Shown one piece after another: positions 1 to 41,740 of a stretch of 41,740 bases of DNA. The stretch comes from a virus: positions 1-41,740 of the IMG/VR virus record IMGVR_UViG_3300047554_000581; one strand, written 5' to 3'. Position 1 is the first letter of the stretch. Each line of letters begins with the position of its first letter. The notes beneath the pieces are model-generated. The model did not search any database and was not told where the DNA came from. It was given only the letters and a program-made list of their open reading frames with translations. Made by a program: the position numbers and the translations under genes.

Positions 1-2
1 TT

Positions 3-377
3 GCCGGTACTGATCGAAAAGATCGAGTTAATATACCGGTTGTTGAGTTTGATCCTTTGGTGAACGCACCAGCACCTCCTGATTGGCTCCCAAATGCGCA
101 TGCTATTAAAGAGTGGAATCGCCTAGCGCCAATACTTACTATTAATAAACTTTTGACTGAAGCTGACCTCGGTACTCTAGGGCAGCTCTGCGCACTACAT
201 GGGAAAATAGTACAGCTATATGCAGCTGGCGAGGCTCCCGGTGCCAGCATGGTCGGAACGCTTCGCACACTTCAAAATGATTTCGGCCTAAGCCCAGTTG
301 CTCGCGGTAAGGTTAGTCCTGCTGGTGGTATAACAGAGAAAACAAACCCTTTCGCAGGAAACGGGAAGCCGAAGTAA
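3..377 (+). CDS. terS: Terminase small subunit, P27-like (5' end missing)
   Basis: DNA-recognition subunit of the packaging motor. The frame is open from base 3 and the first visible residues (AGTDRKDRVN) match the conserved N-terminal part of P27-family small terminases, so the true start lies left of the window. The TTG at 57 would cut into the conserved region and is not a credible start. The body (KEWNRLAPIL, then a long helical segment, then a short charged tail) fits the family. It ends directly against the large terminase gene, the standard order. The family call rests on motif memory and on context. Confidence 0.8.
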   Translation, partial: AGTDRKDRVNIPVVEFDPLVNAPAPPDWLPNAHAIKEWNRLAPILTINKLLTEADLGTLGQLCALHGKIVQLYAAGEAPGASMVGTLRTLQNDFGLSPVARGKVSPAGGITEKTNPFAGNGKPK

Positions 378-2141
378 GTGACGAAAGACTATGTAAGCAT
401 TGCTATTGACTATGCAAAAGGCGCTGTTGCTGACAAGAAGCGCGCAAAGCATGGGAAGATGATCAGGCAGGCTGCTCAGAGGTTTTTGGATGACCTGAAG
501 CGTTCAAAAAAAAAGGATTGCAAGTTCTTTTTTGATGAGTGGCATGCTAACGACCCGTGCGACTTTATCGAAAAACTGCCGCATGTAGAGGGGAAGTGGG
601 ACACTGATAACATAGTTATGCACCCATCCCATATTTTCTTTGTTGTTCAGTTGTTTGGATTCCGCAAGAAACAATCAATTTATGTTCGCGGCTATAGCGA
701 GGATAACAAATTCTACCCGCGCCGCTACACATCCGCATTATTTGCAGTTGCACGTAAGAATGCCAAGTCAACACTAGCATCAAGTATCCTTAACTATTGC
801 CTTTGCTGTGAGCCTGAAGAGGGCGCGCAAGTGATAAGCGCTGCCACCACCTATGACCAAGCATCTATTATTTTCAAAGCATCAAAGGCACAGATAAATA
901 AAACACAAGAGCTGCGCGAATACTTTGGGCTTGAGGTTTGGGCTAAAGCTATTACACGTTTTGAAACAAACTCAAGCTACAAGGCATTGCACGCTAAAGC
1001 ATCTACCCAAGATGGACTAAACCCTTCACACGTTGGACTTGATGAGATTCATGCCCACAAAACTGCTGATCTTCTCAATGTTTTAACATCTGCCGCTGGT
1101 GCTCGCGCCAATCCGCTATGGCTTTACACAACAACAGAAGGCTATACAAATCCGGGGCCATGGGCTGAGATAAGAGCATTTGCTAAAAAGTTGTTATCTG
1201 GGTTGTTCAATGACGATGCCGACCATTTTCTAGTAGTTTTTTACGCTGTAGATGAGGATGATAAGCGCTTAAAAATAAAGGCAGATGATGAGTTTGACGA
1301 ATCATGCTGGATAAAAGCTAACCCGCTGATGGATGTAAACCCGCATTTATTGGCTGCTATTCGCCGCGAAGCCGTAGAAGCAAAACAAATGCCAAGTAAA
1401 TTGGCAGAGTTTCGAATTAAAAGGCTTAATCGGCCTGCATCAACAGCAGAAGGGTGGATTGATTTAACTAAATGGCAGGCATGTGGCGGATGGGTTGACT
1501 TAGAATTTTTGCGCGATTATCCATGTTATGGCGGGCTAGATCTTGCATCAACTACGGATATTGCGTCATTCAGAGTGGCTTGGAATCTTGATGGTGTAAT
1601 TTACACTACTGGCTTTAGGTGGGCGCCTGCATCTGCTGTTTCATTCAGAACAGAGCGCGGAACGGTTCCTTACGCATCGTGGGTTGAGACTGGCTTATTA
1701 AAACAGACTGATGGGGATGTTACTGATTATGATGTAATCGAAAAAGACATAACCGAATTTTGTGAAAACTTCAATATTCAGAATATAGGGTTCGACCCTT
1801 GGAACTCTTCAGATTTAGTCAATCGGTTAGTTGCAAAAGAAATACCGATGATAGAGTTTATTCAAGGCACAAAGTCATTTCATCCTGCAATGCAGGAATT
1901 GGAAAGGGCGTATATATCTGGTAAGCTTGCGCACGGAGGCGATCCTATACTTAACTGGTGCGCATCCAACATCATATCCCGCCGTGATCAAAATATGAAT
2001 ATGGCTCCCGACAAAAAACGATCCGCTGATAAGATAGATGATATGGTCGCATTACTTATGGCTGTTGGGGTTATGAACTCTGGCGAAGTAGAAGAAGAAA
2101 GTTTCTGGGGTAAATCAGGGGAATCCGATGGGAATATTTAG
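378..2141 (+). CDS. terL: Terminase large subunit (ATPase and nuclease)
   Basis: Motor ATPase and headful/cos nuclease of DNA packaging, acting at the portal vertex. The 587-residue length is typical of the Terminase_1 family. The N-terminal ATPase has a Walker A-like segment at about residues 124-133 (VARKNAKSTL) and a Walker B with catalytic Glu at 218-225 (HVGLDEIH). The C-terminal RNase H-like nuclease shows the expected acidic residues near D388 (GGLDLAS), D473 (GFDPWN) and D554/D555 (KIDDMVAL). The start is GTG at 378, immediately after the terS stop, and the 3' end overlaps the portal gene by 14 bases. Confidence 0.95.
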   Translation: MTKDYVSIAIDYAKGAVADKKRAKHGKMIRQAAQRFLDDLKRSKKKDCKFFFDEWHANDPCDFIEKLPHVEGKWDTDNIVMHPSHIFFVVQLFGFRKKQSIYVRGYSEDNKFYPRRYTSALFAVARKNAKSTLASSILNYCLCCEPEEGAQVISAATTYDQASIIFKASKAQINKTQELREYFGLEVWAKAITRFETNSSYKALHAKASTQDGLNPSHVGLDEIHAHKTADLLNVLTSAAGARANPLWLYTTTEGYTNPGPWAEIRAFAKKLLSGLFNDDADHFLVVFYAVDEDDKRLKIKADDEFDESCWIKANPLMDVNPHLLAAIRREAVEAKQMPSKLAEFRIKRLNRPASTAEGWIDLTKWQACGGWVDLEFLRDYPCYGGLDLASTTDIASFRVAWNLDGVIYTTGFRWAPASAVSFRTERGTVPYASWVETGLLKQTDGDVTDYDVIEKDITEFCENFNIQNIGFDPWNSSDLVNRLVAKEIPMIEFIQGTKSFHPAMQELERAYISGKLAHGGDPILNWCASNIISRRDQNMNMAPDKKRSADKIDDMVALLMAVGVMNSGEVEEESFWGKSGESDGNI

Positions 2142-3345
2142 TTTATTTTCACCCAGCAAAAAATCCAATAGCATGGATGTTCTTCGCGCCATTTTAGAAG
2201 GCTCAAAAAGCGCATCGGGAAAAAGCGTAACTTATAACACCGCCTTGCAAGTATCGGTTGTATCTGCATGCACGCGTGTAATCGGCGAAGGTATAGCCCA
2301 AGTTCCTCTAAAGCTAATGCAAGCATCTGCGGACGGAAAATCAAGAACTCCTGCCAAGAAGCATCCCCTTTATGAGATTTTGGCTCACAAGCCAAACGAC
2401 TGGCAAACCAGTTTTGAATATCGCGAAACCATTGCCATGCACCTTGTGCTTACCGGCAATCATATGTCATTTATTAATAGATCTTCGCGCCTTGGTATTA
2501 TGGAGCTTATCCCTTTTACACCGGGTTCTGTTAAGGTTATACGCAAGGATAACTACGAATTAGAATATGAAGTAACAGCAGATAACGGCGAAAAGCAGAA
2601 ATTTCCAGCTGAATCTATATGGCATATAAAGGGTCCATCTTGGAATTCTTGGCTTGGCTTGGATGCTGTTAGAATCGCTCGCGATGCAATCGGGTTGGCG
2701 ATGTCAACAGAAGAATCTCAAGCAACAATGCAGAAAAATGGCATTAGGGCTAGTGGGATTTATTCTGTAGATGGGACGCTGAAGGATGACCAATATAAAG
2801 CACTTAAAAAATGGATCGACGACAACATAACCGGCTCTGCAAAAACTGGTGAAGTTGTTCTTTTGGATCGAAATGCCAAATTTACGCAGACTTCAATGAC
2901 TGGTATAGACGCTCAATTGCTTGAGACTCGGCGCTATCAGGTCGAGGAAATATGCAGATTTTTTCGCGTAAACCCTATCATGGTTGGGGCTGAATCTAAA
3001 AACACTACCTATGCTAGTGCTGAGCAGATGTTTTTGGCGCATGTTGTGCACTGTTTGTCACCTTGGTATACTCGGATAGAGCAATCTATTGATGCAAATT
3101 TGCTGACTAAGGAAGAGCGAGAAGGCGGATTATATTCAGCCTTCATTGATGAAGGATTGTTGCGCGGATCAATGCTAAATAAGAAAGATGTTATCCTTGG
3201 ATATGTATCTGGCGGCGTAATGAGCAAAAACGAAGCAAGAAATCTTTTAGATATGAATCCAGACAGCGACCCACGGTCAGATTTAATATGGCCTACCGAA
3301 AACACCACTAATAATGGGGTAACAAATGACAATCCAGCGCCGTGA
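2128..3345 (+). CDS. Portal protein, HK97 gp3-like
   Basis: Forms the dodecameric ring at one capsid vertex, through which DNA enters and to which the tail attaches. The 405-residue length and sequence features (TYNTALQVSVVSACTRVIGEG near the N terminus, FFRVNPIMVGAESKNTTYAS in the middle, a Pro/Asn-rich tail) are typical of Phage_portal (HK97 type). The start is ATG at 2128 with an AGGGGA ribosome site inside the end of terL. It overlaps the protease gene by 20 bases, which suggests translational coupling. Confidence 0.93.
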   Translation: MGIFSLFSPSKKSNSMDVLRAILEGSKSASGKSVTYNTALQVSVVSACTRVIGEGIAQVPLKLMQASADGKSRTPAKKHPLYEILAHKPNDWQTSFEYRETIAMHLVLTGNHMSFINRSSRLGIMELIPFTPGSVKVIRKDNYELEYEVTADNGEKQKFPAESIWHIKGPSWNSWLGLDAVRIARDAIGLAMSTEESQATMQKNGIRASGIYSVDGTLKDDQYKALKKWIDDNITGSAKTGEVVLLDRNAKFTQTSMTGIDAQLLETRRYQVEEICRFFRVNPIMVGAESKNTTYASAEQMFLAHVVHCLSPWYTRIEQSIDANLLTKEEREGGLYSAFIDEGLLRGSMLNKKDVILGYVSGGVMSKNEARNLLDMNPDSDPRSDLIWPTENTTNNGVTNDNPAP

Positions 3346-3970
3346 TTTTGCTTTTGAGGTTAAGGAGATTTCCGAGTCTGGTTCATTTTCTGGCTATGGC
3401 TCTGTTTTTGGAGTGGTCGATTCCTACAATGAAATAGTAGCCCAAGGGGCGTTTAAGGATTCATTGGCCGCACACAAAGCAAAAAATACTATGCCAGCTA
3501 TGCTTTGGCAGCATAGAAGTTCAGAGCCAATGGGTGTATTCACAAAAATGGAAGAGGATAGCGTTGGCTTGTTTGTCGAAGGCCAGATTGCTATGAAGAC
3601 ACAGCGCGGCGCAGAGGCTTACGAGCTTCTTAAAATGCGTGCAATTAGCGGCCTTTCTATTGGTTTTGTGCCAAGAAACGAAACACGCGACAAGGTTACC
3701 GGAATAACCACCCTTACAGCTGTTGATCTTTGGGAAACTTCGCTGGTTACGTTTCCTGCTAATGATGCAGCCAGAGTACAGGGCGTTAAAAATGTTGAAA
3801 TGATTTCCGATTTACGCAGTGCAGAAAAATATCTAAGAGATTTAGGTATGTCTCGCGCTGAATCAGTGGCTTTTATAAGCCGAGTAAAAAGTCTTGGCCA
3901 GAGTGATTCTGATGAGGACGGTTTACAGTTGTTAACTGACGCGTTATCGCGTCGAAACTTTAAATCTTAA
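3326..3970 (+). CDS. Prohead maturation protease, HK97 gp4-like (S78)
   Basis: Serine protease that cleaves the scaffold-like delta domain of the capsid protein during prohead maturation and then digests itself. The 214-residue protein opens with FSGYGSVFGVVDSYNEIV, diagnostic of the S78/U35 family. The catalytic His is in MLWQHRSSEPMG (H63) and the catalytic Ser is in AISGLSIGF (probably S111). The WETSLVTFPAN segment near residue 140 is also conserved. It sits between portal and capsid as in HK97. Confidence 0.93.
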   Translation: MTIQRRDFAFEVKEISESGSFSGYGSVFGVVDSYNEIVAQGAFKDSLAAHKAKNTMPAMLWQHRSSEPMGVFTKMEEDSVGLFVEGQIAMKTQRGAEAYELLKMRAISGLSIGFVPRNETRDKVTGITTLTAVDLWETSLVTFPANDAARVQGVKNVEMISDLRSAEKYLRDLGMSRAESVAFISRVKSLGQSDSDEDGLQLLTDALSRRNFKS

Positions 3971-3983
3971 TGCAGAGGTTACT

Positions 3984-5192
3984 ATGGATCTTAAGCAAAT
4001 TGCTGAAACTATAGAATCCCAAGGTAAAGCTTGGGGCGAGTTTCAAAAAACGAATGATGAATTACTGAAAGCAAAAGCTGACGGTAAATCTGTAAGTGAT
4101 TTACAGGCAAAACTTGATTTGATCAATTCTGATCTTAACAAGTTCAGCTCAACTCTTGCCGAAATTGAGAAAAAATCAGGCCGCCCAAACAGCCAAAGTG
4201 ATATGACTCAAGAGCAAGAAGAGCACAAGAAGGCTTTTAATATGTTCTTGCGCAAAGGCAATGATTCTGGATTGCATGAGATTCAGAAAAAAGCCATGAA
4301 CTCTATATCTGATCCTGATGGCGGTTATTTGGTATTGCCTGAAATGGATATGATGATTGATCGTGTCGCTCCAACCATTAGCTCAATGTTTCGATTGGCA
4401 AATGTTGTAACTATCGGCACTAACCAGTGGAAAAAATTGGTTAAAACTTCTGGTCTTGCCATGCGTCGTGTTGATGATGGTGCAACTGGTGGCGAAACCG
4501 ATAATCCAAATTATGCAGAAATCAAAATTGATGTGTTTACTGCTGAGGTTGAACCTTGGGTATACAATGAAACTCTTGAAGATTCATTTGTAAATCTTGA
4601 GGCTGATCTAGCAGCAGAGGCGGCAATTGGCTTCTCTGAAGGCGCTGGCGTTGAATTTATCAGCGGTAATGGCGTTGGAAAATCTCGCGGCATCACAGCT
4701 TACAATAACGTAGCCAACTCATCTTATGCATGGGGCAGTGTAGGTTATATTGCGTCTGGAGCTGCTGGTGCATTTGCTGCATCCGCTCCGTCTGACAAGA
4801 TTATCCAGCTTCAGCATTCTTTGAAAGCTCAGTATCGCCCCGGTGCGGTATTTTTGACTAACGACACCACCCTCGGTGTTATGCGTCAAATGAAAGATGG
4901 CTCAGGTTCGTACTATCTGTGGAATCCTGATCCTGCTGCCGGATTTGGTGGTCGTTTCCTTGGTTCTCCTGTTGAGATTGATGACAACATGGCAAACATT
5001 GGGGCTGGCACCTATTCATTGGCGTACGGTAACTTCAAGCGCGGATATACCATTGTTAATCGTGCTGGAACTACCATCATTCGTGATAATATCACTGCAA
5101 AAGGCAAAACGAAGTTTAACTTCCGTCGCCGTTTTGGTGCTGGCATCACCAATTACGAAGCAATTAAGCTGATGAAGTTTGCAACGTCGTAA
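3984..5192 (+). CDS. Major capsid protein, HK97 fold
   Basis: Builds the icosahedral head. The first roughly 100 residues are charged and helical (predicted coiled coil), matching the delta scaffold domain that the upstream protease removes. The HK97-fold shell domain begins around the SISDPDGGYLVLPEMD segment. Length (402 aa) and gene order fit Phage_capsid. The start is ATG at 3984 behind an AGAGGTT ribosome site. A terminator-like hairpin follows the gene, which may set high expression of the capsid mRNA relative to downstream genes. Confidence 0.94.
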   Translation: MDLKQIAETIESQGKAWGEFQKTNDELLKAKADGKSVSDLQAKLDLINSDLNKFSSTLAEIEKKSGRPNSQSDMTQEQEEHKKAFNMFLRKGNDSGLHEIQKKAMNSISDPDGGYLVLPEMDMMIDRVAPTISSMFRLANVVTIGTNQWKKLVKTSGLAMRRVDDGATGGETDNPNYAEIKIDVFTAEVEPWVYNETLEDSFVNLEADLAAEAAIGFSEGAGVEFISGNGVGKSRGITAYNNVANSSYAWGSVGYIASGAAGAFAASAPSDKIIQLQHSLKAQYRPGAVFLTNDTTLGVMRQMKDGSGSYYLWNPDPAAGFGGRFLGSPVEIDDNMANIGAGTYSLAYGNFKRGYTIVNRAGTTIIRDNITAKGKTKFNFRRRFGAGITNYEAIKLMKFATS

Positions 5193-5207
5193 TACGCTGT
5201 AAAAACT

Positions 5208-5232
5208 GGCCGTGTAAAAGCGGCCTTTTATT
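5208..5232 (+). terminator. Intrinsic terminator-like hairpin after capsid gene
   Basis: A GGCCG arm (5208-5212), 8-base loop and CGGCC arm (5221-5225) are followed by TTTTATT. The stem is short (5 bp), so partial termination is most likely. A second small hairpin (GGCGC 5242-5246 with GCGCC 5254-5258) lies just ahead of the next ribosome site. Confidence 0.55.
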
Positions 5233-5271
5233 AAACTTGAAGGCGCCAAGCTTGCGCCGAGGACGTTAAAA

Positions 5272-5703
5272 ATGCGTGATTTGCACAACAAAATCCGCAC
5301 CAAAACTGTAATCTCTCCGATTGCAATTGGTGCAAATGCTACAAAAAGTGGTGTTGTTATTGATCGACAAGGCTATGGTGCTGTTGAATTTATCGCATCT
5401 TATGGTGCGGTTACCACAACTGGCACTGTTGTTACTTTGGTGGTTAAAGAAGGTGATGCAACTGGAAGTTTAACTTCTGTTGCCGATACTGACTTGCTCG
5501 GTACTGAGGCATTGGCAAGTTTGCCTGCTGCAACTCCGCGCACATCTGGTACAACTAAAGAAGTTACAAAGCGTATCGGCTATACCGGCCTGAAGCGTTA
5601 TGTAACTGTTAATGCTGTATCAACTGGTGTTACTTCTGTCGGATGCGTAGGTGTTCTTGCTGTTCTAGCTGCACCAGATTTGGCACCGCAGGATAACCCA
5701 TAA
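5272..5703 (+). CDS. Small virion-associated protein downstream of capsid
   Basis: 143 residues, rich in Val, Thr, Ala and Gly, and predicted all-beta, with conserved stretches such as VVIDRQGYGAVEFIASYG and TVVTLVVKEGDATGSL. I recall proteins of this type as common in proteobacterial prophages directly after an HK97-type capsid gene, usually left unnamed. Position and composition suggest a head decoration or other structural role, which is inference. It is preceded by a GAGGA ribosome site and by the hairpins after the capsid gene, and may be translated from a separately stabilised mRNA. Confidence 0.6.
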   Translation: MRDLHNKIRTKTVISPIAIGANATKSGVVIDRQGYGAVEFIASYGAVTTTGTVVTLVVKEGDATGSLTSVADTDLLGTEALASLPAATPRTSGTTKEVTKRIGYTGLKRYVTVNAVSTGVTSVGCVGVLAVLAAPDLAPQDNP

Positions 5704-5771
5704 TAGAATTAGGGCGGATCTCATCCATCCGTCGCCGTGAAACTCGGCTCTATTTCGGATGAGGAAATAAA

Positions 5772-6608
5772 ATGAACAATAAAATATTAGAAATTAAAGG
5801 TGTAGATTCTCAAGATGTTTTTAGCGGTCAAGCTATTAATGATTTGGCGTCTAAAATTCATGAAATTAATTCAGAATCGCCAGAAAAAAAACATATAGCA
5901 ATTCTAGGACTTGGACCATCTGTAGATCAGTATCTTGATATTGTAAAAAGACAGGGTGGTCGTAGTAAATTCTGTGATGAGGTATGGGCAATAAACGCGC
6001 TTGGCGATGTTTTTGATTGCGACCTAATTTTTCATATGGATGATGTAAGAATACAAGAAATACGCGCTAATGCAGCGCCAGAATCAAATATAGCGGCAAT
6101 GGTTGAGTGGTTAAAAACCACAGAAACACCAGTAATGACAAGCAGGGCGCATGAAAATTACCCTAACTTGGTGGAATTTCCGCTTGAAGATGTTCTTAAT
6201 ACACTTGGATTAGATTATTTTAATTCTACCGCTGCTTATGCGGTTGCTTATGCGATTTATGTGGGCGCTACAAAGATTTCAATTTTTGGCATGGATTTTA
6301 CCTACGAGAATGTTCATCACGCTGAAAAAGGGCGTGCTTGTGTTGAATTTTGGATAGGTCAGGCTCATGCTCGCGGAATTGAGATATGCACTCCTAAAAA
6401 TACTACACTTTTGGATGCAAATATTGAAAGACAGGCTCGCCTATACGGTTATGATACGCTTGACGTCGAGTTTAATATTCAAGAGGATGGTGATCTTAAG
6501 TTAAAGTTCACTCCGCGAGAAAGGTTGCCTAGTGCGGAAGAGATAGAAAAAGCTTATAATCATGCATCACCTATTAACGAGCAGCATTTAATACCGAGGT
6601 CGTCATGA
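5772..6608 (+). CDS. Rossmann-like putative glycosyltransferase (DUF115/sialyltransferase-like)
   Basis: 278 residues. An N-terminal nucleotide-binding-like motif (ILGLGPSVDQYL, about residues 44-55) is followed by DEVWAINALGDVFDCDLIFHMDD and, after residue 155, by a second conserved block (AAYAVAYAIYVGATKISIFGMDFTY). This pattern resembles the DUF115/MptE-like and CST-type sialyltransferase superfamily, in which the GxGPS loop and GxDF motif sit near the nucleotide-sugar site. It lies within the head module, between capsid and connector genes, and shares its stop with the next start. A role in decorating a virion protein is inference. The substrate cannot be read from sequence. Confidence 0.5.
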   Translation: MNNKILEIKGVDSQDVFSGQAINDLASKIHEINSESPEKKHIAILGLGPSVDQYLDIVKRQGGRSKFCDEVWAINALGDVFDCDLIFHMDDVRIQEIRANAAPESNIAAMVEWLKTTETPVMTSRAHENYPNLVEFPLEDVLNTLGLDYFNSTAAYAVAYAIYVGATKISIFGMDFTYENVHHAEKGRACVEFWIGQAHARGIEICTPKNTTLLDANIERQARLYGYDTLDVEFNIQEDGDLKLKFTPRERLPSAEEIEKAYNHASPINEQHLIPRSS

Positions 6609-6814
6609 CAAAGTGCGAAATTTTAAAGGATTTCACCGGTTCTCAAGATGGTATTTTTGCAACCGATTTCACGGCTGGTGAAATTGCTGATTTATCTGAT
6701 TATCTGATGGGTTGTATTGATAAATCATGGGTAAAAGTTATATCTCAAAAAAACGCCGCAGAAATATCGAATAAAGCAGTAATAACCGATGGCAAAAATG
6801 GCGGTAAAAAATGA
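6605..6814 (+). CDS. Small hypothetical protein in head module
   Basis: 69 residues, not recognised. Its start overlaps the stop of the putative glycosyltransferase gene (ATGA) and its stop overlaps the connector gene start, so it is part of a tightly coupled operon. The sequence begins with CEILKDFTGSQDGIFATDFTAGEIADLSD, resembling small phage proteins that accompany head-completion genes. The C terminus is Lys/Gly-rich. No membrane segment or signal peptide is visible. Confidence 0.6.
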   Translation: MTKCEILKDFTGSQDGIFATDFTAGEIADLSDYLMGCIDKSWVKVISQKNAAEISNKAVITDGKNGGKK

Positions 6815-7380
6815 CATTTGTTGTTGCTACCGCGCCAGCAGAAGAACCGGTAACTGTTGCCGAGGTAAAGACTCAGGCAAGGATTTCTGGTTCTGCTAGC
6901 GACACTGAGCTTGCGGCAATGATAAAGGCTGCGCGGCAATATGCAGAGGCAGAGCTTGGTCGGTGGATAATTACGCAGACAATAGATGCTTATTTTGATT
7001 CGTTTCCAGAGTATTTTTTGCTTCCACCATTGCAGTCTGTTACATCAATAACCTATGTGGATTCAAATGGCGATACTCAGACGCTTGATTCAAGCCTGTA
7101 TCGTGTAGATAGCAAGTCTATTCCTGCGCGAATAAGTGTCGCTAGCGGTGTTTCATGGCCATCAACTGATGATGTTACAAATGCAGTTACTGTTAGATTT
7201 GTTGCAGGGTATGGCTCTGCCTCCGCTGTTCCTGAGTGCATAAAGCAATGGATAAAAATCAGAGTTGATCATTATTACGATAATAGGGGCGCGAATGTTG
7301 TCGGATCATCTGTTGTTCAGTTTGACCGAAGCTACATTGATGGCCTTTTAGATCCTGAGAGGATGTGGGCTAGAACATGA
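6811..7380 (+). CDS. Head-tail connector (phiE125 gp8/HK97 gp6-like)
   Basis: Adaptor ring that binds under the portal once DNA is packaged. The N-terminal motif EPVTVAEVKTQARISGSASDTELAAMIKAARQYAE is characteristic of the gp6-like family (phiE125 gp8 type), with a beta-rich C-terminal half ending in a typical segment (RVDHYYDNRGANV). Length 189 residues. It overlaps both neighbours by four bases. Confidence 0.87.
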   Translation: MTFVVATAPAEEPVTVAEVKTQARISGSASDTELAAMIKAARQYAEAELGRWIITQTIDAYFDSFPEYFLLPPLQSVTSITYVDSNGDTQTLDSSLYRVDSKSIPARISVASGVSWPSTDDVTNAVTVRFVAGYGSASAVPECIKQWIKIRVDHYYDNRGANVVGSSVVQFDRSYIDGLLDPERMWART

Positions 7381-7709
7381 CGTACAGATCAGGCGAGCTA
7401 GATCAGCTAATTACCATCAAGCGCGAGCAGTTGTCTGATGATGGCATGGGCGGGCAAGAGCTAACGCTGACTGATTTAGCTGTAGATGTATGGGCAAAAG
7501 TAAGACCTATGTCGGGCGGTGAGTCGCAAAGATTCGATCAGTTAAACGCAACAATGACAAACACATTTGTCGTGCGTTATCGCGATGATGTGCGCGAATA
7601 TGATCGAATAGTTTGGGGTGGTGAAGAATATAATATTCGCGCAATTCAAAAAGCAGGATCGCGTGATCTTTACACTGTTATGATGGCAGAGCGAGGCGTC
7701 GCACAATGA
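7377..7709 (+). CDS. Head closure / head-tail joining protein
   Basis: 110 residues with the family pattern RSGELDQLITIKREQ, then VWAKVRPMSGGE and FVVRYRDDVREYDRIVWGGEEYNIRAI. This matches the SPP1 gp16/HK97 gp7-type head-tail joining proteins (small SH3-like beta barrels). It seals the connector after packaging. The ATGA overlap with the connector gene and the order connector, closure, tail completion support the call. Confidence 0.88.
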   Translation: MTYRSGELDQLITIKREQLSDDGMGGQELTLTDLAVDVWAKVRPMSGGESQRFDQLNATMTNTFVVRYRDDVREYDRIVWGGEEYNIRAIQKAGSRDLYTVMMAERGVAQ

Positions 7710-8146
7710 CCATTAGCATAACTGGCGTTGATGAAGTAAAAGATATTCTCAACAATATTGCGCCACGTCATGCAAGAAACCTAATGCGGGCAACCATACA
7801 AAGTATTGCCAGCACAATAGCGCAAGATGCGAAAGCAAACGCGCCAAAAGATACCGGTACTCTGATTAAAGCGATTAAAGCAAAAAGGAAAAAATCGCAT
7901 CCTGATAAGCCTATCAGCGATGTTGTGATTGAGAGCGGGAAAGGCGTTAAATACGACGCATTTTACTGGCGATTTGTAGAGCATGGAACTGGCGGGGATA
8001 ATCCACAACCAGAGCGCCCATTTATTAGACCTGCTGCTGATAGAGTCAGGTCAAATTTTAAGGCCATTTTAACTGAAGAATTTGGCAAAAAATTAGAGAA
8101 AGCTCTGGAAAGAGAAGGCAAGAAGAGAGCTAAAAATGGGATATGA
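7706..8146 (+). CDS. Tail completion protein, HK97 gp10-like
   Basis: 146 residues. The segment DAKANAPKDTGTLIKAIKAKR followed by FYWRFVEHGTGGDNPQPERPFIRPAAD is the signature of the HK97 gp10 family. These proteins cap or terminate the tail tube for joining to the head. The Lys-rich C terminus overlaps the next gene by 11 bases. Confidence 0.92.
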   Translation: MTISITGVDEVKDILNNIAPRHARNLMRATIQSIASTIAQDAKANAPKDTGTLIKAIKAKRKKSHPDKPISDVVIESGKGVKYDAFYWRFVEHGTGGDNPQPERPFIRPAADRVRSNFKAILTEEFGKKLEKALEREGKKRAKNGI

Positions 8147-8543
8147 AACGGCTGTACAGCAAGCTGTGTATGACAAATTAAGCGCAGACACCGCCGTTAC
8201 CTCATTAGTTGAAGGGATTTTTGATTCTGTGCCACAAGGTCAGGCATACCCCTATATAACTATTGGGGAAGATGTGCATACTGAGTGGGATACCGCAACT
8301 ACCGATGGCAGTAGTTGCAGCATAAGCATTCATGTTTGGTCTAGGGCTGGACAAAAAAGAGGAAGAATGCAAACAAAAGAAATACAAGGTGCAATATATG
8401 AATCATTGCATAAACAAGAATTATCGCTGACCGGCTGGGATTTTGTCGGCGTCGATTGTGAAACGTCTAGTAGTTTTGTAGATCAAGACGGTTTAACTAG
8501 GCATGGCGTGCAAATTTTTAGAATTTTAATCGAGAGGGCTTAA
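8136..8543 (+). CDS. Tail terminator/completion protein, DUF3168
   Basis: 135 residues matching the DUF3168 pattern: N-terminal helix ending in VEGIFDSVPQGQAYPYITIGEDVHTEWDT, then the beta strand ISIHVWSR and a helix KEIQGAIYESLH. This family occupies the tail-terminator position in lambda- and SPP1-like phages. Its start lies inside the end of the gp10-like gene, suggesting coupling. Confidence 0.87.
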   Translation: MGYETAVQQAVYDKLSADTAVTSLVEGIFDSVPQGQAYPYITIGEDVHTEWDTATTDGSSCSISIHVWSRAGQKRGRMQTKEIQGAIYESLHKQELSLTGWDFVGVDCETSSSFVDQDGLTRHGVQIFRILIERA

Positions 8544-8545
8544 TC

Positions 8546-8932
8546 ATGGCTGGTGACGTAGGTAGACTTACACTTGTTAAAAAGAATGCCGTAACTCTTT
8601 TGGGGTTACGTACTGCCACGCTGTCATGGTCTGGCGAATCAATCAATCTCACTTCTGGTGAGGATGATGGTTATCAGTTGTTAGCCGAGGCTTCAGGCGA
8701 GGAATCCCTAAGCCTTGCTATCGAAGGCATTGCTAAAGATGCGGTCGTTCGCGCTATTGTTCTTGGCGGTGCTGCGCGATTGATGACTGACATTACAATC
8801 GAGCTATACGATGGCGCTGTAATTTCTGGCGACTTCAGAATCTCTAGTTTTGAAGAAGGATCACCATACAACGATGCGGTGACGTTTTCTGCTACACTAG
8901 AATCTTCTGGTGAGTGGACATACACGCCGTAA
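8546..8932 (+). CDS. Major tail tube protein (TP901-1-like)
   Basis: 128 residues. The opening AGDVGRLTLVKKNAVTLLGLRTATLSWSGESINLT resembles the TP901-1 major tail protein family, which polymerises as hexameric rings round the tape measure. The start has a GAGAGGG ribosome site seven bases upstream. The position just before the chaperone pair and tape measure supports the assignment. Confidence 0.82.
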   Translation: MAGDVGRLTLVKKNAVTLLGLRTATLSWSGESINLTSGEDDGYQLLAEASGEESLSLAIEGIAKDAVVRAIVLGGAARLMTDITIELYDGAVISGDFRISSFEEGSPYNDAVTFSATLESSGEWTYTP

Positions 8933-8956
8933 TTTCAAAACTAATCGGGTAATTTT

Positions 8957-9319
8957 ATGAGTATATTTGAGCCGGTAACTTTAACTTGGAATGATGAAGA
9001 ATACACAATCGAACCTAATCGTGTGATGGGATTGATTGAGGCAATCGAGGACATCATCACGTTAGAGGAAGTTGTTAGCAAAACAGGAAATAAACGCGGC
9101 AAATTATCAAGAGCGTTTGCTTCGGCATTGAGATATGCAGGGGCAAAAGTTAGTGATGAAGAAGTGTTTAAAACTATGTTTGGCAGCACCGCCGGCTCAT
9201 CTATTTCATCCGCTGTAACTGCTATTTTAATGCTTATGATTCCACCTGAGCATTTGAGAGCGGAAACCGTTAAAAAAAAGCCAGCGCAGCCAAGAGCTTC
9301 GTCAAAGAAGCGTACTTAA
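8957..9319 (+). CDS. Tail assembly chaperone, gpG-like (unshifted product)
   Basis: 120 residues and mainly helical, preceding the tape measure as lambda gpG does. It ends in a Lys/Arg/Pro-rich tail after the helix SAVTAILMLMIPPEHLRAE. The tail is coded across a perfect A AAA AAG slippery heptamer (9274-9280). A downstream open frame in the -1 register gives the fused longer form. The usual role is to hold the tape measure soluble and recruit tube protein during assembly; it is not in the mature tail. Confidence 0.82.
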   Translation: MSIFEPVTLTWNDEEYTIEPNRVMGLIEAIEDIITLEEVVSKTGNKRGKLSRAFASALRYAGAKVSDEEVFKTMFGSTAGSSISSAVTAILMLMIPPEHLRAETVKKKPAQPRASSKKRT

Positions 9320-9468
9320 CGAGCGTCGGAGTATGGGGGCTTTCGCCTAGTGAATTTTGGCGAATGCATCCACAAGAGTGGTGGTGGTATTTTGAGGCAA
9401 AAGTGCCTGAAATAAAAACCATTGCAAAACTTCCGACATGGGAAGAACTCTATGATGAGCTTGATTAG
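8957..9468 (+). CDS. Tail assembly chaperone, gpGT-like -1 frameshift fusion
   Basis: If ribosomes slip -1 at 9274-9280, codons resume at 9280 (GCC) and run without a stop to TAG at 9466-9468. This adds about 62 residues, including VWGLSPSEFWRMHP, then EWWWYFEAK and IAKLPTWEELYDELD, to the first 108. The extension has the Trp-rich look of tape-measure-binding T domains and no start codon or ribosome site of its own. Its stop directly abuts the tape measure ATG at 9469. The arrangement is well known for lambda gpG/gpGT and many siphophages; the specific product here is inferred. Confidence 0.8.
9274..9280 (+). other. Programmed -1 ribosomal frameshift site (A AAA AAG)
   Basis: A run of eight A then G at 9272-9280 is read GTT AAA AAA AAG in the gpG frame. 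The last seven bases form the canonical A_AAA_AAG heptamer, among the most efficient -1 slip sites in bacteria. It is positioned so that slippage joins gpG to the open frame ending at 9468. Confidence 0.82.
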
Positions 9469-11400
9469 ATGAGTGAATTTGCAAGTATTGGCGTTCGTGT
9501 TGGTGCTGATATAGCTCCATTGCAGCAAGGCCTAAGCCGTGGCTCAAAATCTATTGATAAGTTTGCTACGGATACTAAATCATCATTAGATTCTGCAAGT
9601 AAGTCGATTTTAGCTGTTGGTGCAGCCGCCGCCGCCGCTGGTGCTGCGATAATCGCTGGGCTGTATAAGAGTGGCTCTGAGGCCATAGATGCCCAAGCTA
9701 AGTTAGCAATCCAATTACGTACCACCAGCGAATCAATGGCAACTCTTACAAGAGCTGGCGATCTTGCTGGTATTCCAATCGAAAAAATATCTGCATCCGC
9801 AAAAAAATTAGATATAGAGCTAGGTAAGGCCGCCGGAGGATCAGCTAAGCAAGTCGACCTATTTAATAGATTGGGTCTAAGCGCGCAGAATCTCTCTGCC
9901 GTTCCACTGGATCAGAGAATCACTGCAATTAATAACGCAATCAATGCAAATATTCCTATCACTGAGCGCGCTGCCGTTGCTGCTGAATTGTTCGGCTCAA
10001 AAAATGCTGCGGCAATGCAAATGCTTGATCCCGCCACAATTGACACCGCAAGAAAGCAGGCGCAATTATTTGGGCTTGCGATTTCTGATATTGACGCGGC
10101 AAAGGTTGAGCAGGCTAATGATGCATTTTCTATTTTTGGAGTTGCTGCCGAAGGCTTAACGCAGCAGCTAACCGTTCAGCTTGCGCCAATTGTTCAGGCG
10201 CTGGGCGATCAATTTCTTGGTGCTGCTGAGGAAGCTGGAGGTTTTGGTAATGTTGCAAAAACAGCGGTTGATAAAGTTATCAATGTTGTTGGCTTTTTAA
10301 TTGATGCAGTCGATGCAATTAAGAGGGTTTTTTCTCTTGTTGCCGACGCTGGAATAATTGCATTTGGTGAGATTCAAAGGTCTATCAGTAAAGTAGCCTA
10401 CGACATTCTACAGACTCTTAGCTATTTGCCCGGTGTTGATTACTCAGAAACCATGGCAAGCCTTGCGAAGTTTAATGCAGAGGCAACAGCGGTAGTTGCA
10501 GAGGCAAAGAAAAACATCGACGATACGCTAATGGCGCCAATGCCTAGCGAAGCATTTAAAGACATTGTAGATAAGGCAAGAGTGGCCTCAGAAGAAGCCG
10601 CAAAAGCTACGATTGCTGCTAGAGATGCAGCTGGTATAAGGCCAACAGAATCAAGCGTAACAACTTCTGACCCTATAGCAGACAGCACTGCAAACGATGC
10701 GAAACTTGAGGCGCTTAGGAGCTCGCTCAAGTCTGAGCTTGAATTGCTTGGCGAAAAGCATATTTCAGAACAACAATTATTAATTGATTCGCTTGAGGCA
10801 AAAAGAATAACTCAGGAAGAATACGATCAGCTTGCGATTGCGGCTCAACAAAACTATCAAGTTGCACTTAATGACATCGAGCAGAGAGCCTCTGATGACA
10901 GATTAAGAATCGTTCAGATGGAGCAGCAAGCAAGAAAGCAGATTTTGGGTAATGCGTTAAGTGATTTGACTACTCTAATGAATAGCAAGTCACGCAAAAT
11001 GTTTGAAATTGGTAAGGCTGCGGCAATTTCTCAAACGGTATTGGGGACTATTGAGTCTGCGCAAAAATCTTACAGCGCTTTGGCTGGAATTCCAGTAGTT
11101 GGTCCAGCTCTAGGTATTGCAGCGGCTGGTGCTGCTACTCTTGCTGGTATGGCAAGAGTTCAGGCAATTAGATCACAATCATTTGGCGGCTCTGGTGGGG
11201 CTGGCGCGGCTTCAAATACTCAGAATGTAAATGCTGCAAGCACGCCAGTAACTCAAGGCGGTGGTGCAAACGCAGGGCAGACGTTGACCATTGCACCGAT
11301 TGACCCCAATGCAATATTTAGCGGTTCTGCGGTTGGTGGATTGCTTGGACAGATTAATAGTTTTGTGAAAGATGGCGGCAAGTTGGTGATGGCACAATGA
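9469..11400 (+). CDS. Tail tape measure protein
   Basis: 643 residues. It sets tail length and is ejected ahead of DNA. Features: a hydrophobic Ala/Gly-rich segment near residues 48-66 (ILAVGAAAAAAGAAIIAGLY), long helical stretches, a second hydrophobic region around residues 265-310, a charged coiled coil around 410-500, and a C-terminal hydrophobic Gly/Ala block (LAGIPVVGPALGIAAAGAATLAG). At about 1.5 angstrom per residue the tail would be somewhat under 100 nm, a short siphovirus tail. It is the largest gene of the early tail module and follows the chaperone pair. Confidence 0.9.
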   Translation: MSEFASIGVRVGADIAPLQQGLSRGSKSIDKFATDTKSSLDSASKSILAVGAAAAAAGAAIIAGLYKSGSEAIDAQAKLAIQLRTTSESMATLTRAGDLAGIPIEKISASAKKLDIELGKAAGGSAKQVDLFNRLGLSAQNLSAVPLDQRITAINNAINANIPITERAAVAAELFGSKNAAAMQMLDPATIDTARKQAQLFGLAISDIDAAKVEQANDAFSIFGVAAEGLTQQLTVQLAPIVQALGDQFLGAAEEAGGFGNVAKTAVDKVINVVGFLIDAVDAIKRVFSLVADAGIIAFGEIQRSISKVAYDILQTLSYLPGVDYSETMASLAKFNAEATAVVAEAKKNIDDTLMAPMPSEAFKDIVDKARVASEEAAKATIAARDAAGIRPTESSVTTSDPIADSTANDAKLEALRSSLKSELELLGEKHISEQQLLIDSLEAKRITQEEYDQLAIAAQQNYQVALNDIEQRASDDRLRIVQMEQQARKQILGNALSDLTTLMNSKSRKMFEIGKAAAISQTVLGTIESAQKSYSALAGIPVVGPALGIAAAGAATLAGMARVQAIRSQSFGGSGGAGAASNTQNVNAASTPVTQGGGANAGQTLTIAPIDPNAIFSGSAVGGLLGQINSFVKDGGKLVMAQ

Positions 11401-12266
11401 GCATTTACATTTCAAACAGCCTGTATCTTAATGGCGGCCTCGGCGCAGATTTTAATGAGAATAACCCTATTATTGGGTATCACTCTATTCTATTGCCGAA
11501 TTCATTTACGGCTGATGAGCCGGTGGCAACAAGGCCGGCATTGAATATGTGGACGCCTGATACCGCTAGCGTGTGGGAGGGTGAGTCATATTCTGGTGTT
11601 TCTGCGCCATACGAAAGCCTTATTACTCTTAGCAATCCTAATATGTATTATGTGGATTATATTGGGATAGCTAAACACAATTTTGGTGATGGCGGTTATA
11701 CCTATGTTTTCCAAAAATCAGCCGATGGTTCAACGTGGGTAAATGTAACCACGCCGAGAATTTTGGCAAAAAATGACGCTATTCTTGATTATTTTGACAG
11801 TATAAATAGTCCATTTTTTAGGATAAAACTAACGAAAACAGCCGCCGAGGTTGCTGCCCCAATAATTGCGCATGTAAAACTTGGTCAGGCTCTAGTGCTT
11901 CAGCGACGTATATATGTAGGTCATGCCCCTGCTACTCTATCTCGCCGTGTAAACAGAATAGTTAATGGGTCAGAGAATGGACAATATTTAGGCCAAGAGA
12001 TAATCAGAAGCTATTACGTATCTGAGATAAAACAAGAAAACAATACACCTGAATTTGTGCGTAGCGACATAGTACCTTTCATTAATCACACAATCGGCGA
12101 AACCGTAATAAATGGGACTGCGCCGAGCACGTTTTTTTTCGCGTGGCGCCCAAGTGATTATCCAACCGAAGTGGTTTATGGATGGACGAATGATGAAATT
12201 GTGCCAGAAAACTCAAGAACAAACGGAATGATGAGCTGGTCATGTAAGATGGAGTGCGTCGCGTGA
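11397..12266 (+). CDS. Minor tail protein (distal tail region)
   Basis: 289 residues starting on the ATGA overlap with the tape measure gene. It is predicted beta-rich. A segment around residues 95-115 (GGYTYVFQKSADGSTWVNV) looks like a carbohydrate-binding or discoidin-like sandwich strand pair. No specific family recognised. The position directly after the tape measure is that of distal tail or tail-tip proteins. It ends on an overlap with the tail-tip gene that follows. Confidence 0.65.
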   Translation: MSIYISNSLYLNGGLGADFNENNPIIGYHSILLPNSFTADEPVATRPALNMWTPDTASVWEGESYSGVSAPYESLITLSNPNMYYVDYIGIAKHNFGDGGYTYVFQKSADGSTWVNVTTPRILAKNDAILDYFDSINSPFFRIKLTKTAAEVAAPIIAHVKLGQALVLQRRIYVGHAPATLSRRVNRIVNGSENGQYLGQEIIRSYYVSEIKQENNTPEFVRSDIVPFINHTIGETVINGTAPSTFFFAWRPSDYPTEVVYGWTNDEIVPENSRTNGMMSWSCKMECVA

Positions 12267-14488
12267 ATGATACTAAACTATTACGCTATGCAGAGCTTGT
12301 ACTTCATCCGTGCTCTAGGGTTTATGGAAGTTCGCCATGCACTGCTGCTTTAGGTGTAACAGGTGACTATAAGTGTTATAACTCGCCAAGAACGTGCCAA
12401 GACCCTGCAAACTTCCTAGCCGGTGACGAGCAAATAATTAGATGGGCTGTTCCTACTAATGACTTGCCGTTAGAAATAGATTGCATTCCAATTATTAGCG
12501 CCAATGGAATATCCCGCCGCCCGCAAATGTTAGACCCCGGTGAGACCATGGGGGTGAGAGAATCTGTAACTATAAATTTTGATAACGCCCTTTTTAATGA
12601 TGCTGGTTATGATCCTTATATATCTGATAGAACAGAAAATCCATATCTAAAAGGCACCTATTGGGGGAAGTTTTTCGCCAGATGGGGAAGTCTTCAGGGG
12701 TATGAATTTAGAACTGTCGATGGTTATCTTGGCCAAGACATAAATGATATGACGCGCCGGTATTATATAGTTGATTCAACTAGCGGTGTTGATAAAAAAG
12801 GAAGCACATCTATAACAGTAAAAGATGCCGTTAAATTGCTGGACGGTCAAAAGGCGCAGGCTCCATTGCCTTCATCCGGTAGGCTTCTTGGTGCGCTTAC
12901 TTTATCTGGTACATCATTGACTCTTACCCCTACAGGGACAGGTAATTTAGAGTATCCGGCAAGTGGTTACGCCTCAATAGGTGATGAGGTGGTGAGCTTT
13001 ACGCGCAGCGGTGATGCGATCACCCTAACAGGTCGCGGCCTATTCAGTTCATCACAAGAAGAACACGATGCCGATGATACATTCCAGCTTGCGCTCATTT
13101 ACGATAACAAAAGTTTTGCCTATATCATCAATGATATTTTACAAAACTATACTGAACTAGATACGGATTATCTTGATTACGACGTATGGGAAGAAGAATC
13201 CGTCAATTATGTTGGTCAGACATACGACGGGAAAATAATGAAGCCAACACCAGTTAAAACGCTAATCAATGAACTGATTAGAGAAGTAGGCTTAGTTTTT
13301 TGGACTGATCTTGTAAACAAAAAGATAAAAATTAAGGCATTAAGGGCTTTTGTTCCTACCATTGATATAGATGACAATGTTGTTATTAGCGGATCAATGA
13401 ATAGCAAGCGTCTTGATGATAAAAGAGTTTCGGATGTTTGGGTTTATTACGGGAAGAAAAACCCACTTGAAGCGCAAGACAAAAAACAAAACTATAAGTC
13501 TATTTACGTTAAGGCTTCAGAAAACGCAATAGTAGCGCTTGAGCAAAACACACGCGCTATAAGCGAAGTTACAAGCCGATGGATTAAAACATCAAACCAG
13601 TCTGCGGCTGAATATATTGCAAATTCTATTATTTATCGCTATGAGACAGCGCCAAGGCAAATATCGTTTAGAGTTCCTCCTTCAATTGAATTAATAGAAG
13701 GTCAGGCAATAAATATATCCTCAAGAATATTTGAGGATGCTCAGGGTGATCCTGAGCCAGCTTTCGCTTGTCAAGTTATAGGACTGGCACGCGAAAACGG
13801 CTATTATTCTGTTGTCGCAGAAGAATTAAAACTTAATCAGCTGCCGGCGCCGGATGTTAGAGTTATCTCAATTTCTGCTGACACATACGACATTGATTTA
13901 AGGGCGCTTCACGATAGCTTATACTCCCCAGCTGGGGCAGGTGATATAGTTAGACTGGTTATAGATGAAGGGATATATATCGGATCAACTTCGCCAGAAA
14001 CGCCAGCGCTTGACATCGGAATATGGCCTGATACTGTTATTTTGCAGCTAGGTGGCACTGGAACAATTGAAGGTCACGGCGGCATACCTGTTGCTGGCGC
14101 CGATGGAGGCGATGGTGGAATAGCTTTATACACTAGGGAATCTGTAGAAATAATAGGAGATATAAAGATAAAAGGCGGTGGCGGTGCTGGTGGCGGCGCA
14201 ATTGTTGTAATGGGATCGTTCAGCATTTATGAAAAAGGCGGCGCGGGTGCTGGGTTCAATGCAATAAGCCCTGCAACAAAAGATTTGTATCAATCTGGTT
14301 TAGGTGTGCCAGGCGGAAACACAGGAAGGGGAGGGGCGCCGGGTGATGATGGCCAAAACTCATCAACTGTTGGTGTTGGCCTTGGCGTATCTAATTTATT
14401 TGGTGGCTCTGCTGGTCTTGCAATCGACGGATATAGCTATTTAACAATATCATCATCGCCTACAATAGTGGGCGACACTGCAAACTGA
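12263..14488 (+). CDS. Tail tip/hub protein with Cys4 motif and glycine-rich adhesin-like C terminus
   Basis: 741 residues. I choose GTG at 12263, which overlaps the previous stop (GTGA) and lies eight bases after GGAG; GTG at 12254 has no ribosome site. The N-terminal motif has four Cys (C17, C26, C38, C45; the last in CYNSPRTCQDPANF), a pattern I recall from many proteobacterial siphophage tip proteins. The middle is beta-rich. From about residue 590 the chain is glycine-rich (VAGADGGDGGIALY, IKGGGGAGGGAI), resembling polyglycine receptor-binding tips such as T-even gp38-type adhesins. Host recognition is inference. Confidence 0.72.
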   Translation: MNDTKLLRYAELVLHPCSRVYGSSPCTAALGVTGDYKCYNSPRTCQDPANFLAGDEQIIRWAVPTNDLPLEIDCIPIISANGISRRPQMLDPGETMGVRESVTINFDNALFNDAGYDPYISDRTENPYLKGTYWGKFFARWGSLQGYEFRTVDGYLGQDINDMTRRYYIVDSTSGVDKKGSTSITVKDAVKLLDGQKAQAPLPSSGRLLGALTLSGTSLTLTPTGTGNLEYPASGYASIGDEVVSFTRSGDAITLTGRGLFSSSQEEHDADDTFQLALIYDNKSFAYIINDILQNYTELDTDYLDYDVWEEESVNYVGQTYDGKIMKPTPVKTLINELIREVGLVFWTDLVNKKIKIKALRAFVPTIDIDDNVVISGSMNSKRLDDKRVSDVWVYYGKKNPLEAQDKKQNYKSIYVKASENAIVALEQNTRAISEVTSRWIKTSNQSAAEYIANSIIYRYETAPRQISFRVPPSIELIEGQAINISSRIFEDAQGDPEPAFACQVIGLARENGYYSVVAEELKLNQLPAPDVRVISISADTYDIDLRALHDSLYSPAGAGDIVRLVIDEGIYIGSTSPETPALDIGIWPDTVILQLGGTGTIEGHGGIPVAGADGGDGGIALYTRESVEIIGDIKIKGGGGAGGGAIVVMGSFSIYEKGGAGAGFNAISPATKDLYQSGLGVPGGNTGRGGAPGDDGQNSSTVGVGLGVSNLFGGSAGLAIDGYSYLTISSSPTIVGDTAN

Positions 14489-14495
14489 GGTTGAT

Positions 14496-15932
14496 ATGCT
14501 TTGTATACTTGACAGATTTATAACCAGCACAACAAGCGGAGAAACAATACCATCCGCAACTGTAACAGTGACAGACTCTGTTACTCTTGGCCTTGCTGAT
14601 TTATACGATGATATTGATGGAGCTACGCCAGTAGATAATCCATTAACAGCGGATAGTAATGGACGAATTACTGCTTATCTTAAAGCAGGTCGCTACAATT
14701 TAACCGCAACAAGCGGCGCATTTACAACAGAATATAATGATGTTGTTTTGTCAAATGAAATATTGTCAGATGAAAATGGTTTTACAATAAAAAATCTTTC
14801 TCAGCCATTCTCTGGTGATCGTTATTATTCAATCAATGTAGGTAGAAATCTTGGCGATTCATATAAGCCATATGTTACTGTAAGCTCAATAAGTAAGGAT
14901 GGGTCAACTACTTACTTTGATGAGGAGCTAGCAACTTTAGACTATGTTAATTCTTCAATCTCGGCAAATGAGATTGTAACTAAATCAACATCTACTTTTG
15001 ATCTTGACCCTGCTGACGTAGGCAAAATAGTTCGTGCTACATACGTCGGCACAAAAACAATGACTATTCAGCCAGAAGCCACACTTCCTCAGAGTGCCAA
15101 TGCTTTTTATTATGTAACTAATCGATCATCGGGATTGCTCACAGTTGCGCTAGGCTCAGGCGTAACGCTTAATAAACCTGCCAATGCAGGCGGATATACA
15201 ACGCTACAGGTTCAGCGTGGCGAGACTATAAAAATAACTCGCGTAACAACGGATAATTACGATGTTGAAATAAGCCCCGGAAATCATGGCCTTGGTGGGT
15301 TTTCTATTTTCCAGACTGGCGTAAGCAATGATTACACAGATCAGCGTGGTAGCGGATTCATAGCATTTGGCAGCGGTTATAATGCAGGAATAGCAACAAC
15401 AACATCAAGCTCGCCAGTTCTGCACATGGAAGTATCAGAAAATGGTGCTGCGCAGTTTCTTAGCATTTTGCCTTCAAGTGCAGGCGCTAACGATGGAAAA
15501 TTAGGGTATAGAGATAGGACTGGCGCTGTATGGTCGCCAATTTCTGAGGTTCAAACGACAAAAACAACAGCAAATGTCAATTATTCAGCCATTTATGATA
15601 ATTTTGTCAGTACGAATGGCGGCGTCACTATTCGTCTGCGCGTTTGGTGTGGGGATGTTTCAAAAGAGGCGCATGCGGTAGCAGAGGTTGCAGGAACGGC
15701 AACAACCGGAACTGCTGGATCAGCGTTACCGAGCCTGAGCACATCAATTTTGGCCTCTAAAATATACCCAAAATATGGAACTATAACTATCCCGTTTTAT
15801 ACCGTATCTGGTGGCAACACTGTGGCTAGTGGTTATCTTAAGATAGATACTTCGGGAACTGTTACTTATAGCATTATCAATGGAACTGCATACGGTGCTA
15901 GCCAGTTTGAATCAAGATATGTTTGCACCTAA
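14496..15932 (+). CDS. Tail fibre protein
   Basis: 478 residues. The N-terminal domain (SGETIPSATVTVTDSVTLGLADLYDD, then LTADSNGRITAYLKAGRYNLTA) is the prealbumin-like segment often found at the start of phage fibres. It is followed by low-complexity Thr/Ser/Gly/Asn beta-rich regions and a distinct C-terminal domain from about residue 355. It follows the tail-tip gene with a GAGG ribosome site. Its last four bases overlap the end of the minus-strand lipoprotein gene, so the two transcripts converge. Receptor binding is likely but not proven. Confidence 0.75.
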   Translation: MLCILDRFITSTTSGETIPSATVTVTDSVTLGLADLYDDIDGATPVDNPLTADSNGRITAYLKAGRYNLTATSGAFTTEYNDVVLSNEILSDENGFTIKNLSQPFSGDRYYSINVGRNLGDSYKPYVTVSSISKDGSTTYFDEELATLDYVNSSISANEIVTKSTSTFDLDPADVGKIVRATYVGTKTMTIQPEATLPQSANAFYYVTNRSSGLLTVALGSGVTLNKPANAGGYTTLQVQRGETIKITRVTTDNYDVEISPGNHGLGGFSIFQTGVSNDYTDQRGSGFIAFGSGYNAGIATTTSSSPVLHMEVSENGAAQFLSILPSSAGANDGKLGYRDRTGAVWSPISEVQTTKTTANVNYSAIYDNFVSTNGGVTIRLRVWCGDVSKEAHAVAEVAGTATTGTAGSALPSLSTSILASKIYPKYGTITIPFYTVSGGNTVASGYLKIDTSGTVTYSIINGTAYGASQFESRYVCT

Positions 15933-16120
15933 TCTTCACAGATTTTACCTGTGTTCCACTCACACATAAAATCTTCAATTGAGTAACCGATGATATACTT
16001 ATCAACAACACGGCCATCATCAAGAACCACGCGCTCTATGCGTGATGGCTGTTCTTCTCGATCTGGAAGTGATGAGCAGGAAGGTAAAAAAATGATTAGT
16101 GCAATTAGTGATAATTTCAT
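15929..16120 (-). CDS. Small outer-membrane-type lipoprotein, likely moron
   Basis: 63 residues. A Lys-containing n-region and hydrophobic core lead to a lipobox (LPSC, Cys15), then a short charged domain with two further Cys. Longer upstream in-frame starts exist, but the ATG at 16120 has a perfect AAGGAG six bases upstream and a signal peptide starting there. It is transcribed against the whole late operon from its own promoter (16146-16174). T5 llp and similar phage lipoproteins sit beside receptor-binding genes and block the receptor from inside the infected cell. A superinfection-exclusion role here is inference from size, lipobox, promoter and the adjacent fibre gene. Confidence 0.8.
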   Translation of the reverse strand: MKLSLIALIIFLPSCSSLPDREEQPSRIERVVLDDGRVVDKYIIGYSIEDFMCEWNTGKICED

Positions 16121-16145
16121 GACAAGCTCCTTGTTTGTTTTACTG

Positions 16146-16174
16146 ATTACAGCATTAGATGTTATGACTATCAA
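16146..16174 (-). promoter_or_regulatory. Sigma70 promoter of the lipoprotein gene
   Basis: On the minus strand: -35 TTGATA (16169-16174), a 17-base spacer and -10 TGTAAT (16146-16151), preceded by TGC (extended -10). Both boxes match consensus at five of six positions. Transcription would start about 16139, giving a short leader that contains AAGGAG just before the ATG at 16120. Confidence 0.8.
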
Positions 16175-16202
16175 GTTAAGAAGTGTAAAGTAGGAGAAAT
16201 AG

Positions 16203-16634
16203 ATGCGCGGCGACGTAAACGATGTATGGAAAGTTATTGACGTTTTGCGAAATGATGTCGCCGCTAACACGTCTGCTATCAGTGTTTTACAGACCAAAAG
16301 CGATCACTGCGAGAAGAATCAGGAAAACACTGAGCGCAAAATTGATAACATGTGCGAGCAGTTAAAAATTACAGAGCGCGAAGTCATGGGCAAAATCGAG
16401 GAGGTTCGCAAAGAGTCTTCGCAGAAAACTGATCAAATACTTGCGGCCATAACCTTGTTAAAAGACGCCTATTTGATCAGGCAAGGCATAGAAACTGGCG
16501 CAAAAGAAAACAAAGAGCAATATGCAGAAATTAAAAAAACAGCTATAAGCGTTATTCCTAAGCTGATTTATTTAGCATTTGCGGCAGGAATGGCAACCAT
16601 CGCATACATAAGCGGTAAAGGCGGCAATCCATGA
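16203..16634 (+). CDS. Coiled-coil membrane protein, XhlA-like, lysis module
   Basis: 143 residues: a long charged coiled coil (about residues 5-110) ending in one membrane segment (LIYLAFAAGMATIAYISG, about 121-138). The architecture matches XhlA-type holin-accessory proteins, which are encoded directly before a holin. Here the next gene is a holin candidate, overlapped by four bases. The ribosome site AGGAG is seven bases upstream of the ATG. The family is inferred from architecture, not from clear sequence motifs. Confidence 0.6.
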   Translation: MRGDVNDVWKVIDVLRNDVAANTSAISVLQTKSDHCEKNQENTERKIDNMCEQLKITEREVMGKIEEVRKESSQKTDQILAAITLLKDAYLIRQGIETGAKENKEQYAEIKKTAISVIPKLIYLAFAAGMATIAYISGKGGNP

Positions 16635-16885
16635 GATTAATAGAAGGATGGCAAAAGGCTCACAAATTCTGGTCTGTCCGCCTTGGAGTTATCGGCACCG
16701 CGCTCACTGCCCTATTTCTCGCAGCACCGGAGGCTGCGCTTCACGCATGGGCGGTAATGCCAGAGGATGTTAAGTCAATGCTGCCGCCTGAAGTTATCAA
16801 GTTCATGGGCATTTTTATCCTCGGTTCATCGTTCGTAGCGCGCATCGTTAAGCAGCCAAAACTTGAGAAAAAAGAAGATGAATAA
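16631..16885 (+). CDS. Holin
   Basis: 84 residues with two membrane segments (about residues 17-33 and 58-74) separated by a Pro-rich turn (AVMPEDVKSMLPPEVIKF), and a short charged C terminus. The layout KFWSVRLGVIGTALTALFLAAPEA...LPPEVIKFMGIFILGSSFVARIV resembles a widespread class of small phage holins. It is followed by an overlapping muramidase gene. It would permeabilise the inner membrane to time lysis. Confidence 0.8.
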   Translation: MRLIEGWQKAHKFWSVRLGVIGTALTALFLAAPEAALHAWAVMPEDVKSMLPPEVIKFMGIFILGSSFVARIVKQPKLEKKEDE

Positions 16886-17456
16886 CGCTATAAAGATGAT
16901 AAGAAACAAAGAAATTGATCTTGATGGCATCCATCCTGCTGCACTTGTTGCATTTATAAAGGTTGAATCTGGCGGGCGCGGCTTTTCTGATGATAACAAA
17001 TTAATCATACAGTTTGAGCCAAGATGGTTTGCCAAGAAAGAACCTTATGCCCCAACCGGCAAGTGGTCGCTAAACGGTATTGAAAAACAATCTCAAGAGT
17101 GGATTGCATTTAATGATGCCTGTCAAATTAGCAGAGAATCAGCAATAGAATCGACCAGCTTAGGACTTCCACAAATAATGGGATTCCACTGGAAAAGACT
17201 TGGATACGCATCCGCATTTGGAATGTGGGACGATTTTAATGCTGGCGAAAAAAACCAGCTCATTGCTTTGGTTAACTTTATTAAAACCGACAAGCGATTA
17301 TTTAATGCAATAAAAACTTTAGACTGGCATACAGTTGCAATGATTTATAATGGAGCTGGATATGCAGCCCTAGCGCATAAAATTGGGCGCGAGCCATATA
17401 ACGTTTCAATGTCAAAAGCGTACCGCGCTGAGCTTGCTAATGAGGGCATCTACTAA
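16878..17456 (+). CDS. Endolysin, N-acetylmuramidase (DUF3380)
   Basis: 192 residues from the ATG at 16878, which overlaps the holin stop by eight bases; a TTG further upstream only adds holin-coding Lys residues. The motif VAFIKVESGGRGF carries the presumed catalytic Glu, followed by IIQFEPRWF and the GLPQIMGFHWKRLGY segment, all typical of the DUF3380 N-acetylmuramidase domain. No signal peptide is seen, so export would depend on the holin. It cleaves peptidoglycan during lysis. Confidence 0.9.
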   Translation: MNNAIKMIRNKEIDLDGIHPAALVAFIKVESGGRGFSDDNKLIIQFEPRWFAKKEPYAPTGKWSLNGIEKQSQEWIAFNDACQISRESAIESTSLGLPQIMGFHWKRLGYASAFGMWDDFNAGEKNQLIALVNFIKTDKRLFNAIKTLDWHTVAMIYNGAGYAALAHKIGREPYNVSMSKAYRAELANEGIY

Positions 17457-18517
17457 TGGCAACCGTATTGAATAGCATCGTGCCAGAGCGCGATAAAGTT
17501 GTGGCATGGAATAGGAATTATAGCGGCGATCTTCAGGCTGGTTTCGTTATTCCAGAAACAACTCCAATAACTGTGACCGGCACAGGATTTGGAACTGCGC
17601 CAGTGGTTGAGATGTTTGCTGATTATATGTCAAAAACAAACGGCTCTAGTGCGACCCTCGATGATCTTGATTATGGCGGCTCTTACGATTCAGGTCACTA
17701 TTTGACTGGTTTACTTCCTAAATATTTTACAGCGTTTGGAAAGTCAGGGCTCAGCCAAAGACAGGGCGGATTGACTGTAGAAACAAACCAAATGACCGGC
17801 TTTATAAAAATATTTAGCAGCCCATTAACCAGTTTTTTTGCTGCTTTCGAAAGATGCACCCCGCCAGATAAATACTTTTCCGGCGCAACAGAGGTCGGGG
17901 TTTTGCCGGACGCATCAACAGACAAGCCCATGTGGTTTCAGAATGGTGCGCATGGAAATGGTCAGGCTGATGTTGTTCTTGCGAGTTACGCAGGCGCATC
18001 CGGTTTTGTTATGACGGGTAATGCAATAAATTATATTGTATACGGAACTAACTCATACGATTTTAACGGGTGGAATAGTTTCTCCGGTTGGCAAACAGCT
18101 GGCGCGGATCCTGATACAGATAACGCTACTATCGGATTTGTAATCACGAATGCAAATGGCACAACAACCCATGGCAGAAGTGATGTGCCTGCATTTCTAA
18201 ACACCATACCTGCACAATTCGATCGTGTTGAATTTCCGGGTTGGGCAGGAAATCCTACATCGCAAGCAAATTCTCAAACTCTATTTTCATGGGTTTACGT
18301 GTCTCGCCATCGTTCGCGAATTGAATTAATCAACACATCAAACAATTCATCTGCAACAACAATTCGCAGAATAGCGTTGCCTCTGGCATGGTCTGACACA
18401 TCAATAACATTTAACCCGAGCGCCGAAATGCGGGACGGGGCAACGCACTACAGAATTGTGATCGCCGATCCAGTCACCGGCGTTGAGTCTCAACAAATTA
18501 TAGGAGCGCTCCCCTAA
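17456..18517 (+). CDS. Hypothetical beta-rich structural protein
   Basis: 353 residues, start overlapping the endolysin stop by one base (TAATG). The composition (Gly, Ser, Thr, Asn, aromatic) and repeated short beta-strand patterns suggest a virion surface or carbohydrate-binding fold. It has no recognisable enzyme motif. A tail-associated protein encoded between endolysin and spanins is unusual but found in some siphophages. It forms a pair with the next gene, also separated by one-base overlap. Confidence 0.6.
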   Translation: MATVLNSIVPERDKVVAWNRNYSGDLQAGFVIPETTPITVTGTGFGTAPVVEMFADYMSKTNGSSATLDDLDYGGSYDSGHYLTGLLPKYFTAFGKSGLSQRQGGLTVETNQMTGFIKIFSSPLTSFFAAFERCTPPDKYFSGATEVGVLPDASTDKPMWFQNGAHGNGQADVVLASYAGASGFVMTGNAINYIVYGTNSYDFNGWNSFSGWQTAGADPDTDNATIGFVITNANGTTTHGRSDVPAFLNTIPAQFDRVEFPGWAGNPTSQANSQTLFSWVYVSRHRSRIELINTSNNSSATTIRRIALPLAWSDTSITFNPSAEMRDGATHYRIVIADPVTGVESQQIIGALP

Positions 18518-19797
18518 TGGCTATAGGATTTCCGCTAACAGCTAACGACGTCGCTCGCGTAATTGTTGCTGATGGCTCAACAAATACTACGATAACAATT
18601 AACAAGCCTGCCAACGTAGTTGACGGCGAGTTAATGCTGTTGAGGGTTTCATCTAACGCGGCAATAAACCCAAACAGCATATCAATTTCTGGCGGTGGCT
18701 ACTGGACTGCTATCGGAAGCAATTATCCAACTAACGGCAGCTTCAATATCCACATGGCTCGCTTTTGGGCTGTTTGGCATACTGGCGATGCAACCACATG
18801 GACGGCCACGATTGGCGCAAGCGATCTTGACGATGAGAGTTTTGTGCAGCGCGTAACTGGCGCGGACACTGCCGATCCTATTGGAGCAGTGGCGGCGGCA
18901 TTTAGTGACGGCAACGACATCAACCCAGTTAGTCCGACAGTCACAACTACCGCTGCAAACTCTGCTGTAATATTTGATATTGGTGTCAGAAACGGTAATA
19001 ACTTAACTACCGAAGATACTGGCGCCCCATCTGGCACAACTTTAATCCATAGTAAACGCACGCGCTCATTTTCATCAGGCCTAATCTCTGGTATTGCCTA
19101 CGAAATGCGGCCAAGCGCTGGCTCAACAGGATCGCGCACATGGTCTAGCTACCTCAACAATGGCGCCGTATGGTCTGGCTATTCGTTCGAGGTTTTAGCT
19201 GCCGCGTCGGCGCAAACTATTACTGATATTAACAGCGGTAATCCTGTAAGCGGTGACACCTCTGGAAATACTTTTACCACAATAGTCTTTACAGAAAGCA
19301 TCACCGACGTCGAAGTGGGCGGACTGGCCTGCACCTCTGTGGTGGAGACCTCTGGCTCTGGTACGTTTACAGTGCCGCCGCCGGTCGATGGTGAAGTCTA
19401 TCCAGAGTTAGGCGTAAACCAAGACGTCGTTATCAGTGGTGCAACTCAGTCAGCTACGCTCGCAAAATCATTCGTATTAACTGGCTACACGGTTACTACG
19501 CTGACAGATCCTGAGTTGGTTGACACAACTTATTTCACCGCCAATTTTGATGTGACACCGCTCACAAATGATCTGATGATTACTGTCACCGATGACGTAA
19601 CACCTACGGCGGATGGTGGTGGAACTACTGACAATCCGAAGACAACTACAGTACTGCACTGGAAGCGCTCAACGGGCGTAATGTATATCTACTCATTCCG
19701 CATTAATGAGGCCGGTGTTGATAATCGCGGCTTAACAGCCGTAGGGCTAACCTCGGTAGGGTTGACTGCTATTGGATTAACGGCGGTAGGCTTATGA
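18517..19797 (+). CDS. Hypothetical structural protein with Ig-like region and GLTxVGL repeats
   Basis: 426 residues. The N-terminal about 235 residues are beta-rich. Residues about 240-330 look Ig-like (ITDVEVGGLACTSVVETSGSGTFTVP). The last about 22 residues are a tandem repeat of a five-residue unit, GLTAV/GLTSV/GLTAI. Similar GLT repeats occur at the C terminus of other phage surface proteins, so a host- or glycan-facing role is plausible (inference). Its stop overlaps the spanin gene start. Confidence 0.6.
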   Translation: MAIGFPLTANDVARVIVADGSTNTTITINKPANVVDGELMLLRVSSNAAINPNSISISGGGYWTAIGSNYPTNGSFNIHMARFWAVWHTGDATTWTATIGASDLDDESFVQRVTGADTADPIGAVAAAFSDGNDINPVSPTVTTTAANSAVIFDIGVRNGNNLTTEDTGAPSGTTLIHSKRTRSFSSGLISGIAYEMRPSAGSTGSRTWSSYLNNGAVWSGYSFEVLAAASAQTITDINSGNPVSGDTSGNTFTTIVFTESITDVEVGGLACTSVVETSGSGTFTVPPPVDGEVYPELGVNQDVVISGATQSATLAKSFVLTGYTVTTLTDPELVDTTYFTANFDVTPLTNDLMITVTDDVTPTADGGGTTDNPKTTTVLHWKRSTGVMYIYSFRINEAGVDNRGLTAVGLTSVGLTAIGLTAVGL

Positions 19798-20297
19798 TGA
19801 AATTAAAAGCGCAGGCAATACTATCACTGGTAGCATTGATTTTTATTGCTTGTGTTTTTTATGGATTTTATAGGCTTGGTGCAAACAATAAGCACTTAGA
19901 ATGGCAAGCGAAATGGGATGCGTTACAACTTGAATTAACCAAGACGCGATTAGAGCAAGAACAAAATAATCGAGATCTGGAACTTTCATGGCAACTCCAA
20001 ATTGATAAGGTGGAAGCTGAAAATGTTGAACTACAAAACCGCATTCTTGCTAACTCTGTTAATGCTGATAACGCCAGCGATAGGCTGCTCGCAGAAGTCG
20101 ATCGTTACGCCAAGCGACTCAAAACCTGCACAGCTTCCAGCGCTGCCATCAACAGCAAAACAGAAGCCACTCCCGACTTACTGCTCCCCGAGCTGCTTAG
20201 AAAACTTGACAATCGAGCGGGAGAGCTGGCTAGATTCGCTGATGAAAGCAGAGCAGCAGGATTAGCGTGCGAACAGTATGTAAAAGCCATTAAATAA
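19794..20297 (+). CDS. Rz: i-spanin (Rz-like inner membrane spanin)
   Basis: 167 residues. An N-terminal membrane anchor (ILSLVALIFIACVFYGFYRLG, residues 8-28) is followed by a long periplasmic coiled coil and a C-terminal domain (DUF2514-like). It joins the o-spanin encoded inside it to fuse inner and outer membranes at the end of lysis. Two in-frame ATGs (19794 and 19797) are possible. The gene ends at 20297, where the inverted repeat bounding the cassette array begins. Confidence 0.83.
   Translation: MMKLKAQAILSLVALIFIACVFYGFYRLGANNKHLEWQAKWDALQLELTKTRLEQEQNNRDLELSWQLQIDKVEAENVELQNRILANSVNADNASDRLLAEVDRYAKRLKTCTASSAAINSKTEATPDLLLPELLRKLDNRAGELARFADESRAAGLACEQYVKAIK
20023..20265 (+). CDS. 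Rz1: o-spanin (Rz1-like lipoprotein), embedded in Rz
   Basis: 80 residues in the frame one base after Rz, wholly nested within it. From ATG 20023 the chain has a signal peptide (FLLTLLMLITPAIGC) with lipobox AIGC and Cys22. The mature part is Pro-rich (KPAQLPALP, KQKPLPTY), as expected for Rz1. A TTG at 20002 would add seven residues. The nested Rz/Rz1 arrangement is the lambda type and confirms a Gram-negative host. Confidence 0.83.
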   Translation: MLNYKTAFLLTLLMLITPAIGCSQKSIVTPSDSKPAQLPALPSTAKQKPLPTYCSPSCLENLTIERESWLDSLMKAEQQD

Positions 20298-20421
20298 AAA
20301 CGGAAATATACGGCCTACCCATAAAAATATCATGCCAACTTTTAAATTATTGATTTATCTATAAAATTTCAAGCTTAAATTTGGAGTCTTGCTGGCTAGG
20401 CCGTATATTCCGCTGTTACAT
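20295..20421. repeat. Long inverted repeat bounding the cassette array (attC-like)
   Basis: Left arm CGGAAATATACGGCCTA (20301-20317) pairs with right arm TAGGCCGTATATTCCG (20397-20412) over 16 bp, with one extra A in the left arm. The outer ends read AAC (20299-20301) and GTTACAT (20415-20421), the geometry of a folded attC. The left core is a poor match and overlaps the Rz stop. On the minus strand the outer arm is followed by TTTTTATTT, so it may also stop leftward transcription. It separates convergent late and leftward operons. Confidence 0.7.
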
Positions 20422-20586
20422 TCACTTAAACACCTTGCACTTATCGGTGCCTTTTTTAGTGTCATCATCGGTGCAAATATATAGCCTTGCCTCTGGCTTA
20501 AAAATGTAATCAACTGTTTTCATGCCAGCGCCCATTACAACGCCAGCCATAAAAAGCAAAAATAAGGTTTTAATATTTTCTTTCAT
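20422..20586 (-). CDS. Cassette gene 1: small membrane-anchored protein
   Basis: 54 residues from ATG 20586 (upstream in-frame starts exist without a ribosome site; AGGGTG lies five bases upstream of this one). An N-terminal hydrophobic segment (TLFLLFMAGVVMGAG) is followed by a short soluble tail with two Cys (YICTDDDTKKGTDKC). The first residues resemble a signal anchor. The gene fills a unit of about 242 bp between two recombination-type sites, with its stop three bases from the TAAC core. Function unknown. Confidence 0.65.
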   Translation of the reverse strand: MKENIKTLFLLFMAGVVMGAGMKTVDYIFKPEARLYICTDDDTKKGTDKCKVFK

Positions 20587-20610
20587 TGCGCACCCTGTAG
20601 TTAAAAGTAA

Positions 20611-20663
20611 ATGTAACAAGTCAATCTTGCGGACACTTCGTGCCGCAAATCTCGGCGTTATGC
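20611..20663. repeat. attC site A
   Basis: Outer cores ATGTAAC (20611-20617) and GTTATGC (20657-20663). Inner arms TTGCGG-A-CAC (20627-20636) and GTGCCGCAA (20640-20648) pair round a TTC loop, leaving one extrahelical A on the left arm. AACAAGTC and CTCGGCGTTA flank the stem as in the other sites. It is unusually short (53 bases). The predicted exchange point is G20657|TT. Confidence 0.82.
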
Positions 20664-20882
20664 GCGTATCGATAAAACGATTGAATTAACTAGCGAAGTC
20701 CCTATTGCGCACCCAATAGCACCAGAAAAAACACTATTCCATGAAATTAAACCAAGCGCATTAAGCGGGATGCAAAGTAAAATAAATAATGTTCCAGCTA
20801 GAAAAAAGAAGATTATTGCTGAGGCAAAAAAAGCCCATATTTTCCCATGACCCATTAAAAAATCAGTAATTATATCTGCCAT
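20658..20882 (-). CDS. Cassette gene 2: two-segment membrane protein
   Basis: 74 residues from ATG 20882 (AGGA six bases upstream; an upstream ATG at 20906 lies in the attC core). Two hydrophobic segments (about residues 15-39 and 52-70) with short polar ends. The stop TAA is formed by the attC core itself (TAAC at 20660-20657 on the minus strand), so gene and recombination site are fused. No family recognised. Confidence 0.68.
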   Translation of the reverse strand: MADIITDFLMGHGKIWAFFASAIIFFFLAGTLFILLCIPLNALGLISWNSVFSGAIGCAIGTSLVNSIVLSIRA

Positions 20883-20902
20883 AAAATATCCTCTCAGAAA
20901 AC

Positions 20903-20985
20903 GCATAACAAAGTTATGAAATTGACGGAAATAAAATTCCGCGTTTAGTTAGTTCGTGCAGCCGCAATTTATAACGGCGTTAAGT
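20903..20985. repeat. attC site B
   Basis: Cores GCATAAC (20903-20909) and GTTAAGT (20979-20985). Inner left arm TTATGAAATTGACGG pairs with right arm CCGCAATTTATAA, leaving an extrahelical G and an extrahelical A on the left arm, the usual asymmetry of attC sites. The 83-base length is typical. The predicted exchange point is G20979|TT. Confidence 0.87.
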
Positions 20986-21153
20986 CTACAAAATAATGTG
21001 ACCATTATCCTTGGCAATAGCAATTAACTTCCTGTCATAATCTTCTTGAAGGCTTTGCATTTTCTGCAAGTATTCCTCAGTGAATTTAGTTTTGTCTTTT
21101 TCGCTATTAAATACAGCCAGTTCTTCAAAACGTGTTTCCCATAAACCAACCAT
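20986..21153 (-). CDS. Cassette gene 3: small helical protein
   Basis: 55 residues, starting at ATG 21153 with GGAG eight bases upstream and ending with TAG directly after the core of site B. Acidic and Lys-rich, predicted mostly helical (about residues 24-49 give a coiled-coil-like pattern, EEYLQKMQSLQEDYDRKL). No membrane segment and no family recognised. A complete single-gene unit between sites B and C. Confidence 0.65.
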   Translation of the reverse strand: MVGLWETRFEELAVFNSEKDKTKFTEEYLQKMQSLQEDYDRKLIAIAKDNGHIIL

Positions 21154-21192
21154 CGTATTTACTCCGTAGTTAATATTTGTGCTCTAAAATCT

Positions 21193-21268
21193 ACTTAACA
21201 AGTCGCTTAAACGCCGCAACTTTGTTGCTCGACAGCGCTACGCGCTGCGGTTTAGCTCGGCGTTACAT
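21193..21268. repeat. attC site C
   Basis: Cores ACTTAAC (21193-21199, perfect RYYYAAC) and GTTACAT (21262-21268). Inner arms CTTAAACGCCGCA and TGCGGTTTAG pair with extrahelical T and G on the left arm. A second small palindrome (AGCGC/GCGCT) lies in the central loop. 76 bases. The predicted exchange point is G21262|TT. Confidence 0.87.
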
Positions 21269-21418
21269 TCACTGGATTTGCTTTGGCTCAATGTACCCAA
21301 AACAGCCGGTACCAGTTGCGGTGCATTCGCCATCACTATTAAAAACACATCCAATGTTATCGCAGTCTTGAATGTCGTCAGTGTTTTCAGGTTCAGAGAA
21401 AAAAGCTATTTCTTCCAA
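21269..21418 (-). CDS. Cassette gene 4: small Cys-rich acidic protein
   Basis: 49 residues from a TTG start at 21418, preceded by TAGGAG with an eight-base spacer. The protein is acidic, with four Cys in the second half (DCDNIGCVFN, then GECTATGTGCFGY), suggesting metal binding or disulphides. The gene stops (TGA) three bases before the TAAC core, the same tgaatgTAAC junction as cassette gene 1. Function unknown. Confidence 0.6.
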   Translation of the reverse strand: MEEIAFFSEPENTDDIQDCDNIGCVFNSDGECTATGTGCFGYIEPKQIQ

Positions 21419-21450
21419 GTTATTTACTCCTAAATTAAATCGCTATGTAA

Positions 21451-21535
21451 ATGTAACAAGTCGTTGAAAAGGACGGTCTGCCCATCCGCGTTTTAAATTT
21501 AGTTTGTACCGCCGCCTTTTAACTCGGCGTTAAAT
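21451..21535. repeat. attC site D
   Basis: Cores ATGTAAC (21451-21457) and GTTAAAT (21529-21535, perfect GTTRRRY). Left arm GTTGAAAAGGACGG pairs with right arm CCGCCTTTTAAC, leaving extrahelical G and A on the left. The flanks AACAAGTC and TCGGCGTTA match the neighbouring sites. 85 bases. The predicted exchange point is G21529|TT. Confidence 0.9.
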
Positions 21536-21730
21536 TTTAATGCCTGATTGAACACCAACTTTTCTTTCAAAATCTGAAATTTCAGCGGCATACCTAGATT
21601 TTAATGCTGGATTTTCAGCCATTAACTTAGAAATGCGTTCTTGGTGGCAATTTTTGTGTATTGGTGAAAGGCTAATTGCGCTCTGCGCCCACGGCCATAC
21701 TATTTTTTTGCAGTCACAACATTTTTTCAT
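21530..21730 (-). CDS. Cassette gene 5: small zinc-ribbon-like protein
   Basis: 66 residues from ATG 21730 (GGTG a few bases upstream). It starts with MKKCCDCKKIV and has HKNCH near residue 29, a CxxC plus His/Cys set that could bind zinc. The C-terminal half is charged and helical. The stop TAA is made by the attC core at 21532-21530. No family recognised. Confidence 0.65.
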   Translation of the reverse strand: MKKCCDCKKIVWPWAQSAISLSPIHKNCHQERISKLMAENPALKSRYAAEISDFERKVGVQSGIKI

Positions 21731-21744
21731 CGCAAGCACCACTA

Positions 21745-21827
21745 ATTTAACAAGGTTATCAAACGGATGCGGCTAGAACACCGCATTATTTATTTTCGTA
21801 CTGGCACCGTTTATAACGGCGTTAGGC
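21745..21827. repeat. attC site E
   Basis: Both cores are perfect: ATTTAAC (21745-21751) and GTTAGGC (21821-21827). Left arm GTTATCAAACGGATG pairs with right arm CACCGTTTATAAC, leaving extrahelical C and A on the left. 83 bases. The predicted exchange point is G21821|TT. This is the best-formed site of the array. Confidence 0.92.
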
Positions 21828-22226
21828 TACGTCTTCGCCCATCTTCTTTAGCCCCTGAACAATGTGCAAGGCCAGATTCATGTAGTCTTTTAATTGCTCA
21901 TCTGTTGGCGGCTCATCACTGTAGTCCTTAATTGATTCCAATGTATCGCAGCCTGAGCATGAGCCGTAACCCACTTTTACATACCAGTAGTCTGAGGGTT
22001 GATAACCTTTAGCCCCAATCACATAAACTAATGTACCTTGGTAATCACCATCATTTATTTCGTGTATGCGTTCTGGGTCTGGGTTAAAATCCCCGTAATC
22101 GTCAGAATCAGTAATTACAGAAATAACATTTTTTACTATTTCTTCGTAATCATCTGGGTGCTTTGCAAAAGTGGCTGCAAGCAAGTCTTTTTTGTCCATA
22201 TATCTATTAACAAATTCTTGTATCAT
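21822..22226 (-). CDS. Cassette gene 6: acidic protein with YGSCSGCD motif
   Basis: 134 residues from ATG 22226, with GGAG six to seven bases upstream. An N-terminal helical region is followed by a beta-rich middle and the motif VKVGYGSCSGCDTLESI, with CxxC, then an acidic linker and C-terminal helix. I recall the YGSCSGCDTL motif from unnamed phage and bacterial proteins, but no function. The stop TAA is made by the core of site E. It is the largest gene of the array. Confidence 0.72.
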   Translation of the reverse strand: MIQEFVNRYMDKKDLLAATFAKHPDDYEEIVKNVISVITDSDDYGDFNPDPERIHEINDGDYQGTLVYVIGAKGYQPSDYWYVKVGYGSCSGCDTLESIKDYSDEPPTDEQLKDYMNLALHIVQGLKKMGEDVA

Positions 22227-22258
22227 TTTAATCTCCGGTTTAATCGTAATTAAGTTAA

Positions 22259-22352
22259 GCCTAACAATTCGTTGCAGCACTAAATAATAAACCAGCATAT
22301 AATTAATAAAGCCAACTTAACAATCAAAACAAAATAAAATGCTGTGTTAATT
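22259..22352. repeat. Degenerate attC site F at the right end of the array
   Basis: The left half is canonical: GCCTAAC (22259-22265, perfect core) followed by AATTCGTTG, the start of classical attC sites. The right half is eroded: TGCTG (22340-22344) can pair with CAGCA, and GTTAATT (22346-22352) stands for the core, but the usual inner right arm is missing. It looks like a site damaged by deletion, marking the array limit. Confidence 0.55.
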
Positions 22353-22356
22353 AATT

Positions 22357-22839
22357 TCATTTTCTTGCACTCAGCGGTCGATTTTTTATCTGTGAGTCGT
22401 ACTTTTCTTGCTGCTTAACTGTCCAACCGTATTTGTTTAGATTAAGCATTTTTAATGTTTCATCCCTAACTTGGATGGCGTCATTGATATTGTCGAAATA
22501 TCCGTAATTCCTTGACTTAATCATCACTTGAAAACGGTCGCCTCGCTGAACTATAAAAAGATGCCCGCTTTTTCCGGCCTTTGGTATCTTTAAGTAAGAC
22601 TCCTTAATCAAAGGCTCATCAAGTATTGGACGCTTCTTTTCAACTTCAATCGGGTCTTTAACGACGACAATAGGCAGCGTTTCAATTTCTTTTAGCTTGT
22701 TTTTCTTCATGTATTTATCAGTTAAAACTTGCAACTCTTTCCTAATGCTTTCGCGTGATTTAATAGCAGAGCTAGAGCTTGTAAACTGATTAAGTTGTTC
22801 TACTCTGTCGTAGTCCTTTGCTGATTTATCTAACAACAT
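22357..22839 (-). CDS. AP2-like domain protein
   Basis: 160 residues from ATG 22839 (GAGGG eight bases upstream; an ATG at 22854 is an alternative). The N-terminal half is charged and helical. Residues about 95-140 (GHLFIVQRGDRFQVMIKSRNYGYFDNINDAIQVRDETLK) have the three-strand plus helix pattern of AP2/integrase N-terminal-like DNA-binding domains. It overlaps the upstream gene by 14 bases. DNA binding is inferred. Confidence 0.6.
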   Translation of the reverse strand: MLLDKSAKDYDRVEQLNQFTSSSSAIKSRESIRKELQVLTDKYMKKNKLKEIETLPIVVVKDPIEVEKKRPILDEPLIKESYLKIPKAGKSGHLFIVQRGDRFQVMIKSRNYGYFDNINDAIQVRDETLKMLNLNKYGWTVKQQEKYDSQIKNRPLSARK

Positions 22840-23104
22840 ACTTGTAGCCCTCATTCACAACGAATCCTAATTTTTTCAGTGTACATAAAATGAATAGCAG
22901 TGCTGTCTCATCCTTGTATAAGACACGATATTCTGATTTAAAAAAATCCATTCCTATGTTTTCCTCTGCGATTAGAATTTGTCGCTGGTTTTGCTTTAGT
23001 GCATTTTTAAAATACATGACAAGCAATCCCTCTATATTCATGATTTTTGCAACAGATTCAGCAATAAAAAACACAACAAAAACAACACACAATAAAATAG
23101 CCAT
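22826..23104 (-). CDS. Small membrane-anchored hypothetical protein
   Basis: 92 residues with a strongly hydrophobic N terminus (ILLCVVFVVFFIAESVA), then a soluble domain of about 65 residues. It is likely an inner-membrane-anchored protein facing the cytoplasm or periplasm. It lies two bases after the upstream membrane protein gene. No family recognised. Confidence 0.6.
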   Translation of the reverse strand: MAILLCVVFVVFFIAESVAKIMNIEGLLVMYFKNALKQNQRQILIAEENIGMDFFKSEYRVLYKDETALLFILCTLKKLGFVVNEGYKYVVR

Positions 23105-23106
23105 GA

Positions 23107-23322
23107 TTAATCCTTCTCAGAATGTGATCGCATTTTTTCGTATAGCGAACGGTCGCTTAGGTTTGCAAATGCCTGATCGTCTGCTTCTATCCACTTGCCT
23201 AGCTTACTGTTTGGGAAAAACTGAGTCACTAGAGCGCAGAATAAAAAAGCTAAACCACCACATGCAAAAAGAGCAATTAATAATCCGCCGACAAAAATAA
23301 TAAGTGCGATAATATTTTCCAT
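23107..23322 (-). CDS. Small membrane protein
   Basis: 71 residues from ATG 23322 (GGTGA five to six bases upstream). One long hydrophobic stretch (residues about 5-36, possibly two helices) precedes a charged C-terminal tail. The ribosome site lies inside the end of the upstream gene, implying coupling. Function unknown. Confidence 0.6.
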   Translation of the reverse strand: MENIIALIIFVGGLLIALFACGGLAFLFCALVTQFFPNSKLGKWIEADDQAFANLSDRSLYEKMRSHSEKD

Positions 23323-23323
23323 T

Positions 23324-23485
23324 TTATTCACCATTATTAAATATTTTATGTAGATTACATCCTAATGCAGCCATACAAATAATAGAGTAAAACTCAACCG
23401 TATTTTTTGAAACAGAAATTCCACATGCACCCAATACCGCCCCAAAAGCAAGGTAAAAAATAATCAGCGCTAAATAATATTTCAT
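23324..23485 (-). CDS. Small membrane protein
   Basis: 53 residues, ATG at 23485 with GGGGA seven bases upstream. The N-terminal hydrophobic segment (YLALIIFYLAFGAVLGA) and a second, weaker one (FYSIICMAALG) suggest two membrane helices. Short and coupled to the following gene. No family recognised. Confidence 0.55.
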   Translation of the reverse strand: MKYYLALIIFYLAFGAVLGACGISVSKNTVEFYSIICMAALGCNLHKIFNNGE

Positions 23486-23499
23486 AATAATATCCCCAA

Positions 23500-23865
23500 T
23501 TAAAAATCACTTGGCTTATGGCCAGCGTCGTACATAGCTTGCAATGGGCAAGAAAAAGAATAATCCATGTTCACATAACGCTTGCGTTCAAGCTCAGCCC
23601 AATCGTTGTACCACTGCTCAAACTGATCGAGAATAAGCGAAACACTTGATATTGCATCGTCTGATGCTTTTTCGTAATCTTCTGAATTAGTAATTAACTT
23701 AATGCGCTTGGCTTCTTTCGCGCTATTGCCGCCCATATCTTCCATGATTGCCAGAGCGTACGTATCAAGATCGCTCAAGCTCATGTCAGAAAAACACAGA
23801 CCGCCAGCAGGGAACGTTTTTTTACACATCTCAAAAAGTGTCGGGTATCTATCAAGTTTAAGCAT
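23500..23865 (-). CDS. Hypothetical helical protein
   Basis: 121 residues, acidic, predicted largely helical, with an aromatic-rich C terminus (QFEQWYNDWAELERKRYVNMDYSFSCPLQAMYDAGHKPSDF). It starts with ATG at 23865 after a GAGGAAGT ribosome site. No conserved motif that I recognise. It lies 120 bases downstream of the DUF669-like gene, across a hairpin. Confidence 0.6.
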   Translation of the reverse strand: MLKLDRYPTLFEMCKKTFPAGGLCFSDMSLSDLDTYALAIMEDMGGNSAKEAKRIKLITNSEDYEKASDDAISSVSLILDQFEQWYNDWAELERKRYVNMDYSFSCPLQAMYDAGHKPSDF

Positions 23866-23948
23866 ATTTACTTCCTCAGTTGTTGTGAGTTTAGTATATA
23901 ACTTTGAATGTAAAGCAAAGTTAAGATGTGTAAAGAAGTGTAAATATT

Positions 23949-23977
23949 GCTAGGTTCAGAATAGTTCCTCACCTAGC
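23949..23977 (-). terminator. Hairpin in leftward operon
   Basis: GCTAGGT and ACCTAGC form a perfect 7-bp stem with a 15-base loop. On the minus strand it follows the DUF669-like gene stop and is trailed by AATATTTACAC, not a clear T run. It may attenuate transcription or protect the upstream mRNA. A GTGTAAAGAAGTGTAAA direct repeat lies next to it. Confidence 0.4.
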
Positions 23978-23984
23978 TTAATAG

Positions 23985-24608
23985 TTAGAATTGAGGATGC
24001 CCGCTCATTTGTGCGTAATCATCATACCCACCACCAAAGCCACCACCATTAGCGCCGTCAGACTTGGCTTTACGCTCATCTTTGTCTTTATATGATGCGG
24101 TCATGCGGTCAATTGTTTGCGCTGGCGTATTTCCGATAATCTCGCGCATTGTTTTTTTATCGACTGGGTTGAATGGTACTGATAGCTCAAAACCATAACT
24201 GTCTTCGCCAGTTGACTTGCTGGTTAATTTCTTTTGCAGAAACATCCCGACCTTCTTTCCGGTTAGCTCTGGGCATATCCATGACTCACCAGCTTTAACT
24301 GCCGTCATGCGATCCACTCGCAGAAGCCCCATAAGTGCATTTAACACGCTTTGGCCGCCTGTGATTGGCTCGCCTATGCCGCCTTGTGTTGCTGGCGCCT
24401 TGGCGTAATATACGCTGATATAATTAGCCTTCAGACCATCTTCTGTTTTAACTGAAAATTCGATACCGGCTGATTTTGTTTTTGCGGTAACAAATTTCGC
24501 TTCAGTAATTTCAACCACATAAGCGCCGCCTTGTGATAGAAATTCACCGCCGCCAGCCTTTGCTGCTGACTCTTGGTTGTACTGTAAAATTACCATTGGT
24601 TGTGTCAT
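23985..24608 (-). CDS. DUF669-like protein (putative ssDNA-binding/annealing partner)
   Basis: 207 residues. The body has the beta-rich look of DUF669 phage proteins. The last about 40 residues are Gly-rich and acidic (GGGFGGGYDDYAQMSGHPQF), like the tail of single-strand-binding proteins. The gene starts three bases after the AAA NTPase gene, a pairing frequent in phage recombination modules. A role in coating ssDNA for replication or recombination is inference. Confidence 0.55.
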   Translation of the reverse strand: MTQPMVILQYNQESAAKAGGGEFLSQGGAYVVEITEAKFVTAKTKSAGIEFSVKTEDGLKANYISVYYAKAPATQGGIGEPITGGQSVLNALMGLLRVDRMTAVKAGESWICPELTGKKVGMFLQKKLTSKSTGEDSYGFELSVPFNPVDKKTMREIIGNTPAQTIDRMTASYKDKDERKAKSDGANGGGFGGGYDDYAQMSGHPQF

Positions 24609-24611
24609 GGA

Positions 24612-25274
24612 TTATGCCTCTTGATAGTAGGATTTAATGGTTTGTGTAACGGTTAATAAATCGTTGTCGATAGTTTCCGATTCAAACATCCCCATTGGTG
24701 TTTTGATTGTGTCGTAGCCATCGTTTTGAGTTGTGAATAGATAATTTCCATCGCGCTTGACTGCCTTCATAACAATCGTGAACAGTCCTTCAATTGTGAT
24801 CTTTTCGTCAAGCAGTTTGCCGATAGTCTTGCACTTTGTTAATCCGCGATCATCGGTTTGCGTATGGGAAAGGACATAGACTATAACGTCATCAGGTGCG
24901 TTTTGAGCGGCCATAAAAATATCCCATGCCGCTCTAGCGATTTCGTTGTACTTTGCAAAAGCGGCATTGCCAGACTCTTTATCCAATACGCGACGCATGA
25001 ATTCATTGGCCATTGTGTATTGGAAGTCGTCAATGATGATTATCTTTTTGCCGACAGTAGGAAAGTAATTTATTGCGCGGCAAATATCAGCAGATTTATC
25101 GGTAACAATTAATGAGCCAGATAGTTTTTCACGATCCCATGATTTCCACTTATTGCGGAATGGTAGTGGCTTTTTAACTGCTTGAATCAGAATGCAATCG
25201 TCAGGATTTAGATTGCGCATTGAAGTTGACTTACCGTTACCGGATTCGCCAATAATTAAGACAGGTGTTCCCAT
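24612..25274 (-). CDS. AAA/RecA-fold NTPase (AAA_24, Sak4-like candidate)
   Basis: 220 residues. Walker A GESGNGKST (residues 8-16) and Walker B KIIIIDDFQY (about residues 76-85) are clear, with a sensor-like VYVLSHTQ near residue 129. The size and pairing with a DUF669-type gene fit the phage AAA_24/Sak4 group of minimal recombinase-like ATPases. ATG at 25274 has GAGGAT upstream. ATP binding is secure; recombinase function is inferred. Confidence 0.78.
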   Translation of the reverse strand: MGTPVLIIGESGNGKSTSMRNLNPDDCILIQAVKKPLPFRNKWKSWDREKLSGSLIVTDKSADICRAINYFPTVGKKIIIIDDFQYTMANEFMRRVLDKESGNAAFAKYNEIARAAWDIFMAAQNAPDDVIVYVLSHTQTDDRGLTKCKTIGKLLDEKITIEGLFTIVMKAVKRDGNYLFTTQNDGYDTIKTPMGMFESETIDNDLLTVTQTIKSYYQEA

Positions 25275-25341
25275 GTTTGTATCCTCATTTGTTGGTGTAT
25301 GTTCGCGTATTTTTAAATGATGGCACCAATTAAGATGCCGG

Positions 25342-26385
25342 TCAATAATTGATAGTTACGTTATCGATTTTTGATTGTGCAATTGCCAAAACAATAGCCT
25401 TGGCCACTTCTTCAGATAGCCCGCAATTTGCCATTAAAGCCTCTTTTGCCTCTTTGCGTTTTTGACCTACGTGTGCGCGATTTTTCTCAAGCTCTCGCTG
25501 TTGTCGTTCAGCTTCAAGGCGCTCATTCTCGATGCGCTTGCGCTCTGCCTCTATAGCTTCTTGCTTTTCACGTTCTGCGCGTTCCTGTGCTGCTTTGGCG
25601 GCGGCTTCGGCATCTGCCTTGGCTTTGGCTGCTGCGCGTTCTGCTTCTTGTTGCTGGCGTATTGCAGCGGCCTCAGCTTCGGCCTTCTCGCGCTTGGCTC
25701 GCTCAACTTCAGCAGCTGCGGCTTGCTCGGCTGCAATACGGGCATTTTCGGCAGCTTCTTTGGCAATTTGTTCTTCGCGCTCTTTCTGTGCTTTTGCAGC
25801 CAATTCAGCATCGATGATAGCCTGCTTGGCGGCGGCTTCTTTTTCGCGTAGATAATCTGCATACATAAACACAGCCAGCTCATGATCGCGGTCAACCTGT
25901 TCTTGCAATTCACGCGCTGCAATTTCGGCAAGGCGCTTTTCTTCTTCGGCTTTAATTTGCGCTTCGTAGTCATCAGCAGGCTTGCGAACATCGTCGCGCC
26001 ACTCATCAAGCAATTCGCGTATTCTTTTTCGCTCGGCATCAACTTTTTTTGGAGTGTCTTTTAGCTCATCAACAAGCTCCTTGCCCATAGCATCCAGAGC
26101 GGTTTTAAAGCTGGCAATTTTTCTTGCCATTGATCGATATTGAGCGCGACCTTTTTCGGTATCCAGCGGCGGCGGATTAGCTTTAAATTCAGCTATCTTA
26201 TCCTTAACCGAATCAAGGTAAGGATCAAGACCAAGTGGCCTAGAGTAAACTGCTAGAGCTGTTTCAGGTGGAGGCAATAAGGCAAGGCCTCCCATTGAAT
26301 CCTCAAGTGTTTGCTCATCAATTTCACCATCACGAAACATCTTGTGTAGTGCCCGAGATTCATCGCTAATGTTAGACTTTTTCAT
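25342..26385 (-). CDS. Long coiled-coil protein of the recombination region
   Basis: 347 residues from ATG 26385, which overlaps the upstream stop by one base (TGATG). After a globular N-terminal part (about residues 1-130), residues about 140-305 form an unbroken Ala/Glu/Lys/Arg coiled coil (EREEQIAKEAAENARIAAE and similar). A short conserved C terminus follows (ANCGLSEEVAKAIVLAIAQSKIDNVTINY). Coil-containing proteins with this C terminus are common beside phage recombination genes. Function unknown. Confidence 0.65.
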   Translation of the reverse strand: MKKSNISDESRALHKMFRDGEIDEQTLEDSMGGLALLPPPETALAVYSRPLGLDPYLDSVKDKIAEFKANPPPLDTEKGRAQYRSMARKIASFKTALDAMGKELVDELKDTPKKVDAERKRIRELLDEWRDDVRKPADDYEAQIKAEEEKRLAEIAARELQEQVDRDHELAVFMYADYLREKEAAAKQAIIDAELAAKAQKEREEQIAKEAAENARIAAEQAAAAEVERAKREKAEAEAAAIRQQQEAERAAAKAKADAEAAAKAAQERAEREKQEAIEAERKRIENERLEAERQQRELEKNRAHVGQKRKEAKEALMANCGLSEEVAKAIVLAIAQSKIDNVTINY

Positions 26386-26564
26386 CAATTAAACCCATGT
26401 GATTGTTGTGCCTCTATGGCGTATTGCGCAGCATAGCCCGCGCTGTAGTCGTCAGATTTATCCATGCTATGTGGATTACCATTTTTGCAGTCTTCTACCC
26501 CTAGCTTAAACTCAACAAGGTCATAGTCCTGTGCTGCTCTTGCAAGATTCGCTGATTCACTCAT
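26385..26564 (-). CDS. Small RMF-like hypothetical protein
   Basis: 59 residues from ATG 26564, which overlaps the upstream stop. The pattern FKLGVEDCKNGNPH...DDYSAGYAAQYAIEAQ has the Gly-x3-x3-Gly then aromatic-Gly-Tyr layout of ribosome-modulation-factor-like small proteins, but without the CPY motif. The match is weak. The upstream gene's stop lies inside its first codons, so the two are translationally coupled. Confidence 0.45.
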   Translation of the reverse strand: MSESANLARAAQDYDLVEFKLGVEDCKNGNPHSMDKSDDYSAGYAAQYAIEAQQSHGFN

Positions 26565-26733
26565 CACTTCCACCTCTTACCCACCTGTTAATTTTTAAAT
26601 CTATCTCTATTTGAACTGTTGTTGCCATTCGCTCGGAGTAAAATCGCTGTCCGTCTGTTGTTTGCCACATTCCGTTTTTATGCTCTAGTTTCATTTTTGC
26701 GTTTTCGGCAATTTGCTCCTGTACTGTTTTCAT
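26557..26733 (-). CDS. Small hypothetical protein
   Basis: 58 residues, ATG at 26733 with GGGATAAG just upstream, overlapping the next gene by eight bases. Basic N-terminal half (EQIAENAKMKLEHKNGMWQTTDGQRFY) and a beta-like middle. No membrane segment or known motif. The call rests on ribosome site and operon overlap. Confidence 0.55.
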   Translation of the reverse strand: MKTVQEQIAENAKMKLEHKNGMWQTTDGQRFYSERMATTVQIEIDLKINRWVRGGSDE

Positions 26734-26771
26734 CTTATCCCACTGTGCCGCACTGGGCGGCTATTTAATTG

Positions 26772-26982
<211 letters not shown>

Positions 26983-26999
<17 letters not shown>

Positions 27000-27366
27000 T
27001 TGCGGCCTCCTCAATGCTTTTAATTGCATCATCACTGCACGGAATTAATTCGATCGCATCTAGCCAAATAGAATCAACTGGCGCGCAAACTTTTGATCCT
27101 GACGGATCGATGCCAAATTTTGCAACAGCACTAAGGCTGATAGATTCCTTTGCTTTCCATTGCCACAAACGGCGAGAATTTTTAACAATTACTTCGCTGC
27201 CAGATTTTTCTGCAATCTCACCGTAATGAACGCCAGCGGCGTAAGTACGAATAATGCACTTCTTGCCAATCAATGAGCTTGCTAGCGGCGATGCAGTTAC
27301 GCCGCTAGCCATTGCCTGTATCTGCTTAATTTGCCCTAGCGTTAAATCATCAATATTAAATGTCAT
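26983..27366 (-). CDS. DUF6948-like small phage protein
   Basis: 127 residues from ATG 27366 (GGAG seven bases upstream; the upstream in-frame start lacks one). The central part GKKCIIRTYAAGVHYGEIAEKSGSEVIVKNSRRLWQWKA, then SVCAPVD-like KVCAPVDSIWLDAIELIPCSDDAIKSIE, is a conserved phage family with an Sm/SH3-like look and unknown role. It is the first gene of the leftward operon, and its end contains the ribosome site of the dipeptide-repeat gene. Confidence 0.7.
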
Positions 27367-27404
27367 GAGTAACTCCGTTTGATTTATACCGCACCATTGC
27401 GGCA

Positions 27405-27521
27405 TGTGCTCATTATCGTCCTATAGCTTAATTATTGATACGCTCAGAAGTGTAAAGATAAGTAAAGATCACCATTCGTTATAAAATCAGGGTTATATTA
27501 ACCTCACCAAAAGGGGGAACT
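27405..27521. promoter_or_regulatory. Divergent control region of leftward and rightward early operons
   Basis: The genes on either side read away from this stretch, so at least two promoters must lie here. It contains a direct repeat GTAAAGAT-AA-GTAAAGAT (about 27453-27470) within the AAGTGTAAAG motif that recurs in other intergenic regions. A palindrome CCGC-ACCATT-GCGG lies just left (27389-27402). TTGATA (27435-27440) and TATAAA are present, but no pair of boxes has good spacing. No repressor gene is recognised nearby. Confidence 0.55.
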
Positions 27522-27770
27522 ATGAAGATTGAAAAGCTGGTAGAAATGTACGCAAAAGAGTTCGAAGAAGGCGGTAATAAAACGTGCTTGCATCACGAAA
27601 AACGACAGACTCATGGGGAGTTGTGTTCGCGTTGTTTGCGGGATGTGCTGTTGGTTTTAGGTGTTAGCGATGCGACTCTACGAATCGCAGAAAAAACATT
27701 TAAGAAGCCGAAAAGCACGGTTGTCTATAAAGAGACAGTGGCATTAATTAAAAATGAGATACGGATATGA
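27522..27770 (+). CDS. Small zinc-binding-like protein, first rightward early gene
   Basis: 82 residues with a strong ribosome site (AAGGGGGAA) before the ATG. Cys/His residues in TCLHHEKRQTHGELCSRCLRDVL could form a zinc site; the rest is helical and basic. As the first gene of the operon it may act early on host or phage regulation, but no family is recognised. Confidence 0.6.
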   Translation: MKIEKLVEMYAKEFEEGGNKTCLHHEKRQTHGELCSRCLRDVLLVLGVSDATLRIAEKTFKKPKSTVVYKETVALIKNEIRI

Positions 27771-27961
27771 CAATCAAAAAACAGTTAGAAAAACTCGGTT
27801 ATTACGTCGAAGAAGTGCGCGACCGAACCACTGGGTTGTTTATGGGTATCACGGTTTTTAGCGATGGTAAAAAAGTGCACTCAGGCGAATGCTGCACAAT
27901 TGAGCAGTGCGTAAGATTAATCGAAAGTAAAAAAATGGGGATGAAAAATGGCAAAGCGTAA
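27767..27961 (+). CDS. Small hypothetical protein
   Basis: 64 residues, ATGA overlap with the previous gene. Mixed alpha/beta pattern (KLGYYVEEVRDRTTGLFMGITVFSDGKKVHSGECCTIEQCVRLIESKK) with two adjacent Cys. No known motif. Its end overlaps the next gene by 14 bases. Confidence 0.55.
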   Translation: MTIKKQLEKLGYYVEEVRDRTTGLFMGITVFSDGKKVHSGECCTIEQCVRLIESKKMGMKNGKA

Positions 27962-28166
27962 ATGTAAATTGAGACACCTTGAGACTGGCGAGGAAGTTAT
28001 GGGGATGATGGACGATGATCGCGCTTACCTTGCCAATGGCTTCGTAGCCAATTGTCAGTACTGGGAAATAGTAGATCCATTTTCTAATTATTTTCGCTGG
28101 TTTCTGACAATCGCTACACTTATTGGAGCTGTGTTCGTGGGCTTTATTTTCTGGGGTGAGCAATGA
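27948..28166 (+). CDS. Small protein with C-terminal membrane anchor
   Basis: 72 residues. A soluble N-terminal part with KCKLRHLETGEEVMGMMDDD is followed by one membrane segment at the C terminus (FLTIATLIGAVFVGFIFWG). This tail-anchor layout suggests inner membrane location. Coupled to both neighbours by overlaps. No family recognised. Confidence 0.58.
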   Translation: MAKRKCKLRHLETGEEVMGMMDDDRAYLANGFVANCQYWEIVDPFSNYFRWFLTIATLIGAVFVGFIFWGEQ

Positions 28167-28366
28167 TTTTATTCATGGTGTTTTTGAATATTTTATTGCC
28201 AGTGATCGGCTACGGCATAGCTGGCAAAGAAAGCCTGATATTCATGCTTTTTTTGCTGTTTTTTGTTGATTGCTTAGCTGTTTGCGAAATAATAGCAAAC
28301 AGAAAAAAACCTACTCAACAATATGGCAGGAATGCTAACCACTACTTATTTACTGACAAGGAATAA
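28163..28366 (+). CDS. Small membrane protein
   Basis: 67 residues with two hydrophobic segments (FMVFLNILLPVIGYGIAG and LIFMLFLLFFVDCLAVCEIIA) and a polar C terminus. Starts on an ATGA overlap with the previous gene. Together with its neighbours it forms a run of very small, partly membrane-bound early proteins. Function unknown. Confidence 0.55.
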   Translation: MILFMVFLNILLPVIGYGIAGKESLIFMLFLLFFVDCLAVCEIIANRKKPTQQYGRNANHYLFTDKE

Positions 28367-28368
28367 TC

Positions 28369-28566
28369 ATGGATAGCTCTAAGTGCGATTTAAATGTATT
28401 TGAAAATGGCAAATCTCTTGGCTTTTTTGATATGACAAAACTAGAGGCAGAGGCGTTTTGCCGTAGAAAAACAGAAGAAACAGGGTTAACACATGACTGG
28501 CATTATTTCGCTGGTCGAGTCCACGTACTTTATTTAGATGGAGCAAATAATGGAACTACTAACTGA
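28369..28566 (+). CDS. Small hypothetical protein
   Basis: 65 residues, soluble, with KCDLNVFENGKSLGFFDMTKLEAEAFCRRKTEETGLTHDWHYFAGRVHVLYLD. The strand-helix-strand order and the AEAFCRRK helix resemble small phage proteins of unknown role. A ribosome site (AAGGAA) lies six to seven bases before the ATG. It overlaps the next start. Confidence 0.55.
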   Translation: MDSSKCDLNVFENGKSLGFFDMTKLEAEAFCRRKTEETGLTHDWHYFAGRVHVLYLDGANNGTTN

Positions 28567-28711
28567 CATTTTGGCGATATTTGGTTGGGGTTTGTTTGGA
28601 ATATTTGCTGCTGGATTTTCGAGGATAAAAGATACGGAAACGCAGCTCGGGATGGAGTTTTTCGGATTTGTGTCCTGCGGCCTGATCGCCGCCTCTCTGG
28701 TGCTGGGGTGA
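28550..28711 (+). CDS. Small membrane protein
   Basis: 53 residues from ATG 28550, inside the end of the previous gene (GGAG upstream). Two hydrophobic segments (ILAIFGWGLFGIFAAGF and FFGFVSCGLIAASLVLG) are joined by a charged turn (SRIKDTETQLGME). The architecture resembles a small holin-like or antiholin-like protein, but its early-operon location argues for another role. No family recognised. Confidence 0.5.
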   Translation: MELLTDILAIFGWGLFGIFAAGFSRIKDTETQLGMEFFGFVSCGLIAASLVLG

Positions 28712-28714
28712 TAT

Positions 28715-28849
28715 ATGAATATCCATAAACGAATGAAAAATAAAACAAAAAGGTATTACGGTGATTTTATTTTACTTGTTTTTGATAGAAAAACACGCGA
28801 AAAAAAAGAATATTTACGTAAAATTCAAAAATACAGGATTAAGAAATGA
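28715..28849 (+). CDS. Very small basic protein
   Basis: 44 residues, strongly Lys/Arg-rich (KRMKNKTKRYYGD, then RKTREKKEYLRKIQKYRIKK), with a hydrophobic centre (FILLVF). Possibly nucleic-acid-binding by charge alone. It lies four bases after the previous stop and overlaps the next start (ATGA). The coding call is moderate because of its size and weak ribosome site. Confidence 0.45.
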   Translation: MNIHKRMKNKTKRYYGDFILLVFDRKTREKKEYLRKIQKYRIKK

Positions 28850-29220
28850 CACGAGGAACAATCAAAGCAGCGGAGAGAATCCGCAATAACACGTACGACG
28901 ATAAAGTGCGCGGGATGTTTCCTACTTGGACTGCTAAAGTAAAATGGCTTATCGAGCATCACGCCAATATGAGTGCAATGGTAGCAGCCTGTGAGCTTAG
29001 GCAGATATTCCAGCCGATAGACGACGATGCCAAAAAAGCAGGCAATGTGCTGCTAGATGTTGGCTTACCGTGGCCTGTGGTCGGCATATATAACGCTGAA
29101 TCTCAAGAGTGGTCTTACGCCGATATGCAAGCCGAACAAATAGACGGCGAGTATTATTACTACTACGAAACTGAGCACGAAAAGAACCCGCGTGGGTATA
29201 TGCCGATGCCTGTGATTTAG
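28846..29220 (+). CDS. Hypothetical protein
   Basis: 124 residues. Helical N-terminal half, then an aromatic/acidic C-terminal half (GEYYYYYETEHEKNPRGYMPMPVI). Good ribosome site (AGGATTAAGAA region) within the preceding gene. No known motif. The stretch 29221-29259 to the next gene is short and has an ordinary leader. Confidence 0.55.
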   Translation: MTRGTIKAAERIRNNTYDDKVRGMFPTWTAKVKWLIEHHANMSAMVAACELRQIFQPIDDDAKKAGNVLLDVGLPWPVVGIYNAESQEWSYADMQAEQIDGEYYYYYETEHEKNPRGYMPMPVI

Positions 29221-29259
29221 TGGTGCTAATGGTTTTACTTTCAAATTGAGGTTTATATT

Positions 29260-29604
29260 ATGTTTTCACTGGGAATGATAGTTGGTGCATTGTTTATTTT
29301 TGTATGCTCGATTTACGATAGAAAAAAGATTATATCGGAATATGAAAAAAAATTAATTCCCGTAAATGCCGAAGATGTTTGTGAAAAATTAAGCATTCTT
29401 GAAAAAGATAGAAAGATATGCACAAAAGCACCAGATATTTCACCAGTTACAGCGGAGCACTTAAATGCCTTGTATGTTCTTGACTCAAAAGTTAGTTCCG
29501 CAATTAATGAGGCTAAAGAGGCTAGATTGCCTGTAGGGTTGCTAGTTTCAATTTTACATGCGCACTCAACTACTGAAACTATTGCAATGATAAATATTGA
29601 GTGA
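29260..29604 (+). CDS. Membrane-anchored hypothetical protein
   Basis: 114 residues. An N-terminal hydrophobic segment (LGMIVGALFIFVCSIY, residues about 3-19) is followed by a charged helical domain. The layout is like an i-spanin or membrane-tethered coil, but no coiled-coil heptads are strong and it lies in the early region. Ribosome site GAGG upstream. Function unknown. Confidence 0.55.
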   Translation: MFSLGMIVGALFIFVCSIYDRKKIISEYEKKLIPVNAEDVCEKLSILEKDRKICTKAPDISPVTAEHLNALYVLDSKVSSAINEAKEARLPVGLLVSILHAHSTTETIAMINIE

Positions 29605-29658
29605 TATTGAAAGTAAACAAACTTCTAATCCAGTTATTGCTAACCATAAAGGTGATAT

Positions 29659-29802
29659 ATGAAAGTTTCAGATGCGTACCTATTAGGATGCGAAGCATTT
29701 TTAAGAGGTGATGATATATCACTTTGCCCTTACGATGAGTCAGACGCGCAAAGTGATGAATGGAAACATGGCTGGATGGATGAATACGTTGAATCTAAAT
29801 AA
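29659..29802 (+). CDS. Ribosome modulation factor-like protein
   Basis: 47 residues from ATG 29659 behind AAAGGTGA. The pattern LGCEAFLRGDDISLCPYDE...EWKHGWMDEY matches the RMF fold signature: Gly and Ala in the first helix, a CPY turn, then W-x2-GW. E. coli RMF binds 70S ribosomes and promotes 100S dimers in stationary phase. A phage copy could alter host ribosomes or act as a small regulator, which is inference. It is the last small gene before a promoter and structured RNA. Confidence 0.65.
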   Translation: MKVSDAYLLGCEAFLRGDDISLCPYDESDAQSDEWKHGWMDEYVESK

Positions 29803-29817
29803 AAATAGTTATTACCC

Positions 29818-29845
29818 TTGAAACCTAACCAGCATTTGCTATAAT
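29818..29845 (+). promoter_or_regulatory. Strong sigma70 promoter of structured RNA
   Basis: -35 TTGAAA (29818-29823), 16-base spacer, extended -10 TGC TATAAT (-10 at 29840-29845, perfect). The start would fall near 29852, exactly where the first helix of the downstream structured RNA begins. Confidence 0.85.
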
Positions 29846-29851
29846 CGAAAC

Positions 29852-30055
29852 TGTGCACCGCTGCCCATATCGCCCGATTACGGAAGTGGCGGTTGCACAT
29901 TTAACTAGACCGAAAGGTCGCCTCTTGTGGTGAGAGGTGTTACATACAAATTAAGAGGAAACCAGACCGTTTGTAAAAGCTGGCTTTCTTGTTCGTGGGT
30001 TTCTCTCCCGTGTGCGAACAAGGATCACCACCCAGCTTCTACAAACGGTTTTTTT
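29852..30055 (+). ncRNA. Candidate structured noncoding RNA 1
   Basis: About 204 nt between a consensus promoter and a T tract, with no credible open frame. Helices in order: GTGC-A-CCGC (29853-29861) with GCGG-TT-GCAC (29889-29898); GACC-GAAA-GGTC (29908-29919, GNRA tetraloop); CCTCT/AGAGG (29921-29937); then the long terminator stem 29966-30049. I do not recognise an Rfam family. It could be a free sRNA or a leader/attenuator for the helicase gene that starts 14 bases after the T run. Both are inference. Confidence 0.72.
29966..30055 (+). terminator. Long-stem terminator/attenuator before helicase
   Basis: ACCGTTTGTA (29966-29975) pairs with TACAAACGGT (30040-30049), AGCTGG (29978-29983) with CCAGCT (30032-30037), and CTTGTTCG (29988-29995) with CGAACAAG (30015-30022): 24 bp in one long hairpin. 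Seven T follow (30049-30055). It would block rightward transcription into the replication genes unless read through. Confidence 0.82.
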
Positions 30056-30068
30056 ATGGGTGAAATTT

Positions 30069-31367
30069 ATGATCAAGTACAGGGAATACCAATCAGCCGC
30101 AATTAGCGCGGCAATCAATGCAAAAAATGGCGTCTGTGTTCTTCCAACCGGATCAGGTAAGAGCGTGATATGCGCCGGTATTGTTGACTCATCTGATGGC
30201 GGCGTTTTAGTGCTGCAACCATCGCTTGAAATCCTTGAGTCAAATATTGCAAAAGCTGAATTGCTGGGCATTGATGCCGAAGTTTACAGTGCTTCAGCCG
30301 GTAAAAAAACCGTTGGCAAAGTAACCTATGCAACTATCGGCAGTATAATCAAAAAGCTTGATTTATTCAGCCACGTTGAGAGCGTTATTATCGATGAGTG
30401 CCATCTTGTTAACGCCAAGGGTGGCATGTATGAGCAGCTAATTACCGGACTATCGCCAAAACGCCTTATAGGCTTAACGGCCACACCATACCGACTTTCT
30501 ACAAACAGCTTCGGCGCGTCAATGAAAATTATTACGCGCACCCGCCCTAAGTTATTCGATAACATTTTGCACGTAACAAACCCATCTGAATTGGTGCAGG
30601 AAGGCTTTTTAATGGAGCCTGAATATATTGCCATAGCTCACGATGAATCAATGCTACGGCCAAACACAACCGGTGCAGAATTCACCGAGTCATCACAGAT
30701 AGCCTTTGCCAAGAAAAACAATATCAAGGCCGAAATAGTCGATCTTGTGGCGAGCACCAATCACAATCATTATTTGGTTTTTATTGATTCTGTTGATGAG
30801 TCAAAGGCAACTGTAGAGCTTTTGCTTTCCAGTGGTATTCCAGCCGCTGAAATTAACGCCTTGACACCAAAGAACGAGCGCCGCGAAAAGCTGCAAGGAT
30901 TCCGCGATGGATCAATTCAGGTTATGGTCAACGTGGGCACCCTGACAACCGGTTACGACTTCCCCGCACTTGACTGCATTATCGACGCCGCTGCAACCAT
31001 GAGCGCAGCGCTTCACTATCAAAAAATTGGCCGAGTGGTGCGCCCGTTTGCCGATAAGTCACCAGTTGTTTATTGCATGGCTGGCAATGTTCGCAGGCTT
31101 GGCAACCCTTTGCGCTACACCATGCTTAAAACGGCTTCTGGAAAGGGCTATGAGGTTTATTCTGATAAAGGCAGGGTAACCACTAGGATCATAACCGGAA
31201 AGCCGGAGCAGGACGAAATAATCGGCTTTGGTAAGCATTCCGGTAAACGCCTTGGCGATATCGATACCGGATATATCCAATGGGCAAGCGAAAACCTGAA
31301 AGGCGAAAACAAAAACCTTTTTTACGCTGAAAAGGTTCGCCGTGAATTATTTGGGGTGGCCGCATGA
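30069..31367 (+). CDS. DEAH-type superfamily 2 helicase
   Basis: 432 residues from ATG 30069 (GGTGA upstream; the frame is open further left but that part lies in the terminator stem). Motifs: Q-like MIKYREYQSAAI, Walker A LPTGSGKSV, motif II IIDECHLV (DECH), motif III GLTATPYR, then LTTGYDFPALDCII and QKIGRVVRP (motifs V and VI). A complete two-domain SF2 helicase with a short C-terminal extension (FGKHSGKRLGDI repeat-like). Likely role: unwinding during phage replication or recombination, as in UvsW- or RecG-like phage enzymes. Confidence 0.9.
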   Translation: MIKYREYQSAAISAAINAKNGVCVLPTGSGKSVICAGIVDSSDGGVLVLQPSLEILESNIAKAELLGIDAEVYSASAGKKTVGKVTYATIGSIIKKLDLFSHVESVIIDECHLVNAKGGMYEQLITGLSPKRLIGLTATPYRLSTNSFGASMKIITRTRPKLFDNILHVTNPSELVQEGFLMEPEYIAIAHDESMLRPNTTGAEFTESSQIAFAKKNNIKAEIVDLVASTNHNHYLVFIDSVDESKATVELLLSSGIPAAEINALTPKNERREKLQGFRDGSIQVMVNVGTLTTGYDFPALDCIIDAAATMSAALHYQKIGRVVRPFADKSPVVYCMAGNVRRLGNPLRYTMLKTASGKGYEVYSDKGRVTTRIITGKPEQDEIIGFGKHSGKRLGDIDTGYIQWASENLKGENKNLFYAEKVRRELFGVAA

Positions 31368-32158
31368 GCGGATGGATAAAACTACATAGAAGCCTGCAGG
31401 ATAGCGCAATAGCTTCGCATCCTGAGTATTTGGCTGTATGGGTTCACCTAATGTTAAGAGCGCAGCATACCGCATCTGAGTGCGTCATAGGTCGCCAAAT
31501 AGTAAAGCTATCTGTTGGTCAATTAGTGTTCGGAAGGATTAAGTTTTCTTCAGAAATTGGAGTAAGTGAGAACAAGGTTCGCGCAGCTCTTGATGTTATG
31601 AAAAGCCTAAACATGATCACCATCAAGTCAATGGCAAAATTCTCAATAATATCAATAGTTAAGTGGCAAGAATACCAAACAGAATCACCAGCAAATAACC
31701 AAGAAATAGCCAGCACATCGCCAGCACTTAACCAGCATCCAGCCACATACAAGAATGATAATAATGTAAAGAATGAAAAGAATATAAAAGATATTACGCC
31801 GCAAGCGGCTCCACCGGCTGCGCCTGAAAAATCAAAACTTGATTACTCATGCTGGCCAGCAATGCCAAGCGATCAAACAATGTCAGACTGGCTAGCAATG
31901 CGCAAACGACTGAAGGCCAATGTTAGCCAAACTGTTATCAACCGCTTTGCCTCTGAATTGCGAAAAGCGGCGAATTTTGGCTACACCGTAGACCAATGCC
32001 TAGCTGAATGCGTTACTCGCAACTGGCGTGGATTTGAGGCGCAATGGCTGCTTAATTCGCAACAACCAGCAGGCAAGCAACAATTCAAAACCGCCGCCGA
32101 GAAGGAGGCAGAACGCAACGCATACACATTTGACCTTGAGAGAGCGAGGATATTCTGA
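31364..32158 (+). CDS. Replisome organiser/replication initiation protein (lambda O-like role)
   Basis: 264 residues, ATGA overlap with the helicase gene. N-terminal winged-helix region (GWIKLHRSLQDSAIASHPEYLAVWVHLMLRA, then GRIKFSSEIGVSENKVRAALDVMKSLNMITIK), a polar linker full of Asn/Lys/Pro (about residues 110-150), and a C-terminal helical domain (MSDWLAMRKRLKANVSQTVINRFASEL). This domain order is typical of phage replication initiators of the DnaD/O type. The helicase loader gene follows directly. Confidence 0.75.
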   Translation: MSGWIKLHRSLQDSAIASHPEYLAVWVHLMLRAQHTASECVIGRQIVKLSVGQLVFGRIKFSSEIGVSENKVRAALDVMKSLNMITIKSMAKFSIISIVKWQEYQTESPANNQEIASTSPALNQHPATYKNDNNVKNEKNIKDITPQAAPPAAPEKSKLDYSCWPAMPSDQTMSDWLAMRKRLKANVSQTVINRFASELRKAANFGYTVDQCLAECVTRNWRGFEAQWLLNSQQPAGKQQFKTAAEKEAERNAYTFDLERARIF

Positions 32159-32703
32159 TGAGCGATTACCAAAAAGGGCTAGTTGGATATACAAACCAAA
32201 GGCCAGCGGTTAAGCCTGAGTTACCTTTGGCTGATTACGAAATGGATACGATTGCGTATTTTTTCGCAAAGCTAAAATTGACTGACCAGCGTTTTTATAC
32301 TCAGGCCATGCCTGATGTTAAAACTGAGCAGATCACAAAGCGTGATTATGCAAGCCAATTGAGATACCTGACAAACGAACAGATCGACAAGGGATTCACC
32401 GAGCTGCGCAAGCTGATGGCCGCTAATCATCCTGAATACAAGTTCATGACTATTCCAAAGGCAATTGGCCTATGCGATGGTACGGCGGCTGTAATCATGC
32501 AGGAAGGAGTACAGGTTGGCGCGCATAAGGTTTTGCCGCCAGCACTACCAGAGCCACCAGAATACAAATCAAAACGCTATCAGGAAGGAATTAAACAGGC
32601 TGCGGCATTATTGGCAATGCTCGACGACAAGCCAGAACAAAAACAACCCACACAGGCAGAGATTGAAGATATGAAACGATTGGAGAGTGTAAAGAATAGT
32701 TAA
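32158..32703 (+). CDS. Helicase loader, lambda P-like
   Basis: 181 residues. The central part FAKLKLTDQRFYTQAMPDVKTEQITKRDYASQLRYLTNEQIDKGFTELRKLMAANHPEYKFMTIPKAIGLC has the layout of the lambda P family: helix, basic helix, LT/IT-x-EQ helix and a final Pro-rich FxPSPGQF-like turn ending in Cys. It would recruit the host replicative helicase DnaB to the phage origin. Overlaps the initiator gene by one base. Confidence 0.72.
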   Translation: MSDYQKGLVGYTNQRPAVKPELPLADYEMDTIAYFFAKLKLTDQRFYTQAMPDVKTEQITKRDYASQLRYLTNEQIDKGFTELRKLMAANHPEYKFMTIPKAIGLCDGTAAVIMQEGVQVGAHKVLPPALPEPPEYKSKRYQEGIKQAAALLAMLDDKPEQKQPTQAEIEDMKRLESVKNS

Positions 32704-32764
32704 GTAGTTTGGAATTACTAAAAAGAAAGTCGAATATAGTGAGCCGAAAAATAGGAATTTAAAG

Positions 32765-33436
32765 ATGATACAAGAAATAATTGAATCGCTTGATTTTATA
32801 GATTCACTTGCTTTTGATGAAAAGGTAAGCGCAATAAATTCAATCAGAAAAAGACTACACGAAATAAGCCCGTTCAAATCATGCCCAGTTGATTTTGTAG
32901 AGTGGGTTAGAAATGAAAATGTTCACGCTAACGACTATAACCCAAACAGTGTAGCACCGCCAGAAATGAAGCTTTTGGAGCGATCAATTGAGGCTGATGG
33001 ATACACGCAGCCAATTGTGACATGGCCAAATAATGGATATGAGGTTGTAGATGGATTCCATCGCCACAGGGTTGGAAAGGAATCGGAAATAGTTCAGAAG
33101 ATGGTTATGGGTTATCTACCAGTTGTTTCTTTGTCGAATGACCGACATGAGCGCAATGACCGTATGGCCGCAACAATTCGGCACAATCGCGCAAGGGGTA
33201 AGCACAGCGTTGCAGCAATGAGCGATATTGTTGTCGAGCTAAAGCGCAGGTTTTGGAGTGACGAGAAGATAGCCAAAGAGCTTGGAATGGAGCCTGATGA
33301 GGTTTTAAGGCTTCAGCAGGTAAAAGGATTGGCATTTGCATTTAAAGATTCTGATTTTAGTGAGTCATGGGAAGCTGAATCATTTGACCAAATTGGGCAA
33401 GATGAGTTTGAAGGGGAAGCAATAAGTGAGAATTAA
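32765..33436 (+). CDS. ParB-like nuclease-domain protein (IbrB-type)
   Basis: 223 residues. ParB/sulfiredoxin-fold motifs are visible: HANDYNPNSVAPPEMKLLERSIEADGYTQPIVTW, VVDGFHRHRVG and ATIRHNRARGKHSV. A downstream HTH-like helix pair (SDEKIAKELGMEPDEVLRLQQV) follows. IbrB proteins are paired with PAPS-reductase-like IbrA proteins; here the IbrA homologue is two genes downstream. ParB-fold proteins can be CTPases, nucleases or kinases. The activity of this group is unknown. Confidence 0.8.
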   Translation: MIQEIIESLDFIDSLAFDEKVSAINSIRKRLHEISPFKSCPVDFVEWVRNENVHANDYNPNSVAPPEMKLLERSIEADGYTQPIVTWPNNGYEVVDGFHRHRVGKESEIVQKMVMGYLPVVSLSNDRHERNDRMAATIRHNRARGKHSVAAMSDIVVELKRRFWSDEKIAKELGMEPDEVLRLQQVKGLAFAFKDSDFSESWEAESFDQIGQDEFEGEAISEN

Positions 33437-33812
33437 TAGAATTTATCATCATTATTCAAAGTGTGAAGAATATAAAAGCGTTATGTGGCAGACATCTATG
33501 GGTATCGATCAAGAATTAAAAATTCAGCAATGCGTTAATTTTATGTCAGATACTGATGTTTTTGAGGCTCACATGATGCTAGTTATATCTGAATGGCCTA
33601 TGTCATGCGAGGCAAATTTTACCAATGGATCTATTAATCAAGTTGCTTGGCTTGGTCAGGCGGCCGCCGCAATTGGAATAGATAGCCCAGAAGACATTAC
33701 AAAAAAAGCATGGGGAATGCTTTCTTCTGAAAAGCAAGATCTAGCAAATATTGCAGCAAGGCGCCAGATAAAGAAATGGAAAGATGCGCACTTGGAGAAA
33801 ATATATGCCTAA
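33426..33812 (+). CDS. Hypothetical protein of the Ibr-like cluster
   Basis: 128 residues starting with GTG at 33426, inside the end of the ParB-like gene. The segment HHYSKCEEYKSVMWQ and a helical, Ala-rich C terminus are visible. I recall proteins of this type beside ParB/PAPS-reductase pairs in other phages, but not a function. It overlaps the next gene by eight bases, so the three genes are translated as a unit. Confidence 0.6.
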   Translation: MRINRIYHHYSKCEEYKSVMWQTSMGIDQELKIQQCVNFMSDTDVFEAHMMLVISEWPMSCEANFTNGSINQVAWLGQAAAAIGIDSPEDITKKAWGMLSSEKQDLANIAARRQIKKWKDAHLEKIYA

Positions 33813-35013
33813 AAAATACCTTGGAGTTGATGTTCTTAGTGCCGCGAAGGAAAGAATAAATTACACGTTTGATAATTTCGAGCGTATTTGCATTTCATTC
33901 TCAGGCGGAAAAGATTCTGCAGTAATGCTTCATCTTGTAATGGATGAGGCAATTAAGCGCGGCGTTAAGGTTGGTGTTTTATTTATCGACTGGGAGTGCC
34001 AAATGCGAATGACAATAGAATTTTGTGAGGCCATGTTTGCAAAATACTGGGATCATATCGAGCCATTTTGGGTATCGCTTCCAATGAAAACATGGAACGC
34101 AACAAGCCAGTATGAGCCTGAGTGGACTTCATGGGATGAAAACAAAAAAGATTTATGGGTTCGTCAGCCAAGTAAATACTCAATAACAGATCAATCATTT
34201 TTTGATTTCTATTTTTACGCGATGCCATTTGAAGAATTTGTTCCATGTTTTGCTAAATGGTATTCGCAAGGTAAGCCATGCGCCCAGTTTGTTGGTATTC
34301 GTGCAGATGAGTCTTTAAACCGATTTAGGACTATAGCGCGCAACAAGCCAATGTTTGATGGGAAGCCGTGGACTACAAATGTTATAGAAAACGCTTGGAA
34401 TGTTTACCCTATTTACGATTTTAAAACATCTGATGTTTGGGTTTATCTTGGGAAATACGAAAAAGAATACAACAAGCTCTACGACTTCATGATGCAGGCA
34501 GGAATGAAGATTTCACAAATGCGTATATGTGAGCCGTTTGGAGATGAGGCAAGAAAGGGCTTGTGGCTGTATCAAGTGTGCGAGCCTGAAATGTGGGCAA
34601 AGCTTGCTCTTAGGGTTGCCGGAGCAAATACAGGCGCGCTTTACGCAACTGAAAAAGGCGCAGTAATGGGGAACCATAGTATTTCATTGCCAGAAGGTCA
34701 TGATTACAAGTCTTTTGTGCAGCATCTACTTTCTACGATGCCAACTAGAACTGCTGAGCACTACAAAAACAAGCTTTTTGTTTATCTTAATTGGTGGGCA
34801 AAAAGAGGTTATGAAAACGGAATACCAGACTATGTTGATGTAAAGCTTGAAAATAAAGGAAAGGTTCCGTCTTGGCGAAAAATATGTAAAACAATGCTTA
34901 GAAATGATTTCTGGTGTAAGGGTCTTGGATTTAGCCCAACAAAAAGCGCGGCTTACGAAAAATATATGAAGCAAAAAGCAGAAAAAAGGAAAGAAACTGG
35001 GGTGATGATATGA
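33805..35013 (+). CDS. PAPS-reductase-like PP-loop ATPase, DUF3440 (IbrA-type)
   Basis: 402 residues from ATG 33805 (GGAG upstream). The PP-loop SFSGGKDSAVMLHL (about residues 32-45) is intact. Family features DWECQMRMTIEFCEAMF, FVGIRADESLNRFRTI, YPIYDFKTSDVWVYLGKY and MRICEPFGDEARKGLWLYQVCEPE are the IbrA/DUF3440 pattern. PP-loop enzymes adenylate a substrate, often for sulfur transfer; DndC of DNA phosphorothioation is a distant relative. Whether this protein modifies DNA, RNA or a metabolite is not known. Confidence 0.88.
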   Translation: MPKKYLGVDVLSAAKERINYTFDNFERICISFSGGKDSAVMLHLVMDEAIKRGVKVGVLFIDWECQMRMTIEFCEAMFAKYWDHIEPFWVSLPMKTWNATSQYEPEWTSWDENKKDLWVRQPSKYSITDQSFFDFYFYAMPFEEFVPCFAKWYSQGKPCAQFVGIRADESLNRFRTIARNKPMFDGKPWTTNVIENAWNVYPIYDFKTSDVWVYLGKYEKEYNKLYDFMMQAGMKISQMRICEPFGDEARKGLWLYQVCEPEMWAKLALRVAGANTGALYATEKGAVMGNHSISLPEGHDYKSFVQHLLSTMPTRTAEHYKNKLFVYLNWWAKRGYENGIPDYVDVKLENKGKVPSWRKICKTMLRNDFWCKGLGFSPTKSAAYEKYMKQKAEKRKETGVMI

Positions 35014-35123
35014 CCTACCAGCAGCGCCTTAACTGGTTCTTGATGTGGGCGGATTATTACGGACTGAAGCTAATCACCCCTAAGTACGCAGTTGATGATA
35101 ATGATAAATTATGGGCAAAGTAA
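35010..35123 (+). CDS. Very small protein after IbrA-like gene
   Basis: 37 residues, ATGA overlap with the DUF3440 gene and a GGTGATGAT ribosome-site region. Aromatic-rich N-terminal helix (QQRLNWFLMWADYYGLKLI) with an acidic tail. The coding call rests on coupling and codon continuity. No family. Confidence 0.45.
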   Translation: MTYQQRLNWFLMWADYYGLKLITPKYAVDDNDKLWAK

Positions 35124-35197
35124 AAAAGTGTAAAGAATCCCAATATTATATTTGTATGGGATAGATTGTGGGTAGGTTAATTAATGGGGCGAATGGT

Positions 35198-35677
35198 ATG
35201 GAAGTAACAGACAACACAAAAACGATGGCTAATGCGTTAGCTGAGATTGAGCAGCTTCAGCAGAAATTAGAGCAGGCAGAAGCCCGCGCAGATAAAGCCG
35301 AAGCCATGATTCGTGAGGCGCAGGAGCAGAAGCCGTCAATATTCGTTGTGTTTAATGGTGTAAGTCCAGTTAAAGCATTTTATGAAAATAGTTATGCTTG
35401 TGAATATGCCGATAGCCAGCAAAAAAATCATTCGCTATCGGGATCATGGTCAAATTTTCATGTAAAAGGCCTTTACGCCGCACCCGTGCCAGCAATGCCA
35501 ATACAGGATGAAAGCAAGGCAAAGTCTGATGCACTTTTTGAGTTCGCAAATAAACTTGAAGGGTGGCTTAATTGTCAAGATAACCGCGATTGTGCTGATG
35601 CAATTAACAATGTGCGCATTGAAGCTAGGAACGACGCCATCAAATACCGCGATGAATCCGAGGTAAAGCCATCATGA
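35198..35677 (+). CDS. Hypothetical protein with N-terminal coiled coil
   Basis: 159 residues from ATG 35198; a GTG at 35168 is possible. Residues about 4-45 are a coiled coil (ALAEIEQLQQKLEQAEARADKAEAM). The middle has a segment (FVVFNGVSPVKAFYENSYACEYADSQ) seen in phage ead/Ea22-like proteins, and the C-terminal part carries CQDNRDCADAINNVRIEAR. Similar ead-type mosaic proteins are common accessory genes of lambdoid-like phages. Function unknown. Confidence 0.55.
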   Translation: MEVTDNTKTMANALAEIEQLQQKLEQAEARADKAEAMIREAQEQKPSIFVVFNGVSPVKAFYENSYACEYADSQQKNHSLSGSWSNFHVKGLYAAPVPAMPIQDESKAKSDALFEFANKLEGWLNCQDNRDCADAINNVRIEARNDAIKYRDESEVKPS

Positions 35678-36270
35678 TACTGAGCGATGAAGAGAAGTTG
35701 GGTGTGTGGAATGAAGTCTGCGAAAATGGCGGAAATGTATTCGAGGCCTTAGATGCAATCGAGCGCGCAGTACTAGCCAAGGTGTCTCAGCAAAATCGGT
35801 GTGATGCAACTGGAAGAACTGCGCATGATTACGCAATTGAGCATGCCGAATATATGGCAACAAGCGCTGAGCAGCTATTAAACCACCTAAATGAATGCAC
35901 AAACATCGATGATGGCGTGATTGAGCCTGACGAAAATTATAGTGATTATACAAGCGGCCTGCGCTGCAGCATTCATGACTTCAGAAAGCGCCGTGATCGC
36001 GCCAAGGAAATGCCAGCAACTAAGCCAGCGCCACCGCAAGCAGCAGCTATACCGGAGTACGTAACAGTAAGTCAGGTTCCGCACAGTCAATATGCACAAG
36101 GCTGGAACGATTGCCTTGATTACATGCTGTCAGCATCACCAAAGCTAGAGCCAAAGCCAATGATAGATTTTGACTACATGAAAAATAAAGATCTAAAGCC
36201 TGAAAAGATAAATGATGGCGATTTAGAATTCTTTGTGTACCCTGATCCAAAGCCAGAGAGTAAATCATGA
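35674..36270 (+). CDS. Ead/Ea22-like mosaic hypothetical protein
   Basis: 198 residues, ATGA overlap with the previous gene. An acidic helical start is followed by a Cys-containing middle, then a Pro/Ala linker (TKPAPPQAAAIPEY), the motif YAQGWNDCLDYML and a Lys/Pro/Asp tail. The GWNDC motif recurs at the C terminus of many phage mosaic proteins. No enzymatic motif. Confidence 0.55.
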   Translation: MILSDEEKLGVWNEVCENGGNVFEALDAIERAVLAKVSQQNRCDATGRTAHDYAIEHAEYMATSAEQLLNHLNECTNIDDGVIEPDENYSDYTSGLRCSIHDFRKRRDRAKEMPATKPAPPQAAAIPEYVTVSQVPHSQYAQGWNDCLDYMLSASPKLEPKPMIDFDYMKNKDLKPEKINDGDLEFFVYPDPKPESKS

Positions 36271-36437
36271 CAATGACACCTCAAGACATGTTTGAGTGCG
36301 AATACATACAAAGGCACCTATCAGGCAACGTATACCGCGAGGCAAAGCAATCGCTGGAGGATAACAGGCTTGGTGATTCTTACTTCGATAAGCACTTAGC
36401 TGATGCGTTTAAGAAATGGTTAACGGGTAATTGGTAA
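36267..36437 (+). CDS. Small hypothetical protein
   Basis: 56 residues, start overlapping the previous stop (ATGA). Helical, with MFECEYIQRHLSGNVYREAKQSLEDN and a Trp-containing end (KKWLTGNW). The next gene starts on its stop (TAATG). No family recognised; the coupling supports coding. Confidence 0.5.
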   Translation: MTMTPQDMFECEYIQRHLSGNVYREAKQSLEDNRLGDSYFDKHLADAFKKWLTGNW

Positions 36438-36895
36438 TGGCTGATATGGCTTTATATGCACGCGCTGATGGTTTATTTGAGCCTCGCGCACCAAAGTCAG
36501 TCGAGTTCGTTAAAGCTAATGCTGGCAAGTTGATAATTGCCGACATAGCAAGCGACACAAGGTCTTCATTACAGAATCGTTATTTGAATGGCTGGGTTTA
36601 CACAAAGCAGATCGTTGCAAAACTTAATGAATCTGGCCAGTTGCTTAATGGAATGCCTTGGACGCGTGACACGCTGCATAGTGCTTTTCAGGATTGCTTT
36701 CTGGTTAAACAAGAGTATTTATTAAAAGGGCGTCATATCAAGGTTTACGAATCAACCGCCACAATGAGCAAGAAAAGATTTTGCGAGTACACAAAAGAAC
36801 AAATAGCACCATTTTGCTGGGATATGTGGCAGATTCACATTGAAGAGCCATTGAATGGATATTGGAAAGAAGTTTTAGCGGAGATAAATCGATGA
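36437..36895 (+). CDS. NinB-like recombination protein
   Basis: 152 residues from ATG 36437. The order SSLQNRYLNGWVYTKQIVAKL, then PWTRDTLHSAFQDCFL, then VYESTATMSKKRFCEYTKEQI follows the NinB/YbcN-like pattern (HNxFWP-like helix, D-x-H helix, STS loop and C-terminal helix). NinB-type proteins bind ssDNA and help phage recombination. The match is by pattern only; it sits in a region with a resolvase and an HNH-like gene, as in nin regions. Confidence 0.5.
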   Translation: MADMALYARADGLFEPRAPKSVEFVKANAGKLIIADIASDTRSSLQNRYLNGWVYTKQIVAKLNESGQLLNGMPWTRDTLHSAFQDCFLVKQEYLLKGRHIKVYESTATMSKKRFCEYTKEQIAPFCWDMWQIHIEEPLNGYWKEVLAEINR

Positions 36896-37407
36896 AATAC
36901 GCAATGGTGATGCCTTGGCAAGTGGCTGAAGTGCTGAATAGCTTTGTGGGCGAAATAAAAGAATCTGTTAAGGCAAAGAACAAAGAAACCAAAGCCGAGT
37001 ATATGAAGCGCGCACGTCGCGGGATGCTTGGGATGGCCATATCATGGATAGACCTTGATCCATTCGACGAAAAAGCCACAATAGCAGGCGGCGAAATTAA
37101 TCACGCTAATCCAACTCAAAAGCTAATATGTGAGGACATGTGGCACCGATGCTCGCACTGGATAGTAAACACAGAATTTACGTGGCAAGTGCGAATGGTG
37201 GTGATATTCGACGGGGCAAGAGAAACGCCAGACTACCTATTTACGCACACAGGAACGCTAAGAGGCCATAAGTCCGATGAGCTAAACGATGCCATGCAAA
37301 AGGCATTTGATGAAGCACACAAGGCAAACGCAAGCTACAAAGAAGGCCACAAAAACAAAGGTGTGTATTTGCAAACTGAATTTGTCGCACAGATAGTAGG
37401 TATTTAA
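36892..37407 (+). CDS. Hypothetical protein of the recombination region
   Basis: 171 residues from ATG 36892 (ATGA overlap). The N-terminal helix is charged (KESVKAKNKETKAEYMKRARR), followed by an alternating strand region (WIVNTEFTWQVRMVVIFDGARETPDYLFTHTGTLRGH) and a Lys/His-rich C terminus. It does not match a family that I recognise. Neighbours suggest a DNA-metabolism role, which is inference. Confidence 0.5.
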   Translation: MKYAMVMPWQVAEVLNSFVGEIKESVKAKNKETKAEYMKRARRGMLGMAISWIDLDPFDEKATIAGGEINHANPTQKLICEDMWHRCSHWIVNTEFTWQVRMVVIFDGARETPDYLFTHTGTLRGHKSDELNDAMQKAFDEAHKANASYKEGHKNKGVYLQTEFVAQIVGI

Positions 37408-37571
37408 TGAACTGCACAATCTGCAAGGTAAAGAAAATAAGCTCACTCGGTGGCAAGACCTGCGGCCTAGAGTGCGCATGCAAAGCCATTGGTGATGATT
37501 ACACGCTGGTTAAAGCTAGGCTTGATTTGGCTATAGCAGAATCTAAGCCACCGGTTAAGGCGGTTAAATGA
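37407..37571 (+). CDS. Small Cys-rich zinc-finger-like protein
   Basis: 54 residues, start on the previous stop (TAATG). Cys at positions 3, 6, 19, 23 and 25 (CTIC, then CGLECAC) suggest a zinc knuckle. The pattern MNCTICKVKKISSLGGKTCGLECA resembles the treble-clef start of NinG-like proteins. The C-terminal half is helical and basic. It overlaps the HNH-like gene by four bases. Confidence 0.55.
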   Translation: MNCTICKVKKISSLGGKTCGLECACKAIGDDYTLVKARLDLAIAESKPPVKAVK

Positions 37572-37855
37572 ACACTAATCGAAAACAAAAGGAATGGCTT
37601 CATGCAGTTGGCAGCATAGATTTTTGTGTGCTGTGCGGAAGCAATTACATGCTACAGGTAGCGCATAGAAATATGGGCAGAGGTAAAGGACAAAAGGCGC
37701 CTGACTATGAAACCGCAAGGCTTTGCCAAGACTGCCACCACGCCATAGATAATGGCAAAGATTTAAGTAAATTAGAGCGCAGGGAGCTAATGCACAGGGC
37801 TATAGTTCAGACGCACTCAATACTTATTCAGTCTGGAAAATTGGAGCTTATTTGA
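37568..37855 (+). CDS. HNH-like nuclease/zinc protein (DUF1364-like)
   Basis: 95 residues. CVLCG at residues about 20-24 and CQDCHHAID near residue 55 make a four-Cys zinc site round AHRNMGRGKGQKAPDYETARL, the layout of small HNH-related phage proteins (DUF1364/DUF968 type). These occupy nin-like regions and are believed to be recombination nucleases. Overlaps both neighbours. Confidence 0.68.
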   Translation: MNTNRKQKEWLHAVGSIDFCVLCGSNYMLQVAHRNMGRGKGQKAPDYETARLCQDCHHAIDNGKDLSKLERRELMHRAIVQTHSILIQSGKLELI

Positions 37856-38328
37856 TGGAAGGTAAAGCACTCGAAAAACTACTGCAAGAAAGCTGCAAAA
37901 TTCAGGATATTGACTGCACGAGATTGCGTGATGCTGGATGGCAAGGAGAACAAACACAAAGAAGATTCACCATTAAAAATATATGCGATTTCATAGTCTT
38001 TGGTGACTCAACTTTGCTCTATATTGAGTGCAAGGTAGCAAAAGATAGGCTGGCACTGTCAAGACTGACACAGCAAAAAGACCTGCTAAGCAAAGCAGTA
38101 AGCACTGCTCAAAACATATTTTGTGGGTATCTAGTGTGGATTGCTGGCGATTTTGTTTTTATTCGTGCTGGTGCTGTTGATCGATTCACATCAAGCGGCA
38201 AAAAGTCAATAAACAAGGCGGAAGCATTGGGTATTGGATTGATTATTAAGCAATTCACACCACCACGCGCAAGAAAATCAAGGCTTGATATTAAAGAGCT
38301 GATCAGTGAATTGAATTGCCCGTTTTAA
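37855..38328 (+). CDS. PD-(D/E)XK nuclease, RecU/Holliday-junction-resolvase-like
   Basis: 157 residues from ATG 37855 (TGATG overlap; TTG 37852 is an alternative). The core motif CDFIVFGDSTLLYIECKVAKDRLALSRLTQQ carries D and E-x-K as expected for the PD-(D/E)XK fold, with N-terminal Glu in KALEKLLQESC. The overall shape is RecU/resolvase-like. It would resolve branched DNA before packaging. It is the last gene before the large structured noncoding block. Confidence 0.7.
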   Translation: MEGKALEKLLQESCKIQDIDCTRLRDAGWQGEQTQRRFTIKNICDFIVFGDSTLLYIECKVAKDRLALSRLTQQKDLLSKAVSTAQNIFCGYLVWIAGDFVFIRAGAVDRFTSSGKKSINKAEALGIGLIIKQFTPPRARKSRLDIKELISELNCPF

Positions 38329-38383
38329 TGTAAAGAAAAGTAAATCCGCTAACTACAAAGCGTAAAAGTGTTAAACTGAAATT

Positions 38384-38703
38384 GTTGTGTAGCGGAGTGG
38401 AAATCCGCACGTGTGCAGGTTATTAAATCCTGTTCGAGACTACATCACATTGGTGCGCTGATGAGACGCCGGTAGATATGCAATTAATACTCTTGGTATC
38501 ACAATAGGCAACAGCTGCAAACGTTAGGACACCAAGCCTCAACTTCCAGAGGCCACAACATCCGCCCATTCGCAAGAGTGGGCACCTCTCAAGACACTGG
38601 CTACGATAGGTAATAGCCTATTCTGGACAAGCAGGCAGAACTTTCGACTAATAATCGAAGACCGGTGAGCAGACTGGTAGTGTCTTGAGAGGTGTTTATT
38701 TTT
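38384..38703 (+). ncRNA. Candidate large structured noncoding RNA 2
   Basis: The 523 bases between 38329 and 38851 hold no credible gene. A TGT TAAACT extended -10 (38372-38377) could start RNA near 38384. Helices: GCGGA/TCCGC, CAGG/CCTG, GCCTC/GAGGC (38536-38553), GCCCATTC-GCAA-GAGTGGGC (38564-38583, GNRA loop), then a perfect 16-bp stem CACCTCTCAAGACACT (38583-38598) with its complement at 38679-38694. That stem encloses three more hairpins: ATAGG/CCTAT, TTCGA/TCGAA, ACCGGT/ACTGGT. TTTATTTTT follows. A multi-branched, terminator-ended RNA; no class recognised. Confidence 0.72.
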
Positions 38704-38851
38704 GCCAAAATTCGCCGAAAGGCAAACAGAGCAGAGCAAAAAATTGTGAGCAGTGGTGAGCCTAAAGGCAAGCAATAACACAAAAGCAATTTGACACCGA
38801 CAGAGTCGGCAGGCCGCATGAAAGGGCGGCAACTAATTCTAAGAGGAAAAC
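38704..38851 (+). other. Hairpin-rich leader before small gene at 38852
   Basis: Beyond the T tract of RNA 2 come further small hairpins: GCC-GAAA-GGC (38713-38722), GCC-TAAA-GGC (about 38760-38769), CCGAC-AGA-GTCGG (about 38799-38811) and GCCGC/GCGGC (about 38814-38830). AAGAGGAA precedes the ATG at 38852. It may be the leader of that gene or part of a longer form of RNA 2. No open reading frame is supported here. Confidence 0.45.
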
Positions 38852-39055
38852 ATGGCAAACATAGCAAGTTACTCAAAAAACCTAAACATCGACGCAGTAA
38901 GCAGCGAATTAACTTACGTATACCCGCACCACAGAGAGAAAATACAAAACTGGATCGCTGAAAATATCAACAAGTCTGCTGAAAAGTGGAAATTGATTGA
39001 ACGCGCACCAATGAACAGCTTGATGGTGATGATTTTAATGGGTCGTATGTTGTGA
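38852..39055 (+). CDS. Small hypothetical protein
   Basis: 67 residues, ATG with AAGAGGAAA eight bases upstream. Helical, with ANIASYSKNLNIDAVSSELTYVYPHHREKIQNWIAENINKSAEKWKLIERAPMNSLMVMIL. The arrangement is like a small regulator with one long helix pair; no DNA-binding motif is clear. It overlaps the next gene (GTGA). Confidence 0.55.
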   Translation: MANIASYSKNLNIDAVSSELTYVYPHHREKIQNWIAENINKSAEKWKLIERAPMNSLMVMILMGRML

Positions 39056-39270
39056 CAGATTTAACAGAAAACTTTAAAAAGGCGATACAAATTACGATGA
39101 GCAATCCACCACTACCAGAAGTCCAAGAGCACGAATACAAGCCTGCAAGCCAGTGGCAGCATCAGCTCGATTCTATTGTGTCCAGTCCGGCCAGTTTTGA
39201 GCGCCTCTGGCAATCAGTGAAGCTGGAGCCTGATCCGGTTAAAAGCAAGTTTGAATTGTTGCCTATGTGA
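39052..39270 (+). CDS. Small hypothetical protein
   Basis: 72 residues from GTG 39052, overlapping the previous stop; ATG 39097 is a shorter alternative. Acidic and Pro-containing (NPPLPEVQEHEYKPASQWQHQ), with no membrane segment or known motif. It ends immediately before the structured block 39273-39421. Confidence 0.45.
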   Translation: MTDLTENFKKAIQITMSNPPLPEVQEHEYKPASQWQHQLDSIVSSPASFERLWQSVKLEPDPVKSKFELLPM

Positions 39271-39272
39271 TC

Positions 39273-39421
39273 TGCCCCCGCGTGCCGTGTTCGCTATGCT
39301 GCTTAACTATCTCGCCCACTGTAGACGTTAGGCAGTGAATAAACACGGTAGGATCGGGTGCGCGTCCCCACTGTTCGCGTTGCCTTCATTGGCTGCCGCC
39401 CAAGGCTGATCCGATCGGGCA
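39273..39421 (+). other. Structured intergenic block (RNA candidate 3)
   Basis: Noncoding and more GC-rich than its neighbours. Nested pairs: TGCCC (39273-39277) with GGGCA (39417-39421) closing; CCGTGTT (39285-39291) with AACACGG (39342-39348); CACTG (39317-39321) with CAGTG (39333-39337); GGATC (39351-39355) with GATCC (39408-39412); CGCG (39361-39364) with CGCG (39376-39379); GCCTT (39382-39386) with AAGGC (39402-39406). No T tract follows, and no own promoter is obvious. It may be an RNA element or an origin-like DNA structure. Confidence 0.5.
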
Positions 39422-39461
39422 ATCTTAACAAATCTTTACACTTATAATTGAGTAATAATGC

Positions 39462-39489
39462 TTGCATATAGATAAAAAATGCGTATAAT
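39462..39489 (+). promoter_or_regulatory. Sigma70 promoter
   Basis: -35 TTGCAT (39462-39467), 16-base spacer, -10 TATAAT (39484-39489, perfect). Transcription starting near 39496 gives a short leader with AGGAG before the ATG at 39536, which also shows that the in-frame ATGs further upstream are not used. Confidence 0.82.
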
Positions 39490-39535
39490 GACTCGCATGG
39501 TAAGCAATAACGCTAAGCCGATAGGAGTTAAGAAG

Positions 39536-39787
39536 ATGCAAAATTTAGCAAGCAAAGCAGTAGAAGTTATCACCGGTTACAAATCGAACAAAGTGATAAT
39601 GTCTTTTGTAACCAATGAGGCGCGTGAAAAAGTTGCATCTGAAATCCGCGATGAAATGAAAGGCGGTACTACTGCTAAAGCGGTTGAGCTTCTGGAAATG
39701 CGCAATCCAAACATCAAAGCGCGAGTTGAAAATTATGTAAATATTGGCCTTATAGGCGTGTATTTTAAATCACTGGAGGCGGCATGA
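39536..39787 (+). CDS. Small hypothetical protein behind a strong promoter
   Basis: 83 residues from ATG 39536 (AGGAG eight bases upstream). Helical (KAVEVITGYKSNKVIMSFVTNEAREKVASEIRDEMKGGTTAKAVELLEMRN). No known motif. As the first gene after a consensus promoter it may be expressed at high level. It overlaps the next gene by four bases. Confidence 0.6.
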   Translation: MQNLASKAVEVITGYKSNKVIMSFVTNEAREKVASEIRDEMKGGTTAKAVELLEMRNPNIKARVENYVNIGLIGVYFKSLEAA

Positions 39788-39966
39788 TGTCGCCATCACA
39801 ATTCGCAAAGAGCGTCGGCTGGCGCTCACTAAAAGACTGTGAACGCTTCCTAGGCTTAGGTGAAAACTCAATGGGCAGAACAGCAAAGTCAAACCCTATA
39901 AAGTTTCGCTCAATGGTTCGCGGCGCATGGCTTGAATATACTGAGGCTGAAAAATCATGCAAGTAG
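39784..39966 (+). CDS. Small helix-turn-helix-like protein
   Basis: 60 residues, ATGA overlap. SPSQFAKSVGWRSLKDCERFLGLGENSMGRTAKSNPIKFRSMVRGAWLEY has a helix-turn-helix-like N-terminal half and a basic second half, suggesting a small DNA-binding regulator. This is inferred from pattern only. It overlaps the following gene by ten bases. Confidence 0.5.
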   Translation: MMSPSQFAKSVGWRSLKDCERFLGLGENSMGRTAKSNPIKFRSMVRGAWLEYTEAEKSCK

Positions 39967-40088
39967 AGTACACAAGCGGAACAAGAGAAGAAATGATCGA
40001 GGCTATACGTTTGTACTGGCCTATACGATCACACGATCTAGCAAGGCGCCGCATTAAGTCGGCAGTTAAACTATTGAAAAATGAATAA
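39957..40088 (+). CDS. Very small basic protein
   Basis: 43 residues from ATG 39957. Basic and helical (MIEAIRLYWPIRSHDLARRRIKSAVKLLKNE). Within the promoter-to-terminator unit 39462-40124. Possibly DNA-binding by charge. No family recognised. Confidence 0.45.
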   Translation: MQVEYTSGTREEMIEAIRLYWPIRSHDLARRRIKSAVKLLKNE

Positions 40089-40100
40089 TAACTCCACCTT

Positions 40101-40124
40101 GCCCGATGTTTTCGGGCTTTTTTT
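40101..40124 (+). terminator. Intrinsic terminator
   Basis: GCCCGA (40101-40106) and TCGGGC (40112-40117) form a 6-bp GC-rich stem followed by seven T (40118-40124). It ends the small unit that begins with the promoter at 39462. Confidence 0.88.
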
Positions 40125-40134
40125 GGAATAAAGC

Positions 40135-40350
40135 ATGAAATTTGTAAAATTCAGTGAAGAAAAGCCAAAAAATGGTGAATATGTTCTTATTTGGTTCTAT
40201 GACAGCGGATCAGTCGAATCAGCTATAGATTTTGCCACTTTCTCTCAGTCACCAGATGCTAGTTATTGGAGCTGTGAGTCTGACGGGGAAATATTTCATC
40301 CTGACGAGTGGTGCAGAATAGTTCCGCCAAGCTCATTTTTTCCGGACTAG
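40135..40350 (+). CDS. DUF551-like small protein
   Basis: 71 residues. The N-terminal FVKFSEEKPKNGEYVLIWFYDSG and the C-terminal WSCESDGEIFHPDEWCRIVPP follow the DUF551 pattern (SxxxPxxGxxVLxxx ... VTHWxPLP). Function unknown; a common accessory gene of tailed phages. The ATG lies ten bases after the terminator, so it may be read by leak-through. No clear promoter seen; the T-rich stretch after its stop lacks a strong stem. Confidence 0.6.
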   Translation: MKFVKFSEEKPKNGEYVLIWFYDSGSVESAIDFATFSQSPDASYWSCESDGEIFHPDEWCRIVPPSSFFPD

Positions 40351-40410
40351 ATCGGGCTTTTTTATTTGTGTTATATTGACAACACTAAACAAACCAATTA
40401 CAGGTGATTT

Positions 40411-40692
40411 ATGCGTGTATTAATAGCTCCGACGACTTCAGCGGCAACATCTGAGCAATTTACTGTTAGACCCGGACAAACGGTGGCGGTTGTTTCAAAT
40501 GGCCTCGCTAACAGCGAGGAAGCCCGCATACAAGTAAAAAACGCATCAGGAACGTTTGATGATATAGACGAAAGCACGGCGGTAATGACAGCAACAGCAA
40601 AACAACGAACAATAAGTGCAGCAGGTGATTATAGGGTCGATAAAGATGAAACAGATTCGCCTTCTGGCGTGGCAATCGGTGAGCTGAGCTAA
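40411..40692 (+). CDS. Small beta-rich, possibly virion, protein
   Basis: 93 residues, AGGTG upstream of the ATG. Beta-sandwich-like composition (TVRPGQTVAVVSNGLANSEEARIQVKNASGTFDDIDESTAVMTATAKQRTISAAGDYRVDKDETDSPSGVAIGEL), rich in Ser, Thr, Val and Ala and lacking Cys. The look resembles small phage head decoration or fibre-base proteins. Position before the HNH gene and terminase makes a structural role possible, unproven. Confidence 0.5.
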   Translation: MRVLIAPTTSAATSEQFTVRPGQTVAVVSNGLANSEEARIQVKNASGTFDDIDESTAVMTATAKQRTISAAGDYRVDKDETDSPSGVAIGELS

Positions 40693-40719
40693 CAATTAAA
40701 CTATTGGAGGATGAGACCA

Positions 40720-40980
40720 ATGAAAGATAAAAAACTTGAAAGCATCATGAATGATTTTGAAGTTAAGATATTTAACCCGTCTATTTTTGACATTGGAGCA
40801 AGATCTGCTGCTCCTCATGACTGGAATAATCCGGATTGGAGCATTTCACATAAGTGCAACAATTGGCGAAATTATGCAACAAGTCAATTGCGGCATATAT
40901 GGAGCACGCTAACTAATGAACAAAAGATCGTTATTTCTCACTGCTTGCAGGAAATAGCTGATAGCGAGGAGCGGGAATAA
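40720..40980 (+). CDS. Hypothetical protein
   Basis: 86 residues. The ATG at 40720 lies nine bases after GGAGG (40706-40710); the ATG at 40711 directly abuts it and is unlikely. Trp-rich centre (HDWNNPDWSISHKCNNWRNYATSQLRHIWSTLTNEQK), followed by an acidic end. No family recognised. Overlaps the next gene by one base. Confidence 0.55.
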   Translation: MKDKKLESIMNDFEVKIFNPSIFDIGARSAAPHDWNNPDWSISHKCNNWRNYATSQLRHIWSTLTNEQKIVISHCLQEIADSEERE

Positions 40981-41165
40981 TGACAAGCGAATCGTTTGGC
41001 ATGTATTGGTTTTTAGGTCTTCTTATGTTGGTTATTTGGCTGCCTTTCATCGGCAATGCATACTTAGCATTATGCTCTTTATTCGCCATTGCCATATGCT
41101 CATTAGTATCATTATTTTACTTTGTTGATCTTTGGTGCCAAAGATTGATATATGGCAAAAGATAA
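40980..41165 (+). CDS. Small membrane protein
   Basis: 61 residues with a long hydrophobic stretch that can form two membrane helices (WFLGLLMLVIWLPFIG and YLALCSLFAIAICSLVSLFYFV) and a basic C terminus (QRLIYGKR). It starts on the previous stop (TAATG) and the HNH gene starts on its own stop. A second holin-like candidate by architecture, but the context does not decide this. Confidence 0.55.
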   Translation: MTSESFGMYWFLGLLMLVIWLPFIGNAYLALCSLFAIAICSLVSLFYFVDLWCQRLIYGKR

Positions 41166-41470
41166 TGCCAACACGCCCATCAACACATAAGCGCAAATGC
41201 CAGAATGTAATAAGACATGATCCTGCACCAAGGCTCAACAGCACACAGCGTGGTTATGGTTATAAGTGGCAGCAAGCAAGAGAGGGATACCTAAGAAAGC
41301 ATCCACTATGCGTTAAGTGCGATAGGCTAACAGTAGCAACAGAGGTAGATCATATAGTCCCACACAAAGGGGATATGGTGCTATTCTGGGATAGTAGTAA
41401 CTGGCAATCATTATGTAAGAGACACCATAGCGAGAAGACAGCTAGAGAAGATGGAGGGTTCGGTAGATGA
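41165..41470 (+). CDS. HNH endonuclease
   Basis: 101 residues from ATG 41165. After a basic start (PTRPSTHKRKCQ), the core QRGYGYKWQQAREGYLRKHPLCVKCDRLTVATEVDHIVPHKGDMVLFWDSSNWQSLCKRHHSEKTA holds CxxC, the DH of the active site and the N-x8-H ending, complete for an HNH nuclease. In HK97-type phages such a gene sits directly upstream of terS and assists terminase cleavage. Its place next to the terminase end of a circular map fits. Confidence 0.92.
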   Translation: MPTRPSTHKRKCQNVIRHDPAPRLNSTQRGYGYKWQQAREGYLRKHPLCVKCDRLTVATEVDHIVPHKGDMVLFWDSSNWQSLCKRHHSEKTAREDGGFGR

Positions 41471-41697
41471 GTAGTGCAATGCTTGGTAGAGATGCAATGA
41501 GGGATATAGCAGAGGCGTTAGGCCTAAGCACAAAGGGATTACGAGAGATAAGAATAAAGTACACGCTATATGATGCAGTAATGGTTGAGTGCGATTACAT
41601 AGCAAAACCAGATAGTGAAGATCAAATGATTAAAACTATTGCTGCTGCGTGTAATGGTATAGGTGCAAATAGCAGTGAACAGATTGATCATGGATAA
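41467..41697 (+). CDS. Small hypothetical protein next to terminase end
   Basis: 76 residues, ATGA overlap with the HNH gene. DIAEALGLSTKGLREIRIKYTLYDAVMVECDYIAKPD is a helix then a strand pattern reminiscent of small proteins found near phage terminase genes. No known function. It overlaps the next, truncated, reading frame. Confidence 0.55.
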   Translation: MSSAMLGRDAMRDIAEALGLSTKGLREIRIKYTLYDAVMVECDYIAKPDSEDQMIKTIAAACNGIGANSSEQIDHG

Positions 41698-41740
41698 CCA
41701 TGCATGGGCTCGATTAAATAAAATCTCTGCAACTTTTTGC
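41690..41740 (+). CDS. Partial reading frame at the window edge
   Basis: An ATG at 41690 overlaps the previous stop and stays open for 17 codons (MDNHAWARLNKISATFC) to the edge. It is too short to identify. It is not in the frame of the partial terS at 3-377 if the ends are simply joined, so it cannot be taken as the terS start without the missing sequence. Confidence 0.4.
   Translation, partial: MDNHAWARLNKISATFC

Follow-up and report, generated by a model that had tools for sequence, protein, structure and literature searches.

The window analyzed here is the whole 41,740-nucleotide viral record IMGVR_UViG_3300047554_000581, from a marine phage. Its rightward late operon ends in an Rz-like spanin gene (positions 19794 to 20297, plus strand; phrog_312, E 8e-33; PF10721, E 7e-18). 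Directly after the stop codon of this gene begins an attI-like head of the long form (20299 to 20417, plus strand), which reads ATATACGGCC ... GGCCGTATATTCCGCTG|TT and places the putative exchange point between 20415 and 20416. From there, six cassettes follow on the plus strand. One small open reading frame was found in each, as originally predicted, and all six genes lie on the minus strand, antisense to attC.

Cassette 1 (20416 to 20657; ends GTTACATT/AATGTAAC) carries attC site A (20611 to 20663, E 2.2e-6) and a gene of 54 amino acids (20422 to 20586). Cassette 2 (20658 to 20979; ends GTTATGCG/CGCATAAC) carries site B (20903 to 20985, E 2.7e-5) and a 74-residue gene, hydrophobic by inspection, with AGAGGA upstream (20658 to 20882). 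The third cassette (20980 to 21262; ends GTTAAGT/ACTTAAC) has site C (21193 to 21268, E 1.7e-8) and a 55-residue gene preceded by GGAG (20986 to 21153). In cassette 4 (21263 to 21529; ends GTTACATT/AATGTAAC), site D (21451 to 21535, E 7e-9) accompanies a cysteine-rich gene of 49 residues with a TTG start and AGGAG upstream (21269 to 21418), and in cassette 5 (21530 to 21821; ends GTTAAATT/AATTTAAC), site E (21745 to 21827, E 3.6e-6) accompanies a 66-residue gene (21530 to 21730). Cassette 6 (21822 to 22265; ends GTTAGGCT/AGCCTAAC) holds a gene of 134 residues, or 158 from an earlier ATG (21822 to 22226, GGAG upstream), which matched phrog_12588, a family of unknown function (E 2e-16). It ends in a bare left half-site (from 22259, GCCTAACAATTCG, with AAC at 22263 to 22265) with a core complementary to GTTAGGC of site E.

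The attC E values come from R1, our own covariance model rather than IntegronFinder or HattCI, trained on 18 bacterial attC sites only. About half of these had been retrieved via a pattern derived from the window, and the remainder were independent of it. As a control, textbook attC sites of class 1 integrons were recovered by R1; there were 13, each on the sense strand of its gene. In the window, its matches had coordinates identical to those of the five sites in the original prediction, all on the plus strand and all significant (E 7e-9 to 2.7e-5), and no other match was found on either strand of the 41.7 kb up to an E of 5. According to the original prediction, the extrahelical bases are all on one and the same arm. 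This was borne out for sites B and E, where the left arm has two extra bases and the right arm none, while the arm was not resolved for sites A, C, and D. Of the degenerate sites proposed for each end, the right one stands as the bare half-site. R1 gave no match at 22260, and the right half of the attC of cassette 6 is either missing or too decayed to be scored. The left end proved to be something else (see below). When DNA folding was left unconstrained, the minimum was not the canonical attC hairpin; we regarded free folding as weak support and did not use it. An Rfam scan of the window gave no matches.

The bases adjacent to the cores were paired across each gene, not inside each hairpin, at 24 of 24 positions in the window. 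Over 101 phage units, pairing was perfect across the gene in 87 and within the hairpin in 11, with a mean of 13.9 and a maximum of 28 in shuffled controls. Such across-gene pairing is characteristic of cassettes that are exchanged at G|TT.

With its arms joined, the window head was identical to a host attI at 25 of 33 positions (shuffle maximum, 21). Phage heads in general were identical to attI of the candidate host family at 21 to 28 of 33 positions, which no shuffle matched. An exact 16-mer, CGGAAATATACGGCCT, is common to the window head and the attI of G027, a metagenome-assembled genome (MAG) that bears IntI. In short-form phage heads, the spacing is close to the 26 nt of host-family attI. 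The window head, by comparison with bacterial attI, carries an additional loop of roughly 81 nt, of unknown effect. R1 did not score the window head as attC. A spanin-like gene occupies the equivalent place in G006, G008, G022, G017, and L046. Judged by sequence likeness and first-cassette position alone, the left end is a conserved attI-like element and not a decayed attC; its attI function is untested. The head also folds as a strong hairpin (z of −4.8) between convergent operons.

In integron cassettes, the gene is usually, though not obligatorily, codirectional with attC. The inversion of all six window genes had gone unnoticed in the original prediction. Among phage units, 90 of 102 were antisense to attC and 3 were sense. 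Bacterial chromosomal arrays had 64 sense and 12 antisense units in all (37 and 9 in host-family arrays, 27 and 3 outside them), and class 1 integrons had 9 and 0. For the phage counts set against the 27-and-3 chromosomal and the class 1 counts, the P value was about 1e-20. Since units from a single array are not independent observations, such P values are too small; counted per phage record, there were 26 antisense, no sense, and one tie. The phages thus seem to maintain a separate, inverted cassette pool. As these genes read towards attI, a Pc promoter located there could not express them.

Related marine phages showed swapped cassettes, with the same ones lying at other array positions, cut exactly at G|TT. 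Both checks suggested with the original prediction, by covariance model and by comparison of related phages, were thus positive. Their left array ends were common and their first cassettes unrelated. Between the window and G006, the left 120 bp of the head were 82% identical, compared to 35% right of G|TT; for G008 and G022, identity was 88% to the left and 16% to the right. G008 and G017 shared both sides of the head junction. One cassette found in different contexts in G018 and G006 was 97% identical over 449 bp, ending at G|TT. Window cassette 1 is the second cassette in G009, with homology beginning exactly at G|TT and 77% protein identity over 57 residues of a longer, 65-residue open reading frame. 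The two copies have the gene in common and much of the attC different, implying that cassette genes and attC sites do not always move as one. Two genes in the cargo of related phages resemble Lar restriction alleviation proteins. Because these relatives were retrieved with a window-derived pattern, the prevalence of such arrays was not estimated. Against 50,697 phage records, neither the locus (blastn) nor cassette protein 1 (tblastn) gave a match, and a related-locus search with the tail-end protein (18517 to 19797) yielded none that could be confirmed.

We found no integron integrase match in the 41.7-kb window, in agreement with the original prediction, and none over the cutoff in the 26 phage records with such arrays. 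No IntI relatives were confirmed in viral contigs; the tyrosine recombinases encoded by G016, G025, and G012 are of the ordinary type and resemble the IntI family model only weakly. The array-bearing contigs are mostly fragments, and a gene might be missed. IntI occurs in 111 of the 144 genomes of the candidate host family, which holds MAG G027 and a MAG deposited as Cellvibrionaceae bacterium. The family was assigned as host from the likeness of motifs and from phage contigs that had been binned with a single MAG. Searched for as a chromosomal feature, the phage head was found only in one G027 phage contig. No window cassette gene turned up in the 144 host-family genomes, in which a DNA search with the whole array found attC-sized stretches only. 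That host IntI acts in trans on the phage array is inferred; no recombination was observed. The inference is helped by the lack of intI in the 26 phage records and by the match of the phage head to attI of an IntI-bearing bacterial family.

The tyrosine recombinases in G016, G025, and G012 leave room for an unrecognized phage-coded enzyme, not host IntI, as the mover of the cassettes, and incomplete contigs could hide its gene. We consider this very unlikely: no such match occurs in the window, nor in any of the longer records (G006, G007, G008, G010, G011, and G022), and in its head the phage has a copy of the attI of IntI-bearing host integrons. Alternatively, an ancestor phage could have acquired a piece of chromosomal integron once, with all later movement being solely by ordinary homologous recombination between phages. 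Such a relic would suit the mosaic nature of phages, the Sak4-like annealing protein and SSB that the leftward operon also codes for, the short sequences common to attC ends, and the degenerate right end of the array. However, shared cassettes start or stop precisely at G|TT, beyond which the sequences are unrelated, and homologous exchange within hairpins would scramble the core pairing across units (87 of 101). Nor does a simple chromosomal relic fit antisense phage arrays next to sense host-type arrays, and we regard it as unlikely.

That the hairpins are merely attC-like regulatory elements of the operon (T4-type promoter stem-loops, terminators, or RNA processing sites) is hardly credible in our view. 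Repeated hairpins do separate small phage genes, and the strong head hairpin between convergent operons could also end transcription. However, a consensus scan gave 5 promoter-like matches in the region versus 7.0 in shuffled sequence, and the terminator-like matches (3 versus 1.9) were judged no excess. The strong matches to a bacterial attC model, the across-unit core pairing, and the attI likeness would also be left unaccounted for.

Taken together, we think it highly probable that this phage carries an integrase-less integron, an attI-like dock plus cassettes, on which host chromosomal IntI acts in trans. The attC identity, the G|TT ends, the swapping between phages, the attI likeness of the head, and the gene inversion were established by computation. 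The action of IntI in trans, its timing, expression from the leftward operon, and the benefit to the phage (e.g., escape from restriction) are inferred. According to this model, the dock would sit just past the lysis genes and lead into a series of small-gene cassettes whose attC sites look functional. During infection, host IntI would take up circular cassettes, mostly released by other phages, and insert them at the G|TT of either the phage attI or an attC. Since attI would determine which way an inserted attC points, only cassettes with the gene backwards relative to attC would be codirectional with, and expressed by, the leftward operon, and the phages would thereby keep an inverted pool distinct from that of the host.

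The T4-type phage PeSL cassettes are similar in that small phage genes, separated by stem-loops, are shuffled as units, each unit having its own promoter. Unlike the window array, they are not known to have attC, attI, or G|TT boundaries. In the array region, by consensus scan only, there was no promoter excess over shuffles. The sedentary chromosomal integrons of the G027 family resemble the window in having an attI (ATATACGGC..GCCGT..TAATAAACTG|TTA) with about the same spacing and cassettes with G|TT ends but differ in having intI, mostly sense genes, and longer attC (median, 132 versus 84 bases).

Qi et al. (2023, PMC9892861) already reported attC clusters in phages together with a recombination test, in which IntI1 recombined attC bottom strands of other phages at G|TT. 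Their clusters of attC lacking integrase (CALINs) in the virulent phages TJE1, P12002L, and PH101 are likewise attC arrays without intI in lytic phages. That study describes the arrays singly, shows no cassette swapping between phages, and reports attI only for temperate or cryptic prophages; gene inversion relative to attC is not mentioned in the portions available to us. R1 put the PH101 attC on the plus strand while the annotated genes are on the minus strand; PH101 is therefore of the inverted type. In cryptic Shewanella prophage M16-3, a cassette array within phage DNA likewise begins with attI, but this prophage is inactive and additionally contains a complete integron with intI (PMC9892861). 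The idea of attC clusters in phages is thus not new, and the window is a further variant of that kind. The CALIN label given in the original prediction fits in that at least two attC sites occur with no intI nearby, but a plain CALIN has no attI-like site. Overall, the reading of the array as integron-like cassettes is supported and largely holds. The attI-like left end, the inverted cassette pool, and the Lar-like cargo in related phages go beyond it.

Integrons are known as a bacterial means of stocking genes. We lean, by a narrow measure, towards the broader view that marine phages of this gammaproteobacterial family mimic host attI, keep an inverted pool that only phage operons can express, and swap antidefense and other small genes with one another via host IntI. 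Under this view, inversion would also mean that phage transcription displaces the recombinogenic attC strand (the bottom one) as its nontemplate strand, and this might, speculatively, promote exchange in the course of infection. Were phages to carry attI mimics along with a separate, inverted pool, the host integrase would also serve phage gene exchange, and small accessory genes would undergo site-specific modular shuffling where homologous recombination was assumed. The array would then be a place to seek anti-restriction and other host takeover genes, as well as a route of gene flow between phages and integrons.

The five attC sites of the original prediction were borne out by a model trained on bacterial sequence. 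TAACAA...GGCGTTA sites lie at five places within 20.4 to 22.3 kb of the window, and the covariance model R1, trained on 18 attC sites from bacterial contigs with phage and window sites excluded, matched all of them (20611, 20903, 21193, 21451, and 21745, all on the + strand; E values of 7e-9 to 2.7e-5). Searching up to an E value of 5, no further R1 matches were found in the window. About half of the training sites had themselves been retrieved with a window-derived pattern. As a control, R1 recovered 13 class 1 integron attC sites on plasmids. Because all 13 were called on the gene-sense strand, we regard its strand calls as trustworthy. Extrahelical bases had been described as always on one arm; the textbook pattern of extra bases on the left arm was clear at sites B (20903) and E (21745) but could not be resolved at the other three.

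The first bases (TTRRRY) and the last core (RYYYAAC) of an integron cassette both arrive with that cassette and pair with each other, not with the neighbor in the same hairpin. In the window, all 24 variable core bases pair across the gene in 6/6 units, counted from the head (20415) through the half-site (22263). Of 720 rearrangements, just 2 matched this pairing, the true order and one arising from two cassettes that share a core. Among 101 neighboring site pairs in related phages, pairing was perfect across the gene in 87 and within the hairpin in 11, while the shuffle control gave 13.9 (maximum, 28). The window units are integron cassettes.

Swapped cassettes with G|TT boundaries, as expected if cassettes are exchanged, were found on comparing related phage records, the check proposed with the original prediction. 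Around the first G|TT, the window and G006 matched at 82% on the left versus 35% on the right, and G008 and G022 at 88% versus 16%; G008 and G017 (83% and 97%) have the same first cassette. Phages share the sequence to the left of this point, and the first cassette varies. A 449-bp unit of G018 recurs in G006 (97%) between flanks that differ on both sides, and window cassette 1 occupies the second cassette position in G009, where homology begins at G|TT.

The left end of the array had been described as a degenerate site. An element at a conserved position is indeed present, but its arms, ATATACGGCC and GGCCGTATATTCCGCTG|TT, are similar to attI sites of bacterial integrons; judged by sequence, this end (20299 to 20417, + strand, exchange point between 20415 and 20416) is an attI-like site. 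In the window, in G006, G008, G022, and G017, and in phage contig L046, a spanin-like gene ends at its stop codon directly before this head; these spanins form at least two sequence groups. The bacterial MAG G027 has an intact IntI gene and an attI with the exact 16-mer CGGAAATATACGGCCT in common with the window, and its bin also contains phage contigs with this head (L046). We offer this host as a proposal only. The attI of the G027 family (GATATACGGCTTGAGCCGTTTAATAAACTG|TTA and similar) occurs at 11 places in 6 genomes, and the reversed control pattern gave no matches. The spacing in short phage heads, e.g., GATATACGGCTCAGGCCGTTTATTCCGCTG|TTA, is close to that of host-family attI, and the host core GAATAAACTG|TTA is present in two phages. 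Phage heads and host-family attI are identical at 21 to 28 of 33 bases, above all 20,000 shuffles. This test is somewhat overstated since two motif stretches belonged to the search patterns; the middle GCCGT element did not. In long heads, that of the window among them, the arms are separated by an additional ~71 or 81 bases.

The G006 record contains two cassette arrays (L055 and L056; 23266, + strand, and 7183, − strand) with separate attI-like heads, one short and one long. In the host family, G056:C1 has four attI-like sites (1954717, 2028838, 3848439, and 4336446; L165, L171, L174, and L175), and no IntI relative was found in G056 at E values up to 1e-60. The four sites could represent orphan docking sites.

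The window encodes terminase, portal, capsid, tail tape measure, and spanin and therefore belongs to a tailed phage. Its TerL (378 to 2141) has ~75% identity to Pseudomonas phages TC7 and phi2; at the DNA level, the cassette locus matched nothing in the phage collection. Genes for SSB and a Sak4-like annealing protein (23985 to 25274) lie in the same leftward operon as the cassettes, and ParB-like and PAPS reductase-like genes (32765 to 35013) are 86 to 89% identical to their counterparts in G010, a phage record that also bears a cassette array. Scanning 49 cassette proteins yielded two Lar restriction-alleviation-like proteins and one Cro/HTH protein; the others either are unknown or fall in phage families of no assigned function, and the last window cassette is a member of phrog_12588.

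A DNA pattern search gave 27 stretches on 26 viral contigs and another 21 on bacterial contigs, a survey biased by the pattern it started from. R1 made 142 matches on the examined phage records, and no integron integrase above the cutoff was found in any of the 26 viral records. Qi and co-workers described 17 attC clusters in phages, and IntI1 recombined 5/6 phage attC sites tested (PMC9892861). In that paper and in our other searches, limited to open-licence literature, we found no report of tailed-phage attI-like heads that match a host integron, systematic cassette-gene inversion in phages, or G|TT-bounded exchange of cassettes among phages, although absence is not proven. Our work is computational, with no experimental data on recombination at the window array, the identity of the acting integrase, or cassette expression.

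Taking the better gene in each of 102 phage units, 90 were antisense to attC, 3 were sense, and 9 were unclear. Units within one array are not independent; counting by record gave the same picture (26 antisense, 0 sense, and 1 tied). Sense genes outnumbered antisense genes in chromosomal arrays (27 to 3), class 1 plasmid integrons (9 to 0), and host-family arrays (37 to 9). In the published phage PH101, the attC sites are likewise on the + strand and the deposited genes on the − strand. Antisense cassettes, at least one of them small, were also seen on the − strand in two bacterial integrons, L114 (Rheinheimera; 12487 to 12683) and L029 (1843 to 2705), possibly through exchange with phage-type cassettes. 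Archaeal integrons have already been published; a 4.5-kb contig (L031) from a MAG labeled Thermoplasmata archaeon, a label resting on unverified binning, has an attC-like array with large sense genes. In the phages, attI lies at the far end of a leftward operon, so a cassette at the head would be read only if its gene were inverted. We infer expression here, and we likewise infer this geometry as the simplest reason for the inverted genes.
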